From Propionicicella superfundia DSM 22317 (GTDB lineage: Bacteria > Actinomycetota > Actinomycetes > Propionibacteriales > Propionibacteriaceae): DNA of 64,000 nucleotides. Location of the stretch: assembly GCF_000423465.1 (NCBI RefSeq), contig NZ_AUIA01000012.1, positions 62,001-126,000 of the forward strand, read 5' to 3'. The position numbers and the translations under genes are program-made. Under the pieces are notes generated by a model, which was not told the DNA's origin, ran no database searches, and saw only the letters and a program-made list of their open reading frames with translations. How positions within the stretch are numbered: the first letter of the stretch is position 1; every line of letters begins with the position of its first letter. This document shows, piece after piece, positions 1-64,000 of the stretch.

Positions 1-439
1 ACGTCAGACCCGTCAGAGACGCCGTCGGGCTGCCGTCGAGGTAGATCGTGAAGCGCAGCGCGGCGAACACGTCGTCGGTCACCGGATCGGGATCGTAGAG
101 CTGGATCGACAGGTCGCCGGCCACGCCGGGGTCACGATTGAGCACCGTGGCGTCGAACACGACGGGATCGGTCTCCGACAGCGCGGTCCCGGAGGTGAGC
201 GACAGGACGACCGCCGTGGCCCGCGTGTCGGCGTCCTGCAGCACGTCGTCGTCGTCGTGGATCGCGATGTCGAACCTGTTCGGGTTGCCGACGCCGGAGC
301 CCGGCGAGCCCGTGCCGAGGTTGACGACGGCATGGTCGGTGAACGCCGCGCTCGTGCTCGCGACGCCGAGGACGATCAGGGCCGAGGCCGCCAGGACGAG
401 GCGCGTCACACCGCGGGGACGATGGGTCTTGTCGGTCAT
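1..439 (-). CDS. SipW-type signal peptide secreted protein, 3'-truncated by window edge
   Basis: Reading from ATG at 439 gives an open frame of 146 codons that runs off the window at base 1, so the C-terminus is missing. The N-terminus has basic residues, a hydrophobic segment ending in STSAAFTD, then a region with NPNRFDIAI. This is the pattern of SipW-dependent (TasA/camelysin-like) signal peptides and matches the two genes upstream, which carry AAAFTD or AAAITD and NRFNIQV or NTFDIMV. The start overlaps the stop of the upstream gene by 4 bases (ATGA), so the two are translationally coupled. A surface or filament subunit is inferred from the family. The dedicated signal peptidase, if present, would lie beyond the left edge. 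Confidence 0.72.
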   Translation of the reverse strand, partial: MTDKTHRPRGVTRLVLAASALIVLGVASTSAAFTDHAVVNLGTGSPGSGVGNPNRFDIAIHDDDDVLQDADTRATAVVLSLTSGTALSETDPVVFDATVLNRDPGVAGDLSIQLYDPDPVTDDVFAALRFTIYLDGSPTASLTGLT

Positions 440-1056
440 GCGCTGGTCCCCTCGAAGTGGAATTGCACATCGGTGCTGGCGAGCTGCCACCGGTTGTCCA
501 CCGAATCGGGCAGTTCGATCACGACGTCCAGCAGCAGGTGGTCGCCCGAACTCACCGGGTGCGACCACGTATAGCTGGTCAGGTCGGGGGCGGGAACCCG
601 GTCGAAGAGCACCGTGCTGCCGTCGCGGACCGTGAAGAGAAGCTGGTCGTAGAGTTCGACGAAGTTCCCGGTCGCCGGGTCGGTCTCGGACCCACGTGGC
701 TGGGGGTCGGAGATGGTCAGCGTCATGTGACTCGCCAGGCGGGGGCTCGCGTTCTTGGCGGCCACGCGCACGTCGAGCGAGCTGCCCGGGGCCATCACGA
801 TGTCCGTGTCGCCGTTGGCGAGCCTGATGCGGAAGGGCTCGACGTCGCCTTGCTCCCAGACGTCCTCGGCGGGTGTCCAGGTTCGCGTGCCCGCCTGGCC
901 CGCGACCATGATGTCGAAGGTGTTCGACGATCCGTCCAGCACCACGTCGACGTCGCTGCGATCAGTGATCGCCGCGGCTGTCAGCAGCGCCCCGACGGCG
1001 ATGATGCTCCCGGCGGCGGCCGTCAGTCGGCGCCAGCCTGTCCATGACCTGCTCAT
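436..1056 (-). CDS. SipW-type signal peptide secreted protein (206 aa)
   Basis: The second of three tandem genes for TasA-like secreted proteins. The N-terminus has Arg residues, a hydrophobic stretch of about 18 residues ending LLTAAAITD, then NTFDIMV, the same arrangement as its neighbours. The rest is beta-rich without Cys, and no catalytic motif is visible. ATG at 1056 is preceded by GAGAGGGG at good spacing. It overlaps the downstream gene by 4 bases and is separated from the upstream gene by a strong hairpin (1097-1137). A minor subunit or accessory surface protein is inferred only from family and context. Confidence 0.72.
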   Translation of the reverse strand: MSRSWTGWRRLTAAAGSIIAVGALLTAAAITDRSDVDVVLDGSSNTFDIMVAGQAGTRTWTPAEDVWEQGDVEPFRIRLANGDTDIVMAPGSSLDVRVAAKNASPRLASHMTLTISDPQPRGSETDPATGNFVELYDQLLFTVRDGSTVLFDRVPAPDLTSYTWSHPVSSGDHLLLDVVIELPDSVDNRWQLASTDVQFHFEGTSA

Positions 1057-1086
1057 GGTCGCGTTCCCCTCTCTGCGGATTCGCGT

Positions 1087-1137
1087 CGCCTCTCATGAGG
1101 CGGTCCTGGGCGGGGGCCACCTGCCCAGGACCGCCTC
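1087..1137 (-). promoter_or_regulatory. Attenuator-like alternative hairpins between the two secreted-protein genes
   Basis: A perfect 15-bp stem (1097-1111 with 1123-1137, 11-base loop) lies 14 bases after the stop at 1152. The arm nearest the downstream gene contains CGCCTC in the RNA. This can alternatively pair with GAGGCG just beyond it (1087-1092), forming a second, mutually exclusive 6-bp hairpin. No U-run follows, so this may be an attenuator, a processing site or a 3'-stabilising stem rather than a classical terminator. It could set a higher level for the promoter-proximal gene than for the two downstream ones. Confidence 0.5.
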
Positions 1138-1151
1138 GGGAGGAGGCTGGC

Positions 1152-1781
1152 TCAGGGAGCGACGGACGTCGCGTCGAAGTGCGCCTGAACGTAGGACACC
1201 TGGCCCTGCAGCGCGTTGTTCGCCGCTTCGCTGCCCTGGTCGGGCAGGGTGATCGCCACCGTGAGGACGCCACCGTCACCGGTGACCCAGGTGCCGAGGT
1301 CGTAGTTGACGACCGTGTCCTGGTCCACGTTCGTCACCAGCGGGGTGCCGTCGAGCTCGATCGTGTAGCGCAGCGCGGCCGCGATCTCCGCATCGGACGT
1401 GTAGCCCGGGCGGTCCTGCAGAGAGAAGGCGATGGCGGCGCTCAGCACGGGGCTCTCGTTGCGGAACGGGATGTCCACCGTGACCGTGTCCCCGGGGGTG
1501 ATGAGGTCGGCGCCGGGCACCTTGATGTTGACGCCCTCCGTGGTGTTGGCCTCCTGCCACTCACCCGGGATCGGCGTGCCGTCGGCCGCAGTGTTGACGA
1601 CCTGGATGTTGAACCTGTTGTTGCCGCCGATGCCGGAGTCGTCGGTCCCGTTGCCCAGGTTCAGGTTTGCGAAGTCGGTGAACGCGGCGGCGGTGGCCAG
1701 TGCTGCCACCGCCACGAGGGTGCCGACCGCAGCGAGCAGGCGATTCAGCCCCCGCTTCCGATTGCGCCGTTGGTTGATCAT
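1152..1781 (-). CDS. SipW-type signal peptide secreted protein, promoter-proximal (209 aa)
   Basis: The first gene of the three-gene locus. I chose ATG at 1781 because AAAAGGGGAGCAGCA precedes it; an in-frame start at 1823 has no such site. The N-terminus is very basic, followed by a hydrophobic segment ending ALATAAAFTD and then NRFNIQV, the hallmark of SipW-dependent, TasA-like exported proteins. The mature part is Asp/Thr/Val-rich and Cys-free, as expected of a beta-sandwich matrix or filament subunit. A hairpin directly after its stop suggests that it is expressed more than the downstream pair. Function is inferred from the signal-peptide type and from the gene cluster. Confidence 0.72.
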   Translation of the reverse strand: MINQRRNRKRGLNRLLAAVGTLVAVAALATAAAFTDFANLNLGNGTDDSGIGGNNRFNIQVVNTAADGTPIPGEWQEANTTEGVNIKVPGADLITPGDTVTVDIPFRNESPVLSAAIAFSLQDRPGYTSDAEIAAALRYTIELDGTPLVTNVDQDTVVNYDLGTWVTGDGGVLTVAITLPDQGSEAANNALQGQVSYVQAHFDATSVAP

Positions 1782-2130
1782 TGCTGCTCCCCTTTTATTT
1801 CTCGATGACGATAGGCGGGCCACGAGGGCTTGCCGTCACGCGAACGGATTCGGGAGCGAAGCGACCCGCAGGACGGTTGCAGGTGTCCAGGACATCGCTG
1901 CTCGGCCCTTTGTGAGGCTTCTGTTCGTTGGCTCCCGATCGGGTGTCATTGTCAAGCGCATCCCCCCGCACTCACCGTGCAGGCCCCCGAACATTGAGTG
2001 CAGCTCGGAGGACCATGAGTGCGTGGGCGGCGCTGTGAGGCGGTTGTGTGAGCGGAACCTCGATGGGCGTTGAGTGCCCTCTCCCCGTCGCCCATCGGCC
2101 TCCTTTTCCGGCGTGAACCACGAACGACGC
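1782..2130. promoter_or_regulatory. Intergenic region with four TGAGTGC heptamers
   Basis: The 349 bases between the LuxR-type regulator and the secreted-protein genes hold no convincing gene. The heptamer TGAGTGC occurs at 1995-2001, 2016-2022 and 2071-2077, and in inverted orientation (GCACTCA) at 1968-1974. The promoter of the leftward secreted-protein genes must lie here, so these are candidate regulator-binding sites. I did not find a clear -35/-10 pair. Confidence 0.35.
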
Positions 2131-4653
2131 TCAGAGCTGAACCGAGCGGAAATCGTCGCGTCCGGCCAGGCGGAGCTTCTTCAGCGAGCGGTGGACGTGG
2201 TTCTCGATGGTTCTCCGACTGACCCCCAGCAGGGTGGCGACCTCCTGGTTGCTGCGCCCCTCCGCCACGAGACGGACGATCTCCTTCTCACGGCCCGAGA
2301 GAACAGTCGTCCGGCGATGGTGTGTCAAGGTCGCCAGCCACTGAGAGAGGTCCTCGCCGACCAGGTCGGCCCGCTCGCGCTCACCGAGAGGTGCCTCTCC
2401 CCGCTTCCGGCGTTCGCCGTCCACGAAGTCCAGCACGGCTGCCGCCAGCGGGGGGGACACGCTCAGCGGCGCGTCACGCGCAGCGTCCGTCACCGCTGCG
2501 AGGTCGCCACCGGCCAGAGCCTCCTGGACCGCGACGATCCGCGCCATCAGCGGTGCCGGGCGAACGTCCGCCACGGCCCGGATCGCCTCGATCTGCCGCG
2601 GGCTCGGGATCGCCGAGAGCTGGCTCCAGACCACCAGCGCATTGTGCAGGCGGCCCTCACGGGCGAGCCGCTCACCCTCGCTCCAGATCAGATCGTCGGC
2701 CTCCTCGTCCCTGGCGTCGAGCCGTGACAGGTGCGCCCTCGCCATCTCGCGCGGGGCATCGACCGTCCTCAGATGGGTGACCGGGAGGCGCTCCAGCTCC
2801 TCGGCGAGGAGGCGGCTCGCCCCGGCGCTCTCGTCGTTCATCGTGTGCGCCGCCGCGAGGATCAGGAGGTGCTGGTAGAACCCGCTTCCGACCGGTCCCG
2901 CCGGTCCGAGACGAAGCACCGCGAAGACCAGCGAGCCGGCCGCTTCGTTCATGCCCATCGCGACCAGACTCTGCGCCAGGCCGACCGCATAGACCCGGAT
3001 ACCGGTCTGGTCGAGGTCGTCCAGAGCCTGCGCGAGGCGCTCCCGGCTCGCCGAGAAGGACTCGTGCACGCGCCCGAGGGCGAGCAGCACCTTGTGGTAC
3101 ACCCCGTCGAGGAAGGTGCACATGTCGCCGAGAACCCATTCGGGACGCAAGGCCGGATCCGACAGGCGCAGGGCCAGATCGAATCGTCCGGATTCGTGCA
3201 GCGCGGTCGCTTCGAGCACATAGCCCAGGGAGCGCGTCGGCTCCTCGGCCGCCGCCGACAGCGGAATGACGGAGGCCAGGTCGGCATCGCCCTGCGGCGT
3301 CGGCGCCGACGCGAGGACGGCGCGGACGATCGCGTTCACCCTCTCGATCGGCCCGTCGTCGTCCTGATTCTGGGCGGCGAAGTCCTCCCACTCGGGGGTG
3401 TCCTCACCGAGCCATTTGATCCAGCGCACCTGCAGCAGGCGGAATCTCTCCGTCAGGCCCGCGTCTCCGTGCTCCCGCGTCGAGGAGAAGACCTCGCGGG
3501 CCAGCTCTCTCGTCGGACGCTGCAGGAGGATCCCGAGATAGTCGACGGCGTCCTCGACGCTGCGCGAGCGCCGCCACCGGTCGCGCGCCTCGACCTCCTG
3601 GCGGTGCGAGACGTCCTGGACCATCGTCATGATCTCGAGCGCCCGCCTGCGGAACTCGCCGCGGTGCTCGGCGTCGGGCGACAGCAGCAGACCGAGCAGG
3701 TCGGGCGGTCCACCGATCCGGTCGCCGGCGGCGCCTGCACCGAGGTCCAGCCCTTCGGTGTCCGACTCGACCGCCCGGGAGCGCAGCGCAGCGGCGAGGG
3801 CGGGCGGGCTCACCGACATCACCGTGTGGGGAGGTCTGCCGTGTGCGATCACCCGATGTCTCCGCACCAGCCGCTCCAGGGCTTCGGGAGGGATCAGGTC
3901 GGACAGCTCCGACGGGCTGGCCGGCCCCATCACCGACAGCGCCACGAGCCCGCTCACGTCCGAGGCGGACAGCCGCGCGCAGAGCAGGTGGGCGACAGGA
4001 TCCAACGGGATCGCCGAGACGTCTCCGGTCAGGCTCCACACGCCGTCCTCCAGCCGGATCACGTCGGCGACCCGACCGGCGTCGAGGACGGCTGCCGCGA
4101 CCGAAGGAAGCCCGGCCGACTGCGCCAGGAGCGACGAGACCAGACGGGCCTCCACCGGCCCACCGAGTCTCTCCTCGACATGAGCCATCATCTCGGAGTA
4201 CCCCATGGCAGGCACCCGGATCTCGGCCGGCCCACGGCTCGCCACCAGTCTGCCCAGATGCGGATCCCCATGACGCACCAGGTCGAGCGCCGTCGTGGCG
4301 ACCAGCAGGGCGTGTCCACGCCGCAGTGTGCGGGACAACTGCTCGACGGCACCCGGGCTGAACTCGCTGAGGTCCTCGACGAGGACCACGGCGCGCCCGC
4401 CGGGGCGCGGCACATCGATGTCGCGTTCGGCTCGCCCCGGCCTCTGCGCGGCGCGAGGCGTCGCTCCGGCCGTCCCGTTGCCCATGTCGTCCAGGTCCAG
4501 TTGACGAGTCACGAACCCCTGGGCCTCTGCGACCCCCGCGACCTGACGCAGGAGGGCGGATCCTTGAAACCCGTCGTCGCACCGGATGAGGACGTCCCTG
4601 CCGGACTCCAGCCAGCGCACCGCGGTTATCGACGGGCTCAGCTCATCGCTCAT
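2131..4653 (-). CDS. LuxR-type (LAL-like) transcriptional regulator with degenerate P-loop ATPase domain
   Basis: A large regulator of 840 residues from ATG at 4653 (MSDELSPS), preceded by GGAGGG at a loose spacing; the frame is open for 66 more codons upstream. The C-terminal ~60 residues are a LuxR HTH (LSGREKEIVRLVAEGRSNQE, then RRTIENHVHRSLKKL). The N-terminal third has a STAND/MalT-like NTPase layout: a position corresponding to Walker A reads IRCDDGFQGSALLRQV instead of GxxxxGK[ST], while a Walker-B-like AVVLVEDL remains. The middle is helical, TPR-like. ATP binding is therefore doubtful. It is co-oriented with and directly upstream of the secreted-protein genes, so regulation of that locus is a reasonable inference. 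Confidence 0.75.
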   Translation of the reverse strand: MSDELSPSITAVRWLESGRDVLIRCDDGFQGSALLRQVAGVAEAQGFVTRQLDLDDMGNGTAGATPRAAQRPGRAERDIDVPRPGGRAVVLVEDLSEFSPGAVEQLSRTLRRGHALLVATTALDLVRHGDPHLGRLVASRGPAEIRVPAMGYSEMMAHVEERLGGPVEARLVSSLLAQSAGLPSVAAAVLDAGRVADVIRLEDGVWSLTGDVSAIPLDPVAHLLCARLSASDVSGLVALSVMGPASPSELSDLIPPEALERLVRRHRVIAHGRPPHTVMSVSPPALAAALRSRAVESDTEGLDLGAGAAGDRIGGPPDLLGLLLSPDAEHRGEFRRRALEIMTMVQDVSHRQEVEARDRWRRSRSVEDAVDYLGILLQRPTRELAREVFSSTREHGDAGLTERFRLLQVRWIKWLGEDTPEWEDFAAQNQDDDGPIERVNAIVRAVLASAPTPQGDADLASVIPLSAAAEEPTRSLGYVLEATALHESGRFDLALRLSDPALRPEWVLGDMCTFLDGVYHKVLLALGRVHESFSASRERLAQALDDLDQTGIRVYAVGLAQSLVAMGMNEAAGSLVFAVLRLGPAGPVGSGFYQHLLILAAAHTMNDESAGASRLLAEELERLPVTHLRTVDAPREMARAHLSRLDARDEEADDLIWSEGERLAREGRLHNALVVWSQLSAIPSPRQIEAIRAVADVRPAPLMARIVAVQEALAGGDLAAVTDAARDAPLSVSPPLAAAVLDFVDGERRKRGEAPLGERERADLVGEDLSQWLATLTHHRRTTVLSGREKEIVRLVAEGRSNQEVATLLGVSRRTIENHVHRSLKKLRLAGRDDFRSVQL

Positions 4654-4742
4654 GTCTGCGTGGGCCCTCCGTGCACCCGCCGTGCCTCGTCGGGCCGGCC
4701 ATGGCGCCCCTTCCGCCGAGCGGCTCCGCATCGGTTCGGGGC

Positions 4743-4811
4743 AAGGTCGGCAAGTGCCGCTTGAGGGTCGGGGGACCCTTGCCGGGGGGCCAAGTGACCC
4801 TTGCCGACCTT
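4743..4811. repeat. 12-bp perfect inverted repeat
   Basis: AAGGTCGGCAAG at 4743-4754 is repeated in inverted orientation at 4800-4811, with 45 bases between the arms. The interval also contains two related copies of ACCCTTGCCG. It lies about 90-160 bases upstream of the regulator start, so it may be an operator pair or part of a structured leader. Confidence 0.4.
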
Positions 4812-5152
4812 CTGAGGTCCAGCCGCGTATCGCCAAGGTTGTCGTCCGCACGACCGATGGGAGGACACCGCCGCTGCTTCCAACCTGCGCATCGACACGC
4901 CAGGGAGAACCAGTAATAACGGTAGCCAGAGCCGGGATATCGGAGTACGACCCGTGAGCGAAGCGCGGCCTTTTGAGCGCGTTTCTGATCGATTCACCAT
5001 CCGAAACCTCCCAATTGAGTATGCCCTCATATCACAGTGAGTAATCATACCGGTATCTTCCGAGTCGATCGAACCGCCACCCCCCTCACGAACGACTCTG
5101 CCGTGCCGCGTATCCGCGTGATCCCAACAATTCTGCGCATCTTCGACCAGTA

Positions 5153-5196
5153 GGTGAATTGACCAGGTGAATGACATGGTGAAGTGAGTAGTGAAT
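5153..5196. repeat. Four iteron-like GGTGAAT repeats at 12-13 bp spacing
   Basis: GGTGAAT occurs at 5153 and 5166, GGTGAA at 5178 and AGTGAAT at 5190, giving steps of 13, 12 and 12 bases. The spacing is close to helical phase and the sequence sits in the AT-rich part of the gap. The array resembles a multi-site protein-binding array. No protein can be assigned. Confidence 0.35.
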
Positions 5197-5431
5197 TTCC
5201 GGAAGGTCTTTCCAAATATCCTCCCGGCTCAGTAGGCGCGCCGGTCTCCTCGACCAGGGCCGGCGCAGACCGCGAGCGATGCCGTGAACCGCGGTGGCGC
5301 GAACTCGCGCAGCTTGCCACAACCGGGATCACCGTGCCGACGGGGCTCGAGGCCCGCCGCTGGGACCACGCGCGTCACGCCGCTGCGGCCCTCAGAGAGC
5401 TCGCGCGAGCACGCCGGAGGGCAGGATCTCC

Positions 5432-6607
5432 TCAGCCCTGATCGCGCAGGTACTTCCCGAAATGCGGCACCGTGAAGGAGACCGCGCCCCGGGCGGCGGA
5501 GTAGACGAGTCCCTTCTTGATCAGGCTGTCGCGGGCCGGCGACAGGGACTGCGGCTTACGCCCCAGCCGCCCCGCCACGTCCGCCGACGCCACCGCCCCG
5601 AGGTCGTCGGCGGCGAGCTCCGCCATCGCCCGCAGATAGTCGCGCTCACCGGGCGTGGCCCGCTCGAAGCGGGATCCGAAGAAGCCCACGGCGAGGTCGG
5701 CCTCGGCCTCGGGCGCCCCGGAGCGGACGTCCTCGACCGTGATCGGGGATGCCGCCGCCAGATCCCAGACCACCTTTCCATAGGCCTGGATGAAGTACGG
5801 GTAGCCGCCCGTCAGCTCGTACATCGCGTCGAGCGCCTCCGGCTCGAACGCCGCATCCTCGTTCGCGGCGGGGACGCTCAGCGCGAGATCGGCGGCCGCC
5901 CGGTCGAGCCGGCCGATGCGCTGATACGAGAACAGCCGCTCGCTGTAGGACTTGCTCGCCGAGAGCACGGTCGGCACATGGGGCAGGCCGGCGCCCACCA
6001 CGATCAGCGGCAGTCCCTGCTGCCCCAGTTCGTGACACGCCGCGCACACCGCCGACACGTCGCCGGGCCCCAGATCCTGCATCTCGTCGAGGAACAGCGC
6101 CACCCCCGTGCCATGGTCGGCCGCGAGGCCGGCCACGTCGGTGAACAGCTCCACGAGATCGATCTCGATGTCCCCCGAATCGGCACGGCCCGTTACCAGC
6201 GGCGCGCTGATACCGGCCTGCCACCGCTCCGACGGCTTCGCGCCGGGCCGCGCCTGTCTCTCGACGAACGCCTTGACGGTGCCGAGCACGGCCTGCGCAT
6301 CGGCGTGGCCGAGCTCGCGGATCGCCATGTGGATCGCTGCGCCGAGCGGACGGCGCAGGTCCGCTCCCGGACGCGCCTCCAGCTTGCCCGTGCCCCACCC
6401 CGCCTGCACGGCCGAATAGCGCAACCGGTTCAGCAGCACCGTCTTGCCCACGCCACGGAGCCCCGTGAGGACCAGCGACCGCTCGGGTCGTCCCTGGGCC
6501 ACCCGCTTCAGGACGACATCGAACGCGCGCAGCGTGTCGTCGCGACCCGCCAGTTCCGGCGGACGGGCGCCGGCGCCCGGGGCGTACGGGTTGCGGATCG
6601 GATCCAT
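5432..6607 (-). CDS. Orc1-like AAA ATPase with C-terminal winged helix
   Basis: A 391-residue ATP-binding protein. Walker A is GLRGVGKT near residue 48-55 and Walker B is GVALFLDEMQDL near residue 205. A Cdc6/Orc1-type AAA core is followed by a predicted winged-helix region near the end (ADVAGRLGRKPQSLSPARDS). Such stand-alone ATPases are widespread in Actinobacteria and generally uncharacterised. ATPase activity is likely from the intact motifs, but the partner and role are unknown. It is leftward and shares no operon with neighbours: 79 bases separate it from the FMN reductase gene upstream. Confidence 0.75.
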   Translation of the reverse strand: MDPIRNPYAPGAGARPPELAGRDDTLRAFDVVLKRVAQGRPERSLVLTGLRGVGKTVLLNRLRYSAVQAGWGTGKLEARPGADLRRPLGAAIHMAIRELGHADAQAVLGTVKAFVERQARPGAKPSERWQAGISAPLVTGRADSGDIEIDLVELFTDVAGLAADHGTGVALFLDEMQDLGPGDVSAVCAACHELGQQGLPLIVVGAGLPHVPTVLSASKSYSERLFSYQRIGRLDRAAADLALSVPAANEDAAFEPEALDAMYELTGGYPYFIQAYGKVVWDLAAASPITVEDVRSGAPEAEADLAVGFFGSRFERATPGERDYLRAMAELAADDLGAVASADVAGRLGRKPQSLSPARDSLIKKGLVYSAARGAVSFTVPHFGKYLRDQG

Positions 6608-6686
6608 GCGAGCAATCTATGCGGCTGTCTAGCCGATTCGGCATACATCGGCAGCGAGTCGCAGCGACGCCGTCACCAGGGCGAGG

Positions 6687-7283
6687 TCAGCGACCGAGCA
6701 GCTTCGAGAAGTCCACGACGTCCTCGAACTCGTCGGTGGGCACCCGCCGCGGCAGGCGGTCGAGGAGGTCCAACAGCTCACCGGCCGCCCGGCCGATGCG
6801 CCCGGACAGACCGGTGCTGGTGCTCCCCCAGTCGGCGGTGGCGGCGAAGACCCCCGTCGGAACCGCGATCGCCTTGAGGTAGCGGAACAGGGGCGCCATC
6901 GCCTGGTCGACGACGAGCGAATGCCGCGGGGTACCGCCCGTCGCCGCGAGCAGGACGGGCTTGCCGGCCAGCGTGTCCTCGTCGAGCGCATCGAAGAACA
7001 GCTTGAACAGGCCGGAGTACGACGCATTGAACACCGGCGTCACGACGACGGCCCCGTCGGCGGCGGTCATATCGTCCAGCACACCCCGGAGGGCGGCCGA
7101 CGGGACGCGCGTGAGGAGGTAGTTCGTCAGATCGGTCGCGTGCTCCCGCAACAGCACGCTGGACAGCGTCAGATCCGGCCGGCGCTCGGTGAGTGCTGCG
7201 GCGAGCCGCTCCCCGAGAAGCTGGCTGGACGACGGGACGCTCAGCCCGGCGGTCACGACGACGATGCGGGTCGATTCGGACAT
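6687..7283 (-). CDS. NADPH-dependent FMN reductase (CE1759-like)
   Basis: A 198-residue flavodoxin-fold protein beginning MSESTRIVVVTAGLSVPSSS, with the FMN phosphate-binding loop (TAGLSVPSSSQLL) directly after the first beta strand. The segment VVVTPVFNASYSGLFKLFFD matches the conserved second motif of NADPH-dependent FMN reductases. The product probably supplies reduced flavin in the cytoplasm. The gene is divergent from the penicillin-binding protein gene across 112 bases that must hold both promoters. Assignment to the CE1759 subfamily is from recognition of the sequence pattern and is fairly secure. Confidence 0.85.
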   Translation of the reverse strand: MSESTRIVVVTAGLSVPSSSQLLGERLAAALTERRPDLTLSSVLLREHATDLTNYLLTRVPSAALRGVLDDMTAADGAVVVTPVFNASYSGLFKLFFDALDEDTLAGKPVLLAATGGTPRHSLVVDQAMAPLFRYLKAIAVPTGVFAATADWGSTSTGLSGRIGRAAGELLDLLDRLPRRVPTDEFEDVVDFSKLLGR

Positions 7284-7395
7284 CGCCGACAGTGTACTCA
7301 GCGCACGCCGCCGGACGAGGCACCTGTGCGTGGCCGCATCACGGAGCGGCTGTCAGCCCTGGACGATACCCTCGGAGGACGAAAGGAGTGTCGTC

Positions 7396-9369
7396 ATGCG
7401 TCGTCGCCCCGCCACCGTGTTCGCCCTTGTCCTGGCGTTGCTGCTCGCCGTCTCGGGCTGCACGTCGATCGGCCTCGGGCCGCGACCGGACGTCCCGACC
7501 GCCGAAGCGGGCACGCTCGCGTCGGCGCTCGGAGCCGGCAAGCTCGACGGCGTCACGCTCGTGGACTCCGCCGGAGCCCAGGACGATCTCACCGCCGCCC
7601 TCGGCACGATGGGCGCGCTGCCGAAGGTCACCGTGGGCACCATCACGGTCTCCGACGACAGCTCCGGGTACATCGCGACCGCCGACCTGACGGTCGCCTG
7701 GACCTTGCCCGGCGGCGACTGGTCGTATCAGACCCAGGCGGTGCTGGAGCACGACTCGGAGTGGAAGGTGCGGTGGACGCCGGCGATCCTCCACCCGCAG
7801 CTCACCGCGCAGACCCGCCTGGTCCGCACACAGGCGCTCGGCGACCGGGGCTCGATCACCGACCGGAACGGCACGGTCATCGCCGGGCTGACCGACGGAT
7901 ACAGGATCGGGCTCGACAAGACGTACATCGGCTCCGGCCAATGGGAGTCGTCGGCCCGGGCTCTCGCCAAGGTGCTGGACATCAACGCCGACAACTACGT
8001 CAAGAAGGTGAAGGCCTACGGCGCGAAGGCCTGGGTGCCGGCCGCGACCGTCGCGGGCTACAGCGCCCCCGCGGCCATGTACGACGTGCCGGGGGCCACG
8101 GCCCAGAAGACCCGCGTGTACGCGGCGGCGCCCGGGCGCGCGAGCACCTTCGCCCAGCCCGTGGTGGGCGTCACCGGTGAAGCGTCCGCGGAGGTCGTGA
8201 AGGAGTCGAACGGTGAGGTGCTGGCCGGGGACATCGTCGGTGTGAGCGGGCTTCAACTGCTCTACGACAAGCAGCTCCGCGGCACGGCCGGGGTCAAGAT
8301 CTCGATCGCGGCGCGGCCGGCGGCCACCGCCTCCGCGTCGCCGTCCGGCTCCGCCACGGCCACGGGACAGGCTTCGGCGACCCCCTCCTCGGCCACGTCC
8401 TCGGCCGGTGCCGCCGCGTCCGAGATTCCCGACGTCGTCGTCCTCGAACGCAAAGCGGTCGCCGGGACGACCCTGAAGCTCACCCTCGACACGAAGGCCC
8501 AGGAGCTGGCCGAGACGGTGCTCGCGTCGTCCGCGCAGGCAGCACTGGTCGCCGTGAACCCGAGCACCGGCGAGATCCTCGCGGCCGCGACCACGGCCGA
8601 TTCCGAGCTGTCCATCGCGACGCAGGGGCGCTACCCGGCCGGCTCGACGTTCAAGGTGATCACCTCGCTGGCGCTGCTGCGCAAGGGCCTCACCGAACAG
8701 TCCACCGTCACCTGCAACTCGACGACCACCGTCGACGGCCGGACGATCAAGAACTACTCCGACTACCCCTCCAGCAAGCTGGGCTCGATCACGCTGCGGA
8801 CGGCCTTCGCCGAATCGTGCAACACGGCGTTCGTGTCCAACTACGGCACGCTCGACGCCGCGTCACTCGCCGACGCCGCCGGCAGCCTGGGCGTCGGGAT
8901 CGACTACGAGCCCGGGTTCTACTCGTTCTGGGGCTCCGTCCCGAGCCCGAGCGACCCGGTCGCCCGCGCCGAGGCGATGATCGGCCAGGGCGAGGTTCTC
9001 GTCTCACCGTTGTCCATGGCCGCGGTCGCGTCCTCGGTCGCGGCGGGAAAGACCGTCGTTCCCTCGCTCATCCCGGGGACGTCGGTGACGCCGACCGGCA
9101 CCGCCCTCTCCGGGGCCGAGGCGAAGACGCTGCAGTCGCTCATGTCGGCCGTGGTCGACGAGGGGTCGGGATCGAGCCTCAAGGGCATCGTCACCGGCGC
9201 GAAGAGCGGCACGGCGCAATACGGCAGCGGCTCCGATCTGAAGACCCATGCGTGGATGATCGGGTACAAGGGGACATCGCTGGCCGTGTCGGCCTTCGTC
9301 TACGACGGCACCTCCGGCACGCGGACCGCGGGCCCGCTGCTGTCGGCCTTCGTGAAGGGGATGAGCTAG
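7396..9369 (+). CDS. MecA-type class B penicillin-binding lipoprotein
   Basis: This 657-residue DD-transpeptidase starts at ATG 7396 behind GAAAGGAGTG. Residues 1-20 form a lipoprotein signal with lipobox LLLAVSGC, so it is anchored by a lipidated Cys outside the membrane. An NTF2-like MecA_N domain follows (about 35-140), then a dimerisation region interrupted by a Ser/Ala/Thr-rich low-complexity linker (about 310-345). The transpeptidase domain has STFK (SxxK) near residue 418, SCN (SxN) near 474 and KSGT (KTG box variant) near 603. It cross-links peptidoglycan. The MecA-like architecture often goes with low beta-lactam affinity, which the sequence alone does not show. Confidence 0.9.
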   Translation: MRRRPATVFALVLALLLAVSGCTSIGLGPRPDVPTAEAGTLASALGAGKLDGVTLVDSAGAQDDLTAALGTMGALPKVTVGTITVSDDSSGYIATADLTVAWTLPGGDWSYQTQAVLEHDSEWKVRWTPAILHPQLTAQTRLVRTQALGDRGSITDRNGTVIAGLTDGYRIGLDKTYIGSGQWESSARALAKVLDINADNYVKKVKAYGAKAWVPAATVAGYSAPAAMYDVPGATAQKTRVYAAAPGRASTFAQPVVGVTGEASAEVVKESNGEVLAGDIVGVSGLQLLYDKQLRGTAGVKISIAARPAATASASPSGSATATGQASATPSSATSSAGAAASEIPDVVVLERKAVAGTTLKLTLDTKAQELAETVLASSAQAALVAVNPSTGEILAAATTADSELSIATQGRYPAGSTFKVITSLALLRKGLTEQSTVTCNSTTTVDGRTIKNYSDYPSSKLGSITLRTAFAESCNTAFVSNYGTLDAASLADAAGSLGVGIDYEPGFYSFWGSVPSPSDPVARAEAMIGQGEVLVSPLSMAAVASSVAAGKTVVPSLIPGTSVTPTGTALSGAEAKTLQSLMSAVVDEGSGSSLKGIVTGAKSGTAQYGSGSDLKTHAWMIGYKGTSLAVSAFVYDGTSGTRTAGPLLSAFVKGMS

Positions 9370-9447
9370 CGACCTCCGGGTCGGTCGCGTCCGCGAGAGC
9401 CCGGGCCTGCGACCGCGCGGACGGCTGCGTTCTGCACGCCGGGGGCG

Positions 9448-10317
9448 TCAGATGTTCGGGTCGTAGGACGGCAGGGCGGGGGCGCGGAAGCCGGCCTTCG
9501 CGAGGGCGGTGACGGACGCTTCGCGCAGCGCCCGCGCCGGAGCCCACTGCTGGTTGGGGGCGGTCCTCACACTCATCCGCAGCGTGATCTGCCCGGCCGA
9601 GATCGATTCGACGCCCAGGACCGACGGCGGGTTGAGGAGGACGTCGGTCCACTCGGGGTCGGCGGCGAAACTCTCGGCGACCCCCGCGAGGACGTCGATC
9701 GCCTTCTGGGTGTCCTGGCCGGTGGCCAGCGGGATGTCCACATTCGTGGTCGACCAGCCCTGGGACACGTTTCCGACGCGGAGGATCTCGCCGTTGCGGA
9801 TGTACCACACCATGCCGTCGGCGTCCCGCAGTCGCGTCACGCGCAGGGTGACCTCCTCCACCGTCCCCGTCACGTCGCCGACGTCGATGAGATCGCCCAC
9901 CCCGTACTGGTCCTCCATGATCATGAACACTCCGGAGAGGAAGTCCTTGACGAGGCTCTGAGCCCCGAAGGCGAGGGCGATGCCGCCCACGCCGGCCGAC
10001 GCGAGCAGCGGGGTGAGCGGAATGCCGAGGGCGGACAGGATCATCAGGATCGCGATGATCCACACCACGAACGCGACGATGCTGCGCAGCAGCGATCCGA
10101 TCGTGGCCGTCCTCTGCTCCACCCGTACCTGGGCGGACGTCGCGCCGCCGGCGTCCTTCTCGGCGCGGGCGCGGGCCTTGCGGACCATCTGGTTCGTCAT
10201 CATCGAGATCGCCTTGCGCAGCAGGAGGTGCGAGGCGACCGCGAAGACCAGGATGATCGCGATGACGATGAGGGTGTCCGGGAAGACCCAGGTGAGCAGG
10301 GGGATCATGCGATCCAT
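9448..10317 (-). CDS. Mechanosensitive ion channel, MscS family
   Basis: A 289-residue small-conductance channel. There is an N-terminal membrane helix (LIVIAIILVFAVASHLLL), a second helix (IVAFVVWIIAILMILSALG), then the pore-lining helix LLASAGVGGIALAFGAQSLV, where the Gly/Ala-rich pattern is the MscS signature. The cytoplasmic beta domain follows with DQYGVGDLIDVGDVTGTVEE. The start at 10317 has no clear ribosome-binding site; ATG at 10308 is an alternative. It releases solutes on hypo-osmotic shock. It converges on the penicillin-binding protein gene. Confidence 0.9.
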   Translation of the reverse strand: MDRMIPLLTWVFPDTLIVIAIILVFAVASHLLLRKAISMMTNQMVRKARARAEKDAGGATSAQVRVEQRTATIGSLLRSIVAFVVWIIAILMILSALGIPLTPLLASAGVGGIALAFGAQSLVKDFLSGVFMIMEDQYGVGDLIDVGDVTGTVEEVTLRVTRLRDADGMVWYIRNGEILRVGNVSQGWSTTNVDIPLATGQDTQKAIDVLAGVAESFAADPEWTDVLLNPPSVLGVESISAGQITLRMSVRTAPNQQWAPARALREASVTALAKAGFRAPALPSYDPNI

Positions 10318-10371
10318 TGTGCCGGGCCGGGCCTGGGACCGCGCTGTGAGCGGGCGACGCGCGTCACTGCC

Positions 10372-10509
10372 GCCGAGCGCTCTCCTTCTGCCGGTTTCGG
10401 GCGGGTTTCCGCGAGTTCGGGAGCGTTCGCCGGGTGCGCGGGTCCGCCGAGCGCTCTCCTTCTGCCGGTTTCGGGCAGGTTTCCGCGAGTTCGGGAGCGT
10501 TCGGCGGGT
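10372..10509. repeat. Two tandem copies of a 64-bp repeat (74-bp period)
   Basis: The segments 10372-10435 and 10446-10509 are the same except at two positions, and both begin GCCGAGCGCTCTCCTTCTGC. They fill the space between the mscS start and the 3' end of the exporter gene and are not protein-like in any frame I favour. They could be a dispersed non-coding repeat or a duplicated regulatory element. Confidence 0.7.
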
Positions 10510-10521
10510 TTGCGGCGCCGG

Positions 10522-11412
10522 TCACTGCCCCCCGGAGAGCTCCGGGGCCACGTCGCGCGCCGACCTCGTCGCCCCGATGCTCGCCACGACGACGCAGGCC
10601 ATGGCGATCCACTCCACCGGCGACAGCCATTCGTGCAGCACGAGCAGCGCGGCGAGCGCAGCCGCGGCCGGCTCAAGACTCATGAGGATGCCGAACAGGT
10701 TGGGCTTGATGGACCGCAACGCCACCATCTCCAGTCCGTACGGCACCACCGACGACAGGACGCTCACGGCGAGCCCGATGGCGAGGACCTCCGGCGCGAA
10801 CACGCCCGACCCCCCGGCGAGCACCGCCGGGACGACCATCACCACCGCGCCCAGGCTCGTCGCGACCGTGACCCCGCTGACGCCCTCCCACTGCCGGCCC
10901 GTCGCCTTGCCGAACAGGATGTACCCCGCCCAGCACGCCCCCGCCAGCAGCGCGAAGCCGATCCCGATCCAGTCGGGGTCGACGGGGACGAACCCGAGCA
11001 GCGCCACGCCCAGCGCGGCCAGCACGGCCCACAGCAGGTCGCGCACCCGCCGCGAGCCCGCGATCACGACGACGAGCGGTCCGAGGAACTCCAGCGTGAC
11101 CGCCAACCCGATCGGGATGCGCGCGAAGCTCTGGTAGATCGCCCAGTTCATCCCCACGAGGCAGGCGCCGTACCCCAGCACCGCCGCCCAGTCGCGGCCT
11201 GCCCGGCCACGCAGCCGGGGGCGCGCCACCACCCACAGGATGAGCGACGCGAACACCAGCCGCAGCCACACCACCGCCGTCGGGGGGACGATCGCGAACA
11301 GCCCCTTGGCGAACGCGGCGCCGAACTGCACCGAGGCGATCGAGACGACGATGAGCCAGACCGCCGGGACGCGGGCGAGGAGGGCCCTGGCCCCGCCGGC
11401 GCCGCGGCTCAC
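10522..11412 (-). CDS. EamA/DMT-family (RhtA-like) inner-membrane exporter
   Basis: A 296-residue protein from GTG at 11412, whose start overlaps the TGA of the upstream gene (GTGA), which supports this start over longer frames. About ten hydrophobic helices are visible in two repeated halves (EamA domains), for example WLIVVSIASVQFGAAFAKGL and YLIFGKA-like turns. The family (RhtA, YddG) exports amino acids, threonine/homoserine or other metabolites by proton antiport. The substrate is unknown here. It is co-transcribed with the carbonic-anhydrase-like gene. Confidence 0.85.
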   Translation of the reverse strand: MSRGAGGARALLARVPAVWLIVVSIASVQFGAAFAKGLFAIVPPTAVVWLRLVFASLILWVVARPRLRGRAGRDWAAVLGYGACLVGMNWAIYQSFARIPIGLAVTLEFLGPLVVVIAGSRRVRDLLWAVLAALGVALLGFVPVDPDWIGIGFALLAGACWAGYILFGKATGRQWEGVSGVTVATSLGAVVMVVPAVLAGGSGVFAPEVLAIGLAVSVLSSVVPYGLEMVALRSIKPNLFGILMSLEPAAAALAALLVLHEWLSPVEWIAMACVVVASIGATRSARDVAPELSGGQ

Positions 11413-11969
11413 TCTTCGCCGAAACCGGTGACGAACGCTCCCAGTTCCTGCGCCTCCCCCGTGACCCGGCGGTGCTCGGGGTAGAGCGCCTGATAACGCT
11501 GCCCGTTGGCGAACGCCGCCTCGATCTCCGTCTCGGTGAGCTCGCGCTTCACCTTCGCCGGGGCACCCAGCACCAAGGACCGCGGCGGGACGACCATCCC
11601 CTGCGGGATCAGCGCTCCGGCGCCGACCAGGCACTGTTCGCCGATCACGGCGCCGTTCATGATGACCGCGCCCATGCCGATCAGGGTGTTCGCGCCGATC
11701 GTGCACCCGTGGATGACGGCTCGGTGGCCGACCGTGACGTTCTCGCCGAGGGTGGTCGGAAACGCCGGGTCGGCGTGCACGACGGTTCCGTCCTGCAGGT
11801 TCGAGCCGGCTCCGATCGTGATCTTCTCGCGGTCACCGCGCACCACGGTCTGGTACCACACGCTCACCCGGTCACCGACGTCGACCCAGCCGATGACATC
11901 GGCCGTGGGGGCGATCCACGCTCCGGGATGGACCCTCGGCGTCCGCCCCTCATCGAGTGCCAGCAGCAT
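11409..11969 (-). CDS. Gamma-carbonic-anhydrase-like hexapeptide-repeat protein
   Basis: A 186-residue left-handed beta-helix protein with repeated [LIV]Gxxxx hexapeptides (IGAGSNLQDG, VGHRAVIHGC, IGANTLIGMG). The zinc-binding histidine positions of gamma-carbonic anhydrases are present (HADP, then GHRAVIHG). The family includes YrdA/PaaY-like proteins, and true carbonic anhydrase activity is often absent or redox-controlled. The gene overlaps the 3' end of the CCA-adding enzyme gene by 20 bases and the exporter by 4, suggesting one leftward operon. Confidence 0.88.
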   Translation of the reverse strand: MLLALDEGRTPRVHPGAWIAPTADVIGWVDVGDRVSVWYQTVVRGDREKITIGAGSNLQDGTVVHADPAFPTTLGENVTVGHRAVIHGCTIGANTLIGMGAVIMNGAVIGEQCLVGAGALIPQGMVVPPRSLVLGAPAKVKRELTETEIEAAFANGQRYQALYPEHRRVTGEAQELGAFVTGFGEE

Positions 11970-13428
11970 CGTCGTCCCCCCTCGCCGACTCGGGTTGTCC
12001 CGCCCACCATTCCAGCAGTGCCGCGCGCGCGGCGTCCACTCCGAGCGGACCGTCCTCGATCCGCCGCTCCAGCAGGAAGGCGTAGGCGCGCCCCACCACA
12101 GGACCCGGGGAGATCCCGAGCGCGGCCATGATCTCGTCGCCGTCGAGGTCGGGACGCAAGGCGTCGAGCTCCTCCTGCGCGGCGAGCTGGTCGATCCGCA
12201 CCTCGAGCTCCTCGTAGGCGCGGGCCAGGCGCTGCGCCTTCCTCACATTCCGCGTCGTGCAATCGGCGCGCGTCAGGATGTGCAACCGCTCGAGCTGGTC
12301 GCCGGCGTCACGCACGTAGCGGCGCACGGCCGCGTCCGTCCACTCCTGCTCGCCGTAGCCGTGGAAGCGCAGGTGCAGCTCGATGAGCTTCGTCACCGCC
12401 TTGACCTGGTCGGTCGGGAACCGCAGCGCCTGGAGCCGCTTCCGGGCCAGCTTCGCACCCACGATCTCGTGGTGATGGAACGACACCTTCCCGCCGCCCT
12501 CGAACCGGCGGGTCGCCGGCTTGCCGATGTCGTGCAGCAGCGCCGCCAGCCGGTTGACGATGTCGGGCGACGATGGCAGCCGCCATTCCAGCGCGATCGC
12601 CTGATCCAGCACCGTGAGCGAATGCTCGTACACGTCCTTGTGCCGGTGGTGCTCGTCGCGCTGCAGCTTCATCGCCGGAAGCTCGGGCAGGACATGATCG
12701 GACAGCCCGGTGCGGACCAGGGCGTTGAGCCCGGCGCGGGGACGATCCGCGCTCAGCAGCTTCACGAGCTCGTCGCGGACGCGCTCGGCGCTCACGATGG
12801 AGATCCGGTCGGCCATGCTGCGCATCGCGTCCTCGGCGTCCGCATCGAGCTCGAACCCGAGCTGCGCCACGAATCGCGCGCCCCGCATCATCCGCAGCGG
12901 GTCGTCGCTGAAGGACAGCTCGGCGGACCCGGGCGTGCGGATGGTGTGCTGAGCGAGGTCGGTGAGGCCGCCGAACGGATCGTGGAAGGTCCGGTCGACG
13001 AGGTGGACCGCCATCGCGTTCATCGCGAAATCGCGCCGGGCGAGGTCGTCGCGCAGATTGTCCCCGAAGGCGACCGTGGGCTTGCGCGTCTCGGGGTGGT
13101 AGCTGTCGGCCCGGTACGTGGTCACCTCGACCGTCCACTCCTGACCGCCGGCCGACACCTGCGCGCCGATCGTGCCGAACTCGCGCCCCATGTCCCACGT
13201 GGCCGGCGTGAGCGTCCGCAGACACCGCTCGATGTCATCGGGACGCGCGTCGGTGGCGAAGTCCAGGTCGGAGCCGAGGCGCCCGAGGAGCGCGTCGCGC
13301 ACCGAACCGCCGACGAGGTACAGATCGTGCTTCGCGCCGGCGAACGCGGTCGCCAGTCGCGGCAGCACCGGGTTCGACGTCACCAGCTCACGCAGCGCGT
13401 CGGCATGTTCTCGGGTCAGGCCTGGCAC
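11950..13428 (-). CDS. CCA tRNA nucleotidyltransferase (PcnA-like)
   Basis: A class II nucleotidyltransferase of about 492 residues. Residues 30-60 hold LYLVGGSVRDALLGR followed by SDLDFATDA, the DxD metal-binding pair. RRDFAMNAMA and DDPLRMMRGARF are the next conserved blocks, and an HD domain follows (LLHDIGKP, HHHE). It adds or repairs the 3' CCA of tRNA. I chose GTG at 13428 because longer versions would run into the promoter of the divergent gene and GGGGTAGAG lies upstream; TTG at 13437 is an alternative. The place next to the DUF6049-murJ operon matches mycobacterial pcnA. Confidence 0.9.
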   Translation of the reverse strand: MPGLTREHADALRELVTSNPVLPRLATAFAGAKHDLYLVGGSVRDALLGRLGSDLDFATDARPDDIERCLRTLTPATWDMGREFGTIGAQVSAGGQEWTVEVTTYRADSYHPETRKPTVAFGDNLRDDLARRDFAMNAMAVHLVDRTFHDPFGGLTDLAQHTIRTPGSAELSFSDDPLRMMRGARFVAQLGFELDADAEDAMRSMADRISIVSAERVRDELVKLLSADRPRAGLNALVRTGLSDHVLPELPAMKLQRDEHHRHKDVYEHSLTVLDQAIALEWRLPSSPDIVNRLAALLHDIGKPATRRFEGGGKVSFHHHEIVGAKLARKRLQALRFPTDQVKAVTKLIELHLRFHGYGEQEWTDAAVRRYVRDAGDQLERLHILTRADCTTRNVRKAQRLARAYEELEVRIDQLAAQEELDALRPDLDGDEIMAALGISPGPVVGRAYAFLLERRIEDGPLGVDAARAALLEWWAGQPESARGDDDAAGTR

Positions 13429-13534
13429 GACGCGCAACTCTACCCCGGCATCCGCGCCCGGGAGGGCCCTTTCCCCGGCCGCGAACGCGTCGCCGACAGG
13501 GGGTCGCGTGGCCCAACCGTACGATGGACGGGTG

Positions 13535-15496
13535 ATGAGAGCGCTGTCGCGGCCCTTCGGTCTGCTGGTGGCGACCCTCCTGTGCCTGAGCGCGAGCATC
13601 CTGACGGCGCCCGTCGCCCGGGCCGACGACCCGACCCTCACGGTTCAGCTCACCGGTGTCAGCGCGACCGGGAGCGAGCCGTCGAGCGAGGTCGTCCTGT
13701 CAGGAACGGTCACCAACACCGGCTCCGTTGCCGCGTACGGCGTGCAGGTCATCTTCTGGCGCTCCGCGGAACGCATCCGGGACGTCGCCACGCTCACCTC
13801 GGTCACGCACGGCGGCGAGGTGCCCGCGGGCTCGCGCCTCGTGACCCGGGAGGCCAACTTCACCAAGCTGGTCACCGACGCCACCTCGTTCGCTCCTGGG
13901 GCTGCCGCCGGGTTCACGATCCGCGCGACGCTGGCCGAGATCGGCGTGACCACGCTCGGCGCCCCCTACGTGGTCGGCGTGGACATCCGTGGCAACGCCG
14001 ACGGGTCGAGCAGCTTCCAGACCCTGGCCCGGGTGCGGACCGTGGTCCCGGTCGCCGGCCCGGACACGTCGGCCACCGCCGCCCCCCTCGTGCTGTTCTC
14101 CAGCACCCCGTCGAACATCGCAGGCTCCCGGTTCGCCGACGACCACCTCGCGAGCGAGCTCGCCGCCGGCGGCCGACTGGACCGTCTCCTGAAGGCCGCC
14201 GAGGAGAAGCGGCTGAGCTGGGTCATCGACCCGTCCCTGTTCGCCGAGCTGACGACGATGTCGCAGGGGTACTCCGTCGTGAGCGGCGAGACCGCCGTGG
14301 ACGGCTCCGGGGCGCAGGCCGCGAAGGACTGGCTCGCCCGATTCGCCGAACTGCCCGCCTCCCTGGGATACCGCACCCTCTACGCGCTGCCCGATGTCGG
14401 GACCGCCGCACGGCTGGACGACCCCGGCGTCCTGTCGCGGGCCCTGGCCGCCGCCGAGACCGAGGACGCCTCGATCGCCGCCCTGGGCCTCATCGTCCTC
14501 CCGTCCGATCTCGCCGCCGACGCGACGACCGTCTCCTCTCTCTCCGACACGGGGGCGACGGCGATCGCGACCCGGCTGCTGTCGACCGACGCGACCTGGG
14601 TGCAGGACGAGGTTCCGCTGCTGCGCGTGTCGGCGCCGGATCCGCCGACCGGCGTGAGCGCCGCCCTCGGCACCAGCCTGTACCTCGCCGGTGAGGCGAT
14701 GCTGCTCAGCGAATCCGGGCATGTGCAGGTGCGGGTGGTGAGCTCCACCGCGGACGTCACGGCCCTCGACGCGTCACCCTCGTGGCTGCAGACCGGCCAT
14801 GTCGGCGACGTGATCTCCCAGCTCCCGAGCACGGCCACGCCCACCTTCACGACCGGCACCTCCGTCTCGGGCCTGCCCGACACGACGATCGGTCAGCTCA
14901 CCACGCTGTCGGGACGCATGGACGTCTTCGCGCAGCTCGCGCCGACCGCGCCCACCGCCACGGCACGGACGCAGCTCCTCGCCCGGGCGGCCAGTTCGGC
15001 CTGGGTCGGCAAGGAGGAGGACCGGGCCCGGTGGCTGTCGAGCGCGACCGCCGAGTCGACGGCAGGACTGCAGGACGGCGCCGTCGTCCTGAGCGCGAGC
15101 AGTCGGTTCGTCATGTCGAGCAATGTGAACGAGTTCCCCATCACCGTCACCAACACCTTCTCCTATCCCGTGGTGGTCAAGGTTCGGCTGACGTCGTCCA
15201 ACCCGCAGCGGTTGAAGGTCGGCGACTCCACGACGATCACCGTCGACCCCGAGGAGAGCCGGACGGTGAACATCCGGCCCGAGGCCACCGCCAACGGCAT
15301 CGCGACGGTCACGGCGCAACTGTCGACCACCCAGAACACCCCCATCGGGACGTCCATCGACGTGATCGTCGAAGCCACCCAGTACGGCATCTGGGGCTGG
15401 ATCCTCGTCGCCGTGTCCGGGCTGGTCCTGGTCGGCAGCACCGTCGCGTCGCTCAAGAAGTCCCGGGGTCGCACCCGGGCCGAGGAGGCAGCATGA
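13535..15496 (+). CDS. DUF6049-type secreted, membrane-anchored protein
   Basis: A 653-residue protein with an N-terminal signal peptide (LLVATLLCLSASILTAPVARA) and a single C-terminal helix (WILVAVSGLVLVGSTVA) followed by a basic tail, so most of it lies outside the cell. It corresponds by position and architecture to mycobacterial Rv3909, directly upstream of murJ. No enzymatic motif is visible; the N-terminal part looks like a CARDB/immunoglobulin-like beta domain. ATG at 13535 was chosen (GTG 13532 overlaps it). Its stop overlaps the murJ start (ATGA), indicating coupled expression and a role in the MurJ envelope complex. Confidence 0.78.
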   Translation: MRALSRPFGLLVATLLCLSASILTAPVARADDPTLTVQLTGVSATGSEPSSEVVLSGTVTNTGSVAAYGVQVIFWRSAERIRDVATLTSVTHGGEVPAGSRLVTREANFTKLVTDATSFAPGAAAGFTIRATLAEIGVTTLGAPYVVGVDIRGNADGSSSFQTLARVRTVVPVAGPDTSATAAPLVLFSSTPSNIAGSRFADDHLASELAAGGRLDRLLKAAEEKRLSWVIDPSLFAELTTMSQGYSVVSGETAVDGSGAQAAKDWLARFAELPASLGYRTLYALPDVGTAARLDDPGVLSRALAAAETEDASIAALGLIVLPSDLAADATTVSSLSDTGATAIATRLLSTDATWVQDEVPLLRVSAPDPPTGVSAALGTSLYLAGEAMLLSESGHVQVRVVSSTADVTALDASPSWLQTGHVGDVISQLPSTATPTFTTGTSVSGLPDTTIGQLTTLSGRMDVFAQLAPTAPTATARTQLLARAASSAWVGKEEDRARWLSSATAESTAGLQDGAVVLSASSRFVMSSNVNEFPITVTNTFSYPVVVKVRLTSSNPQRLKVGDSTTITVDPEESRTVNIRPEATANGIATVTAQLSTTQNTPIGTSIDVIVEATQYGIWGWILVAVSGLVLVGSTVASLKKSRGRTRAEEAA

Positions 15497-18400
15497 CAGT
15501 CGCCCAGGATTCTCCGAGCAGCGGCGGCAAGCTGCTCAAGGCGACGGCGGTCATGGCCTCCGGGACGCTCGTGTCCCGCATCCTGGGGTTCGCACGGGTG
15601 ATGATGATCTCCTTCGTGCTCGGCAACGGAACGCGCCAGGCCGACATCTTCTCCATCGCGCAGACCGTCCCGAACAGCCTCTTCATGCTGTTCGCCGGCG
15701 GTGCCCTCAACACGGTGCTCGTGCCGCAGATCGTCCGCGCTGTGCGGCACGACTCCGACGGCGGGCAGAAGTTCGTGAGCCGGCTGATGACCGCGTTCCT
15801 CCTGCTCCTGGCGGGCATCACGGTCATCATGACGCTCCTCACCCCCTGGGTGATGAGCCTGTACACGCACTCCGACTGGCGGACGCCGGCGCTCGCGCCG
15901 CACTGGGAGTCGCTCGTCCTCCTGGCCTACCTGACCATGCCGCAGATCTTCTTCTACGGCGCCTTCTTCCTCGTCGGCCAGGTGCTCAACGCGCGCGAGA
16001 AGTTCGGTCCGATGATGTGGGCGCCCGCGGCCAACAACGTCGTCTCGATCATCGTCTTCGCGCTCTACGCCGTGCTGTGGGGAGGAGCCGGGGCTCATGC
16101 CGAGCCGTTCTCCCAGACGCAGACGCTGTACCTCGGCATCGGCGCGACCGGCGGCATCATCGTCCAGACCCTCCTGCTGGTGCCGTTCATGTCCCGGCTC
16201 GGGTTCCGGTTCCGACTCCGCTTCGACTTCAAGGGATCCGGCCTGGGGCACACGTTCAACCTGGCCAAGTGGACCCTGCTGTACGTCGGCGTCAATCAAC
16301 TCGCGCTGATGGTCGTCGATCGCCTCGCGACCCAGGCGACGGTCGGCGGGCAGGGCGCCGGGGTGACCGCGTACCTCAACGCCTATCTGGTGTGGATCCT
16401 GCCGCACTCGCTCATCACGGTGTCCCTCGCGACGGCGATGCTGCCGTCGGCGTCTCGGCTGGCCGCGAGCGGGAACCTGGACGGCGTGGCCACGGAGACG
16501 ATGCGCACGATGCGGCTGTCCGCGACGTTCCTGCTGCCGTCCGCCATCGGGTTCGTCGCGCTCGGCCTGCCGTTCGCCCAGGTCGCGTTCGGACACGGCA
16601 CAGGCTCCGCCGACGCGGGCTTCGTCGGGTGGACGCTGATGGCGTTCTCGCTCGGCCTTGTCCCGTTCACCCTCCAGTACGTCTGTCTGCGGGCGTTCTA
16701 CGCACTGGAGGACACCCGGGTCACGTTCTTCATCCAGTGCGTCATCGCGTCGGTGAACGCGGCCCTGGCCGTCCTGTTCGTCATGCCGTGGAACAACCCC
16801 GACACGGTCGCCCCACGGCTGGCGATCGCCTTCTCGATCGCCTACGGCGTCGGCTGGGTGGTCTCGTTCCTCGTCCTCCGAACACGTCTGCCGGGGCTGC
16901 ACGCGCGTGAGCTGCTCCGTCATCTCGCCCGGCTGCTCGTCGCCTCGCTGCCCGCCGGCGTCCTCGCCTGGCTGGTGGCGTGGGCGATCTCGCTGTGGTC
17001 GGATCGGCTCCTGGCGCAACTGCTCGGGCTGGCGCTCGGGGCGGCCGTCGCCATCGTGACGTTCCTGGCCCTCGCGCGGAAGCTGCGCATCGACGAGGTG
17101 CAGCAGACCCTGTCCCTGCTGCGCCGCCGTTCGGCTCCCGCCGCGGAGACGGCCGACTCCGCCGCCGCGGCCGCTGACCAGGACGCCGACACGGGCGAGC
17201 CCGCTCCCCCCGTGGCACCGCCGGCCGAGGAGGTGGCCACGCTCGCACCGCTGCTCGCCCGCGACGAGACGCCCGGCGCGATCCAGACCTACCCCGACGT
17301 CGTCGACGAGCACGATCCCGCCACCGCGGTCGTCGCGTCGTCCGGCGCCGCGAAGGTCGAGGCCGGAGACGTGATCGCCGACCGCTTCCGCCTCGACGAG
17401 CTGCTCGCCTGCCGCGTGGACGTCCTCACCTGGCGCGGGTTCGATCTGACGCTGTCGCGACCGGTGCTGATGCACGTCCTGCCCCCCGAGGATCCCCGCG
17501 CTGACGCCATCCTCGCCGCGGCCCGTTCGTCGGCGTCGATCACCGACGCCCGGTTCCTGCGGGTGCTGGATGCCGCACGCACCGACGCGGCCGCCTACAG
17601 CGCCTACATCGTCTGCGAGTACGCGGCGGGAAGCTCCCTGAAGCGAGTGCTCGCCGCAGGGCCGCTGTCGAGTCTCGAGTCGGCCTGCGTGGTGCGCGAG
17701 CTCGCGGACGCGCTCACCTGGGTGCACGCGCTGCGGCTGTACCACCGCCAGCTCAATCCCGACACCGTCATCGTCACGACCTCGGGGAACATCAAGATCG
17801 TCGGCTTCCTCATCGAGGACGCCCTGGCCGAGACGCCCGGAGACGAACCCGACGGCCAGCGCGCCGATCTGCGTTCCCTCGGACGCCTGCTGTACGCGAC
17901 CCTCGTGTCGCTGTACCCCGGCGGCCCCGCGTTCGGCATGCCTGCGGCACCTCTGCGCGCCGACCGGGTGCTCCCGCCGCGCCAGGTCGTGCCCGGGATC
18001 CCGGCGGCGCTCGACACCCTGTGCGACCAGTTGCTCAACCCCCAGCCCGGCAACGAGCCGGTTCCCGACTCGGCCTTGGCGGTGACGGTCGCCCTCAACC
18101 GGATCCTCGGCACGGCCGACGCGACCAGCGACCTCGAGCGGCGGGTGAAGGCGCCCGTCCGTCCGCTGTTCGAGGCGTCGGGCCGCGCGGCGAGTTCGGC
18201 GTCGGCCGCGAGTGGACCCGAGGACGAGGCGGTCGAGCCGGTGTCCGTTCCCGCCGACCCGGCGACGGTCGGGCCGGAGCCCGGCGAGGAGAGCGAGGAC
18301 TACACGACCGCCACCGTCGAGCTGACGTCGTCCATGTTCGCCGACACCGGCGTGCTGTTCACGCCCGTGCCGCCGCCCGCGCACTACTCGTCGCCGGCCA

Positions 18401-19104
18401 CGGCGCTGCAGCCCGCCGTGGAGCCGGACGCCACCGCGGAGGGAACGCCCGGTTCCGGCGCCGGCAGCAGATACCACGTCCCGCCCCGCGAACCGCAGCG
18501 GCGGCGCTACTGGCTGATCGCCCTCTGCGCGTTCGTCGCGCTCGTGCTCATCGGAAGCCTCGCGGTGCTCGCCATCACCCAGGCGGGACGCTCCGACCGG
18601 GCCGACACGCAGCCGACCACCGCGGCCACGACCGCTCAGCCCTTCACGATCACCCGGGCGCTGGACTTCGACCCGCAGGCCGACGGCGGCTCGGGGGACG
18701 AGAACACCGCCGACGCAGGCCTGGCGGTGGACGGCGATCCCGCGACGCAGTGGCGTACGGAGCTCTACCGCGGCCGGCCCCAGCTCGGCGGGCTCAAGCC
18801 GGGAGTCGGCCTGGTCGTCGACCTCGGCTCGGCTCAACCGGTGTCCAGCGTCACGGTGACCTTCACCGGGCAGGGAACGACTGCCGACATCAAGGTGCCG
18901 ATCACGGCGACGACGAGCGACAGCCCGCCGCGGCAGTCGCGCAGCCAGTGGCGGACCGTCGCCACGAAGTCCGGCGCGAAGGGGGCGACCACCTTCGACC
19001 TGGCCACCCCCGAGACGACCCGCTATGTGCTCGTGTACCTCACGTCCCTGCCGGCCGACGGAGGCGGTTTCCGTGGCGGCATCTCCGAGATCGTGGTGAG
19101 ATGA
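15493..19104 (+). CDS. murJ: MurJ lipid II flippase fused to pseudokinase and discoidin-like domain
   Basis: A 1203-residue fusion. Residues 1-~545 are a MurJ/MviN MOP-family flippase with about 14 helices, starting with the ASGTLVSRILGFARVMMISF block. An acidic linker is followed at ~624-850 by a kinase fold lacking catalytic residues: the HRD position reads HRQ, DFG reads GFL, and the ATP-binding Lys is not where expected. A single helix at ~1004-1032 leads to an external F5/8-type (discoidin-like) domain containing DPATQWRT. In mycobacteria the homologous pseudokinase is phosphorylated by PknB and recruits FhaA; that control is inferred here. Start ATG 15493 overlaps the previous stop. Confidence 0.95.
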   Translation: MTVAQDSPSSGGKLLKATAVMASGTLVSRILGFARVMMISFVLGNGTRQADIFSIAQTVPNSLFMLFAGGALNTVLVPQIVRAVRHDSDGGQKFVSRLMTAFLLLLAGITVIMTLLTPWVMSLYTHSDWRTPALAPHWESLVLLAYLTMPQIFFYGAFFLVGQVLNAREKFGPMMWAPAANNVVSIIVFALYAVLWGGAGAHAEPFSQTQTLYLGIGATGGIIVQTLLLVPFMSRLGFRFRLRFDFKGSGLGHTFNLAKWTLLYVGVNQLALMVVDRLATQATVGGQGAGVTAYLNAYLVWILPHSLITVSLATAMLPSASRLAASGNLDGVATETMRTMRLSATFLLPSAIGFVALGLPFAQVAFGHGTGSADAGFVGWTLMAFSLGLVPFTLQYVCLRAFYALEDTRVTFFIQCVIASVNAALAVLFVMPWNNPDTVAPRLAIAFSIAYGVGWVVSFLVLRTRLPGLHARELLRHLARLLVASLPAGVLAWLVAWAISLWSDRLLAQLLGLALGAAVAIVTFLALARKLRIDEVQQTLSLLRRRSAPAAETADSAAAAADQDADTGEPAPPVAPPAEEVATLAPLLARDETPGAIQTYPDVVDEHDPATAVVASSGAAKVEAGDVIADRFRLDELLACRVDVLTWRGFDLTLSRPVLMHVLPPEDPRADAILAAARSSASITDARFLRVLDAARTDAAAYSAYIVCEYAAGSSLKRVLAAGPLSSLESACVVRELADALTWVHALRLYHRQLNPDTVIVTTSGNIKIVGFLIEDALAETPGDEPDGQRADLRSLGRLLYATLVSLYPGGPAFGMPAAPLRADRVLPPRQVVPGIPAALDTLCDQLLNPQPGNEPVPDSALAVTVALNRILGTADATSDLERRVKAPVRPLFEASGRAASSASAASGPEDEAVEPVSVPADPATVGPEPGEESEDYTTATVELTSSMFADTGVLFTPVPPPAHYSSPATALQPAVEPDATAEGTPGSGAGSRYHVPPREPQRRRYWLIALCAFVALVLIGSLAVLAITQAGRSDRADTQPTTAATTAQPFTITRALDFDPQADGGSGDENTADAGLAVDGDPATQWRTELYRGRPQLGGLKPGVGLVVDLGSAQPVSSVTVTFTGQGTTADIKVPITATTSDSPPRQSRSQWRTVATKSGAKGATTFDLATPETTRYVLVYLTSLPADGGGFRGGISEIVVR

Positions 19105-19108
19105 CCCG

Positions 19109-19684
19109 GTGAGCACACCGTCGGAGAGGAGCGACGAGGATCTGCTGCGTGCGCACGTGGCGGGGGATCCCGCCGCCTTCGGCACCCTCGTCCGCCGCCA
19201 CGAGAGTCAGCTCTGGGCGGTGGCGCTGCGCACGGTGCGCAACGGCGAGGATGCGTCCGACGTGCTCCAGGAGGCGATGGTGTCGGCGTTTCGCCGCGCG
19301 GCCGGGTTCCGCGGCGACGCTGCGGTCCTCACCTGGCTGCACCGCATCGTCATCAACGCGGGGCTCGACCGGCTCCGCCGGAACAAGGTCCGTCGCGCCG
19401 AGCCCCTGCCCGACGACCTCGACCGGACGACGCTCCTGACAGCGCCGTGCACGGCCGACGATGCGATCCTCCGGCACGAGCTGCGGGCCGACATCGTCGC
19501 GGCGCTGGGCAGGATCAACGCCGACCAGCGGGCCGCCATCGTCCTGGTCGACATGGACGGCTACAGCGTCGAGGAGGCCGCCCGCATCCTCGGCTGTGCG
19601 GTCGGGACGGTGAAGAGCCGGTGTTCACGGGGGAGGGCGAAGCTCGCCCCTCTCCTGGCCCACCTGAAGGAGTCGCGTGTCTGA
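19109..19684 (+). CDS. sigM: ECF RNA polymerase sigma factor, SigM-like
   Basis: A 191-residue ECF sigma factor from GTG 19109. Region 2 is DLLRAHVAGDPAAFGTLV through DASDVLQEAMVSAFRR, with FRGDAAVLTWLHRIVINAGL as the -10-recognition helix. Region 4 contains DQRAAIVLVDMDGYSVEEAA and VGTVKSRCSRGRAKL. Its position four bases after murJ and before an anti-sigma factor matches mycobacterial sigM. It probably directs an envelope-stress regulon, held inactive by the product at 20258. Confidence 0.9.
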   Translation: MSTPSERSDEDLLRAHVAGDPAAFGTLVRRHESQLWAVALRTVRNGEDASDVLQEAMVSAFRRAAGFRGDAAVLTWLHRIVINAGLDRLRRNKVRRAEPLPDDLDRTTLLTAPCTADDAILRHELRADIVAALGRINADQRAAIVLVDMDGYSVEEAARILGCAVGTVKSRCSRGRAKLAPLLAHLKESRV

Positions 19685-20189
19685 GTCCCAGCCGCCGAGC
19701 GTCGAACCGCCGCCCGGCGGCGAGCCGAACCGCCTCGTCAACACGTTCGAATGGCAGCGGCGATGCGTGTTCGCCGGGATCGCGTTCGTCGTCCTCGCCG
19801 GCATCCTCGTGTATCAGCAGACCTATGGCTGGCTGCAGGCGGTGCTCGTCCTCGCCCTCGTCCTGGGAGGTTACTGTGCGTGGTCCTGGTGGCGTGGGCA
19901 GCACTGGGCCGAGTTCACAGGCGACCGGCTGCGCATCGGCAACGGGACGCGAACCCAGGAGATCCGCGGCGCCGACGTGACGGCCGTGAAGTACATCATG
20001 AATCGGCACAGCCCTGACTTCGCCCTTGTGACAAGCGACAAGAAGCGCCACACGGTGCGGACGTCCCGCCTGGCGAAGGGACACTCGTCCCTGTTCCGCT
20101 GGCTGCTTGCTCACGCCCCGCAGGCCTCGTTCGACAAGGGGTCGGTCCGCACCCGAGAGCTGCTGGAGACACGCGGTTTGTTACCGTAG
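19677..20189 (+). CDS. Small membrane protein with PH-like cytosolic domain
   Basis: A 170-residue protein starting at GTG 19677, overlapping the sigma-factor gene by 8 bases. Two hydrophobic helices (CVFAGIAFVVLAGILVYQQ and LQAVLVLALVLGGYCAWSWW) form a hairpin near residues 28-72. The soluble remainder has a beta pattern like bacterial PH domains (AEFTGDRLRIGNGTRTQEIR). I do not recognise a named family. Its place inside the sigma/anti-sigma operon suggests a role in the same envelope response. Confidence 0.65.
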   Translation: MSESQPPSVEPPPGGEPNRLVNTFEWQRRCVFAGIAFVVLAGILVYQQTYGWLQAVLVLALVLGGYCAWSWWRGQHWAEFTGDRLRIGNGTRTQEIRGADVTAVKYIMNRHSPDFALVTSDKKRHTVRTSRLAKGHSSLFRWLLAHAPQASFDKGSVRTRELLETRGLLP

Positions 20190-20257
20190 GAGAGGAACCG
20201 CGGGCCGTCGAGGTCCGTCGAACCGCCGCAGGCGACGAGTCCGAGAGGAGGACGCCC

Positions 20258-20572
20258 ATGACGGAGCACGTCACGTCGGAGCAGATCGCCGACGCGCATG
20301 CCGGGCTTCTGGCCGCGCCGGAATCGCGACTCGTCACCGCTCACCTCGCGTCCTGTGCCGAATGCGCCGCGTCCGGTGACCAGGTCGCCTCCGTCTCCCG
20401 CATCCTGGCCGGTGCGCCGGCCGAGATCATCCCGCCCGAGGCATCGGCCGCTCTGCAGGCCGCGATCGCTGCCGAGGCCGCCCGGCGAGCGGCGGCCGCG
20501 CAGCAGCAGGAGGAGGAGCCCGCGCGCAGCGCCGATCCCCTCCTCCGCAGAAGCTGCACCCCGAGCCGGTAG
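20258..20572 (+). CDS. Short zinc-binding anti-sigma factor
   Basis: A 104-residue protein with the ZAS motif HLASCAEC (H-x3-C-x2-C, about residues 29-36), so it probably binds the upstream ECF sigma factor. Mycobacterial counterparts are longer and membrane-anchored, but no hydrophobic helix follows here; the tail is Ala/Glu/Gln-rich and ends LLRRSCTPSR. A +1 frame after about 20550 reads on for a while (KLHPEPVAADPPPP), so a frameshifted tail is possible, but the terminator at 20633 limits any extension. Confidence 0.7.
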   Translation: MTEHVTSEQIADAHAGLLAAPESRLVTAHLASCAECAASGDQVASVSRILAGAPAEIIPPEASAALQAAIAAEAARRAAAAQQQEEEPARSADPLLRRSCTPSR

Positions 20573-20632
20573 CCGCCGATCCGCCGCCGCCCCGCCGGCA
20601 GCGATGTGGCCGCCATCAGGTCGTAGGCACGG

Positions 20633-20668
20633 CACACGGCCCCGGCCATGGAAGGCCGGGGCCGTGTG
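20633..20668. terminator. Bidirectional hairpin terminator between sigM operon and glpK
   Basis: A perfect 15-bp GC-rich stem (20633-20647 with 20654-20668) with loop ATGGAA lies between two convergent genes. It can serve both directions. The T-tract is weak (TGTGTGGTGACTGTCGTC on the plus strand), as is common in high-GC actinobacteria. Confidence 0.8.
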
Positions 20669-20696
20669 TGGTGACTGTCGTCAGGCCCTGTCGGAC

Positions 20697-22208
20697 TCAG
20701 CGCACGTCGTCGTCGACCCACTCGAAGGTCTTCGTGACGGCCTTCTTCCACAGGCGGTACTGGCGATCGCGCTCGGCGGCCTCCAGCTTCGGCGCGAACC
20801 GGCTGTCCTCGGCCCAGTTGTCGATGACGTCCTGCTCGCCGTTCCAGAAGCCGACGGCGATGCCCGCGGCGTAGGCCGCGCCGAGCGCCGTGGTCTCGGC
20901 GACCACCGGACGCACGACCGGGACGTCCAGGATGTCGGCCTGGAACTGCATCAGGGTCTCGTTGGCGATCATGCCGCCGTCGACCTTGAGCTCGGTCAAC
21001 TGCACACCGGAGTCGGCGTTCATCGCGTCGAGGACCTCACGGGTCTGGAACGCGGTCGCCTCGAGGACGGCGCGCGCCAGGTGGCCCTTGTTGGCGTACC
21101 GGGTGAGGCCGACGATCGCACCCCGGGCGTCCGAACGCCAGTACGGCGCGAACAGGCCGGAGAACGCGGGCACGAAGTACACGCCGCCGTTGTCGTCGAC
21201 GCCCTGGGCGAGGGACTCGATCTCGGGCGCGGTGGTGATGATGCCGAGCTGGTCGCGCATCCACTGCACGAGCGAGCCGGTCACCGCGATGGAGCCCTCG
21301 AGCGCGTACACGGCCGGCTGGTCGCCGATCTTGTAGCACAGGGTGGTCAGCAGACCGTTCTTCGACGGGACGGCCTCGGTGCCGGTGTTCATGAGCATGA
21401 AGTTGCCGGTGCCGTAGGTGTTCTTCGCGTGGCCGACCTCGAAGCAGGCCTGGCCGAACGTCGCCGCCTGCTGGTCGCCCAGGTCGCCGGCGACCGGGAT
21501 GCCGGCCAGCGAGCCTTCCTTGACCGTGCCGTAGACCTCGGAGGAGGAGCGGATCTCCGGGAGCATCGACAGCGGGATGCCCATGTCGGCGGCGATGCCG
21601 GCGTCCCAGCTCAGCGTCTCGAGATCCATGAGCATGGTCCGCGAGGCGTTGGTGACGTCGGTCACGTGGACGCCGCCGTTCACGCCACCGGTGAGGTTCC
21701 AGATCACCCAGGTGTCGATGTTGCCGAACACGAGGTTGCCCGCCTCGGCCGCCGCACGCGCGCCGTCGACGTTCTCGAGGATCCACTTCACCTTGGGCCC
21801 GGAGAAGTAGGTCGCCAGCGGCAGACCGACCTTGGCCTTGTACTTGTCCTGGTTGCCGCCACCCAGCTCGTCGACGATCTTGTCGGTGCGGGTGTCCTGC
21901 CACACGATGGCGTTGTAGACGGGCTTGCCGGTGGTCTTGTCCCAGACGACGGCGGTCTCGCGCTGGTTCGTGATGCCGACGGCGACGACGTCGGACGCTG
22001 CCACGCCCGACTCCCGCAACGCCAGCTCCACGACCTCCTGGGCACGGTGCCAGATCTCGAGCGGGTCGTGCTCGACCCAGCCCGCCCGGGGAAGGATCTG
22101 CTCGTGTTCTTTCTGGCCGGATCCGACGGACCGTCCGGAATGGTTGAAAACGATGGCCCGGGTGCTCGTGGTCCCCTGGTCAATAGCGATCACATACTTC
22201 TCGCTCAT
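20697..22208 (-). CDS. glpK: Glycerol kinase
   Basis: A 503-residue FGGY-family kinase that phosphorylates glycerol to sn-glycerol 3-phosphate. The N-terminal phosphate-binding block is [14 protein letters not shown], the substrate block includes [11 protein letters not shown], and the C-terminal FGGY signature region contains [20 protein letters not shown]. The length and motifs are complete. It is transcribed alone, leftward, from a region with two palindromes (22275-22314) that may be regulator sites. No glpF or glpD lies next to it. Confidence 0.97.
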
Positions 22209-22274
22209 GCTGCTCCCACGTCCTTGTAGTTGACAGGCTCAATCTGCCCTGATGGAACAAAGCCTCGCTCCAGG

Positions 22275-22314
22275 TCGTTCTAGAACGAGCGGTGACACTG
22301 CCACGTCACCGCTC
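22275..22314. promoter_or_regulatory. Adjacent 14-bp palindrome and 10-bp-arm inverted repeat
   Basis: TCGTTCTAGAACGA (22275-22288) is a perfect palindrome. It overlaps a second inverted repeat, GAGCGGTGAC (22287-22296) with GTCACCGCTC (22305-22314). They sit in the divergent glpK-trxB region about 70-105 bases upstream of glpK, a natural place for a repressor of glycerol use, though the second repeat could also act as a hairpin. Confidence 0.5.
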
Positions 22315-22448
22315 TCCACCATAGCCGGTACCACCGGCTCCGGTCACCGCTCGGTCGAGGTCCCTCGCCCCGGTTACCGGGGGCGTGTCTCCGCACTCGG
22401 GAGGCACGGGGCGGTGCGAGACTTGGCACGAGCGAAAACGGAGGACAC

Positions 22449-23384
22449 GTGAGCGGGATTTCCGACCTGGTCATCATCGGTTCCGGCCCGGCCGGGTACA
22501 CGGCCGCCATCTACGCGGCACGCGCCGATCTCTCACCGATCGTCGTCGAAGGCGGGCTGACCAGCGGCGGAGCGCTGATGAACACCACCGAGGTCGAGAA
22601 CTTCCCCGGTTTCCCCGAGGGGATCATGGGCCCCGATCTGATGATGAACATGCGTGCGCAGGCCGAGCGTTTCGGTGCACGACTCGTCTCGGAGGACGCC
22701 GTGAGCGTCGACCTCACCGGCGATGTGAAGGTTGTTACCACGGAGGAAGGTAAGGAGTTCCGGACCCGCGCTGTGGTGCTCGCGATGGGATCGGGCTACC
22801 GACGGCTCGGGCTGGAGAGCGAGGACCGCCTTTCCGGGCGAGGTGTCTCGTGGTGCGCGACGTGTGACGGCGCCTTCTTCCGCGACAAGCCGATCGCCGT
22901 GATCGGGGGCGGGGACTCCGCTCTCGAGGAGGCGACATTCCTCTCCCGGTTCGGGACGTCGGTCACCGTCGTTCACCGCCGCGATCAGCTCCGCGCGTCC
23001 AAGGTGATGATCGACCGGGCGACGCGCGACCCGAAGATCGATTTCCGCTGGAACTCGATCGTCTCGTCCGTCGACGGCGACGCGTCCGTCTCCGGACTGA
23101 CGCTCACCGACACCGTGAGCGGCGAGACCTCCCACCTCCCCGTGTCGGGCGTCTTCGTGGCGATCGGGCACGAACCCCGGTCGGAGCTCGTGCGCGGCCA
23201 GGTCGAGTTGGACGCCGCCGGGTACGTGCTGACGGCACCCGGCTCCACCGCGACCGACGTCCCCGGGGTGTTCGCGTGCGGCGACCTCGTGGATCACACC
23301 TACCGGCAGGCGATCACGGCGGCCGGCACCGGGTGCCAGGCCGCGCTGGACGCCGAACGGTACCTCACCTCGCTGGCGTCCTGA
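22449..23384 (+). CDS. trxB: Thioredoxin-disulfide reductase
   Basis: A 311-residue flavoprotein that uses NADPH to reduce thioredoxin. The FAD-binding [15 protein letters not shown] block is at the N-terminus, the redox motif CATC ([11 protein letters not shown]) is near residue 137, and the NADPH-binding [10 protein letters not shown] near 158. The C-terminal FAD block is [23 protein letters not shown] 22449 follows CGGAGGACAC. It is the partner of the thioredoxin gene 97 bases downstream. Confidence 0.97.
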
Positions 23385-23481
23385 CGCCGCCCGCCCGGCC
23401 GGGCCGATCCGCGGATCTGTCGGCCGTGTTTGCCAGAATGGTCCCCTGACCGAGACCAACCGCCGAGAAGGGAGCCCCTCG

Positions 23482-23805
23482 ATGGGCGCTGTACAAGATG
23501 TGACCGACGCCACCTTCGCCGACATCGTCCTGACCTCGTCGAAGCCTGTCCTCGTCGACTACTGGGCCGATTGGTGCGCGCCGTGCAAGCAGCTCTCGCC
23601 GATCATCGAGGAGCTCGCCGGCGAGTACGGAGACAAGATCACCTTCGCCAAGGTCGACACGAATGTGAACACCCAGACCGCGGCTCAGCAGGGCGTGCTC
23701 AGCCTGCCGACGATCCAGATCTTCGTGGGCGGGCAGGTCGTCAAGGCCTTCCAGGGCGGCAAGACGAAGGCCACGCTGCTGCGCGCGCTCGACGAGTACC
23801 TGTGA
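23482..23805 (+). CDS. trxA: Thioredoxin
   Basis: A 107-residue cytosolic thioredoxin with the canonical WCAPC active site (WADWCAPCKQL) and cis-Pro segment LSLPTIQIF. ATG 23482 follows GAGAAGGGAGCC. It reduces protein disulfides and is recharged by the adjacent reductase. The gene is followed by a hairpin terminator. Confidence 0.97.
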   Translation: MGAVQDVTDATFADIVLTSSKPVLVDYWADWCAPCKQLSPIIEELAGEYGDKITFAKVDTNVNTQTAAQQGVLSLPTIQIFVGGQVVKAFQGGKTKATLLRALDEYL

Positions 23806-23819
23806 CGCGTTCGACCCGT

Positions 23820-23845
23820 GCCGGGAGGGGCTGACCTCTCCCGGC
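23820..23845. terminator. Hairpin terminator after trxA
   Basis: GCCGGGAG (23820-23827) pairs with CTCCCGGC (23838-23845) around a 10-base loop. It lies between convergent genes and can serve trxA and possibly the opposing gene. Confidence 0.6.
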
Positions 23846-23851
23846 TCCCGC

Positions 23852-24463
23852 TCACCGGCGACCCCCGCCGTTCCCTCCGTCGCACAGGCGCTGGGCCGGC
23901 GCAGGGGGCAGGTCGGGGCGCCGGATCGCCGTGACGACCCTGCCCCACAACCCCGGCCGCGCTCGGTGCCGCACCGTTCGGTCGAGGTCCAGGCGCAGCA
24001 GCGGCGTGACGGGATGCTCGGCCTCGATCTGGAATCCGCACCGCTGCAGGACGCGCACGCTCGGGCACAGGCAGGTCGGCCGGAAGCGTGCACCTCGCGC
24101 GTCGAGCACGAGATCGCCGGTCCGGACGAGCCGGGCCGCGATGCCGTCGATCAGCAGCCGGTGGACGTCGAGACCGTGGGCGTGCGAGTCGACCCACTGC
24201 GCCACGAGGATCGCGCTCGGCCTGTCGGTCTCGTCGTCCTGGCCCGGCGCGGTCTGCCACGCAGCGATGTCGGAGGCGTGCCACGAGGGGGCGATGAGGG
24301 CGTATCCGACGATGTCGTCATCGACGACCGCCAGCCCGCACGCGCCCCAGCGGGACTCGGCCGCCGTGGCCCAGCGCAGGTTCGCCTCGACGCGCGCGAG
24401 GCAGTCGGCCCGGCAGCGCGGCAGGCCCGCCACCTGTCCGTAGCCGATGCTGACAGTCCGCAT
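23852..24463 (-). CDS. GNAT-like acetyltransferase-family protein (Rv3916c-like position)
   Basis: A 203-residue protein from ATG 24463, chosen because CAGGAG precedes it at 10 bases; the frame continues upstream without a good site. The core (GACGLAVVDDDIVGYALIAP, and a later VHRLLIDGIAARLV segment) has the strand-helix pattern of GNAT acetyltransferases, but the acetyl-CoA loop is weak. Cys residues occur in PRCRADC and PTCLCP. It occupies the place of mycobacterial Rv3916c, an uncharacterised gene. It is divergent from the aminotransferase gene. Confidence 0.65.
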   Translation of the reverse strand: MRTVSIGYGQVAGLPRCRADCLARVEANLRWATAAESRWGACGLAVVDDDIVGYALIAPSWHASDIAAWQTAPGQDDETDRPSAILVAQWVDSHAHGLDVHRLLIDGIAARLVRTGDLVLDARGARFRPTCLCPSVRVLQRCGFQIEAEHPVTPLLRLDLDRTVRHRARPGLWGRVVTAIRRPDLPPAPAQRLCDGGNGGGRR

Positions 24464-24529
24464 GGACGCGCGCTCCTGCTGGAATTGGATGTCCCCGGCC
24501 TGCCCGCGGGACATGTCTACTCTAGACGG

Positions 24530-25849
24530 GTGCATCTACCAGATCCGCTGCACCGGGACACCGTCCTGGACACGTACGTCGACCATTACGCAGAGCGAAC
24601 CCACGGGATGTCCGTATCCGCCGTCCGAGCTCTTTTCTCGGTCGCGAATCGGCCCGAGGTCGTTTCGCTGGCCGGCGGCATGCCCAACATCGCCGATCTG
24701 CCGCGGATCGAACTCGGTGCTGCCGTCGACCGGTTGATCCGGGAGAACGGAACCCAGGCCATGCAGTACGGCTCGGGCCAGGGCGAACTGGTGATGCGCG
24801 AGCGCATCTGCGACGTCATGGCGCTCGAAGGGATCCGTGCCAACCCCGACGACGTGGTCGTGACCTGCGGCTCCTCCCAGGGGCTCGACCTCGTGACCCG
24901 GCTGTTCTGCGATCCGGGCGACGTCGTCCTGGCCGAGGCCCCGACCTATGTCGGCGCGATCGGCACGTTCAACTCCTACCAGGCGGAGATCCACCACGTC
25001 GCGATGGACGACGACGGGTTGCGCCCCGACGACCTGCGCACCGCGATCCGGACGCTGCGCGCCGCCGGCAAGAAGGTGAAGTTCCTCTACACGGTCCCGA
25101 ACTTCCAGAACCCGTCGGGGATCACCCAGTCCCTCGAGCGGCGCCGGGACCTGCTCGCCGTCGCCCGCGAGGAGGATCTGCTGATCGTCGAGGACAACCC
25201 GTACGGGCTGCTGCAGCTCGACGCCGACGAGCCGACGCCGGCGATCCGGTCCCTCGACGGCGACAACGTCATCTACCTCGGCAGCTTCTCCAAGACGTTC
25301 GCCCCGGGTTTCCGTGTGGGCTGGGTGCTCGCGCCCCACGCCGTCCGCGAGCGGCTCCTCATCGCGCAGGAGGCGGCGACCCTGTGTCCGCCGGTGTTCT
25401 CGCAGTTCGTCATCTCGCAGTACATGACGGACTTCGACTGGAAGGGCCAGATCGTCGCCTTCCGCGACATGTACCGCGCTCGCCGCGACGCCATGCTCAC
25501 CGGGCTCGCCGAGCACATGCCGGCGGGGACGTCCTGGACGCATCCCCGCGGCGGGTTCTTCGTGTGGGTCACCCTCCCCGAGGGCATCGACGCGTATGCC
25601 CTGCTGCCGCGCGCCGTGACCGCCAAGGTGGCGTATGTGCCCGGCACGGCGTTCTTCACCGACGGCCTCGGTTCCCGCAACATGCGGCTGTCGTTCTGCT
25701 TCCCCACCGCCGAGAGGATTCTCGAAGGCACCCGGCGGCTCGGCGAGGTACTGCACAATGAGCTTGAGATCCACAAGACCTTCGGGCTCGGGGTCGACGT
25801 CCCGCGACACATCGACGCCACGGGCGCCCCGGCTCCGAACATCAGTTAG
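24530..25849 (+). CDS. PLP-dependent aminotransferase (class I, MocR/LysN-like)
   Basis: A 439-residue fold-type I aminotransferase. The pyridoxal-phosphate lysine is in GSFSKTFAPGFRVGW, and conserved blocks include VVSLAGGMPN, CGSSQGLDLVTRLF, TVPNFQNPSG and EDNPYGLL. These are typical of 2-aminoadipate/alpha-amino acid aminotransferases. GTG 24530 gives the normal N-terminal length (DTYVDHYAERTHGM). A TCTAGA box sits just upstream of it, so a leaderless transcript is possible; ATG 24608 is the alternative. The substrate is unknown. The next gene, an ATP-grasp ligase, is 9 bases downstream. Confidence 0.9.
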   Translation: MHLPDPLHRDTVLDTYVDHYAERTHGMSVSAVRALFSVANRPEVVSLAGGMPNIADLPRIELGAAVDRLIRENGTQAMQYGSGQGELVMRERICDVMALEGIRANPDDVVVTCGSSQGLDLVTRLFCDPGDVVLAEAPTYVGAIGTFNSYQAEIHHVAMDDDGLRPDDLRTAIRTLRAAGKKVKFLYTVPNFQNPSGITQSLERRRDLLAVAREEDLLIVEDNPYGLLQLDADEPTPAIRSLDGDNVIYLGSFSKTFAPGFRVGWVLAPHAVRERLLIAQEAATLCPPVFSQFVISQYMTDFDWKGQIVAFRDMYRARRDAMLTGLAEHMPAGTSWTHPRGGFFVWVTLPEGIDAYALLPRAVTAKVAYVPGTAFFTDGLGSRNMRLSFCFPTAERILEGTRRLGEVLHNELEIHKTFGLGVDVPRHIDATGAPAPNIS

Positions 25850-25858
25850 GGAAACGCG

Positions 25859-26839
25859 ATGAGTGCTGCTGCCTCCGAATTCGACGGGACGATCGTCGTC
25901 CTCGCCGGCGGGCTGTCCCACGAGCGGGATGTCTCGCTACGCTCCGGACGGCGCGTGGCGCAGGCGTTGCGCGACCTCGGCTGCTCGGTGCTGGAGTCCG
26001 ACGTCACGCCGGAGCTGTTCTGGATGCTGCAGACGGCGAGCGACCCGGTCGTCTTCCCCGTCGTCCACGGCGGGGTGGGCGAGGACGGCTCGCTGCGGCA
26101 GGTGCTGGAGCTGCTGGACGTCCCCACCGTGGGCGCGTCCGCGACGGCGGCCCGGCTCGCCTTCGACAAGTCGATCTGCACCCCGGTCGTCGCGACCGCC
26201 GGGGTCAGGGTGCCGCGGCAGGCGGCCCTGCCGCAGGAGATGTTCCAGGAGCTGGGTGCGCAGCCGCTCATCGCCCGGCTGGCCGAGGAGTTCGGCTTCC
26301 CCCTCGTGGTCAAGCCCGCTCGGGGCGGCTCGGCCCTGGGCTACTCGAAGGTCACCCAGGCCAGTGAGCTGCCGGCGGCGATCGTCGGCGCCTTCAGCTA
26401 CAGCCCGGTGGTCGTCTTCGAGGAGTTCATCGACGGCGTCGAGGTGGCCGTCGGCGTCATCGACCGCGGCTCGGGGCCGGAGGCCCTGCCGGCCGTGGAG
26501 ATCCGTCCGCGCTCCGGCGCCTACGACTACACCGCGCGCTACACGGCCGGGGAGACGCGGTTCATCGTCCCGGCCGAGATCGATGCGGACGTCGCGGCCG
26601 AGTGTGCCGAGATGGCCGTGTCGGCCCACGTCCGGCTGAACCTCGCCGAGCTGTCTCGGGCCGACATCATCGTCGGGCCCGACGGGCCGGTCTTCATCGA
26701 GACGAACGTCGCCCCGGGTCTGACGGAGACGTCCACCGTGCCGCTCGGGATCGAGGCGGCGGGGCTGGGTCTCGCGTCGCTGTGTCTCGACCTCGTGCGG
26801 GTGGCCAGGCAGCGGCATCTCAGCCGCCATGCGGGGTAG
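25859..26839 (+). CDS. D-alanine-D-alanine ligase family ATP-grasp enzyme
   Basis: A 326-residue ATP-grasp ligase. The N-terminal GGLSHERDVSLRSG and FPVVHGGVGEDG blocks, the ATP-grasp FPLVVKPARGGSALG and the metal-binding end VFIETNVAPGLTETSTVPL match Ddl. It may make D-Ala-D-Ala for peptidoglycan or a related dipeptide; many actinobacteria carry this origin-linked copy in addition to another ddl, so its role need not be the essential one. It is 9 bases after the aminotransferase and overlaps the SURF1 gene. Confidence 0.85.
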   Translation: MSAAASEFDGTIVVLAGGLSHERDVSLRSGRRVAQALRDLGCSVLESDVTPELFWMLQTASDPVVFPVVHGGVGEDGSLRQVLELLDVPTVGASATAARLAFDKSICTPVVATAGVRVPRQAALPQEMFQELGAQPLIARLAEEFGFPLVVKPARGGSALGYSKVTQASELPAAIVGAFSYSPVVVFEEFIDGVEVAVGVIDRGSGPEALPAVEIRPRSGAYDYTARYTAGETRFIVPAEIDADVAAECAEMAVSAHVRLNLAELSRADIIVGPDGPVFIETNVAPGLTETSTVPLGIEAAGLGLASLCLDLVRVARQRHLSRHAG

Positions 26840-27614
26840 GCAGGCGCTCGTCCTCGCGGTCGGCGTCGCCGCCGCCGCCGTCATGAGCCTGCTCGGGCTG
26901 TGGCAGATGCGCGTCTTCATGGACCAGGGATCCGCCTCGGCCGAGGAGCGCGCGCACCTCGCACCGGTCGCGCTGAGCTCGGTGGTGGCTCCCGACAGCT
27001 CGGTGTCCGACGGGTACGGGCGGCCCGTGACCGCCACCGGCACGTACCTTCCGGATCAGCAGGTCGTCGCGCGGGACTCCGACGGCCGTGTCCGTCTCGT
27101 CGCGGCCCTGCGGCTCGCCGATGGTCGCGTGCTCCCCGTCGTGCTCGGCGTCCCGGGCGACGGGGGCGAGGTGCCGGTCCCGGAGGGCGACGCGTCGGTG
27201 ACGGGCGTGTTCCTCGCCTCCGACAAGACCCCCGACCCGGCCCCGAGTCTGCAATCCGGCGAGGTGGCCGCCGTCCGCCTTCCCGTGCTCGCTCAGCGGT
27301 GGCCGCAGCAGCTCATGCCCGGCTATCTCACCCTCGGCTCCGACGACGCCGCCGCCCTCGGCCTGTCGGGTGCGTCGCTGGCGCTGCCGGAGGGGGAGGG
27401 TTCGATCCGCAACGAGGGGTATGCCGTGCAGTGGTGGGCCTTCGCCGCGTTCGCGATCGGGATCTCGCTCAAGATCGCCCGCGACATCGGAACGGGTTCC
27501 ACCGGTGTCGGGCGCACCATGGGCGGTTCGTCGACACGCGCGTCCGCCGATTCCGCAGCGGTCCCCGCGCCGGCGTCGTCCTCCTCCTCCGGAGGCCGGG
27601 GCGAGCCCCTATAA
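26829..27614 (+). CDS. SURF1-family cytochrome c oxidase assembly protein
   Basis: A 261-residue membrane protein. An N-terminal helix ends in LLGLWQMRVF and a C-terminal helix begins YAVQWWAFAAFAIGISLKIA; these two segments are the SURF1 signature, with the intervening domain outside. A Ser/Ala-rich tail follows. The family helps assemble haem-copper oxidase. The gene overlaps the ATP-grasp ligase gene by 11 bases, so the two are co-transcribed. Confidence 0.85.
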   Translation: MRGRQALVLAVGVAAAAVMSLLGLWQMRVFMDQGSASAEERAHLAPVALSSVVAPDSSVSDGYGRPVTATGTYLPDQQVVARDSDGRVRLVAALRLADGRVLPVVLGVPGDGGEVPVPEGDASVTGVFLASDKTPDPAPSLQSGEVAAVRLPVLAQRWPQQLMPGYLTLGSDDAAALGLSGASLALPEGEGSIRNEGYAVQWWAFAAFAIGISLKIARDIGTGSTGVGRTMGGSSTRASADSAAVPAPASSSSSGGRGEPL

Positions 27615-27683
27615 GCCGTTGTCGAAGGCCGGTTTCCTCCGGGAGTGCTTGCCCCTCGCGTCGAAGGGTGCTTGAGTCGATGC

Positions 27684-28682
27684 ATGAGCACGATGCGCGC
27701 CGTCGGGTATCGCGTGGCCCGTCCCGTCACCGACCCCGAGTCCCTGATCGATCTGACCCTCGCCCGTCCGGTTCCGGGCGCCACCGACATCCTCGTCGAG
27801 GTGAGAGCCGTCTCCGTCAACCCCGTCGACGCCAAACAACGCATCGGGTCGGGTGACTTCCCCGACGGGCGCGTGCTCGGGTACGACGCGGCGGGGGTCG
27901 TCGCCGAGGTGGGTCCCGCCGTGACCCGGTTCAAGCCGGGCGACGAGGTGTTCTACGCCGGCGATGTCTTCCGCAACGGCTCGAACGCCGAGTTCCAGGC
28001 CGTCGATGAACAGATCGTCGCGCTGAAGCCCGCGTCGCTGAGCTTCACCGAGGCCGCCGCGATCCCCCTGACCGCCGTCACCGCCTGGGAGGGCCTGTTC
28101 GACCGGCTCCAGGTCGGACGCGAGGAGCCGTCCCCGCTCCTGGTGCTGGGCGGCGCGGGCGGAGTCGCGTCGATGGTGATCCAGCTCGCGCGGCAGCTCA
28201 CGCGGCTGGAGATCATCGCGACGGCCTCCCGACCCGAGTCCAGGGCCTGGGTGACCGAGCTCGGCGCACACCATGTCGTCGATCACACGATCCCGCTGGC
28301 CGATCAGGTGCTCGGGCTGGCTCCGGACGGCGTGCGGTATGTCTTCTCGGCCTACACGAAGGGCCTGGAGGATCAGCTCTTCCGGGCGATGGCCCCCGAA
28401 TCGGATCTGGTCATGATCGACAGCGGTTTCGACGCGCAGGCGCTGAAGCAGAAGTCGATCGCCCTGCACTGGGAGTGGATGTTCACCAGGCCCGTGTACC
28501 GGACGGCGTCTCGGATCAGGCAGCACGAGTTGCTCACGGAGGTGGCGCGCATGGTCGACGCGGGTGCGCTGCGGACCACGCTGGGAACCGTCCTGCACGG
28601 CCTGTCGGCCGATGTGCTCCGCGAGGGGCACCGGTTGATCGAGACGGGACGCACCACGGGCAAGATCGTCGTCGAGTTCTGA
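27684..28682 (+). CDS. Zinc-less quinone reductase / medium-chain alcohol dehydrogenase family
   Basis: A 332-residue MDR-superfamily oxidoreductase from ATG 27684. The GroES-like N-terminus (VRAVSVNPVDAKQRIG, then VLGYDAAGVVAEVG) is followed by the NADPH-binding LVLGGAGGVASMVIQLAR. The catalytic-zinc Cys is replaced (NPVDA), placing it with zeta-crystallin/quinone reductases. It probably reduces quinones or enones with NADPH. It is not obviously linked to the neighbouring functions. Confidence 0.88.
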   Translation: MSTMRAVGYRVARPVTDPESLIDLTLARPVPGATDILVEVRAVSVNPVDAKQRIGSGDFPDGRVLGYDAAGVVAEVGPAVTRFKPGDEVFYAGDVFRNGSNAEFQAVDEQIVALKPASLSFTEAAAIPLTAVTAWEGLFDRLQVGREEPSPLLVLGGAGGVASMVIQLARQLTRLEIIATASRPESRAWVTELGAHHVVDHTIPLADQVLGLAPDGVRYVFSAYTKGLEDQLFRAMAPESDLVMIDSGFDAQALKQKSIALHWEWMFTRPVYRTASRIRQHELLTEVARMVDAGALRTTLGTVLHGLSADVLREGHRLIETGRTTGKIVVEF

Positions 28683-28691
28683 CCGGCGTCC

Positions 28692-29072
28692 TCAGGCAGT
28701 CGCTCCCGCCGCTCCCTCGACGCCGGAGCCGCCCCCCGGGGAGGCCGCCTCATGGGCGGCGATGCGTGCCCGGACGTCCTTGGTCGCGTAGTGCTCCGCG
28801 ACGAACGTGACGAACGGGATGGTCCCGGCGAGCATGATCCACAGCATCCGCGACCAGGGCCAGTCGACGCGGCGGCCCAGGTCGTACGCGGCGAGCAGCA
28901 GCACCATGTAGAGGAACCCGTGCGGCATCCCGGTGGCGGTGACGACGATGCCGTTCCCGCCCAGGTACTTCAGCGGCATGCCGACGAGGATGAGCACGAC
29001 GAGGAGGACGCCCACGATGTACGCCATGATCCGATAGCGCAGCAGCGCGCCTCTCACTGCCTTCACGTCCAT
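28692..29072 (-). CDS. DUF3817-type membrane protein
   Basis: A 126-residue protein from ATG 29072, which has GGAGGAATCC directly upstream; an ATG 12 bases earlier lies within that site. Three hydrophobic helices are seen (YIVGVLLVVLILVGMPLKYL, LYMVLLLAAYDLG, MLWIMLAGTIPFVTFVAEHY). The GMPHGFLYMVLLLAA and PFVTFVAEH segments are characteristic of DUF3817. Function is unknown. The tail is Gly/Ala-rich. Confidence 0.8.
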   Translation of the reverse strand: MDVKAVRGALLRYRIMAYIVGVLLVVLILVGMPLKYLGGNGIVVTATGMPHGFLYMVLLLAAYDLGRRVDWPWSRMLWIMLAGTIPFVTFVAEHYATKDVRARIAAHEAASPGGGSGVEGAAGATA

Positions 29073-29102
29073 GGATTCCTCCATCCGGGTCGGATTATCC
29101 GT

Positions 29103-29990
29103 TTATCGATAAAGAGATTGATCGCTTTCGATGATGGTGAGGATTCGGCGCAGGTCTTCGTCGTCGGCGAACTCGATCACGATCCGGCCCTTGTTCTTGC
29201 CGACCTCCACCTTCACGCGCGAGTCGAAGCGCTCGGACAGCCCGTCGGCGATCTCCCGCGCGCGCGGGTCGGGTTCGCGTGCCGGGCGCGGCCGGCGGGG
29301 AGTCTTCGCGTGGGCGGACAGCGCCACGAGCTCCTCCGCGGCGCGGACGGTCAGGTTCTCGGCCACGATCCGGGCCGCCAATCGCTCCTGCGCCTCGTGG
29401 TCGTCCAATCCGAGCAGCGCTCGCGCGTGGCCCGCGCTGAGGACCCCGGCCGCGACACGGCGCTGGACACCGGGGGCCAGGCGGAGGAGCCGGATCGTGT
29501 TCGAGATCTGAGGTCGGCTCCTCTTGATGCGCGCAGAGAGCTCCTCCTGCGTGCAGTCGAAGTCCTGAAGAAGCTGCTCGTAGGCCGCGGCCTCCTCCAA
29601 CGGGTTGAGCTGGGCTCGATGCAGATTCTCCAGCAAGGCGTCCCGGAGCATGTCGGCGTCCTCGGTACGCCGCACGATCGCCGGGATGCTGCGCCACCCG
29701 GCCTCCGTCGCCGCCCGGAGCCGGCGCTCACCCATCACGAGTTCGTACCCGTCCGGCTTCCGCGGCCGGACCACGATCGGCTGGAGCAGCCCGAGCTCCT
29801 GGAGCGACGCGCTCAGCTCGGCCAGCTCGTCCTCGTCGAACTCCCGACGCGGCTGACGCGGGTTCGGCACGATGTCGGCAATGGGGATCGTCTCGTATCT
29901 GGGGGAGTCCGCGGCCGGCTCGGAGATCTCCGTCGACGCGAGCAGGTCTCCCAGCCCTCGCCCGAGTCCGGTGCGTTGCGTTCGGCTCAT
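29103..29990 (-). CDS. parB: Chromosome-partitioning protein ParB
   Basis: A 295-residue CTPase clamp that loads at parS. The N-terminus GLGRGLGDLL, the ParB/sulfiredoxin box IVPNPRQPRREFDEDELAEL, and the catalytic-type GERRLRAA motif are followed by the HTH (RSRPQISNTIRLLRL) and a C-terminal dimerisation domain. ATG 29990 follows GGAGGAGACGAC. It lies 14 bases after parA in a leftward operon, with a perfect parS within parA. Confidence 0.97.
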   Translation of the reverse strand: MSRTQRTGLGRGLGDLLASTEISEPAADSPRYETIPIADIVPNPRQPRREFDEDELAELSASLQELGLLQPIVVRPRKPDGYELVMGERRLRAATEAGWRSIPAIVRRTEDADMLRDALLENLHRAQLNPLEEAAAYEQLLQDFDCTQEELSARIKRSRPQISNTIRLLRLAPGVQRRVAAGVLSAGHARALLGLDDHEAQERLAARIVAENLTVRAAEELVALSAHAKTPRRPRPAREPDPRAREIADGLSERFDSRVKVEVGKNKGRIVIEFADDEDLRRILTIIESDQSLYR

Positions 29991-30004
29991 GTCGTCTCCT
30001 CCGC

Positions 30005-30898
30005 TCACGCCTGCGCGGCGATCTCCGTCGCGGCCTGCAGGTACGCCTGGGCTCCCGCTGAGGCGCGATGATATGTGATGACGCTCTGCCCGTAGCTGGG
30101 CGCCTCCGAAACGCGCACCGACCGGGGGATCGCCGCGCTCAAGGTCTGCGGGAAGTGGGCGCGGACCTCGTCGGCGACCTGCTGCGCCTGGCGCGTCCGC
30201 GCGTCGTACATGGTGAGCAGCACGGACGTGAGCTCCAGCCGGTCGTTGAGGTTCCCCTTGATGATGTTGATGGTGCGCAGCAACTGGGTCACGCCCTCCA
30301 GGGCGTAGTACTCGCACTGGATCGGGATCATGATCTCCCGCGCCGCCACGAGTGCGTTCAACGTCAGCAACCCCAATGAGGGCGGGCAGTCGATGAAGAT
30401 GTAGTCCGCGTAGGCGTCGATCAGGAACTGCTGCAGCGCTCGCTGGAGCCGTGTCTCTCGGCCGTGCATGTTCACCAGAGCGATGTCGGCGCCCGCAAGA
30501 TCGAGGGTGGCGGGGAGCACCCAGAGGTTGTCCGACTCCGGTGAGCGCTGCACGTGCGCGATGATGTCATCGCCGTCGATCAGGACTTCGTAGGTACCAG
30601 CGACGCCTTCGCGGTGTTCGACGTTCAGCGCGGTCGATGCATTCCCCTGGGGGTCCAGGTCGATGACCAGGACGCGGAGACCCTCCAGCGCCATCGCGGC
30701 GGCGATGTTGACGACACTCGTCGTCTTTCCAACGCCGCCCTTCTGGTTCGCCACGACGATGATCCGCGGACTCGGCGGAATGCGCATCGATGTTTCACGT
30801 GAAACATCGGGCTCGTGGGCCAGGTCGTCCACCTCAAGCCCCTCCTCCGGGAACTCCGCGGTGTCGAAGGCCGCCCGTCGCGCGATCAGATCGTCCAT
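30005..30898 (-). CDS. parA: Chromosome-partitioning ATPase ParA (Soj)
   Basis: A 297-residue deviant-Walker ATPase. Walker A is KGGVGKTT in IIVVANQKGGVGKTTSVVN, with the DLDPQGNAST and IDCPPSLGLLTLNAL blocks following. With ParB it segregates newly replicated origins. The N-terminal extension before the P-loop (about 45 residues) contains DVSRETS, which is encoded by the parS site. The longer open frame upstream overlaps unrelated sequence and was not used. Confidence 0.96.
   Translation of the reverse strand: MDDLIARRAAFDTAEFPEEGLEVDDLAHEPDVSRETSMRIPPSPRIIVVANQKGGVGKTTSVVNIAAAMALEGLRVLVIDLDPQGNASTALNVEHREGVAGTYEVLIDGDDIIAHVQRSPESDNLWVLPATLDLAGADIALVNMHGRETRLQRALQQFLIDAYADYIFIDCPPSLGLLTLNALVAAREIMIPIQCEYYALEGVTQLLRTINIIKGNLNDRLELTSVLLTMYDARTRQAQQVADEVRAHFPQTLSAAIPRSVRVSEAPSYGQSVITYHRASAGAQAYLQAATEIAAQA
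30791..30806. other. parS centromere site
   Basis: TGTTTCACGTGAAACA is a perfect 16-bp copy of the consensus ParB-binding site. It lies inside the parA coding sequence, about 6 kb from oriC, in the expected origin-proximal zone. I noticed no other perfect copy in the window. Confidence 0.97.
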
Positions 30899-31070
30899 TT
30901 GTCGCAACCCTACCGGAGCACGCGACCACCCCGGCGGACCCCCGGCGCGGGGCCGTCTTCGGCCCGCCGCCTGTCCGTCCATCCCGTCGCCGCGCGTCCG
31001 CCCGCACCGATCGCACGCGTATCGCCGCCTGGCGGAGCGAGACTCAGCCCTCGGCGCGGGCGAAGCTCCT

Positions 31071-31088
31071 TCGCTACGGCCGTAGCGA
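31071..31088. repeat. 18-bp perfect palindrome at the 3' end of the SUMF1-domain gene
   Basis: TCGCTACGGCCGTAGCGA spans the stop codon of the leftward gene at 31074. With no loop bases it is less suited to a simple terminator than to a protein-binding or cruciform site, but a processed hairpin is possible. Confidence 0.5.
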
Positions 31089-31859
31089 CGTCCAGCCGAG
31101 CGGCACCGGGCCGCCCAGGCCGGCCCGCTCGCGATCCACCTGATCCGACCATCCCTGGGCGGCATGCTCCTCCGCCGCCCCGACAGCTCCCCGCGCCACA
31201 CGGAACCCGACATCGTCCAGCCGCGCGACGGGCGCGCTGCCCCGGCGCACCGACGCACGGACACTCCAGTGCTTGTCAGCCCAGCCCCCGCCGCGGAGCA
31301 CGCGATAGTCCGCGTACCGAGCGGGGTCGATGTGGTCCCAGCACCACTCCCACACGTTCCCCAGCATGTCGAACAAGCCGAACCCGTTCGGCACCTTCCG
31401 ACCCACCGACTGCGCTCCCTCAACGCCGTCCGCAGCGGTCCACGCGACGTCCGCGAGCGACCCGTAGCGCGGCCCGTCCGTGCCGGCTCGGCACGCCCAT
31501 TCCCACTCCGCCTCGGTCGGCAACCGAAACCCATCGGCGCTCACGTCCCACCTCGGGCCGCCCCCGCCGAAACGGTAGACCGGCGACAGACCGCAGCCGC
31601 CGGACAGCGCGTTGCACCACGAAGCGGCATCGAGCCACGAGACCGAGTGCGCGGGCGCGTCGCCGACCTCACCTTCGGGGATCGCGATCCCCAGCACGCT
31701 GGAATACTGGGCCCACGTCACCGGCGTCCGCCCGAGCGCGAAGCCCCGGAGCGTCGCCATCCGCCGCGTCTTCCGCCTCGCGTCCCACAGCGACACGGAC
31801 CCAGCGGGGAGCGAGACCAGGTCGGGCGGCATGCGCCCGCCGGCACCGTCGCTCCTCAC
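31074..31859 (-). CDS. SUMF1/EgtB-type (formylglycine-generating-enzyme-like) domain protein
   Basis: A protein of about 261 residues (GTG 31859; ATG 31832 possible) made of one FGE-sulfatase/SUMF1 fold: FRLPTEAEWEWACRAG, GNVWEWCWDH, RVLRGGGW and DDVGFRVAR are its signature blocks. The active-site Cys pair of true formylglycine-generating enzymes is missing, so it is more likely a ligand-binding or other iron/copper-independent member. It stands alone between parA and rsmG, which are adjacent in most actinobacteria, behind its own AT-rich palindromic promoter region. This is a likely insertion. Confidence 0.8.
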   Translation of the reverse strand: MRSDGAGGRMPPDLVSLPAGSVSLWDARRKTRRMATLRGFALGRTPVTWAQYSSVLGIAIPEGEVGDAPAHSVSWLDAASWCNALSGGCGLSPVYRFGGGGPRWDVSADGFRLPTEAEWEWACRAGTDGPRYGSLADVAWTAADGVEGAQSVGRKVPNGFGLFDMLGNVWEWCWDHIDPARYADYRVLRGGGWADKHWSVRASVRRGSAPVARLDDVGFRVARGAVGAAEEHAAQGWSDQVDRERAGLGGPVPLGWTSLRP

Positions 31860-31889
31860 CGGCGGCAGAGGGAGCTGCGGGAGGATCGG

Positions 31890-31907
31890 CTATATATCGA
31901 CATATAG
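31890..31907 (-). promoter_or_regulatory. AT-rich palindromic promoter/operator of the SUMF1-domain gene
   Basis: CTATATATCGACATATAG (31890-31907) has 6-bp perfectly complementary outer arms and near symmetry inside. It is a striking AT island in a very GC-rich region, in the 54 bases between rsmG's stop and the downstream start. It probably overlaps a -10 box for the SUMF1-domain gene and may bind a dimeric regulator. Confidence 0.45.
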
Positions 31908-31913
31908 ATCTAG

Positions 31914-32561
31914 CTACTTGCCCCGCGCCAGCGCGGTGACCCGAGCCACTCGTGTCGCCTCGCACCGCACATCGGCCCGAACCTCCACCACGTCGGCCTG
32001 CAGGCGCCACGTCCGCAGCATCGCCGCCGCGGCCGCAACCTCCGACTCCGCACGAGAACCCTTCAGCGCCAAGATCGCTCCGCCGGGGGAGCGCAGCCCG
32101 CGCGTCCACCCCACGAGCCTGTCCAGCGGCGCGACCGCGCGCGAGACCACCGCCCCGAAGCGACCGTCCTCCTGGCCCCAGTCCTCCGCACGGCCCCGAA
32201 CCACCCGCACGCGCTCCCCGAGCGCCAGTTCCGAGACGACCCTCTCCAGGAACGTCACCCGCCGCAGCAGCGGTTCGAGCAGGGTCACCCGGAGGTCCGG
32301 CCGAGCGATCGCCAGCGGGATCCCCGGGAGCCCCGCGCCGCTCCCCACATCGACCACCGACACCCCGGGCGCGACGACCTCTCGCACCGCGACGCTGTTG
32401 AAGATGTGACGCTCCCAGATGCGCGCCGACTCCCGGGGGCCGATCAGACCCCACTCGACGCCGACCGTCCGGAGCAGTTCGACGTACGCCTCCGCCGTCG
32501 CGAGGCCCGGACCGAACACATCGGACGCGATGTCGCCTGCCGCGGCGTCGGCCTCGATCAC
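31914..32561 (-). CDS. rsmG: 16S rRNA (guanine(527)-N(7))-methyltransferase
   Basis: A 215-residue SAM methyltransferase (GidB). The SAM-binding loop is VVDVGSGAGLPGIPLAI, preceded by WERHIFNSVAV (the substrate block) and followed by LLEPLLRRVTFLE. It methylates G527 of 16S rRNA. It overlaps khpB by 4 bases in the conserved rpmH-to-rsmG leftward cluster. Confidence 0.95.
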   Translation of the reverse strand: MIEADAAAGDIASDVFGPGLATAEAYVELLRTVGVEWGLIGPRESARIWERHIFNSVAVREVVAPGVSVVDVGSGAGLPGIPLAIARPDLRVTLLEPLLRRVTFLERVVSELALGERVRVVRGRAEDWGQEDGRFGAVVSRAVAPLDRLVGWTRGLRSPGGAILALKGSRAESEVAAAAAMLRTWRLQADVVEVRADVRCEATRVARVTALARGK

Positions 32562-33097
32562 TTCGCCGGCAGGATCACGACCCGACGGTGCGGCTCCTCG
32601 CCCTCGGACTCGCTCGTCAACCCCGCGGCGGCCACCGCATCGTGCACGATCTTGCGTTCGAACGGATTCATCGGCGAAAGGCGGGCCTCCTCGCCCGACT
32701 CCTTCACGTCGACGATCGCCTCGGCGGCGATGGACTGCAGTTCCGCGCGCCGCTTCTGCCGATGCCCCGCCACGTCCAGCATGAGACGGCTCCGATGACC
32801 TGTCAGCGTCATCACCGCCAGCCGCGAAAGCTCCTGCAAGGCCTCCAGGACCTCGCCTTCCTTGCCCACCAGGATCGCCGGGTCCCGGCCCGTCGACTCC
32901 TCCGGATCCGTCACGACCGACACGTGGACGCGTCCACCCTCGATGTCGATGTCGATGTCACCGTCGAGATCGACGATCTCCAGCAACTCCTCCAGGTAGT
33001 CCGCGGCGACCTCGCCCTCGTTCCAGAGGGCCTCCTTGCCTTTCGGCTGCGCGGCCTCCGCGACCGGCTCCGCCTCGTTGACGACGTCCTGCGTCAC
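32558..33097 (-). CDS. khpB: RNA-binding protein KhpB (Jag, R3H domain)
   Basis: A 179-residue protein with a KH domain (ILVGKEGEVLEALQELSRLAV, about 72-95) followed by an R3H domain ending LSPMNPFERKIVHDAVA and EEPHRRVVILPA. It binds RNA with KhpA in many Gram-positives and influences cell division and elongation. It overlaps yidC (ATGA) and rsmG. The acidic N-terminal ~30 residues vary between species. Confidence 0.92.
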   Translation of the reverse strand: MTQDVVNEAEPVAEAAQPKGKEALWNEGEVAADYLEELLEIVDLDGDIDIDIEGGRVHVSVVTDPEESTGRDPAILVGKEGEVLEALQELSRLAVMTLTGHRSRLMLDVAGHRQKRRAELQSIAAEAIVDVKESGEEARLSPMNPFERKIVHDAVAAAGLTSESEGEEPHRRVVILPAK

Positions 33098-34302
33098 TCG
33101 ATCCCCTCCTGCGTGTTCTCCGCGGACGCCTGCCCCACCGGCCGGCCCTTCCGCTTGGCCCGGCTCTGCCGGGACGGCTGCTGTCGTTGCACCTGCTTCT
33201 TCTCCGGCGAACCCTCGGCCACGTCCGTCGCGTCGTCCGTGGCCGCCGCCGTCTTCTCCTTCGGGCCCCTCGGCGCCGCAGACCCGCTCTTCGCCGCGAC
33301 CGGCTTGCCCGAATCGCCCCTCCGCGACGACTCGGCGCGCCCCTGGCGGACGACGCCCGTCGCGCTCGTCGTCGTCTCCGGCTGGCGAGCCTTCCCCTTC
33401 AGCTTGCCGGCCCTCTTCGCCGCCACGACCTCAGGGTCCTTGCCCTTGCGCCGCATCCGGTCCTCCCAGTCGAGGTAGGCCGGAGTCCCGGGAGCCGGGT
33501 TGTTGTGGATCAGCAGGTACTGCTGTCCCATCGTCCACACGTTCGACGTCAGCCAGTAGATGAGGACGCCGATCGGCATGCTCACGCCGCCGATCGCGAA
33601 CATCACCGGGAAGGCGTACAGCATGATCTTCTGCTGCTGCGCCATCGGGCCCTCCATGGCCTCCGGCGGCATGTTCTTGCTCATGAGCTGCAACTGGGTG
33701 ATGAAGAGCACACCCGTCATGAGGAGGATCAGGACCAGCGCGAGAATCTGCACGCTGCCGAAGCCCGTCAGCGGCCAGAACCGGTCCGAGATCCGCGCGC
33801 CGAGGATCTCGGCGTTCTGCAGGGACGCCACCAGCGCCTCATTGTCCCGCAGCCATGCGCCGTGAGGCGTACCGCTCGCAGCCCCGCTCAACACCGTGAA
33901 CAGCGCGATGAAGATCGGCATCTGCACGATCAACGGGAAGCAGGAAGCCATCGGGTTGATGCCTTCCTCCCGGTACATCTCCATCTGCTTCTGCGCCAGA
34001 AGCTCCCGGTCGTGGCCGTGCTTCTCCTGCAGCGCGCGCATCTTCGGCCCGAGCAACTGCATCTTCCGCGACGAGTTGATCTGCCGGACGAACAGCGGGA
34101 TCATCAGCGACCGGATCACGACCGTGAGGAAGATGATCGACAGCGTCCAGGTCCACCCGGAGTCGGGATCCATGAACTGGGAGAACAGCCAGTGCGCCAG
34201 CACGACGATCCCGGAGACCGCCCAGTACAAGGGCTCCATCGCCGCGTTCAGGACACCGAGGAAGTCCGACCACATGTCCATCGGGATGAGTGCCGGGATC
34301 AA
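33094..34302 (-). CDS. yidC: Membrane protein insertase YidC
   Basis: A 402-residue insertase/Oxa1 homologue. The membrane core runs from IVVLAHWLFSQF through FLTVVIRSLMIPLFVRQINS (containing the groove Arg) and CFPLIVQMPIFIALFTVLSG to FAIGGVSMPIGVLIYWLTSN. The C-terminal ~110 residues are a very basic cytoplasmic tail, typical of Gram-positive YidC and likely ribosome-facing. TTG 34302 has AGGGGTACGTC upstream; ATG 34281 is an alternative. It integrates proteins with or without SecYEG. The gene overlaps yidD and khpB. Confidence 0.95.
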   Translation of the reverse strand: MIPALIPMDMWSDFLGVLNAAMEPLYWAVSGIVVLAHWLFSQFMDPDSGWTWTLSIIFLTVVIRSLMIPLFVRQINSSRKMQLLGPKMRALQEKHGHDRELLAQKQMEMYREEGINPMASCFPLIVQMPIFIALFTVLSGAASGTPHGAWLRDNEALVASLQNAEILGARISDRFWPLTGFGSVQILALVLILLMTGVLFITQLQLMSKNMPPEAMEGPMAQQQKIMLYAFPVMFAIGGVSMPIGVLIYWLTSNVWTMGQQYLLIHNNPAPGTPAYLDWEDRMRRKGKDPEVVAAKRAGKLKGKARQPETTTSATGVVRQGRAESSRRGDSGKPVAAKSGSAAPRGPKEKTAAATDDATDVAEGSPEKKQVQRQQPSRQSRAKRKGRPVGQASAENTQEGIE

Positions 34303-34601
34303 GACGTACCCCTATCCGCGGGCGCGCTCGCCCCGCTCGAAGACCGTGCTTCCGCCTCCAGCCGCGCAAGCCAGGCTCTCTCGCGCTCGCTGCCGGGGAC
34401 GGGATCGTACCCACCCAGGGACCAGGGATGGCAGCGGACCAGCCGTCGCGCCGCCAGCAGACTCCCCTTCGCCGCGCCGTGTACTTCGAGAGCTTCGAGC
34501 GCGTACGCCGAACAGGTGGGATGGAACTTGCAGACCTGGCCGTACAGCGGGCTGACGACAGCCCTGTAGGCCTTCATGAAAGCGATGAGAAGGCGTTTCA
34601 C
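34299..34601 (-). CDS. yidD: Membrane protein insertion efficiency factor YidD
   Basis: A 100-residue protein starting at GTG 34601, which overlaps the rnpA stop by 4 bases (GTGA). The signature [15 protein letters not shown] and [14 protein letters not shown] blocks are complete. It aids YidC-dependent membrane insertion. Longer frames upstream lack a site and would overlap rnpA. Confidence 0.95.
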
Positions 34602-34942
34602 GGCCTCACCCCCAACCGCTCCAGCGCCTCCGACCAAGCCGAGGCGAAGTCGCCCGGAAGCTCAGCGGGCCGGCTCGCCGCGGCCGGCAGCGCACGGACG
34701 ACGACGCTCACCGGGGGGGACGTCTCCACTCCGGGCCGCGCCAGGTGACGCAGGCGGCGCTTCACCCGGTTGCGGACGACGGCGTTGCCCACGGACTTGG
34801 AGACGACGAATCCCACCCGCGTGGGTGGGACGTCGCTCAGGTGCGCGTGCACGACCATGGTCCGCCGACTGATTCGGACTCCCCGCCGCACCGTGGTGCG
34901 GAAGTCGGACGGTGTGGTGAGTCGATGGACCGCGGGGAGCAC
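34598..34942 (-). CDS. rnpA: Ribonuclease P protein component
   Basis: A 114-residue basic protein from GTG 34942. [27 protein letters not shown] holds the RNR signature of the RNase P protein, here in the usual central helix. It assists RNase P RNA in cleaving the tRNA 5' leader. It lies 12 bases after rpmH and is coupled to yidD. Confidence 0.96.
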
Positions 34943-34954
34943 CGAAGGCGTCGG

Positions 34955-35092
34955 TCAGCCCGCGAGACGGACGCGGCCACGCTTGCGGCGAGCGCTGAGG
35001 ATCGCGCGCCCCGCACGGGTGCGCATCCGGAGCCGGAACCCGTGGGTGCGGCTGCGGCGGCGATTGCTCGGCTGGAACGTACGCTTACTCAC
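34955..35092 (-). CDS. rpmH: 50S ribosomal protein L34
   Basis: A 45-residue protein from GTG 35092. [20 protein letters not shown], then [17 protein letters not shown], is the complete L34 sequence pattern. It is the first gene of the leftward ribosomal/RNase P/insertion cluster, divergent from dnaA. Its length is normal. Confidence 0.98.
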
Positions 35093-35396
35093 GAGTCGAC
35101 CTCGAACTTTGCTGCTAGCTGGGAAGGAACTCTGTACACCCGGGCACAGAGCCACTGACGTCAGTGACTGAACAACGATACGTGGCCACCACCGCATCGG
35201 GCAACCTGGGCGCCTGATTCACGACTTGTCCAGCGACACGCCGCAGAATGACCGGACTATTCTGTGAGGCGGGTGCAAACGCAGAGGCCTCTGCTAACGT
35301 GTCGCACCTGGCCTTACCCCGCTGCCCACGAGGTTCCATCCACGCGTGCACATGGTGGATAAGCCTGTGTACAACGAGCCGTCGATGGAGGTGCAG
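35093..35396. promoter_or_regulatory. rpmH-dnaA divergent intergenic region
   Basis: This gap has no gene. It contains the promoters of both genes, a perfect 14-bp palindrome (CACTGACGTCAGTG, 35153-35166) near the rpmH side, and a DnaA-box-like GGTGGATAA at 35354-35362 (one mismatch to TGTGGATAA) near dnaA. The latter suits autoregulation of dnaA. The -35/-10 boxes are not clear. Confidence 0.5.
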
Positions 35397-36821
35397 GTGA
35401 GCCAAGCCACGGACAGCGGCGATCTCCCTGCCCGCCAATCCGTCTCCGACCAGCAGCTCGCCGCCGCGTGGCGACAGGTGTGGGATCACGCCGAGGCGCC
35501 GTGGAGACCATGGCTCAAGCAGACGAGGCCGATCACCGTCCACGAGTCCTTGTTCATGGTCGCCGTTCCGGGTGACTTCCTGCGCGACCGGATCGAATCC
35601 AAGTACCGCTCCTACATCGAAGCCCAGTTGACCGACTACTACGGGCACGAGATACGACTCGGGGTGACGGTCATGCCCGAGCTGACGGTCGAGGCGGCCG
35701 AGACCAACGGATCCGAGCCGGCCGAGCCCGAACAGGTCGACGCGCCGCCCATCTCCGGAGGCCCCTCCTCGCCGCCCCCGCTCGGTGGCGACCGGCTCAA
35801 CCCCAAGTACACCTTCGACACCTTCGTCATCGGCGACTCCAACCGATTCGCGCACGCCGCGGCGGCCGCGGTGTCCGAGGCTCCCGGCAAGTCCTACAAC
35901 CCGCTGCTCATCTACGGTCACTCCGGACTGGGCAAGACCCACCTGCTGCACGCGGTCGGCCACTACGTCCGCAACTACTACCCCACGGCCCGCGTGAAGT
36001 ACGTCTCCACCGAAGAACTGACGAACGACTTCATCAACGCCATCTCCGAGAACCGCACGGCGCAGTTCCGCCGCACCTACCGCGACGTCGACGTCCTGCT
36101 CATCGACGACATCCAGTTCCTGGAGTCGAAGATCCAGACGCAGGAGGAGTTCTTCCACACGTTCAACACCCTGCACAACATGCAGAAGCAGATCGTCCTC
36201 ACCTCCGACCGGCCGCCCAAGTCGCTCGAGGCCCTCGAACCGCGGCTGCGGAGCCGCTTCGAGTGGGGTCTCATCACCGACATCCAGCCGCCCGACCTGG
36301 AGACCCGCATCGCGATCCTGCGCAAGAAGGCACACCAGGAGAGGCTGTCTGTCGGCAACCACGTCCTGGAGTTCATCGCCAGCCGGATCGACAAGAACAT
36401 CCGCGAACTCGAAGGCGCGCTCATCCGCGTCACGGCCCTGGCCAGTCTCACCCGCAAAGAGGTGGACATCGCCGTCGCGGAGGAAGTGCTGAAGGACCTC
36501 ATCCCGCGCGATCAGCCCGTCGAGATCACGCCGGCGGAGATCATGGAGGAGACCGCACGGTACTTCAACACCACGGTCGACGACCTCTGCGGCGCCAGCC
36601 GCACACAGGCGATCGTCAACGCCCGCCAGATCGCCATGTACCTGTGTCGTGAACTCACCGACCTGTCGCTGCCGAAGATCGGGCAGTTCTTCGGCGGACG
36701 CGATCACACCACCGTCATGCACGCCGATCGCAAGATCCGTCACCTGCTCGCCGAGCGGCGCATCGTCTTCAACCAGGTCGCCGAGCTCACGAACCGGCTG
36801 AAGCACGTGGGCGGCGACTGA
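35397..36821 (+). CDS. dnaA: Chromosomal replication initiator DnaA
   Basis: A 474-residue initiator. I chose GTG 35397 because GGAGGTGCAG precedes it; in-frame GTG/ATG codons upstream (35346, 35352, 35385) lack this. Domain I is about 20-100, a Pro/Glu-rich linker follows, and domain III has Walker [10 protein letters not shown], Walker [12 protein letters not shown] and arginine-finger region LRSRFEWGL. Domain IV ends in the DnaA-box-binding [15 protein letters not shown]. It opens oriC, which flanks it downstream. Confidence 0.97.
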
Positions 36822-37351
36822 CCGCCTCCTCGGCTTGTTTTCCACAGCGCGTGTCCGTCGTTTGCCGGACTCCCGCTGCGTCGTATCCCCGCGCACGCCC
36901 GTCGGCGACCTTTCCTACAAGGGGTTTTGGCAACAACGTCGGGCCCACCCGCGTCCCCGACCGATCGACACACCTGTAGACAACCCTGTTGATAACCGTG
37001 GACACCGCGAACCGGTGTCCGGAAGGGCTCGCTCCGTCCCAAGATCCTCCCCGTGTAGTTTCGGGTTACCGACAGCCCGTGTGGACGCCCGTTTCGCGTC
37101 CCACTACGTCATCCACCGAGTTGTCCACATATCCACGGGCGTTACTGAGAAGACGAATTGATAATTCACCTCTCTATCAGAAATCACATCGGCGCCCTCC
37201 TGTGGAGCGTGTCCCCCTCCTCCCGCCCACGCGCTCACGCCCGGTCCTCCGGTCGTCCCTGCCCCCAAGCCCCCTCGCGATATGATGCGAGGGCCCGTGA
37301 CCTCGCCATCCGGCGCACGAGTCACGATGTCGAAGCCGCAAGGGGGCAGTT
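36822..37351. other. Origin of replication (oriC) between dnaA and dnaN
   Basis: A 530-bp gene-free region with clustered DnaA boxes. TTGTCCACA (37121-37129) is perfect. TTTTCCACA (36838-36846), TGTAGACAA (36975-36983) and TGTTGATAA (36987-36995) each have one mismatch to TTGTCCACA/TTATCCACA. Weaker copies lie at 36997 and 37129. A relatively AT-rich stretch at 37141-37188 (GAATTGATAATTCACC region) is a candidate unwinding element. Confidence 0.9.
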
Positions 37352-38509
37352 GTGAAGATCCGTCTGGAACGCGACGTTCTCGCCGAGGCCGTCCAATGGG
37401 CGGCCCGCAGCCTTCCCGCGCGCCCGGCCGCACCGATCCTGGCCGGGCTGCTCGTCGAGGCGTCGTCCGACGGCGTCACGCTGTCGAGTTTCGACTACGA
37501 GACGTCCGCACAGGTGAAGGTCGCCGCGACGGTCACCGACGAGGGAACGGCCCTCGTGTCCGGCAAGCTCCTGGCGGACATCGCCCGCTCCCTTCCCGCG
37601 AAGCCGGTCGAGATCTCCTCCGACGAGACCCGCACGACCCTCGTGTGCGGCTCTGCGCGGTTCACGCTGCAGAACCTGCCCGTCGCCGACTACCCGCAGT
37701 TGCCGAAGATGCCCGAGGCGACCGGCTCCATCGAGAGCCAGGTGTTCGCCCAAGCCGTCGCCCAGGTCGTCGTCGCCGCCGGCCGTGACGAACTGCTGCC
37801 CGTGTTCACCGGCGTGCGGATGGAGATCTCCGAGGACACGCTGTCGCTGCTGGCGACCGACCGCTACCGGATGGCGCTCAAGGAGATCCCCTGGACTCCG
37901 GCGACCCCGGCGGCGAGCGGGGCGGCACTCGTTCCGGCGCGTGTCCTCAACGACACCGCGAAATCCATGGTCTCGGGCGAGACGGTGACGCTCAGCCTGT
38001 CGAACAGCTCCCTCGGCGAAGGGATCATCGGCTTCGAGGGCCACGGCGCCGGCGGGATGCGGCACACGACGACGCGGCTGCTCGACGGCGAGTTCCCGAA
38101 GGTCCGTCACCTCATGAGCATCACCCCGGCGGTGACGGTGCGGGCCACCACGGCCGAGGTGATCGCCTCCGTCCGGCGCGTCGCCCTCGTGGCCGAGCGG
38201 AACACCTCGCTGCGGATGCTGATCGAGGACGAGTCCATCACGCTCGAAGCGGCGACCGGCGACCAGGCGCAGGCGGTGGAGGCGATCCCGGCCACGGTGA
38301 CCGAGCACGTGGCCGACGCGAACATGACGGCCGCCGGCTTCAACCCCCACTACCTCGCGGATGCGCTCGGAGCGCTCGACGCCCCGTATGTGCAGTTCTC
38401 GTTCACCGCGCCGGGCAAGCCATGCCTGTTGACGGGACTGGCCGAGCTCGACGGCGAGCCGATGGCCGACTACCGGCACGTCATCATGCTCATGCGGCTG
38501 CCGCAGTAA
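37352..38509 (+). CDS. dnaN: DNA polymerase III beta sliding clamp
   Basis: A 385-residue clamp subunit from GTG 37352, preceded by AGGGGGCAGTT. It has the three repeated clamp domains, with ARSLPARPAAPILAGLL near the N-terminus, FPKVRHLM in the middle and a C-terminal YRHVIMLMRLPQ. It tethers the polymerase to DNA. It is directly downstream of oriC and 7 bases before recF. Confidence 0.97.
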   Translation: MKIRLERDVLAEAVQWAARSLPARPAAPILAGLLVEASSDGVTLSSFDYETSAQVKVAATVTDEGTALVSGKLLADIARSLPAKPVEISSDETRTTLVCGSARFTLQNLPVADYPQLPKMPEATGSIESQVFAQAVAQVVVAAGRDELLPVFTGVRMEISEDTLSLLATDRYRMALKEIPWTPATPAASGAALVPARVLNDTAKSMVSGETVTLSLSNSSLGEGIIGFEGHGAGGMRHTTTRLLDGEFPKVRHLMSITPAVTVRATTAEVIASVRRVALVAERNTSLRMLIEDESITLEAATGDQAQAVEAIPATVTEHVADANMTAAGFNPHYLADALGALDAPYVQFSFTAPGKPCLLTGLAELDGEPMADYRHVIMLMRLPQ

Positions 38510-38516
38510 CCGGATC

Positions 38517-39659
38517 GTGTTCGTCCGCCACCTCTCCCTGTCGAACTTCCGCTCCTACGAGTCGGCCGACATCGCCCTCGGCCCGGGGGTCACGGTGTTC
38601 ACGGGAGCGAACGGCCAGGGCAAGACGAACCTCGTCGAGGCCGTCGAGTACATCTCGACCGGCGGTTCGCATCGCGTCTCCAGCACCGTGCCCCTCGTCC
38701 GGGCCGGAGCTGCGGGCGCCGTGATCCGCGTCCGCGCCCAGGCCGGCGTGGACGACGACCGGGAAGTCCTGCTGGAGGTCGAGATCACGCCGGGCAAGGC
38801 CGGCCGGGCCCGTCTCAACCGGTCCGCCGTGCGGCGGGCGCGCGAGATCGTGGGCATCCTGCGGACGGTCGTGTTCTCGCCGGAGGACCTGACGATCGTG
38901 AAGGGAGACCCGGCCGAGCGGCGGCGGTTCATCGACGAGCTCGTCACCACCCGGTGGCCACGGCTGGCCGGCGTCCGTGCCGACTACGAGCGGGTTCTGC
39001 GGCAACGGTCGGCGCTGCTGAAATCGCTCGGCGGAAATCCACGGCGCGCCGAGGCCGACGATGTCGCGATCACGCTCGACGCCTGGGACGGGCAACTGGC
39101 GCGCCACGGCGGCGAGCTGCTGGCTGCGCGGCTCAGCACCCTCGCCGAGCTCCACCCCTACCTGCAGGCGACGTACGAGACCATCGCGCCGGTCAAGAAC
39201 GCCGTCGCGGCCGCGTACGCCTCCCGGGTCGACCTGCCCGACTCGGTCGATCCGGCCGGACTCGCCGCGGCGCTCGGGGCGTCCCTGCGCGCCAGGCGCG
39301 GCGACGAGGTCGCCCGCGGTCTGTGCCTCGTCGGCCCGCACCGGGACGACATCACGTTCACGATCGGCGATCTCCCCGCGCGCGGCTATGCGAGTCACGG
39401 CGAGAGCTGGTCGCTGGCGCTGGCGCTACGACTCGCGGCGAACGAGTTGCTGCTGGCCGAGGGCGGCCGTCCCGTGCTGGTCCTGGACGACGTGTTCGCC
39501 GAGCTCGACGCGACGCGCCGGGACCGGCTCGCCGCGCAGGTCGCGGCGGCGGAGCAGGTGCTCATCACCGCGGCCGTGCCCGAGGACGTTCCCGCGGCGT
39601 TGCGCGGGGCCCGGTTCCAGGTCCACGACGGGGAGGTGATCCCCGGTGTCGAATCCTGA
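38517..39659 (+). CDS. recF: DNA replication and repair protein RecF
   Basis: A 380-residue SMC-like ATPase. Walker A is GANGQGKTNLVEA near residue 30, the signature region is SHGESWSLALALRL, and Walker B PVLVLDDVFAELD near 320. It helps load RecA at gaps. GTG 38517 is used. Its end overlaps the dciA start by 14 bases. Confidence 0.96.
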   Translation: MFVRHLSLSNFRSYESADIALGPGVTVFTGANGQGKTNLVEAVEYISTGGSHRVSSTVPLVRAGAAGAVIRVRAQAGVDDDREVLLEVEITPGKAGRARLNRSAVRRAREIVGILRTVVFSPEDLTIVKGDPAERRRFIDELVTTRWPRLAGVRADYERVLRQRSALLKSLGGNPRRAEADDVAITLDAWDGQLARHGGELLAARLSTLAELHPYLQATYETIAPVKNAVAAAYASRVDLPDSVDPAGLAAALGASLRARRGDEVARGLCLVGPHRDDITFTIGDLPARGYASHGESWSLALALRLAANELLLAEGGRPVLVLDDVFAELDATRRDRLAAQVAAAEQVLITAAVPEDVPAALRGARFQVHDGEVIPGVES

Positions 39660-40182
39660 CGACGAGCCGGACGATGTCGCGCCGGAGACGCTCGGGACGA
39701 CCGCTCCTGGGGGCGTCCACGACCCGACCGGGCTGGAGCTGGCCCGGAGGCTCGCGACCGGCATCGGCGGGAAGGCGACCTCCGGCCGCCGGAAGAAGGC
39801 GCCACGGGCCCCGGCCGACACGAGGGCCGACCCCGAGCCGCTCGCGGCGGCGCTCGACGACGTGATCCGGACCGAAGGCTGGGAGCGCGACATCGCCGTG
39901 CAGGCCGTCTTCGGGCGATGGGCGGCGATCGTCGGTCCCGAGGTCGCCCAGCATTCCGACCCCGAGCGGCTCACCGGCAAGGTGCTGACGATCAGGGCCG
40001 ATTCCACGGCCTGGGCGACGTCCCTGCGGACGATGGCCGCTCAGCTCGTCGCGCGCCTGAACGCGGAGCTCGGGCAGGGAGAGGTCGAGTCGGTGCGGAT
40101 CCTCGGGCCTGACGCACCCGACTGGAGGCATGGCAGACGGACCGTTCGCGGGGGTCGTGGTCCGCGCGACACCTACGGCTGA
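39646..40182 (+). CDS. DUF721 (DciA-type) replication protein
   Basis: A 178-residue protein from GTG 39646, overlapping recF. A flexible, charged N-terminus (about 70 residues) precedes the DUF721 core: FGRWAAIVGPEVAQHSDPER, then LTIRADSTAWATSLRTMA. DciA helps load the replicative helicase, and its place after recF is conserved in Actinobacteria. Confidence 0.85.
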   Translation: MSNPDDEPDDVAPETLGTTAPGGVHDPTGLELARRLATGIGGKATSGRRKKAPRAPADTRADPEPLAAALDDVIRTEGWERDIAVQAVFGRWAAIVGPEVAQHSDPERLTGKVLTIRADSTAWATSLRTMAAQLVARLNAELGQGEVESVRILGPDAPDWRHGRRTVRGGRGPRDTYG

Positions 40183-40197
40183 CTAGCATCCGGGGCT

Positions 40198-41532
40198 ATG
40201 ACGGTGCTGCGAGAGTGGGCAGGGGAGAGCCGGGAGCTCGCCATGCGCACCGTGCGCGTGTGGTGGCGGCTCCTCCCGCACCTGGTGTGCCTCTCGTTGC
40301 TCGGGTGGTTCGGTTTCCAGGCGTGCCTGCGGGTCGCGGCCATCGCCGCCCCGGCCAACGCCTTCGTGGCGCTGTTCATCGTGTCGGCCGGGCTGCTGAG
40401 CGTCCTTGCCGCGACGGTCGCATGCCTGGCGATCGCCGGTCGGCTGCTGCACATGGAGGAGCTCTCGCCCGAGGTGAGGGTCACGCAGCCCGTGCTCCAG
40501 CAGGTCGCGGTGACGATCCTGCCCTTCCTCGGCATCTACGCCGTCTTCAACACGGTGCAGCGGGCCGCGGACCGGCTCGTCACCAACGCGGTGCTGGTCA
40601 ACGGGCTGGGCTCGGACGGCCTCACCGACAAGCTCAACCCCCTCAGCAGTCTCGAGAACGGCGTCGAGCTGGTGGTGATCGTCGTCGTCGCCTACCTGGT
40701 CCGGCGCGGGCTGGACCTGCTCCACGAGCGCACCGGGATCGGCGCGCTGGGGCTCGGCGCGGCCTTCATCGAGGGCTTCTTCATGCTGCTGGTGATCCTG
40801 AGCGGATCGAAGCTCCTCGCCACAGGGTGGTCCTGGCTGGGAGACCGGGCGGTGGCCGGCTGGCTGCAGGTGCCCTGGGACGGGCTGCGCGCCGTCGGCG
40901 ATCTGATCCGGATCGACCTGCCCCAGATCGTCGCGGACGCGTGGACCTTCGTCGTCGAGACGGCGTGGCCGGCCGTGGTGACGGCGGTGGGGGCGCCCGT
41001 TCTGTGGCTGGCCGTCGCCGCACTCGTGTACGGGACCGGAGTCCTGTCGCTGGCCGAGCTGTGGCGCAAGGGCCGCCCGCTCACGGCGGCCGTGCCCCTC
41101 ACGCGTCGCCAGCAACGCCGTGCCCATCTCGCCGAGGCACGACTGGCGACGGGGTCCGGCCGGGGGCGGCGTCTCGGACTGGAACTGTCCGAGGCGTTCC
41201 TCGGGGACGTCGACGACAAGTACCTGCCGACCCTTCAGTCTCTGCGGCTGATCCTGAAGGCCGGGGTGCCGACCCTCTCGTCCCTGATCGTGCTGTACGC
41301 GGTGACGCAGGTCCTGGGGGATCTCGTCGAGGCGGGCTTCGTGCTGGCGATCGGCGGGCGTCCGCTCACGGCCTGGCTCGGCCTGGAGGTCGTGGCGGGC
41401 GCGCTCCGCGTCGCCGTCGTCGAGCCGCTGCGGGTGAGCCTGCTGGCTGTCACGTTCGGAGTGTGTCTGGAACGGTTCCGGGCGCAGGCCGGCGCCGCCG
41501 CGCCGCTGCCCGCCGCGGAGGAGCGCGCATGA
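40198..41532 (+). CDS. Polytopic membrane protein of unknown function (444 aa)
   Basis: An integral membrane protein with about eight hydrophobic segments, for example LPHLVCLSLLGWFGFQACL (about 28), VVIVVVAYLVRR (about 160), FIEGFFMLLVILSG (about 190), GAPVLWLAVAALVYGTG (about 265) and LSSLIVLYAVTQVLG (about 360), with a basic cytoplasmic loop (RRQQRRAHLAEARLA). I do not recognise the family. It starts 15 bases after dciA and overlaps the next gene by 4 bases (ATGA), forming a three-gene operon. It interrupts the usual dciA-gyrB adjacency. Confidence 0.7.
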   Translation: MTVLREWAGESRELAMRTVRVWWRLLPHLVCLSLLGWFGFQACLRVAAIAAPANAFVALFIVSAGLLSVLAATVACLAIAGRLLHMEELSPEVRVTQPVLQQVAVTILPFLGIYAVFNTVQRAADRLVTNAVLVNGLGSDGLTDKLNPLSSLENGVELVVIVVVAYLVRRGLDLLHERTGIGALGLGAAFIEGFFMLLVILSGSKLLATGWSWLGDRAVAGWLQVPWDGLRAVGDLIRIDLPQIVADAWTFVVETAWPAVVTAVGAPVLWLAVAALVYGTGVLSLAELWRKGRPLTAAVPLTRRQQRRAHLAEARLATGSGRGRRLGLELSEAFLGDVDDKYLPTLQSLRLILKAGVPTLSSLIVLYAVTQVLGDLVEAGFVLAIGGRPLTAWLGLEVVAGALRVAVVEPLRVSLLAVTFGVCLERFRAQAGAAAPLPAAEERA

Positions 41533-42080
41533 GGCGCCTGGCGACCGTGCTGCTCTTCGTCGCGAGTTGCCTGGTGGCCTCGCTTCTCGTGTCCGTCGTG
41601 CCGACGGACGACACGGCGGTCCGGGTCTCCCGCGAGGTCGGCGAGGAGTTCGTGTTCGAGGACGGGCTGGCCGTCTCGGCGCGCCAGGTCCGTCTCGGCA
41701 CCGTCCTCACCGCCGACGGCGCGTTCGTCGCGCGGACCGCCGACGTCTTCCTCGTGGTCGACGCCAGGATCGCCGTGCGGGGCCTGCGCGGCGGAGGGAC
41801 CCTCGACGCCGAGATCGTCTCGGGCGGGCGCGTGTTCGCGGCCCGCAGCAGTGTCGTCGTGCCGCAGGCGGGCTTCTACACCGCCGACGCGTTCGTGGTG
41901 GAGCTCCCGCGCGAGGCCCTCGTCGGGTCGCGGTTGCGGCTCACCCAGCCGGCGGTGCTGACGTCGGTGCACAACGTCCCCGAGTACGACCTGGGCGTCG
42001 AGCAGGCCGTCGTCGACGCGTTCGCGCCGCCCGTGACCGTCGATGTCCCGGCGGGCCCGGCGCAGCAGGTGATCTCGTGA
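41529..42080 (+). CDS. Single-pass secreted beta-rich protein, DUF4352-like (183 aa)
   Basis: This protein starts at ATG 41529, overlapping the membrane protein gene. An N-terminal helix (VLLFVASCLVASLLVSVV) is followed by a Val/Arg/Asp-rich region with alternating strands (FVFEDGLAVSARQVRLG, VFLVVDARIAV), resembling DUF4352/telomeric-repeat-like outer-surface beta-sandwiches. No Cys pair or catalytic motif is seen. It is similar in layout to the next gene and to the gene at 43584, so it may form a surface complex with the polytopic protein. Confidence 0.6.
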   Translation: MRRLATVLLFVASCLVASLLVSVVPTDDTAVRVSREVGEEFVFEDGLAVSARQVRLGTVLTADGAFVARTADVFLVVDARIAVRGLRGGGTLDAEIVSGGRVFAARSSVVVPQAGFYTADAFVVELPREALVGSRLRLTQPAVLTSVHNVPEYDLGVEQAVVDAFAPPVTVDVPAGPAQQVIS

Positions 42081-42580
42081 AGGCTCGGTACACGCGCGGA
42101 CAGTGGTGGTTGCTGACCTGGGCGGTCGTGGCGACGGGATTCGCCCTCACGGCGCTGTTCGTGGCGCGGGTGATCTCGACGGGGTACGACCACACGGACT
42201 ACCGGCCCGTGAAGGCCGGGGAGGCCTACGTGACCGAGCACGGGTCGATCCGGCTGCTCGGCCTGTACCGGTCCAGGAGCCTCACGCGGTACGAGGACGA
42301 TCCCGGCGACGGGGCCGTGTACGTCGTGGCGACCCTGGAGGCGTCGATCGTCGACGACGACGCGCTGGTGTGCCTGCTGCGACTGGTCCAGGACGACGGT
42401 CGGTCGTGGGCCGCGTCGTCGTCGACCTACGGCGACGAGCGATGCCCCAGCGCCCCGACGGCCGCGCCCGTCACGTTCGCCGCCGTCTTCGTCGTCCCCG
42501 AGGCCGCACTGGGCCGACTGGCGGGCGTGGCTGTCTCCACGACGAGCACCGGGCCGCTGCTGCGGCCCCCGCCGGCCTGA
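42077..42580 (+). CDS. Single-pass secreted beta-rich protein (167 aa)
   Basis: This protein starts at GTG 42077, overlapping the previous stop (GTGA). The N-terminal helix is WWLLTWAVVATGFALTALFV and the rest is beta-rich and exposed, with two Cys (VCLLRL and ERCPS) that could pair. Its layout matches the preceding gene. Function is unknown; operon structure indicates that it works with the polytopic protein. Confidence 0.6.
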   Translation: MKARYTRGQWWLLTWAVVATGFALTALFVARVISTGYDHTDYRPVKAGEAYVTEHGSIRLLGLYRSRSLTRYEDDPGDGAVYVVATLEASIVDDDALVCLLRLVQDDGRSWAASSSTYGDERCPSAPTAAPVTFAAVFVVPEAALGRLAGVAVSTTSTGPLLRPPPA

Positions 42581-42730
42581 GCTCGCCGGACTCTTCGACT
42601 TAGGCCGGCTCCACGGTCTCCAGGGCCCGAGCGCGCACAACGCCGCGAGGACGTCGCGCAGTAGCCCGGGTGCGAGCCCTCGGAACCGCGTTCGAGCCAC
42701 CGATACCGCCGAAGAGACCGACACCTCACG

Positions 42731-42776
42731 ACGATATCAGCTAGTCACGATATCGGGGTCTTGATATACTCCAAAT
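42731..42776 (+). promoter_or_regulatory. Promoter/operator of the toxin-antitoxin operon
   Basis: ACGATATC occurs twice (42731-42738 and 42747-42754), 16 bp apart, and each contains the palindrome GATATC. TATACT (42765-42770) is a good -10 box only 6 bases before the toxin ATG, so the transcript is probably leaderless or has a very short leader. The repeats are candidate antitoxin-binding sites for autoregulation. Confidence 0.55.
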
Positions 42777-43124
42777 ATGCGATGGACGGTTGAGTTCTCC
42801 GACGAGGTGTTGGCCTGGTACCGGGGACTGACACCCGAGGGGAAGGCAGCAGCCCGTCGTGTGTTCTCCCGACTGGAAGAGGCAGGGCACATGCTCGGTA
42901 TGCCGCTGTCGAAGCAGCTCAGCGGCGGCCTACGCGAACTGCGGTTCACGTGCGAGGGCGTGGCACGACGGGTCACGTACGTGCTCGATCCCGAACGTCA
43001 GGCCGTCACGCTGACGACATTCCGCAAGCGGCGCCAGAACGAGCGAGCGGAGATCCTGCGAGCCCGCCGAGCCCAGGCGGCACACGAAGCCGAACGCAAG
43101 AAGACCCAGAAGAAGGGGAAGTGA
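42777..43124 (+). CDS. RelE/HigB-type toxin (Gp49 family)
   Basis: A 115-residue toxin. The RelE-fold segments are WTVEFSDEVLAWYRGLTP, LRELRFTCEGVARRVTYVLD and VTLTTFRKRRQNE. Basic residues at the end (RRAQAAHEAERKKTQKKGK) fit RNA/ribosome binding. The toxin gene precedes the antitoxin by 2 bases, the higBA order. The likely action is ribosome-dependent mRNA cleavage, inferred from the family. Confidence 0.85.
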   Translation: MRWTVEFSDEVLAWYRGLTPEGKAAARRVFSRLEEAGHMLGMPLSKQLSGGLRELRFTCEGVARRVTYVLDPERQAVTLTTFRKRRQNERAEILRARRAQAAHEAERKKTQKKGK

Positions 43125-43126
43125 CC

Positions 43127-43432
43127 ATGAAGACCACACCGTTCCGCGAGGCCGAGGCCGAGGCCCTGGCCGCCATGACCCCCGACGAGCGCGCCCGATT
43201 CGACGCCGCCGAGACCGAGGAGGAAGCGCGGCTCCGGCTCGCGGAGCTGGTTTACGCCTCCCGCACGGCCGCCGGGCTGACCCAGACCGAGCTGGCCCGT
43301 CGCATGGGCACCACGCAGTCGGTCATCTCTGCCATCGAGAACGGCGGACAGGTGCCTTCCGTCTCGATGCTCTGGCGGATCGCCCACGCGCTGAATCTGC
43401 ACCTGAACATCGACATGGCCGCCGCGAGCTGA
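43127..43432 (+). CDS. XRE-family antitoxin (HigA-like)
   Basis: A 101-residue protein from ATG 43127, 2 bases after the toxin. The HTH is AGLTQTELARRMGTTQSVIS followed by AIENGGQVPSVSML. It neutralises the toxin and probably represses the promoter at 42731. The linked pair is complete and likely functional. Confidence 0.88.
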   Translation: MKTTPFREAEAEALAAMTPDERARFDAAETEEEARLRLAELVYASRTAAGLTQTELARRMGTTQSVISAIENGGQVPSVSMLWRIAHALNLHLNIDMAAAS

Positions 43433-43438
43433 CTCACA

Positions 43439-43560
43439 AGACCAACCCGTCTCCTGGCTCGGTGAAGAGCGGATCTTGGTGGCGGTCGAGTTCGGTGAGG
43501 CCTTCTTCGAGAGCGGCGGTGACGGAGGCCCGGCGAGTGCGGCAGCTCGGGCAGCGAGGG
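43439..43560 (-). pseudogene. Possible remnant of a zinc-ribbon protein gene
   Basis: Between the antitoxin and the gene at 43584 a leftward frame reads RCPSCRTRRASVTAALEEGL, then ends DPLFTEPGDGLVL before a TGA. It looks protein-like with a CxxC knuckle, but has no start codon and is preceded by stop codons at both the equivalent upstream triplets. It may be the 3' end of a decayed gene. Evidence is weak. Confidence 0.25.
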
Positions 43561-43583
43561 CGCGGCTACGTGCGCCGCGAGTG

Positions 43584-44216
43584 TCACGAACCGGACGGTT
43601 CGAGTACCACCAGGGGGACGGCGAGCCTCACGCCCGTGCTGCGCTGCACCCACGAATACTCGCCCGATCCGGTGATCGTGTTGTCCTTCCAGACGAGGTC
43701 GAGGACGGCGACGACGAAGCGATCGGTCAGCCCGGTGCTGCGCGGGAACCGATAGCTGAGCTCGCATCGGGTGGGCTGCACGCCCGGGTTGAGGTCGAGC
43801 GTCGCGCCCGATCCCGGCCCGCCGAACCGCAGCAGCTCGGCATAGCGGTACACCTCGGTGCCGAGGACGTTGCCGCCGAACGCGTCGGTGTTGGACGGCT
43901 CCAGCGGCGTGTCGGAGACGTTCTCGCACCGGCCGTACACGGTCACGACCCACTCGTCGCCGCTGGAGCCGTAGGTGCGTGCGTCGGCGTGGGTGAACGT
44001 CACCCGGAGCTGCCCTGTCTCGACGGTCGTCCCCGCGGCGACCAGCGGGAAGCGTCCGGTCCGTTCGCGGAAGCCGCCGCAGGCCCAGACGGTCGCCACG
44101 AGAAGGACGAGGATCAGTCCGATCACCGCCGGAAGAGGCCGGCGGCGCGGGCCGGGCGCAGGCCAGTCCGTCGCGAGAGGACCTGTGTCGTACCAGGTCG
44201 CCGCGGGCCGGTTCAT
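43584..44216 (-). CDS. Single-pass secreted beta-rich protein (210 aa)
   Basis: A leftward protein with an N-terminal helix (AVIGLILVLLVATVWACGG) ending in a Cys and followed by a beta-rich outer domain (TVETGQLRVTFTHADARTY and DEWVVTVYGRCENVSDTPLE). The strand pattern and the N-terminal-helix layout match the proteins at 41529 and 42077, suggesting a DUF4352-like shared fold. Two further Cys (GRCE, TRCEL) could form a disulfide. The gene is transcribed opposite to its relatives, between the toxin-antitoxin pair and gyrB. Function is unknown. Confidence 0.6.
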   Translation of the reverse strand: MNRPAATWYDTGPLATDWPAPGPRRRPLPAVIGLILVLLVATVWACGGFRERTGRFPLVAAGTTVETGQLRVTFTHADARTYGSSGDEWVVTVYGRCENVSDTPLEPSNTDAFGGNVLGTEVYRYAELLRFGGPGSGATLDLNPGVQPTRCELSYRFPRSTGLTDRFVVAVLDLVWKDNTITGSGEYSWVQRSTGVRLAVPLVVLEPSGS

Positions 44217-44561
44217 GGGGGCAGCCTAGTGATCGCGGGGCGCGCCACTGGACCCGCGCCGGGCCCGGGGAGACGATCGCATGGGGTGACTCGTCGCGGA
44301 TGAGGCTCAGCGCGCGCGTGAGCCCTCGGCGGCGCGAGGGCCATATCCGACCATGGCCCCACCCCTGCGAGCGGCTCCACGGGGGCTTCGACGCGCGGCC
44401 GAACCCGATTCGGCGGCCCGATGGCCCTTGATAGGCGGGGTCCGAGGCTCTGTTCGGGTAGACTAGAAACGATTTCGGCAATGGCGGCCCGGAGGTCATC
44501 CACCCCCTTACCCGGGGCGCCCCTTCCCGGCCTTCGAGCAACTGCTTAAGGAGTGCACCCT
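44217..44561 (+). promoter_or_regulatory. gyrB upstream region
   Basis: A 345-bp gap without a gene. TAGACT at 44459-44464 (GGGTAGACTAG) is a probable -10 box about 100 bases upstream of the gyrB start, in the context TTCGGGTAGACT; the -35 box is unclear. The Shine-Dalgarno AAGGAG is at 44548-44553. No regulatory palindrome was clear. Confidence 0.4.
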
Positions 44562-46607
<2,046 letters not shown>

Positions 46608-46642
46608 TCGACCCACCAACGCCCAAGGGAAGACACACACGC

Positions 46643-49252
46643 ATGCAAGAGACACCGGACAGCAGCACCGAGCAGGGCCTTCAGCCCATGGTTGGACGCG
46701 TCGAGGAGGTCGACCTCAACGTCGAGATCCAGCGGTCCTACCTGGACTATGCGATGTCGGTCATCGTCGGCCGGGCGCTGCCCGACGTCCGCGACGGCCT
46801 CAAGCCCGTGCACCGGCGCGTGCTGTACGCCATGTACGACGGCGGGTTCCGGCCCGACCGGGGCTGGAACAAGTGCTCGCGTGTCGTCGGCGACGTCATG
46901 GGCCGCTTCCATCCTCATGGTGACAGCGCGATCTACGACACGCTCGTCCGCCTCGCGCAGCCCTGGGTGATGAGGGCGCCCCTCATCGCGGGGCAGGGCA
47001 ACTTCGGCTCGCCGGGCAACGACGGGGCCGCGGCCATGCGGTACACCGAGTGCCGGATGGCGCCGCTGGCCATGGAGATGGTCCGCGACATCGACGAGGA
47101 CACCGTCGATTTCAAGCCCAACTACGACAACCGGGAGAGCGAGCCGGTCGTCCTGCCGTCCCGGTTCCCGAACCTGCTGGTCAACGGGTCGACGGGGATC
47201 GCGGTCGGCATGGCGACGAACATCCCGACGCACAACCTGCGCGAGGTCGCCGATGCCGTCGGCTGGATCCTCGAGCATCCCGAGTCGACGCCCGAGGAGC
47301 GGCTGGAGGCCGCGATCGAGCGGATCAAGGGCCCCGATTTCCCGAGCGGGGCGCAGATCGTGGGCCGCCGCGGCATCGAGGACGCGTACCGCACCGGACG
47401 CGGTCTCGTCACCGTGCGCGCGGTGATCAACATCGAGGAGGACAAGGCGGGCCGGACGCTGCTCGTCGTCACCGAGTTGCCCTACATGTGCAACCCCGAC
47501 AACCTCGCGCTGAAGATCGCCGAGCTGGTGAACTCGGGGCGGATCTCCGGCATCGCCGACATCCGCGACGACACGTCGGCGCGAACGGGGCAGCGGCTCG
47601 TCATCGTCCTCAAGCGGGACGCGCAGCCGCGTGTCGTCATGAACCAGCTCTACAAGCACACGCAGTTGCAGGACACGTTCGGCTGCAACATGCTGACCCT
47701 GGTCGACGAGGTGCCCCGGACGCTGCGGCTCGATCAGTTCCTCACCTACTGGATCCGGCATCAGATCCAGGTCATCAAGCGGCGCACGGCGTTCCGGCTG
47801 GCCAAGGCGGAGGAGCAGGCGCATCTGCAGCGCGGCCTGGTGAAGGCGCTGGACATGCTCGACGAGGTGATCGCGCTGATCCGGCGCAGCCCGCAGGTGG
47901 AGGATGCCCGCGAGGGGCTCAAGGAGCTGCTCGACATCGACGACCTGCAGGCCACCTACATCCTGGACACCCAGTTGCGGCGTCTGGCGGCGATGGAGCG
48001 GCAGAAGATCATCGACAACCTGGCGGAGCTGGAGCGGCGGATCGCGGACCTGACCGACATCCTCGCGACGCCGCAGCGGCAGCGGCAGATCGTCGCGAGC
48101 GAACTGGGCGAGATCGTCGACAAGTACGGTGACGACCGGCGCACGCAGTTCGTGTCGGAGGAGGGGGATCTCTCGCACGAGGACCTCATTCCCGACGACG
48201 ACATGATCGTCACGATCACGGCCGGCGGCTACGCGAAGCGGACGCGGGCGGACCTCTACCGGGTTCAGAAGCGCGGCGGCAAGGGGGTGCGCGGCGCGAC
48301 GCTGCGGACCGACGACACCGTCGACCAGCTCTTCACGACCACGAACCATCACTGGATGCTGTTCTTCACCAATCTCGGGCGCGTGTACCGGGCGAAGGTG
48401 TGGCAGCTTCCCGAGGCCGGTCGCGACGCGAAGGGCGGGCATGTCGCCGGGTTGCTGTCGTTCCTGCCCGAGGAGCGGATCGCGCAGGTGCTGACCGTGC
48501 GGAGCTACGCCGATGCGCCGTACCTGCTGCTCGCGACCCGCAACGGGCTGGTGAAGAAGACGGCGCTCGCGCAGTACGACTCGCCCCGGCAGGCCGGCGT
48601 CATCGCCATCAACTTCCGCGATCCCGACGACGAGCTCATCGGCGCCCAGGTGTGCGGCGCCGACGACGACGTCCTGCTGGTGTCGCGCAAGGGGCAGGCC
48701 ATCCGGTTCGCGGCCGACGACGAGCAGCTTCGTCCCATGGGGCGGGCGACGTCCGGCGTGACCGGAATGAAGTTCCGGAAGGGCGATTCGCTGTTGTCGA
48801 TGTCGATCATCGCCGCCGACGCGTCCGAGCAGGACCGGTTCGTGTTCACGGTGACCGACGGCGGGTTCGCGAAGCGCACCGCGGTGAGCGAGTACCGCGT
48901 CCAGGGCCGCGGCGGGCTCGGCATCAAGGCCATGAAGCTCAACGAGGACAGGGGTTCCCTCGTCGGCGGCCTGGTGGTCAGCGAGTCCGACGAGGTCATC
49001 GCGATCAAGGTGTCGGGGCAGATCATCCGCAGCTCGGTGGGCGAGGTGCCGGCGAAGGGGCGGGACACGATGGGCGTGAAGTTCGTCGGCATCCTGGCCG
49101 ACGACGCCGTCGCCGCGATCGCGCTCTATCCGGAGGCCGGCGTGGAGTCCGACGAGGAGGATTCGGCCGAGTCGAGTACCGTTGACACGGAAGACGTAGT
49201 GGCCACCGAGGAGGCCGCGGTCCCGACGGACCAACAGGAGGACGACGAGTGA
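46643..49252 (+). CDS. gyrA: DNA gyrase subunit A
   Basis: An 869-residue subunit. The quinolone-resistance-determining region is [19 protein letters not shown], with Ser and Asp at the positions that usually mutate to resistance. The DNA-cleaving Tyr is in [10 protein letters not shown]. The C-terminal beta-pinwheel has several repeats, the GyrA-box-like [11 protein letters not shown], and an acidic tail. Its stop overlaps the downstream DUF3566 gene (GTGA). Confidence 0.98.
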
Positions 49253-49890
49253 GCGACGAACAGGGCGTCTACCGGACCGGCGGAAGCGTCGGCACCGGGA
49301 CCGAGCATCTGCCTCCGGCGAACTACTTCCGCCCCGCTCCCACGGCGAAGCTCCCGGGTTCCGACGCCCCCGCGGCTCCCCCGGCATCGGCTCCGGCCTT
49401 CACGCCGGCCGACGACCCGGCGCAGACCGCGTTGCGGCCGACCGTGAAGGCTCCGCCGTCGTCGAGTCCGGCGTCCACGAGGAGTCCCGAAGAGGTTCTC
49501 TCCGCGCCGCCGAGCAAGCGGACGCGGAAGGCGCGGCTGCGCCTGGCCCGGATCGACCCGTGGTCGGTGATGAAGACGGTGTTCCTGTTCTCGGTCGCGG
49601 GGTTCATCATCTCGATGGTCGCGGTCGGCGTCCTGTGGACGATCATCGAGGCGTCGGGGCTGCTCACCGACCTCAACGAGTTCATCAGCACGCTCGTGTC
49701 GACGCCGTCCGACCCGACGCCGTTCGACATCCACCAGTACCTCAACGGCGCCAAGGTGCTGGGCGGGACGGCGGTGATCGGTGCGATCGACATCGTCCTC
49801 GTCACGGCGCTGGGCACCCTGGGATCGTTCCTGTACAACCTGTCGGCCACGATGCTCGGCGGGTTGGAGCTCACCCTGGCCGAGGACTGA
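49249..49890 (+). CDS. DUF3566 membrane protein
   Basis: A 213-residue protein from GTG 49249, overlapping gyrA by 4 bases. A disordered Pro/Ala-rich N-terminus (about 95 residues) precedes two helices ([20 protein letters not shown] and [23 protein letters not shown]). The [12 protein letters not shown] start of the domain is typical of DUF3566. Mycobacterial Rv0007 has this position. Function is unknown; association with the divisome has been proposed for relatives. Confidence 0.88.
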
Positions 49891-49923
49891 GGACGCGTCG
49901 GGTCGTCATCAGGCGGTCCCGAG

Positions 49924-49953
49924 TTGAGCCCGCGTTCGGTGCTCGGGTAGAGT
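49924..49953 (+). promoter_or_regulatory. Promoter of tRNA-Ile
   Basis: TTGAGC (49924-49929) and TAGAGT (49948-49953) are separated by 18 bases, a good sigma-70-type pair 34 bases upstream of the tRNA. Confidence 0.6.
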
Positions 49954-49987
49954 CAGCTTTCGGCGTTGTGGCGCCGGATGTGCGTAT

Positions 49988-50064
49988 GGGCCTATAGCTC
50001 AGTCGGTTAGAGCGCCGCCCTGATAAGGCGGAGGTCACTGGTTCAAGTCCAGTTAGGCCCACCA
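49988..50064 (+). tRNA. ileT: tRNA-Ile (GAT anticodon)
   Basis: The cloverleaf is complete: acceptor GGGCCTA/TAGGCCC, D arm GCTC/GAGC, anticodon stem CCGCC/GGCGG around CTGATAA, T arm ACTGG/CCAGT, discriminator A and encoded CCA. It reads AUC/AUU codons. Immediately downstream begins the accessory island, and the usual neighbour tRNA-Ala is not present, consistent with use of this tRNA's 3' end as an integration site. Confidence 0.98.
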
Positions 50065-50298
50065 TCTCCAATCCTTCCCCACTAGGGGGAACGTTCGTCT
50101 CTCAAAGCCCCGCCAACACCTTCGTGCCCAACACGTGCCCAATCGCACCGGTTTCAACCCCTTCGGGCGGCACTCAGAGGGCTGCGCGCGGCGATCACGA
50201 CCCATGGAGCAGCGGCTTCAGCTTCCACGCTCGCGGGTCCATCGCCGAGGGGCCAACCGGACTCGTTAGGGTGACTTGGGAAGAGGAAGTGGGGGGCA
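50065..50298. other. Island junction region with an 11-bp-period direct repeat
   Basis: The 234 bases after the tRNA hold no gene. CGTGCCCAA occurs at 50123-50131 and 50134-50142, the type of short direct repeat often seen at integrase arm sites next to tRNA attachment sites. No integrase gene lies within the window. Confidence 0.4.
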
Positions 50299-52293
50299 AT
50301 GGCGCCGCAGGGGTTCCAGGACAAGGTCGCGTTCGTGTGGAAGGTCGCCGACAAGCTGCGCGGTACCTTCAAGCAGCACGAGTACGGATCGGTGATGCTG
50401 CCGCTGCTGGTGTTGCGCCGCATGGACGCCGTGCTGGCGCCGACCAAGGACGCCGTGCTCGCCAAGGCGAAGACGTTCACCACGATCGGCGAGGGCGAGG
50501 ACGCGCTGTTGAGGAAGGTCGCGGGCCGCCGCTTCTACAACACCGCCCCGTGGACATTCGCCACGCTGCTGAACGACGACAAGAACCTGGCCGACAACCT
50601 GGCGACGTACATCCGCCTGTTATCGCGCGATGCCTACCGGGTGATGGAGGCGTACAACTTCGACGACAAGATCGCCCGGCTCGATCGCGCTGGGCTGCTA
50701 TACGCCGTGATGGCGGACTTCGCAGACCTGGACCTGCGGCCGGTGGTCGTCTCGAACGAGGCGATGGGTTACATCTTCGAGGAGCTGCTGCGGAAGTTCT
50801 CCGAGATGAGCAACGAGACCGCCGGCGAGCACTACACCCCGCGCGAGGTGATCACCCTGATGGTCGACCTGCTCCTGACCGGGCAGGCGTCGAAGGAACT
50901 CACCGAGAACCCGATCCCCGTTCGCACCGTGTACGACCCGGCGGCCGGAACGGGCGGCATGTTGATGGGGGCGATGCACCGAATCCGGGACCTGAACCCG
51001 AAGGCGATCGTCAACGTGTTCGGTCAGGAACTCAACGACGAGACCTGGGCGATCGCCCAGTCGGACCTGATGATGCAGGACATCGACCCGGCCCGGATGC
51101 GCAACGGCAACACCCTCACGTCCGACGCGTTCGGCACGCAGAAGTTCGACTTCATCCTGGCCAACCCGCCCTATGGGGTGGACTGGAAGGCGTACGCGAG
51201 CCCGATCCGTGACGAGTACGAGAAGCTCGGCCACCACGGACGTTTCGGCGTCGGCCTGCCGCGGGTCTCGGACGGATCCCTGCTGTTCTTGCAGCACATG
51301 CTGTCCCACATGAAGCCGACCGGCTCGCGGGTGGCGATCGTGCTTTCGGGGTCGCCGCTCTTTTCAGGGCAGGCCGGCTCCGGCGAGTCGGAGATCCGCC
51401 GCTGGATCCTCGAGAACGACTGGCTGGAGGGCATCGTCGCCCTCCCGGACCAGATGTTCTACAACACCGGCATCTCCACCTACGTGTGGATCCTCACCAA
51501 CGACAAGACAGACGCCGACCGCGGCCGGGTGCGCCTCATCGACGCCCGCGAACTGGGCACGAGGATGCGCAAGTCCCTCGGCGACAAGCGCAAGGAACTC
51601 ACCCCGGACGCCATCGAACAGATCGCCCAGCTGTACGGCGCCGCCCAAGGCGAGTTCGCCGACGACCCGCGCGTCAAGGTCCTCACCAACGAGACCTTCG
51701 GCTTCCAACGGATCACCGTCGAACGGCCGCTGCGCCGCCGCTGGGAGGTCAACCCGGACACCCTCGCAGCCTTGGAGTCGTCGAAGGCCTGGATCGCCTG
51801 GAAGGACGCCCCCGCCGCCGGCGAGGCGTTTGGGTCGCTGGTCGGGACGCCCTACGCCACGGCCGCGGCCCTCACGGCCGCGCTCAAGAAGTTGGACGCC
51901 GCCCCGCCCCTGTCGGTTGTGCGGGAGTTGGTGAAGCTCGCGGCGGTCGCCGACCCGAGAGCGCCGTTGATCCGGGGCAAGTCCGGCCCCGAGCCCGACC
52001 CGGGCCTCCGCGACGCCGAGAACATCCCCCTCCCCGAGGGTTGGCTAGCGCTGAATGAGAAGGCGAGAGCCAAAGCGCTGGTCGAGTCTGCCGAGGCGCA
52101 CGTGCGCAACGAGATCCACCCCTACACCCCAGACGCCTGGATCGACCACACCAAGACCAAGGTCGGCTTCGAGATCCCGTTCACTCGCCAGTTCTACGTG
52201 TATACGCCGCCCCGGCCCGTGACAGAGATCGCCGCAGAGATCAAGGGGCTTGAGGAACAGATCCAAGGTTGGATGAAGGGGCTCCTACCGTGA
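50299..52293 (+). CDS. hsdM: Type I restriction-modification DNA methyltransferase subunit HsdM
   Basis: A 664-residue N6-adenine methyltransferase. SAM-binding motif I is DPAAGTGGMLM near residue 215 and the catalytic motif IV is FILANPPYGVDW near 285; the N-terminal HsdM helical domain contains GSVMLPLLVLRRMDAVL. It methylates adenine in the target set by HsdS and forms the HsdM2S core. It overlaps hsdS by 4 bases (GTGA). Confidence 0.95.
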   Translation: MAPQGFQDKVAFVWKVADKLRGTFKQHEYGSVMLPLLVLRRMDAVLAPTKDAVLAKAKTFTTIGEGEDALLRKVAGRRFYNTAPWTFATLLNDDKNLADNLATYIRLLSRDAYRVMEAYNFDDKIARLDRAGLLYAVMADFADLDLRPVVVSNEAMGYIFEELLRKFSEMSNETAGEHYTPREVITLMVDLLLTGQASKELTENPIPVRTVYDPAAGTGGMLMGAMHRIRDLNPKAIVNVFGQELNDETWAIAQSDLMMQDIDPARMRNGNTLTSDAFGTQKFDFILANPPYGVDWKAYASPIRDEYEKLGHHGRFGVGLPRVSDGSLLFLQHMLSHMKPTGSRVAIVLSGSPLFSGQAGSGESEIRRWILENDWLEGIVALPDQMFYNTGISTYVWILTNDKTDADRGRVRLIDARELGTRMRKSLGDKRKELTPDAIEQIAQLYGAAQGEFADDPRVKVLTNETFGFQRITVERPLRRRWEVNPDTLAALESSKAWIAWKDAPAAGEAFGSLVGTPYATAAALTAALKKLDAAPPLSVVRELVKLAAVADPRAPLIRGKSGPEPDPGLRDAENIPLPEGWLALNEKARAKALVESAEAHVRNEIHPYTPDAWIDHTKTKVGFEIPFTRQFYVYTPPRPVTEIAAEIKGLEEQIQGWMKGLLP

Positions 52294-53498
52294 GCAACCT
52301 GGCAATCGAAGCGGCTCTAGGCCGGACATGGACTGGGAGTCAACGCCATGTCTTCAAACGCGTCATGCGCCAGACGGACGCCCGGGTCGGCGGCGCGGAC
52401 GGCGAAGCAGTCGACCGCCTGTCGCTCTCAAGCGGGGGCTACCTGTATCCCCGGGCTGGAACAACCGATCGGCAACAGGCGTCCGAAGCCACGGAGCAAC
52501 GCAGCTTGCTGGTCGAGGTGGATCAGCTGGTAGTCAATCCCATGTGGCTGACTGGCGGAAGTATCGCAGTCTCCAGCTTGGCGGGCGCCGTTAGTCCGGA
52601 CTATCGCGTGTTCACGTCTTCGACCCACGTCGAGCCACGATTCCTGCACCATTTACTCCGCAGCCAGCCGTATCGGGATCAGTACGACCTTTTCGTGCGC
52701 GCGAATACGACCTTCGATCGGCGGATACAGCAGCAAGACCTCGATCAAATGCCGTTGTGGCTTCCCCCACGAGACGCCCAGCAGCGGATCGCGGAGTTCC
52801 TCGACGACCGGGTCGCCCGCATCGACCGGATCATCGCTGCCCGCGCCGACCAGATGAAGCTTGTGAATGCGATGTTTCGGAGCGAGGTCGCCGGGATGGT
52901 CTCCGGCATCGGAGTTGCGTGGATGGAGGGCGCGCTTCGGCGCTTCGTGACGTCCGAGGACGCCGTGCGGGTCCCGCTGAGTGGCGAGGAACGGGCACAA
53001 CGAAAGGGGCCCTACCCCTACTTTGGGGCATCCGGTGCCATCGACTCGGTCGACGACTACCTGTTTGAAGGTCCGAGGGTGCTTCTGTCAGAAGACGGCG
53101 CGAATCTCTTGGCTCGATCCTCACCGATCGCCTTCGTGGCCGATGGTAGGTACTGGGTGAACAACCACGCTCACGTCCTCCAGCCACTTGATGGGGCGCA
53201 CGACTTCTGGGCGGCCCGTATCGAGTCGCTCGACGTATCCCCCTGGGTGACTGGCTCTGCGCAGCCGAAGCTGACCGTCGACGCAGCGATGGCACTGCGG
53301 GTATCTACCCCGGCCACTGTGGCAGAGAGGCTGCAATTGGGTGAGGCCGTCAGGAGGGTGCGTGTTGTGGCCGAGGGCAGGATCGAAGACCTGAAGCGTT
53401 CCATGGTGATCCTCGATGAGTACAAGCAGTCCCTCATCACCGCTGCGGCGACCGGGGATCTTGACGTGACCACCGCCGGCAGCGGCATCCCCGGGTAG
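52290..53498 (+). CDS. hsdS: Type I restriction-modification specificity subunit HsdS
   Basis: A 402-residue protein from GTG 52290, coupled to hsdM. It has two target-recognition domains, each followed by a conserved helical spacer: PPRDAQQRIAEFLDDRVARI (about 157-176) and the C-terminal RSMVILDEYKQSLITAAATG. It determines which bipartite sequence is methylated and cut; the sequence itself cannot be predicted here. Codon and AT use in the first domain is less GC-rich than hsdM, as is common for exchangeable recognition domains. Confidence 0.9.
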   Translation: MSNLAIEAALGRTWTGSQRHVFKRVMRQTDARVGGADGEAVDRLSLSSGGYLYPRAGTTDRQQASEATEQRSLLVEVDQLVVNPMWLTGGSIAVSSLAGAVSPDYRVFTSSTHVEPRFLHHLLRSQPYRDQYDLFVRANTTFDRRIQQQDLDQMPLWLPPRDAQQRIAEFLDDRVARIDRIIAARADQMKLVNAMFRSEVAGMVSGIGVAWMEGALRRFVTSEDAVRVPLSGEERAQRKGPYPYFGASGAIDSVDDYLFEGPRVLLSEDGANLLARSSPIAFVADGRYWVNNHAHVLQPLDGAHDFWAARIESLDVSPWVTGSAQPKLTVDAAMALRVSTPATVAERLQLGEAVRRVRVVAEGRIEDLKRSMVILDEYKQSLITAAATGDLDVTTAGSGIPG

Positions 53499-53506
53499 GG
53501 AGAGCA

Positions 53507-56503
53507 ATGATCACGCACGAGTCCGCGTTCGAGGCCAACATCGAGGCCCACCTGCTTGCGAACGCCTGGTCGGCTGTCCAGCCGGCTTCCTACGACCGCA
53601 AGCGGGGCGTGTTTTCTGATGAACTGGTCGCGTTCGTGCAGGCGTCCCAGCCGAAGGCCTGGGCCCAGTTGGTCGCCCGACACGGGGGCGAGGCGATGGC
53701 CAGACAGAACTTCACGAAGGTCGTCGTCGATGCCCTGGATCATCGAGGCACGATCAGTGTGCTGCGTGATCAGGTGAAGGATTCCGGCGTCCATGTGCGG
53801 TTGTGCTACTTCAAGCCGGCGAGCGGTCTCGATGACGCGCAGGTGGCACGGTACGCGGCGAATCGCCTGGCGGTCGTGCGGCAGTTACACCATTCCGAGT
53901 CCGACCAGGCTGACTCGCTGGACCTGACGTTGGTGGTGAACGGCATCCCGGTGGCGACGGCGGAACTGAAGAACCCGCTGACGCATCAAAACGTCGAGCA
54001 CGCGATGGCGCAGTACCGTTCCGACCGCAACCCGAACGACCTGATCTTCGCCAAGCGCACGCTGGTCCATTTCGCGGTCGATCCGCACCGGGTGGCGATG
54101 ACCACGCGGTTGGCGGGGCAGGAGACGGTGTTCCTGCCGTTCAACCAGGGCACCGCAGGCGGCGGGAGTCCGGGGGCGGCGGGGAATCCGCCCGCGGCGT
54201 CCGGCAGCTACCAGACGGCCTACTTGTGGGAGGAGGTGTGGCAGCGGGACGCGTGGCTCGACCTGCTGGGCTCGTTCGTCCACGCGCATGCCGGGGGCGT
54301 GTTGTTCCCGCGTTACCATCAGTGGCACGCGGTCCGGGCGATCCTGGCGGCGACGTACACCGACGGTGCCGGGGTGGATCGGCTGGTGCAGCACTCGGCG
54401 GGGTCGGGGAAGTCGAACACGATTGCGTGGACGGCGCACAAGTTGTCCCGGCTGCATGGCCCGGATGACCAGCCGATCTTCGACAAGGTCGTGGTGATCA
54501 CGGACCGTAAGGTGTTGGACCGGCAGTTGCAGGAGACGGTGGCCGGTTTGGATCACACGCCGGGCACGATCGTGCGGATCGATGAGAACTCCGCCCAGCT
54601 GAAGGCCGCACTTGAGGGTAACGCGGCGCGGATCATCATCACGACGTTGCAGAAGTTCCCGGTGGTGGCGGCCAAGGCGGCGGAGGAGGCCGCGGCCGGG
54701 GAGGCGTCCGGGGTGGTGGGGCGCCGGTTCGCGGTGATCGTGGACGAGGCGCACTCCTCGACGTCGGGGGATGCGGTGAAGCAGCTCAAGACGGTGTTGA
54801 AGGGCGGCAACGCGCTTGCGGACGCGGAGGCGTCGGAGTTGTTGGCGGATGAGGCAGCCGATCCGGACGCCGCGCTGCTCGCGAGCGCGGTGGCGAGGGG
54901 CAGGCAGAAGAACCTGTCGTTCTTTGCGTTCACCGCGACGCCGAAGCCGAAGACGCTGGAGACGTTCGGGCGCCTGGACGCCGACGGGCAGCGGCGTCCG
55001 TTCCACACGTATTCGATGCGCCAGGCGATCGAGGAGGGGTTCATCCTCGATGTGCTGGCGAACTACACGACGTACGCGACGTACTACAAGCTGGCGAACG
55101 CGCACCCGCGCAACGATCCGGAGATGAACGCGTCCAAGGCGAAGGCGGCGTTGGCGCGGTTCGTGTCGCTGCACCCGTACCAGTTGGAGCAGAAGGCCGA
55201 GGTGATCGTCGAGCACTTCCTGCAGAAGACGCAGGCGAAGATCGACGGCCGCGCGAAGGCGATGGTGGTGACCCGGTCCAGGTTGCACGCCGTGCGGACC
55301 AAGCAGGCGCTGGACGCGTACATCGCCCGGAAGGGCTACGACCAGGGCGCGTATCCGCTGCGGACGCTGGTGGCGTTCTCGGGGACGGTCACCGACCCGG
55401 ACGCGGCCGGTCTCACGTGGACCGAGGCGGGCATCAACGGGTTCTCCGAGCCCCAGCTGCCGAAGAAGTTCCACGGCGACGATTGCCAGGTGCTTGTGGT
55501 GGCCGAGAAGTATCAGACCGGGTTCGACGAGCCGTTGCTGCACACCATGTACGTGGACAAGAAGCTGGCCGGGGTGAAGGCCGTGCAGACGTTGTCGCGG
55601 CTCAACCGCACCCATCCGGGTAAGCAGGACACGTTCGTGCTCGACTTCGCCAACTCCGCCGAGGAGATCAAGGCCGCGTTCGAGCCGTTCTATGAGGAGT
55701 CGTTCGCGACCCCCACGGACCCGAACGTGCTCTACGCCATGGAGCACGACCTGCTCGCCGCCCAAGTCGTGTCGGCCGAGGAGATGGACGCCGCCGTCGC
55801 GGCCCTGCTGTCGGAGGACCCGGCCCGCCAGCCGGAGATCTATGGCAACCTCGACCCGGCCGTGGGCCGCTTCGCAGCCCTGGAGGACGATGCCCAGGAG
55901 TCGTTCCGGACCACGCTGCGGCACTTCTGTCGGGCGTACGCCTTCGTCGCCCAGGTGATGCCGTTCACCGACGCCGATCTGGAGCGGCTGTTCCTGTACG
56001 GACGCCTGCTGCTGCTCGAGCTGCCGCCCGGAGACACCGACCCGACGCCCCAACTGAGCAAATCGGTGCAGCTGACTCACCTGCGGATCGCCGTCACCTC
56101 CGACGCAGCGATCGCCCTGACCGCGTCCGACGAGCCGGGGACGGCCCTGCCCGGCGCGGGGAAGGGGCCGCAGACCGAACCGGTGATGGACAAGCTGTCG
56201 GCGTTGATCTCGGCGATGAACGACAAGTACGGCGCCGACCTCGGCGAAGCCGACAAGGTGTGGGTCGACCAGCAGTGGGTCGTGGTCAAGGGCGACGACG
56301 ACATGCGCGCCGTAGCCGAGAACAACGACAAAGGCCAGTACCGACTCGTGCTGGAACAGAAGATCAAGGACCTCCTTGTCGACCGGCACGAGAAGAACGG
56401 CATGCTGTTCGACCTGTTCTTCGCCAACCCCGATTTCCAGGTCTCGCTGGTCAACTACCTGATCGGCACCTACGACGAGTTCCGGCGAGAAGTTGTCGGG
56501 TGA
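53507..56503 (+). CDS. hsdR: Type I restriction endonuclease subunit HsdR
   Basis: A 998-residue motor nuclease. The PD-(D/E)xK nuclease segment is DLTLVVNGIPVATAELKNP. The SF2 motor has Walker A HSAGSGKSNT (about residue 299), Walker B VIVDEAHSS, motif III FFAFTATPKP and motif VI LSRLNRTHPGK. It is 8 bases after hsdS. With HsdM and HsdS it makes a complete type I system that translocates and cuts unmodified DNA. All motifs are intact. Confidence 0.96.
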   Translation: MITHESAFEANIEAHLLANAWSAVQPASYDRKRGVFSDELVAFVQASQPKAWAQLVARHGGEAMARQNFTKVVVDALDHRGTISVLRDQVKDSGVHVRLCYFKPASGLDDAQVARYAANRLAVVRQLHHSESDQADSLDLTLVVNGIPVATAELKNPLTHQNVEHAMAQYRSDRNPNDLIFAKRTLVHFAVDPHRVAMTTRLAGQETVFLPFNQGTAGGGSPGAAGNPPAASGSYQTAYLWEEVWQRDAWLDLLGSFVHAHAGGVLFPRYHQWHAVRAILAATYTDGAGVDRLVQHSAGSGKSNTIAWTAHKLSRLHGPDDQPIFDKVVVITDRKVLDRQLQETVAGLDHTPGTIVRIDENSAQLKAALEGNAARIIITTLQKFPVVAAKAAEEAAAGEASGVVGRRFAVIVDEAHSSTSGDAVKQLKTVLKGGNALADAEASELLADEAADPDAALLASAVARGRQKNLSFFAFTATPKPKTLETFGRLDADGQRRPFHTYSMRQAIEEGFILDVLANYTTYATYYKLANAHPRNDPEMNASKAKAALARFVSLHPYQLEQKAEVIVEHFLQKTQAKIDGRAKAMVVTRSRLHAVRTKQALDAYIARKGYDQGAYPLRTLVAFSGTVTDPDAAGLTWTEAGINGFSEPQLPKKFHGDDCQVLVVAEKYQTGFDEPLLHTMYVDKKLAGVKAVQTLSRLNRTHPGKQDTFVLDFANSAEEIKAAFEPFYEESFATPTDPNVLYAMEHDLLAAQVVSAEEMDAAVAALLSEDPARQPEIYGNLDPAVGRFAALEDDAQESFRTTLRHFCRAYAFVAQVMPFTDADLERLFLYGRLLLLELPPGDTDPTPQLSKSVQLTHLRIAVTSDAAIALTASDEPGTALPGAGKGPQTEPVMDKLSALISAMNDKYGADLGEADKVWVDQQWVVVKGDDDMRAVAENNDKGQYRLVLEQKIKDLLVDRHEKNGMLFDLFFANPDFQVSLVNYLIGTYDEFRREVVG

Positions 56504-56521
56504 GGACGATAGCGTCGAATC

Positions 56522-57427
56522 ATGGGAGGCAAACAGCTACGACTGTTTCTCGTCGACGGGACGCCGGGGGGCCTCACGACGGCCCAGATCATGAACTGGA
56601 CCGGACAGGTTCTCTCCGGACGCCGCTCCGACCTTGCGGACCTGCTGAGGCGCCCGGAAGCCCAACGCCCCGGCGTCTACTTGCTCCTGGGCGACGATGA
56701 GACCGCGATCGGGGGCGTTCGGTGCTACGTCGGCGAAGCCGAGGACGTCGCCGATCGCCTGCGGAACCATCAGCGCAACAAGGAGTTCTGGGACCGGGTG
56801 GTGGTCATCACGTCCACCGATGAGAACCTGACCAAGGGCCACATCCGCTACCTCGAGGCACGCTTGATCGAGCTAGCGACCCGGGCCGCTCGGGTCGAAC
56901 TCGAGAACGGTACTCAGCCACCCCGCGCACCACTGCCCGAGGCCGATCGGTCCGACATGGACTACTTCGTCGACCAACTGCACGTCATCCTGCCGGTGCT
57001 GGGGATCAACGCGATCCGGGTGCGTGAGCAACAGCCACTCGTCGCCACCGCGGCGGCGGACCAAGTCTCGCCCATCTTCCGGCTCACCCACTCCAAGCTC
57101 GGGGTGGACGCCCGCGCCCAGCAGGTAGACGGCGAGTTCACGATGCTCGCCAGCTCGGTGATTGTCGCGACAGTTCGCGAGAGCGCTCGGTACTCCCCAA
57201 GCACGGCCCGCGCGTACGCGTCCTACAGGGCGTTGCACGAGAAGCTCGTCGCCAACGGCACCATCGTCGTCGAAGACGGACACGGACGCCTCACCCGCGA
57301 CGCAGTCTTCTCCTCGCCCTCAACCGCGGGGGCCATCGCCCTCGGGCGCTCCTGCAACGGGCGCGACGCGTGGATCTCTGCTGACGGCGAAACATTCGGC
57401 CGCTGGGAAAGCCGAGGCGTGGAGTAG
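56522..57427 (+). CDS. GIY-YIG nuclease-fold protein with C-terminal DUF4357
   Basis: A 301-residue protein. A GIY-YIG-like start (GVYLLLGDDETAIGGVRCYVGEAEDVADRLRNH, about 50-85 in total) gives the GVY/YVG pair and the helix Arg. The C-terminal ~60 residues (VFSSPSTAGAIALGRSCNGRDAW) match DUF4357. Such proteins often flank type I restriction systems, where they may add nuclease activity or act on branched DNA. It begins 18 bases after hsdR, so it is co-transcribed. Confidence 0.8.
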   Translation: MGGKQLRLFLVDGTPGGLTTAQIMNWTGQVLSGRRSDLADLLRRPEAQRPGVYLLLGDDETAIGGVRCYVGEAEDVADRLRNHQRNKEFWDRVVVITSTDENLTKGHIRYLEARLIELATRAARVELENGTQPPRAPLPEADRSDMDYFVDQLHVILPVLGINAIRVREQQPLVATAAADQVSPIFRLTHSKLGVDARAQQVDGEFTMLASSVIVATVRESARYSPSTARAYASYRALHEKLVANGTIVVEDGHGRLTRDAVFSSPSTAGAIALGRSCNGRDAWISADGETFGRWESRGVE

Positions 57428-57475
57428 GAACAGAGCCGTGCACACGGAGTCCCAATCGATGGCGAGGAGGTTTGC

Positions 57476-58963
57476 ATGAGTTCCGGGTCGGCGGTGATCG
57501 GTCCCTTCTGGGGTGGACTCGAGTCCCGTCACGCAGGACGCTATCCGTTGTCCGTCGAGCGTCATGCCCTGGTCCAAGTGGCTCGCCTGCTCCCCGGGGT
57601 GACGACCGTGACTCCCCACGCTCGCTACTTCACACTGCACGCGCTCGTCGCCCACGAGGCCCACCGGCGTGGCCTCGTTGCGGCCGAAGCCCAGGAGCTT
57701 CTGCGGCGCGCCGAGGTGGTTCTGGCCGCCATCACGCTGAAACACGGGGCACATCCGGGCATGTCGGCCCCCCACGGCGCGGACATCATCCGGGCGGCGA
57801 TGAGCTCCGGTTCGCTGGACATCGCCCAGCTTTCTAGGCCTGGGACCTACGCCCAGGCCAGCTGGGGCTTCTGGGGCCCGTATCGAGGCTCCGAGTCATT
57901 GCTGGGCCTCACCAAGTGGGAGGCGTCCAACATCGCCCCGGGCGTTGGCCTCAAGCTCGACGAGGTACGTGTGGCTCTCGAACCGGTCTTGGACTTGGCT
58001 GCCCATGATGTCGTCGACAACGGGGATCTCGGGGCTTGCCTGGGATGTTGCCTGTGTGGATGCGCGGACGCCGCTGACGGCAGGCTGCTTCGCGGCCTCC
58101 TGGTTCCGACGAACCCAGATCCCCGCTCCAATGGAGGGCGGAGGTCAGCCACCATTCGCTTGATCCTGCGAATCCTGCAGCTGCACGAGGTGCGGTCGGT
58201 CACCCGAGACGCATGGCCGATCCTGGCCTATGACCAATCCCTGACCGATGACCCCCTATGCGCATCACTCGACATCGCTGACGCTTGGCGGGGAGTGGTT
58301 CTACGAAACCGTTCAGTGCTCGCTTGGCGGGACCTGTGGGCGGAGCTAGTGAACTCGATCGCAGGGCTCACCACGATCGCCAGCTTGGGTGACGTTCTGG
58401 CTGAGGCCCTGCCATCGGGGACCATCGATTCCTACTGCGAGTCGTTACCCGACGTCGGAGATCGGGACAGGCTCCTGCCAGCGGAGATAGACCCAGCATT
58501 AGTCGCGCGAAACGTCCTTGACCGCTCCCTCGCCCTGCTCCTGCTGGGCGGATCACGAGTGCAACGACTGCCGGACCGCGTCGCGGCCTACTTCCAAGAT
58601 CCCAGCGAAGGGATGCAGGAACTGGCCCCCTCATGGGTGGCGGAGTGGCGGGCAGAGTGGAGTGCCCGGTCTCTGCCCGACTTCGCGCGCTGGCTGGTCG
58701 GGGTCCTGGTTGCCCGGTCGCAAAGGATCGCGCTGATGAAGGCTTCGTTCTCCCGGAAGTCGGGAACCTTCCGGGTGCCGGCGCGCGTGTTCGTCCGTGA
58801 CGGCCTGATCTTCAGGGACAGCAGCGAAAGCGGAGGGGCCGTGAGCCTCCGGTGGGATCAATTGACCTCGGTGATGGCGGGTGCCGGGCTCTGCTTGGCA
58901 TCACGCAAGGACGAAGCGCTTGTCTGGCGTCCAACCCAACGCGGAGAGGCGCTGCTCGGATGA
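57476..58963 (+). CDS. Unrecognised Cys-rich protein of the defence operon (495 aa)
   Basis: A 495-residue protein. I do not recognise the family. The N-terminal part (TPHARYFTLHALVAHEAHRR and surrounding, about 45-70) is helical and resembles a group of uncharacterised proteins that accompany PLD nucleases, but this is a weak impression. A dense cluster of Cys at 188, 191, 192, 194 and 196 (ACLGCCLCGCA) could bind metal. The C-terminus is beta-rich. It overlaps the next gene by 4 bases (ATGA), so the two are coupled and may form a two-component effector. No membrane segment is seen. Confidence 0.6.
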   Translation: MSSGSAVIGPFWGGLESRHAGRYPLSVERHALVQVARLLPGVTTVTPHARYFTLHALVAHEAHRRGLVAAEAQELLRRAEVVLAAITLKHGAHPGMSAPHGADIIRAAMSSGSLDIAQLSRPGTYAQASWGFWGPYRGSESLLGLTKWEASNIAPGVGLKLDEVRVALEPVLDLAAHDVVDNGDLGACLGCCLCGCADAADGRLLRGLLVPTNPDPRSNGGRRSATIRLILRILQLHEVRSVTRDAWPILAYDQSLTDDPLCASLDIADAWRGVVLRNRSVLAWRDLWAELVNSIAGLTTIASLGDVLAEALPSGTIDSYCESLPDVGDRDRLLPAEIDPALVARNVLDRSLALLLLGGSRVQRLPDRVAAYFQDPSEGMQELAPSWVAEWRAEWSARSLPDFARWLVGVLVARSQRIALMKASFSRKSGTFRVPARVFVRDGLIFRDSSESGGAVSLRWDQLTSVMAGAGLCLASRKDEALVWRPTQRGEALLG

Positions 58964-59889
58964 ATCCGGACACGGTCCAGCAAGTAGCGAATCCGCTGCC
59001 GTTCCTCCTCAACGAGGAAGCGCACGGCGACCACCAAGCCACCGAAGCGGTATTCCTGACCTTCAACGCCGACCCGGGCTTCTTCGAAGCTCGCATCCTT
59101 GGCGCATGCGTAAGCGCCGGCGCACGGGTCTGTCTGATAGGCGACGGCTCGGTGTGGAACCCGGATCCGTACGCCACCAAGCACGCCGGGAGGGACTACC
59201 ACATCGGGTTGGTCACGCGACCCGGCGCCTTCCACCCCAAGCTCGTGTTGCTGGTAGGCCCGAAGAGGGCCCTCGTGGCGGTGGGGTCCGGCAACGTGAC
59301 CATGGGCGGCTGGCAGCACAACGCAGAGACCTGGACCATCCTGTATGGCGATCTCGTCGAAGCACCCGCAGCAATGGCTCAGATCGCCGACGTGGTTGAC
59401 GACATCACTGGCGAAGGGGTTGACCTTCTGGCAGCCGAGTCGCTGACCCGGGCGTCCAGACAACTGAAGGCGCTCCTGGCGGGCTGCGCGAACGTGCTCG
59501 ACTCGGGCCACCAGATTGTATCGAGCACCAGAGGCCCCATCATCGAACAACTGCCGACAACGAAGGCGGAGGAACTCCGGCTCTACGCGCCGTTCCACGA
59601 CGACGCGTCACGAGGGGTCGCCGCGGTCATCCAGCGGCTGCGACCCAGCCACGTGACGGTCATGGTGCAACCTGGCTGGACGGTGCTCAACCCCACTGCC
59701 CTGGAGCAAGTCCTTCGAGCGAGTCACGTCGACTGGGAGATTGTGGAAGACGCCGAGTTGTCCCGTACAAGGCTGCGATACCGACACGGCAAGCTCATCG
59801 AGTGGACCACGCCGGACGGGCAGGTCTTCGCACTGACTGGTAGCCCCAACCTGTCGTATGCAGCGCTGTGCGCGACGAGCGGAAGTTGA
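58960..59889 (+). pseudogene. 5' part of a phospholipase-D-fold gene, interrupted by an IS256 element
   Basis: This is the N-terminal portion (about 308 genuine codons to base 59884, then one to two codons of the IS) of a PLD/HKD-superfamily protein. Motif 1 is FHPKLVLL, with GSGNVTMGGW after it, and motif 2 is RHGKLIEW followed by LTGSPNLSYAAL; the H-x-K and G-S-x-N pairs needed for nuclease/phosphodiesterase activity are present. It starts at ATG 58960, coupled to the 495-residue gene. The true continuation is at 61536. A truncated product of 309 residues could still be made. Confidence 0.85.
59876..59884. repeat. Left target-site duplication of the IS256 element
   Basis: CGAGCGGAA here is repeated at 61527-61535, immediately outside the right end of the element. 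A tenth base (G) also matches. This length is characteristic of IS256-family insertions. Confidence 0.9.
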
Positions 59890-60016
59890 GTCCCGCATAG
59901 TGGTGTAGCGCGGTTCCCGTGATCCTGTTGTTCGGCATGTCGCCGGACGTGGACGCGGTCATCGCGTGATCCTTCGAGTGAACCTCTCACAGCACTCTCG
60001 AAAGGAAACATCCACG

Positions 60017-61267
60017 ATGACCGCTCCTCATATTGTCGACCCTGGCCGGCTGCTTGGCGAAGCCCTGTCCGACGCGTCACCGGACCTGATGCGCCAGCTG
60101 TTGGCGACGGTGATCAACGCGTTGCTGTCCGCGGAGGCGGACGCGATCTGTGGCGCCGAGTGGGGTCAGCCCAGCCCTGATCGGACCGCGCAGCGTAACG
60201 GGTACCGGCACCGCGAGCTGGACACCCGGGTCGGCACGATCGACGTCGAGATCCCGAAGCTGCGGACCGGGACCTACTTCCCGGAATGGCTGATGGAACG
60301 GCGTAAGCGGGCCGAGTCGGCGCTGATCTCGGTGGTGGCGACCTGCTACTTGCTCGGCGTCTCGACCCGCCGGATGGACAAACTTGTCCAGTCTTTGGGG
60401 ATCACCAGCTTGTCGAAGTCGCAGGTCTCCAGGATGGCGGCCGACCTGGACGCCCAGGTCGGCGCGTTCCGGACCCGCCGACTCGATGATGCCGGGTCGT
60501 TCACCTTCGTGGCCGCGGACGCACTCACGATGAAGGTCCGCGAAGCCGGCAGGGTGATCAACGCCGTGGTGCTGGTGGCGACCGGGGTGAACGCTGATGG
60601 GCACCGCGAGGTTCTCGGGGTGAAGGTGGCCACGTCGGAGACCGGCCCGGCGTGGAACAGCTTCTTCGCTGACCTGGTCGCCCGCGGCCTGTCCGGGGTG
60701 ATGCTCGTCACCAGCGACGCTCACGCCGGCCTTGTCGAGGCGATCGCGGCGAACCTGCCCGGCGCGGCCTGGCAACGCTGCCGCACCCACTACGCCGCCA
60801 ATCTCATGTCGGTGTGCCCCAAGAGCAGCTGGCCTGCGGTGAAGGCCCTGTTGCACTCGGTGTACGACCAGCCCGACGCCAAAGCCGTCCACGCCCAGTA
60901 CGACAAGATGCTCGACACCCTCGACGGCAAGCTGCCCGACGTGGTTGACCACCTCGACGCGGCCCGGGCCGACGTGCTCGCGTTCACCGCCTTCCCCAAA
61001 GAGCTGTGGCGACAGATCTGGTCGAACAACCCCAACGAACGCCTCAACCGCGAGATCCGGCGCCGTACCGACGTCGTCGGCATCTTCCCCGACCGCGACA
61101 GCGTGACCCGGCTCGTCGGTGCCGTCCTGGCCGAACAACACGACGAATGGGCCGAAGGCCGCCGCTACCTCGGCCTCGACGTCCTCGCCCGCTCACGCAT
61201 GAGGCCCGCACCCGCCACCACGACCACCGAGGTCACCCTGCCCGAACTCGAGGAGGCCGCAGCATGA
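60017..61267 (+). CDS. IS256-family (mutator-type) transposase
   Basis: A 416-residue DDE transposase from ATG 60017 behind AAAGGAAA. Conserved blocks include [20 protein letters not shown], a first acidic residue in [26 protein letters not shown], and [21 protein letters not shown] with the final Glu/Arg patch. It moves the element by copy-out. The protein looks intact, so the element may still be mobile. Confidence 0.95.
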
Positions 61268-61477
61268 CCCGCCGACCCAAGATCCTCGCCCAAGGACCCG
61301 GCTACACCCAGGCCGAGTACCTGACCACGCTGGCCGCCGGCCACGAGACCGGCTGGTGGGACGAAAACGGCGTCCCCGCACCCTGGCCCGACGACTTCCT
61401 CGACCCCCCACAGCGGCTGGCACACCGGCACCCTCGACCCCGTCATCACACTCAACCCAGGAGAACAACCCTTCTGA
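61264..61477 (+). pseudogene. IS accessory ORF, frameshifted
   Basis: It starts at ATG 61264 overlapping the transposase stop. The first ~47 codons look real (GYTQAEYLTTLAAGHETGWW, then PAPWPDDFLDP). After a run of six C at 61404-61409 the good sequence continues in the +1 frame as SGWHTGTLDPVITLNPGEQP to a TGA at 61475. A five-C run would join the two halves. Either the gene is frameshifted or the run length is a sequencing error. Unshifted, translation ends at 61524 inside the right inverted repeat. Function is unknown. Confidence 0.6.
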
Positions 61478-61526
61478 CCCGAGCTCTCGAAGGATCAGCG
61501 GCTACACCACTTCCGGGGACTTGACC

Positions 61527-61535
61527 CGAGCGGAA
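61527..61535. repeat. Right target-site duplication of the IS256 element
   Basis: CGAGCGGAA, identical to 59876-59884. Together they define the insertion point. Confidence 0.9.
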
Positions 61536-63310
61536 GCGGTAACACCGAGATTGCCATTCTTGCCCGGGTCCAGGAATCGCTCTTCCCTCCATGCGCTCCG
61601 CTGAGCATCGCACAGGTGCCTCGCGTGAGCATCTCTGGCCCTGAGGAACAGAGAGCGGGCGCTCCAGCAGCACATCCGCTCCTGCTGTCGGCGGTGATGA
61701 CCGGTTCGGATCTGAGCCTGACGCTGAACCGCCCTCTGGCGTCACCGGGGGCGCTCGAGCTGTCCCTGCGAAGCGAGGCTCCAGGCATCTGGTCAGCGCT
61801 CGGGCAAGTGCCGGCCGGCACCTCGACGCCAATCGTGCGGGTGGCAGACCCCGTCCCAGCCAACAGCCGCCTCAGACTGCTCTCGTACGATGCCGAGGGC
61901 GCGGAGCATGCTGGCCGGCTCGTCTTCGTGACCGACAAGGTCAGCGTGAGCCGACGTCAGGTCGTGACGATCAAGTCTCGAACGACCACCATCAAACCGA
62001 GTGACTTGTTCGGTTCCGACTTGACCGTCATTGCGGCCCTGGCGAGCGACTTGGCGGACCTCGCCAGCGATCTCTCGGCCTCCAAGGCTCCCCGAGTGAC
62101 GCCCGGCTCAGACGCCCTCCCCGGGCAGCCCGAGCCTGCACGGGACACGGACTCCAGCGATTGGCTCTGGTGCCAAGAGCAAGCCGCGGCCCACCACGGC
62201 CGGTCTCTGGCCGCGTTCGGGCTCGGCATGCCAGCACCTCCAAGCACACCCAATGGTGAACACCTGGCTTGGGAGGACACTCTCGTCGAGGATGCCGAGG
62301 CAGGGCTGTCCGACGACACAGCGGAGACCGTCGACGCCGACCCAGACGTTGTGGACGAGACGCCGCTGGATCCACCAGATCACACCGGTGATCATGATGA
62401 CATTCGTATCGCGCGCCGCCGCCGGATCGCCAAGTGGGCCGACGTGATCAACACCGTGCCGGTGGCCTCGAGCCTGATTGTCCTTCGACTGTCCATGATC
62501 TGGTGGTCGGCAGGTGATTGGGACGCAGAGGATCCAGAACCTCAACGCGTCATCGCCACGATGCTGAAAGCCATCTCGCGGCGCGATACGCGCAACATGA
62601 AGGAAGTCGACGAGCGGGTTGCCAGCCTTGGTCTAGTGGCGCTAACCCTGATGCGAGATAGGGTCGATCTGACCATACGAGACGAGAAGGCGCTGCGGTT
62701 CCTCCGACTTCGCGACGAGCTCGCCTACTGGGTTCTGGACGCACGCCGCGACCTGGTGGAGGAGTACTGCAAGCTCCTGAGAAGACCTTCCGGCATGCCC
62801 GTTGATCCCGAACAAGTCATGGAGAACGTCGCCGAATGGTCACAGGAAGACCCCTACGCGGACGTCGTCGCTGACTTGGAGAGCGCTGGATACTCGGTCA
62901 CTCGTCCCGGAAAGAGACTCCTCTGCGTCTCCGGCGACTTCCGCGATCCTGATCGCGTGGCCCGATTGGCAGCGGGCCATGTGCCGGAGAGCAGCCTGCC
63001 GATCGGGGTGTGGGCAGTCAGCCAAGTCGGCAAAGGATGGGCCCTCGTCATCTGGGATCGGCCGAACCTCGTCAAAGCCGTCAACTCCGGCACGGCCCCA
63101 ACGCGCTGGCGTCACCAACAACTGGGACCACTGCTCGGCCCCATCACCTCGATGGAGGATGGAAGCCATCTGGGCCTTGTTCGACACGGACGGCTTGTGG
63201 ACGCGCCACTCATTGCACACGAACTAATGGGGGAGCTCGGCGTCGCTTCACCGCACCCGCCCGCGGAAGGGCTTCTCGGTGTCGCAGGTGCAGATCACGT
63301 CCTCAGCTGA
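61536..63310 (+). pseudogene. 3' part of the interrupted PLD-fold gene
   Basis: After the right target duplication the frame of the upstream part resumes at 61536 without a stop and continues for about 590 codons to 63310. The joint reads SYAALCATSGSGNTEIAILA across the deleted element. The portion has a beta-rich middle, a highly acidic linker (about SDDTAETVDADPDVVDE), then a helical and mixed C-terminus; I recognise no catalytic motif. GTG 61616 could start a separate 564-residue product, but the original protein would have 899 residues. Confidence 0.85.
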
Positions 63311-64000
63311 TCCGACGTGACTCATGCTCGAAGTTGTCCGGAGGGTCAGGTAAGGAAGGGCCGCGTTTCGGACACGGCACCACAAGAGAGATATCAATCC
63401 CATGTCTGATCTGACGACCGATCGGCATCAGATAGCTGAGGATGATGAACGCCGCGATGATGATCGGGGACGGCCAGCGTCCGGCCTGAGCCTCGAGAAC
63501 GACTGCGATGGTGCCGACGACGAACCGGGTGCGCCAGGCGAACTGGACCATTGGTATCCAGGCGACGCGGCGTCCGATCGCATGGGCGAGGCCGCGGACG
63601 AAGTCCCACGGGATGGTCCAGACAGCCCAGAGCAGGTCGAATCGGGTGTGGCCGTGGTGGAGACGTCCGATGCCGTGGGCGATTAGGGCGGCGACCTGGT
63701 GGGCGGTGATCTGGTTGGTGCAGTAGGCGGCCACGACGTCCCGCCGCAGGAGGACGTGGTGGCGTCCGGCCGTGCCGACAGGCGGACCGTGGCTGACGAT
63801 CCGGAGACGGACGCCGTCGGCGTCGGCCTGGTGGGTCGCGTTCCGCCACGCCACGGCCAGCCGCGGCGCCTCAGCGGGAGTGGCGCGGCGAGCGCGGTAG
63901 AGGAACCGGACCGCGGTGTCCTCGCCGAGTCCGGCTGCGAGCACCGCGCCGATGACCAAGCCTCCGACAGCGAGCACGAATCCAACGACCGGCGGCAGTG
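63303..64000 (-). CDS. M48-like membrane protein lacking the catalytic Glu, 5'-truncated by window edge
   Basis: A leftward frame open to the right window edge (about 232 codons seen). It resembles M48 (HtpX/CAAX) peptidases: hydrophobic segments near the N-terminal part (VVGFVLAVGGLVIGAVLAAG) and a motif where HExxH reads HGIGRLHHGH, so the catalytic Glu is Gly. More hydrophobic segments follow (WTIPWDFVRGLAHAIG, IIIAAFIILSYLMPIG). Proteolysis is unlikely unless another motif supplies it. Gene order suggests that it belongs to the island. The start lies beyond the window. Confidence 0.6.
   Translation of the reverse strand, partial: LPPVVGFVLAVGGLVIGAVLAAGLGEDTAVRFLYRARRATPAEAPRLAVAWRNATHQADADGVRLRIVSHGPPVGTAGRHHVLLRRDVVAAYCTNQITAHQVAALIAHGIGRLHHGHTRFDLLWAVWTIPWDFVRGLAHAIGRRVAWIPMVQFAWRTRFVVGTIAVVLEAQAGRWPSPIIIAAFIILSYLMPIGRQIRHGIDISLVVPCPKRGPSLPDPPDNFEHESRRIS

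What the first reader, a model, noticed from the sequence alone, without database searches (positions are those of the whole stretch)
1..4653. SipW/TasA-type secreted protein locus with adjacent LAL-type regulator
Three tandem genes carry the AAAFTD/AAAITD-type SipW-dependent signal sequence with the NRF-type mature start. A LuxR-type regulator lies just upstream in the same orientation. In Bacillus TasA-type proteins form biofilm fibres; a comparable actinobacterial system is plausible but little described. The signal peptidase would be just outside the left edge.
Basis: partly seen in the sequence, partly recalled or inferred. Interest (0 to 1): 0.55.

Follow-up and report, generated by a model that had tools for sequence, protein, structure and literature searches.

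The report
Wall-anchored TasA-like fibre operon, actinobacteria
The window's left edge holds the start of a conserved set of genes that probably builds a protein thread on the cell surface of some actinobacteria, made like the biofilm threads of Bacillus but with its own wall anchor and a propeller-shaped protein that may sit at its tip.

Summary
The three genes open an eight-gene minus-strand run, SubA-SubB-SubC-Anchor-RCC1-Sub4-SipW-LuxR2. A LuxR-type regulator ends 349 bp upstream. Of 24 loci from Leucobacter, Microbacterium, Arthrobacter, Sanguibacter, Oerskovia and MAGs, 20 hold Anchor, RCC1, SipW and at least three subunits.

The SubA model's two best PDB hits are TasA fibre (8aur) and an archaeal bundling pilus (7ueg). 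The Anchor is TasA-like, has an ordinary signal peptide, lacks the N-terminal extension and ends in a sortase-type tail. The RCC1 propeller protein has the SipW-type signal. Inferred model: Anchor = base (accepts a strand), SubA = shaft, RCC1 = tip (donates a strand). A hairpin follows subA in 18 of 24 loci, but the other genes in only 5 of 119 places.

Eight loci have an ECF sigma factor instead of the LuxR-type regulator; as a group, seven of these sigma factors have an ectodomain related to the Anchor. Fibre formation is unproven. Verdict: new variant of a known kind.

The parts
2131..4653 (-). LuxR1: 840-aa LuxR-type regulator with a large N-terminal part and degenerate P-loop; ends 349 bp before subA, so probably its own transcription unit
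   Evidence: PF00196 E 4e-12; all 3 full-length members in the genome lie within 7 kb of a SipW match; gap
1782..2130 (-). 349-bp spacer; probable promoter region of the fibre operon (no sigma-70 consensus found)
   Evidence: gap; no promoter-like site in 900-2400
1152..1781 (-). SubA: SipW-type signal, mature start FTDFANLNLG at 1682; probable major shaft subunit
   Evidence: AF2 model pLDDT 87, best PDB match TasA fibre 8aur E 8.5e-5
1088..1147 (-). long G+C-rich hairpin just after the subA stop codon, no T-tract
   Evidence: -58.7 kcal/mol for 1057-1151; stem of 17; self-complementary hit; no terminator-like site
436..1056 (-). SubB: second TasA-like subunit, AAAITD signal
   Evidence: hhalign SubA-SubB probability 100%
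1..439 (-). SubC: third TasA-like subunit, AAFTD signal; cut by the window edge (complete at L005 11843-12439)
   Evidence: hhalign SubA-SubC probability 99.8%

Best explanation
The locus is the 5' part of an operon for a wall-anchored, donor-strand (TasA-type) surface fibre. SHOWN by sequence or model: four paralogous subunits with SipW-type signals; a TasA-like fold for SubA; a SipW-type peptidase in the same run; an Anchor related to SubB with an ordinary signal peptide and a sortase-type tail; an RCC1 beta-propeller protein with a SipW-type signal; a hairpin after subA. INFERRED: SipW removes the signals and frees N-terminal donor strands. Each subunit inserts its strand into the groove of its neighbour. 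The Anchor has a groove but no strand to give, and is fixed to peptidoglycan by sortase, so it is the base. SubA is the shaft; SubB, SubC and Sub4 are minor or adaptor subunits. The RCC1 protein gives a strand but has no groove, so it closes the far end as a tip adhesin. The hairpin keeps SubA message in excess over the minor parts. LuxR1 (and LuxR2, which overlaps sipW) switch the operon.
For: Peptidase. Conserved module: 21 of 25 loci including the window hold Anchor, RCC1, SipW and >=3 subunits. In the window's operon six of the seven junctions from subA to luxR2 overlap or are 8 bp or less; the seventh is the 95 bp after subA. Fold of SubA: Foldseek rank 1 TasA fibre 8aur (E 8.5e-5), rank 2 bundling pilus 7ueg (5.7e-4), the only two below 1e-3; chaperone-usher pilins follow. 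VIA Z 9.1 to 8aur, 144 residues, rmsd 3.9. SubA residues 1-25 carry no secondary structure and the first 20 have pLDDT 55-61, as expected for a strand without a partner. Anchor: hhalign 96.8% to SubB; VIA top two TasA 5of2/5of1 Z 8.9; [LI][PA]xTG in 17 of 21 and a basic tail in 21 of 21; 6 sortases in the genome. RCC1: [FY]xD right after the signal core in 20 of 22 by script, one more by eye (L052); no [LIV][PA]xTG in the last 45 residues in 21 of 21. Hairpin: stem >=12 after subA in 18 of 24; after the other six genes 0/22, 0/15, 1/21, 0/21, 3/18, 1/22; 1.1% of subA shuffles (sub4 corrected).
Against: No fibre has been seen. No sequence-level hit to TasA in PDB or Pfam. Foldseek TM-scores are modest (0.51 and 0.43 by query), and the unrelated chain PorA (Z 8.3) is within 1 Z of 8aur. 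For the Anchor, unrelated SIDT1 chains tie with TasA (Z 8.8), no Foldseek hit is below 1e-3, 2 of 21 anchors lack a sorting motif and 2 have a non-standard one, and one anchor (L077, ASAVSD) has a SipW-like motif at the signal junction. One RCC1 protein (L072) lacks the [FY]xD motif. The hairpin is absent in 6 of 24 loci, among them all three copies of one MAG.
Confidence: 0.65

Rival explanations
1. The proteins are secreted or wall-bound separately (enzymes, lectins or matrix proteins) and do not polymerise; SipW is only their processing enzyme.
For: No sequence match to TasA; beside the SipW gene on C10 of the same genome lie a TIGR04089-type protein and a beta-helix protein, not TasA-like by Pfam.
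Against: Near-constant order of four paralogous subunits, an anchor related to SubB without the N-terminal extension, and SubA matching the fibre form of TasA first; subA-specific hairpin.
Confidence: 0.2
2. A TasA-like fibre is made, but the RCC1 protein is the base or a side subunit and the Anchor only a chaperone, as TapA or CapP act in Bacillus.
For: TapA has a complete fold and only donates its strand (PMC10151520, passages read), the same logic as RCC1 here; CapP is a wall-associated chaperone working without sortase (PMC13082335, abstract start and passages).
Against: 19 of 21 Anchors have an LxxTG- or IxxTG-type motif and all have a basic tail; no [LIV][PA]xTG was found in the last 45 residues of 21 of 21 RCC1 proteins. 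The Anchor lacks the strand that TapA donates.
Confidence: 0.25
3. LuxR1 is an unrelated neighbour with no role in the operon.
For: 349-bp gap. In the 24 other loci the regulator is upstream, downstream or absent. 26 of 34 family members are not within 10 kb of a SipW match, though many lie on short contigs. Its relatives also sit beside other surface-protein genes.
Against: 8 of 34 near SipW against 0.53 expected, 0 of 200000 simulations reached 8; 15 of 20 genomes with it have SipW against 51 of 178 without it, Fisher p 7e-5. The search scored at most 4 candidates per genome, so 34 is a lower bound, and related genomes are not independent.
Confidence: 0.25

Closest known systems
tapA-sipW-tasA operon and TasA fibre, Bacillus subtilis (PMC9674648 and PMC10151520, passages read; operon layout recalled)
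   Same: SipW-type peptidase with several substrates in one operon; TasA-like fold of the main subunit; an N-terminal segment suited to strand donation; an accessory protein with only half of the donor/acceptor pair
   Different: Four subunit paralogues, a sortase-type anchor, an RCC1 propeller protein, other regulators, a hairpin after the main subunit; no detected sequence similarity
Archaeal bundling pilus, Pyrobaculum (PDB 7ueg; its paper PMC9245690 is not held)
   Same: Second-best fold match of SubA
   Different: Archaeal; anchor, tip and regulator not compared
CalY/TasA/CapP filaments, Bacillus cereus (PMC13082335, abstract start and passages read)
   Same: Several TasA-like subunits and a wall-associated accessory protein
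   Different: That system is described as sortase-independent; the present Anchor carries a sorting signal
TIGR04089 alternate-type signal peptide proteins (the name RER_14450 is recalled)
   Same: SipW-type signal beside a SipW gene; one such gene is in this genome at C10 (76.5 bits)
   Different: The present subunits do not match TIGR04089
ECF52 sigma factors, SCO4117 (PMC5826349 and PMC8999054, passages read)
   Same: ECF sigma + zinc finger + TM + ectodomain, like the sigma factors beside the Leucobacter/Microbacterium loci
   Different: Ectodomain there is proline-rich with a carbohydrate-binding domain; here it is related to the fibre Anchor, and five of seven end in an LxxTG/LPPSG-like motif, TM and basic tail

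Membership tests
TasA-type donor-strand fibre | TasA-like fold of the main subunit | tested here: met
   SubA model: Foldseek ranks 1-2 are 8aur and 7ueg, the only hits below 1e-3; VIA Z 9.1 to 8aur, next unrelated chain 8.3
TasA-type donor-strand fibre | N-terminal donor strand complements the next subunit | not testable with these tools
   N-terminal residues well conserved and unstructured in the monomer model; no complex prediction available
TasA/CalY sequence family (Pfam Peptidase_M73, name recalled) | sequence match above the family cut-off | tested here: not met
   No such Pfam hit for SubA, SubB, SubC or Sub4; no PDB sequence hit to TasA
SipW/ER-type signal peptidase I | family match and Ser-His catalytic layout | tested here: met
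   TIGR02228 74 bits, cut-off 51.85; SGSMEP...VTHR...GDAN (Ser/His meaning recalled). The Bacillus SipW model NF046067 is below its cut-off (59.5 of 190)
NCBIfam TIGR04088 SipW-dependent signal | score over 19 bits | tested here: not met
   13.2 to 15.9 bits for SubC; none reported for SubA, SubB or Sub4
Sortase substrate (Anchor) | LPxTG/LAxTG-like motif, TM helix, basic tail | tested here: met
   LAFTG in the window genome; [LI][PA]xTG 17 of 21, two more LxxTG, two without; NF058582 25.2 bits, just under its 27
LAL (large ATP-binding LuxR) regulators | LuxR HTH at the C-terminus | tested here: met
   PF00196
LAL (large ATP-binding LuxR) regulators | intact Walker A / ATPase domain | tested here: not met
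   No GK[ST] at the P-loop place in the window protein; no NTPase Pfam hit
RCC1 repeat protein | RCC1 repeats | tested here: met
   PF13540 33 bits (cut-off 22); PF25390 81 bits (below its 150 cut-off)

The most novel reading that the evidence does not exclude
A polar, sortase-anchored donor-strand fibre with a strand-accepting base, a strand-donating propeller tip and, in one lineage, a membrane sigma factor whose ectodomain is derived from the base subunit. The sigma factor would sense unassembled subunits by taking their donor strands in place of the base, and so couple fibre gene transcription to assembly.
Probability: 0.3. Interest if true: 0.82.

Novelty: new variant of a known kind. Interest (0 to 1): 0.6.

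Why it matters
TasA-type fibres are worked out in Bacillus, with a structural relative in archaea. A conserved actinobacterial version with a predicted wall anchor and tip would be a Gram-positive appendage that uses strand exchange for the shaft and sortase only for the base. The anchor/sigma-factor relation gives a direct, testable idea of how a cell could read the state of its own fibre. Pfam and NCBIfam name none of the four subunits above cut-off.

Tried and rejected
Sequence search of PDB with the 23-row SubA profile gave no TasA hit. Pfam and NCBIfam name none of the subunits above cut-off.

Horizontal transfer of the window's own copy was considered and not claimed. The concatenated SubA+RCC1+SipW tree (20 loci, 724 columns) rejects one Propionibacteriaceae clade (AU p 1.4e-4), with L080 far from the others; the window itself groups with the three copies of one Propionibacteriaceae MAG, support 63. 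Leucobacter loci fall in several places, and the two clusters of Leucobacter luti lie apart, so transfer or old duplication is possible.

A search with four whole sigma proteins in 394 class genomes matched 313, but the listed matches cover the sigma/zinc-finger/TM part and stop before or early in the ectodomain (3 candidates scored per genome). So that part is ordinary, and the search says little about the ectodomain elsewhere. The SubA profile in 394 class genomes found the window's genome and two weak hits, at most 8 candidates scored per genome, so the module looks rare and patchy.

No sigma-70 promoter or T-tailed terminator was found around subA, so the hairpin is not a classical terminator.

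Literature: RCC1 + SipW 0 papers; SipW + TasA + Actinobacteria 12 papers, listing and abstract starts seen, none naming an actinobacterial system in its title; 'SipW-dependent' 2, both on Bacillus; 'alternate signal-mediated exported' 0; TasA + LPXTG + donor strand 4, three listed, one searched for passages; two wider listings and one on sigma factors with LPXTG terms showed no actinobacterial TasA system by title. The library lacks most subscription papers, so absence in print is not shown.

Corrections made on checking: subA starts at L005 13781 and subC at 12439; one search used starts 3 bases off, so its gaps of 352 and -7 are replaced by 349 and -4. In one search the sub4 count took the wrong ORF for L078; its real sub4 has a stem of 10, so sub4 is 3 of 18, not 4. 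One search's 8 of 33 regulators is replaced by 8 of 34.

Rows dropped: the SubA model alignment (A4) holds 22 of the 24 loci plus the window; L070 (subA and subB form one ORF there) and L078 (subA labelled Sub4) were left out. The Anchor alignment (A5) holds 17 of 21 anchors; L005, L074, L078 and L080 were left out. The tree holds 20 of 25 loci (not L063, L070, L073, L079, L081). Hairpin counts leave out L070 for subA, loci without a gene so labelled (subC is labelled SubA in several loci) and flanks under 60 bases; n is given. Some labels come from over-long ORFs, so order was judged by stop positions.
Full report
OBSERVATION. The NRF-type start holds for SubA and SubC, not for SubB (SNTFDI). 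They are paralogues. The regulator at 2131-4653 is a LuxR-type protein. Its P-loop is lost, so 'large ATP-binding' does not fit this member; several relatives have GxxGSGR[ST].

WHAT LIES OUTSIDE THE WINDOW. The window is G000:C5:62001-126000. The stretch to its left (L005; window coordinate = L005 minus 12000) completes the run: SubC 11843-12439, Anchor 11229-11846, RCC1 9952-11232, Sub4 9278-9943, SipW 8659-9273, LuxR2 7143-8669. From SubA on, the gaps are 95, -4, -4, -4, 8, 4 and -11 bp, with 349 bp between LuxR1 and SubA. So LuxR2 appears co-transcribed with the operon and LuxR1 need not be. SipW scores 74 bits to TIGR02228 and carries SGSMEP, VTHR and GDAN, the Ser/His layout of SipW/ER-type peptidases (recalled).

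CONSERVATION. A profile of the four subunits matches 8 of 198 genomes of the same family, below 1e-20 only in this genome and in one other genus. A wider scan gave 24 named loci: Leucobacter, Microbacterium, Arthrobacter, Sanguibacter, Oerskovia, and Microbacteriaceae, Micrococcales, Leucobacter and Propionibacteriaceae MAGs. They are not all independent: three come from one MAG, and some other strains give two. Of 25 loci including the window, 21 hold Anchor, RCC1, SipW and at least three subunits. Of the other four, L063, L073 and L079 are cut by contig ends; L081 has two subunit-type genes and SipW close to a contig end, and the same genome has RCC1, Sub4 and a further subunit on another contig (L052). 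The order SubA-SubB-SubC-Anchor-RCC1-Sub4-SipW is the rule. The two Microbacterium loci have RCC1 before Anchor, L076 and L080 have RCC1 last, and the three copies in one MAG lack Sub4. In 394 class genomes the SubA profile finds this genome and two weak hits, so the module looks rare and patchy.

FOLD. The SubA model (mature, 23-row alignment, pLDDT 87.2) has its best PDB matches in the TasA fibre (8aur, E 8.5e-5) and the Pyrobaculum bundling pilus (7ueg, E 5.7e-4); chaperone-usher pilins follow. VIA gives 8aur Z 9.1, PorA 8.3, TasA 5of1 8.0, a PapG pilin domain 7.8, 7ueg 7.7. So the match is best but not far above the rest. Residues 1-25 carry no secondary structure and the first 20 are of low confidence, as for a donor strand with no partner. 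TasA's own fibre works by an N-terminal strand completing the next subunit (PMC9674648, passages).

ANCHOR. The Anchor has an ordinary-looking signal peptide, and its aligned mature start (DLI..TP..V.I.APAPG) is short: its first strands are at residues 7-10 and 14-17, against 26-31 in SubA. A script for a SipW-like motif after a hydrophobic stretch flagged 4 of 21 anchors: two inside the domain, one near the mature start (L068) and one at the signal junction (L077, ASAVSD). hhalign links Anchor to SubB at 96.5-96.8%. The Anchor model (pLDDT 80.5) matches TasA 5of2 and 5of1 best (Z 8.9), tied with SIDT1 at 8.8; Foldseek gives nothing below 1e-3. Its tail has [LI][PA]xTG in 17 of 21, another LxxTG in 2, none in 2; all 21 end in a basic tail. 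The genome has six sortases, none of them on contig C5.

RCC1 PROTEIN. A propeller-type repeat protein with [FY]xD after the signal core in 20 of 22 by script; of the two misses, L052 has FTD by eye and L072 does not. A stretch such as YVDTTHARTASLQV follows before the repeats. None of 21 has an [LIV][PA]xTG motif in its last 45 residues. Anchor and RCC1 are complementary: the first could only accept a strand, the second only give one. In Bacillus, TapA likewise has a complete fold and only donates its strand (PMC10151520, passages). This is the basis of the base/shaft/tip model, which is inference.

HAIRPIN. The 95 bp after subA hold a hairpin (-58.7 kcal/mol). A stem of at least 12 pairs in the first 60 bases after the stop codon is found for subA in 18 of 24 loci (window included, L070 left out), subB 0 of 22, subC 0 of 15, anchor 1 of 21, rcc1 0 of 21, sub4 3 of 18 and sipW 1 of 22; dinucleotide shuffles give 1-5% (sub4 corrected). 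Stem sequences differ between genera while the structure stays. This marks SubA as the subunit probably needed in excess.

REGULATORS. The window's genome has three full-length regulators of the LuxR1 type (all 85 candidates scored), one here and two flanking the second SipW locus on C10; they lie 5.0, 2.9 and 6.8 kb from a SipW match. On C10 the outer neighbours of these regulators are a sortase-type surface protein and another RCC1-repeat protein. In 198 family genomes 20 have such a regulator, 15 of them with SipW, against 51 of 178 without it (Fisher p 7e-5). Of 34 genes found (at most 4 candidates scored per genome) 8 lie within 10 kb of SipW, 0.53 expected, none of 200000 simulations reached 8. 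Related genomes and C10 paralogues are not independent. Among the 25 loci, 11 have a LuxR1-type neighbour (broken into pieces in L070) and 8 (Leucobacter, Microbacterium, a Microbacteriaceae MAG) have an ECF sigma factor beside subA, none both (chance 0.003 if loci were independent); 6 have neither in the stretch held. Short or low-scoring LuxR hits in L060, L065 and L076 were not counted.

SIGMA FACTOR. Seven of the eight sigma proteins have an ectodomain; L072 is short and has none. Pfam finds sigma region 2 and 4 in all five scanned, some below cut-off, and a weak zf-HC2 in two. Three end in LA[AS]TG, one in LVTTG and one in LPPSG, each followed by a hydrophobic stretch and basic residues; L067 and L068 show no such motif. 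As a group the ectodomains are related to the Anchor: hhalign 98.2%, and 97.6% (E 4e-12) after removing the sorting signal, with 20 column-shuffled controls at 0.3% or less; a profile of the trimmed ectodomains finds 19 of 21 anchors, E 1e-10 to 5e-5. Taken one by one against an anchor profile free of sigma rows, five ectodomains score 18-42 bits and two (L058, L063) only 6-7 bits. The higher scores came from an iterated profile that may have taken sigma rows in. The sigma/zinc-finger/TM body is that of known actinobacterial types such as ECF52 (PMC5826349 and PMC8999054, passages). What is unusual is an ectodomain related to the base subunit of the fibre encoded next door. A sensor of free subunits is the natural reading, and untested.

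VERDICT. Step status: peptidase, paralogy, module, fold of SubA, hairpin and group-level anchor-sigma homology are shown by computation; fibre, polarity, wall linkage and regulation are inferred. The corrections made on checking did not call for a change of odds.

Noticed in passing
L058 8216-9883(-), L059 3811-5259(+), L060, L063, L066, L067, L068: ECF sigma factors whose ectodomain is, as a group, homologous to the fibre's wall Anchor, next to subA in place of the LuxR regulator.
   Followed up: partly
G000:C10 (L016, L098): Second SipW locus in the same genome with a TIGR04089-type substrate and a beta-helix protein, flanked by two LuxR1 paralogues; beyond them a sortase-type surface protein and another RCC1-repeat protein.
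   Followed up: partly
G000:C1:358883-361032 (L015 6883-9032): Third SipW locus with a SipW-type-signal protein before the peptidase gene and a further exported protein after it; no full-length LuxR1-type regulator on this contig.
   Followed up: no
window 1088-1147 and after subA in 18 of 24 loci: Hairpin after the main subunit gene, conserved in structure but not sequence, without a T-tract.
   Followed up: yes
L067 and L077 (Leucobacter luti): One strain carries two diverged fibre clusters, one with the sigma factor and one with the LuxR regulator.
   Followed up: partly
L070 (Arthrobacter sp. Hiyo8): subA and subB read as one ORF and the LuxR gene is in pieces; may be sequencing error.
   Followed up: no
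window 49988-50064: tRNA-Ile gene; from about there to the window end G+C is somewhat lower (0.64-0.68); not examined.
   Followed up: no
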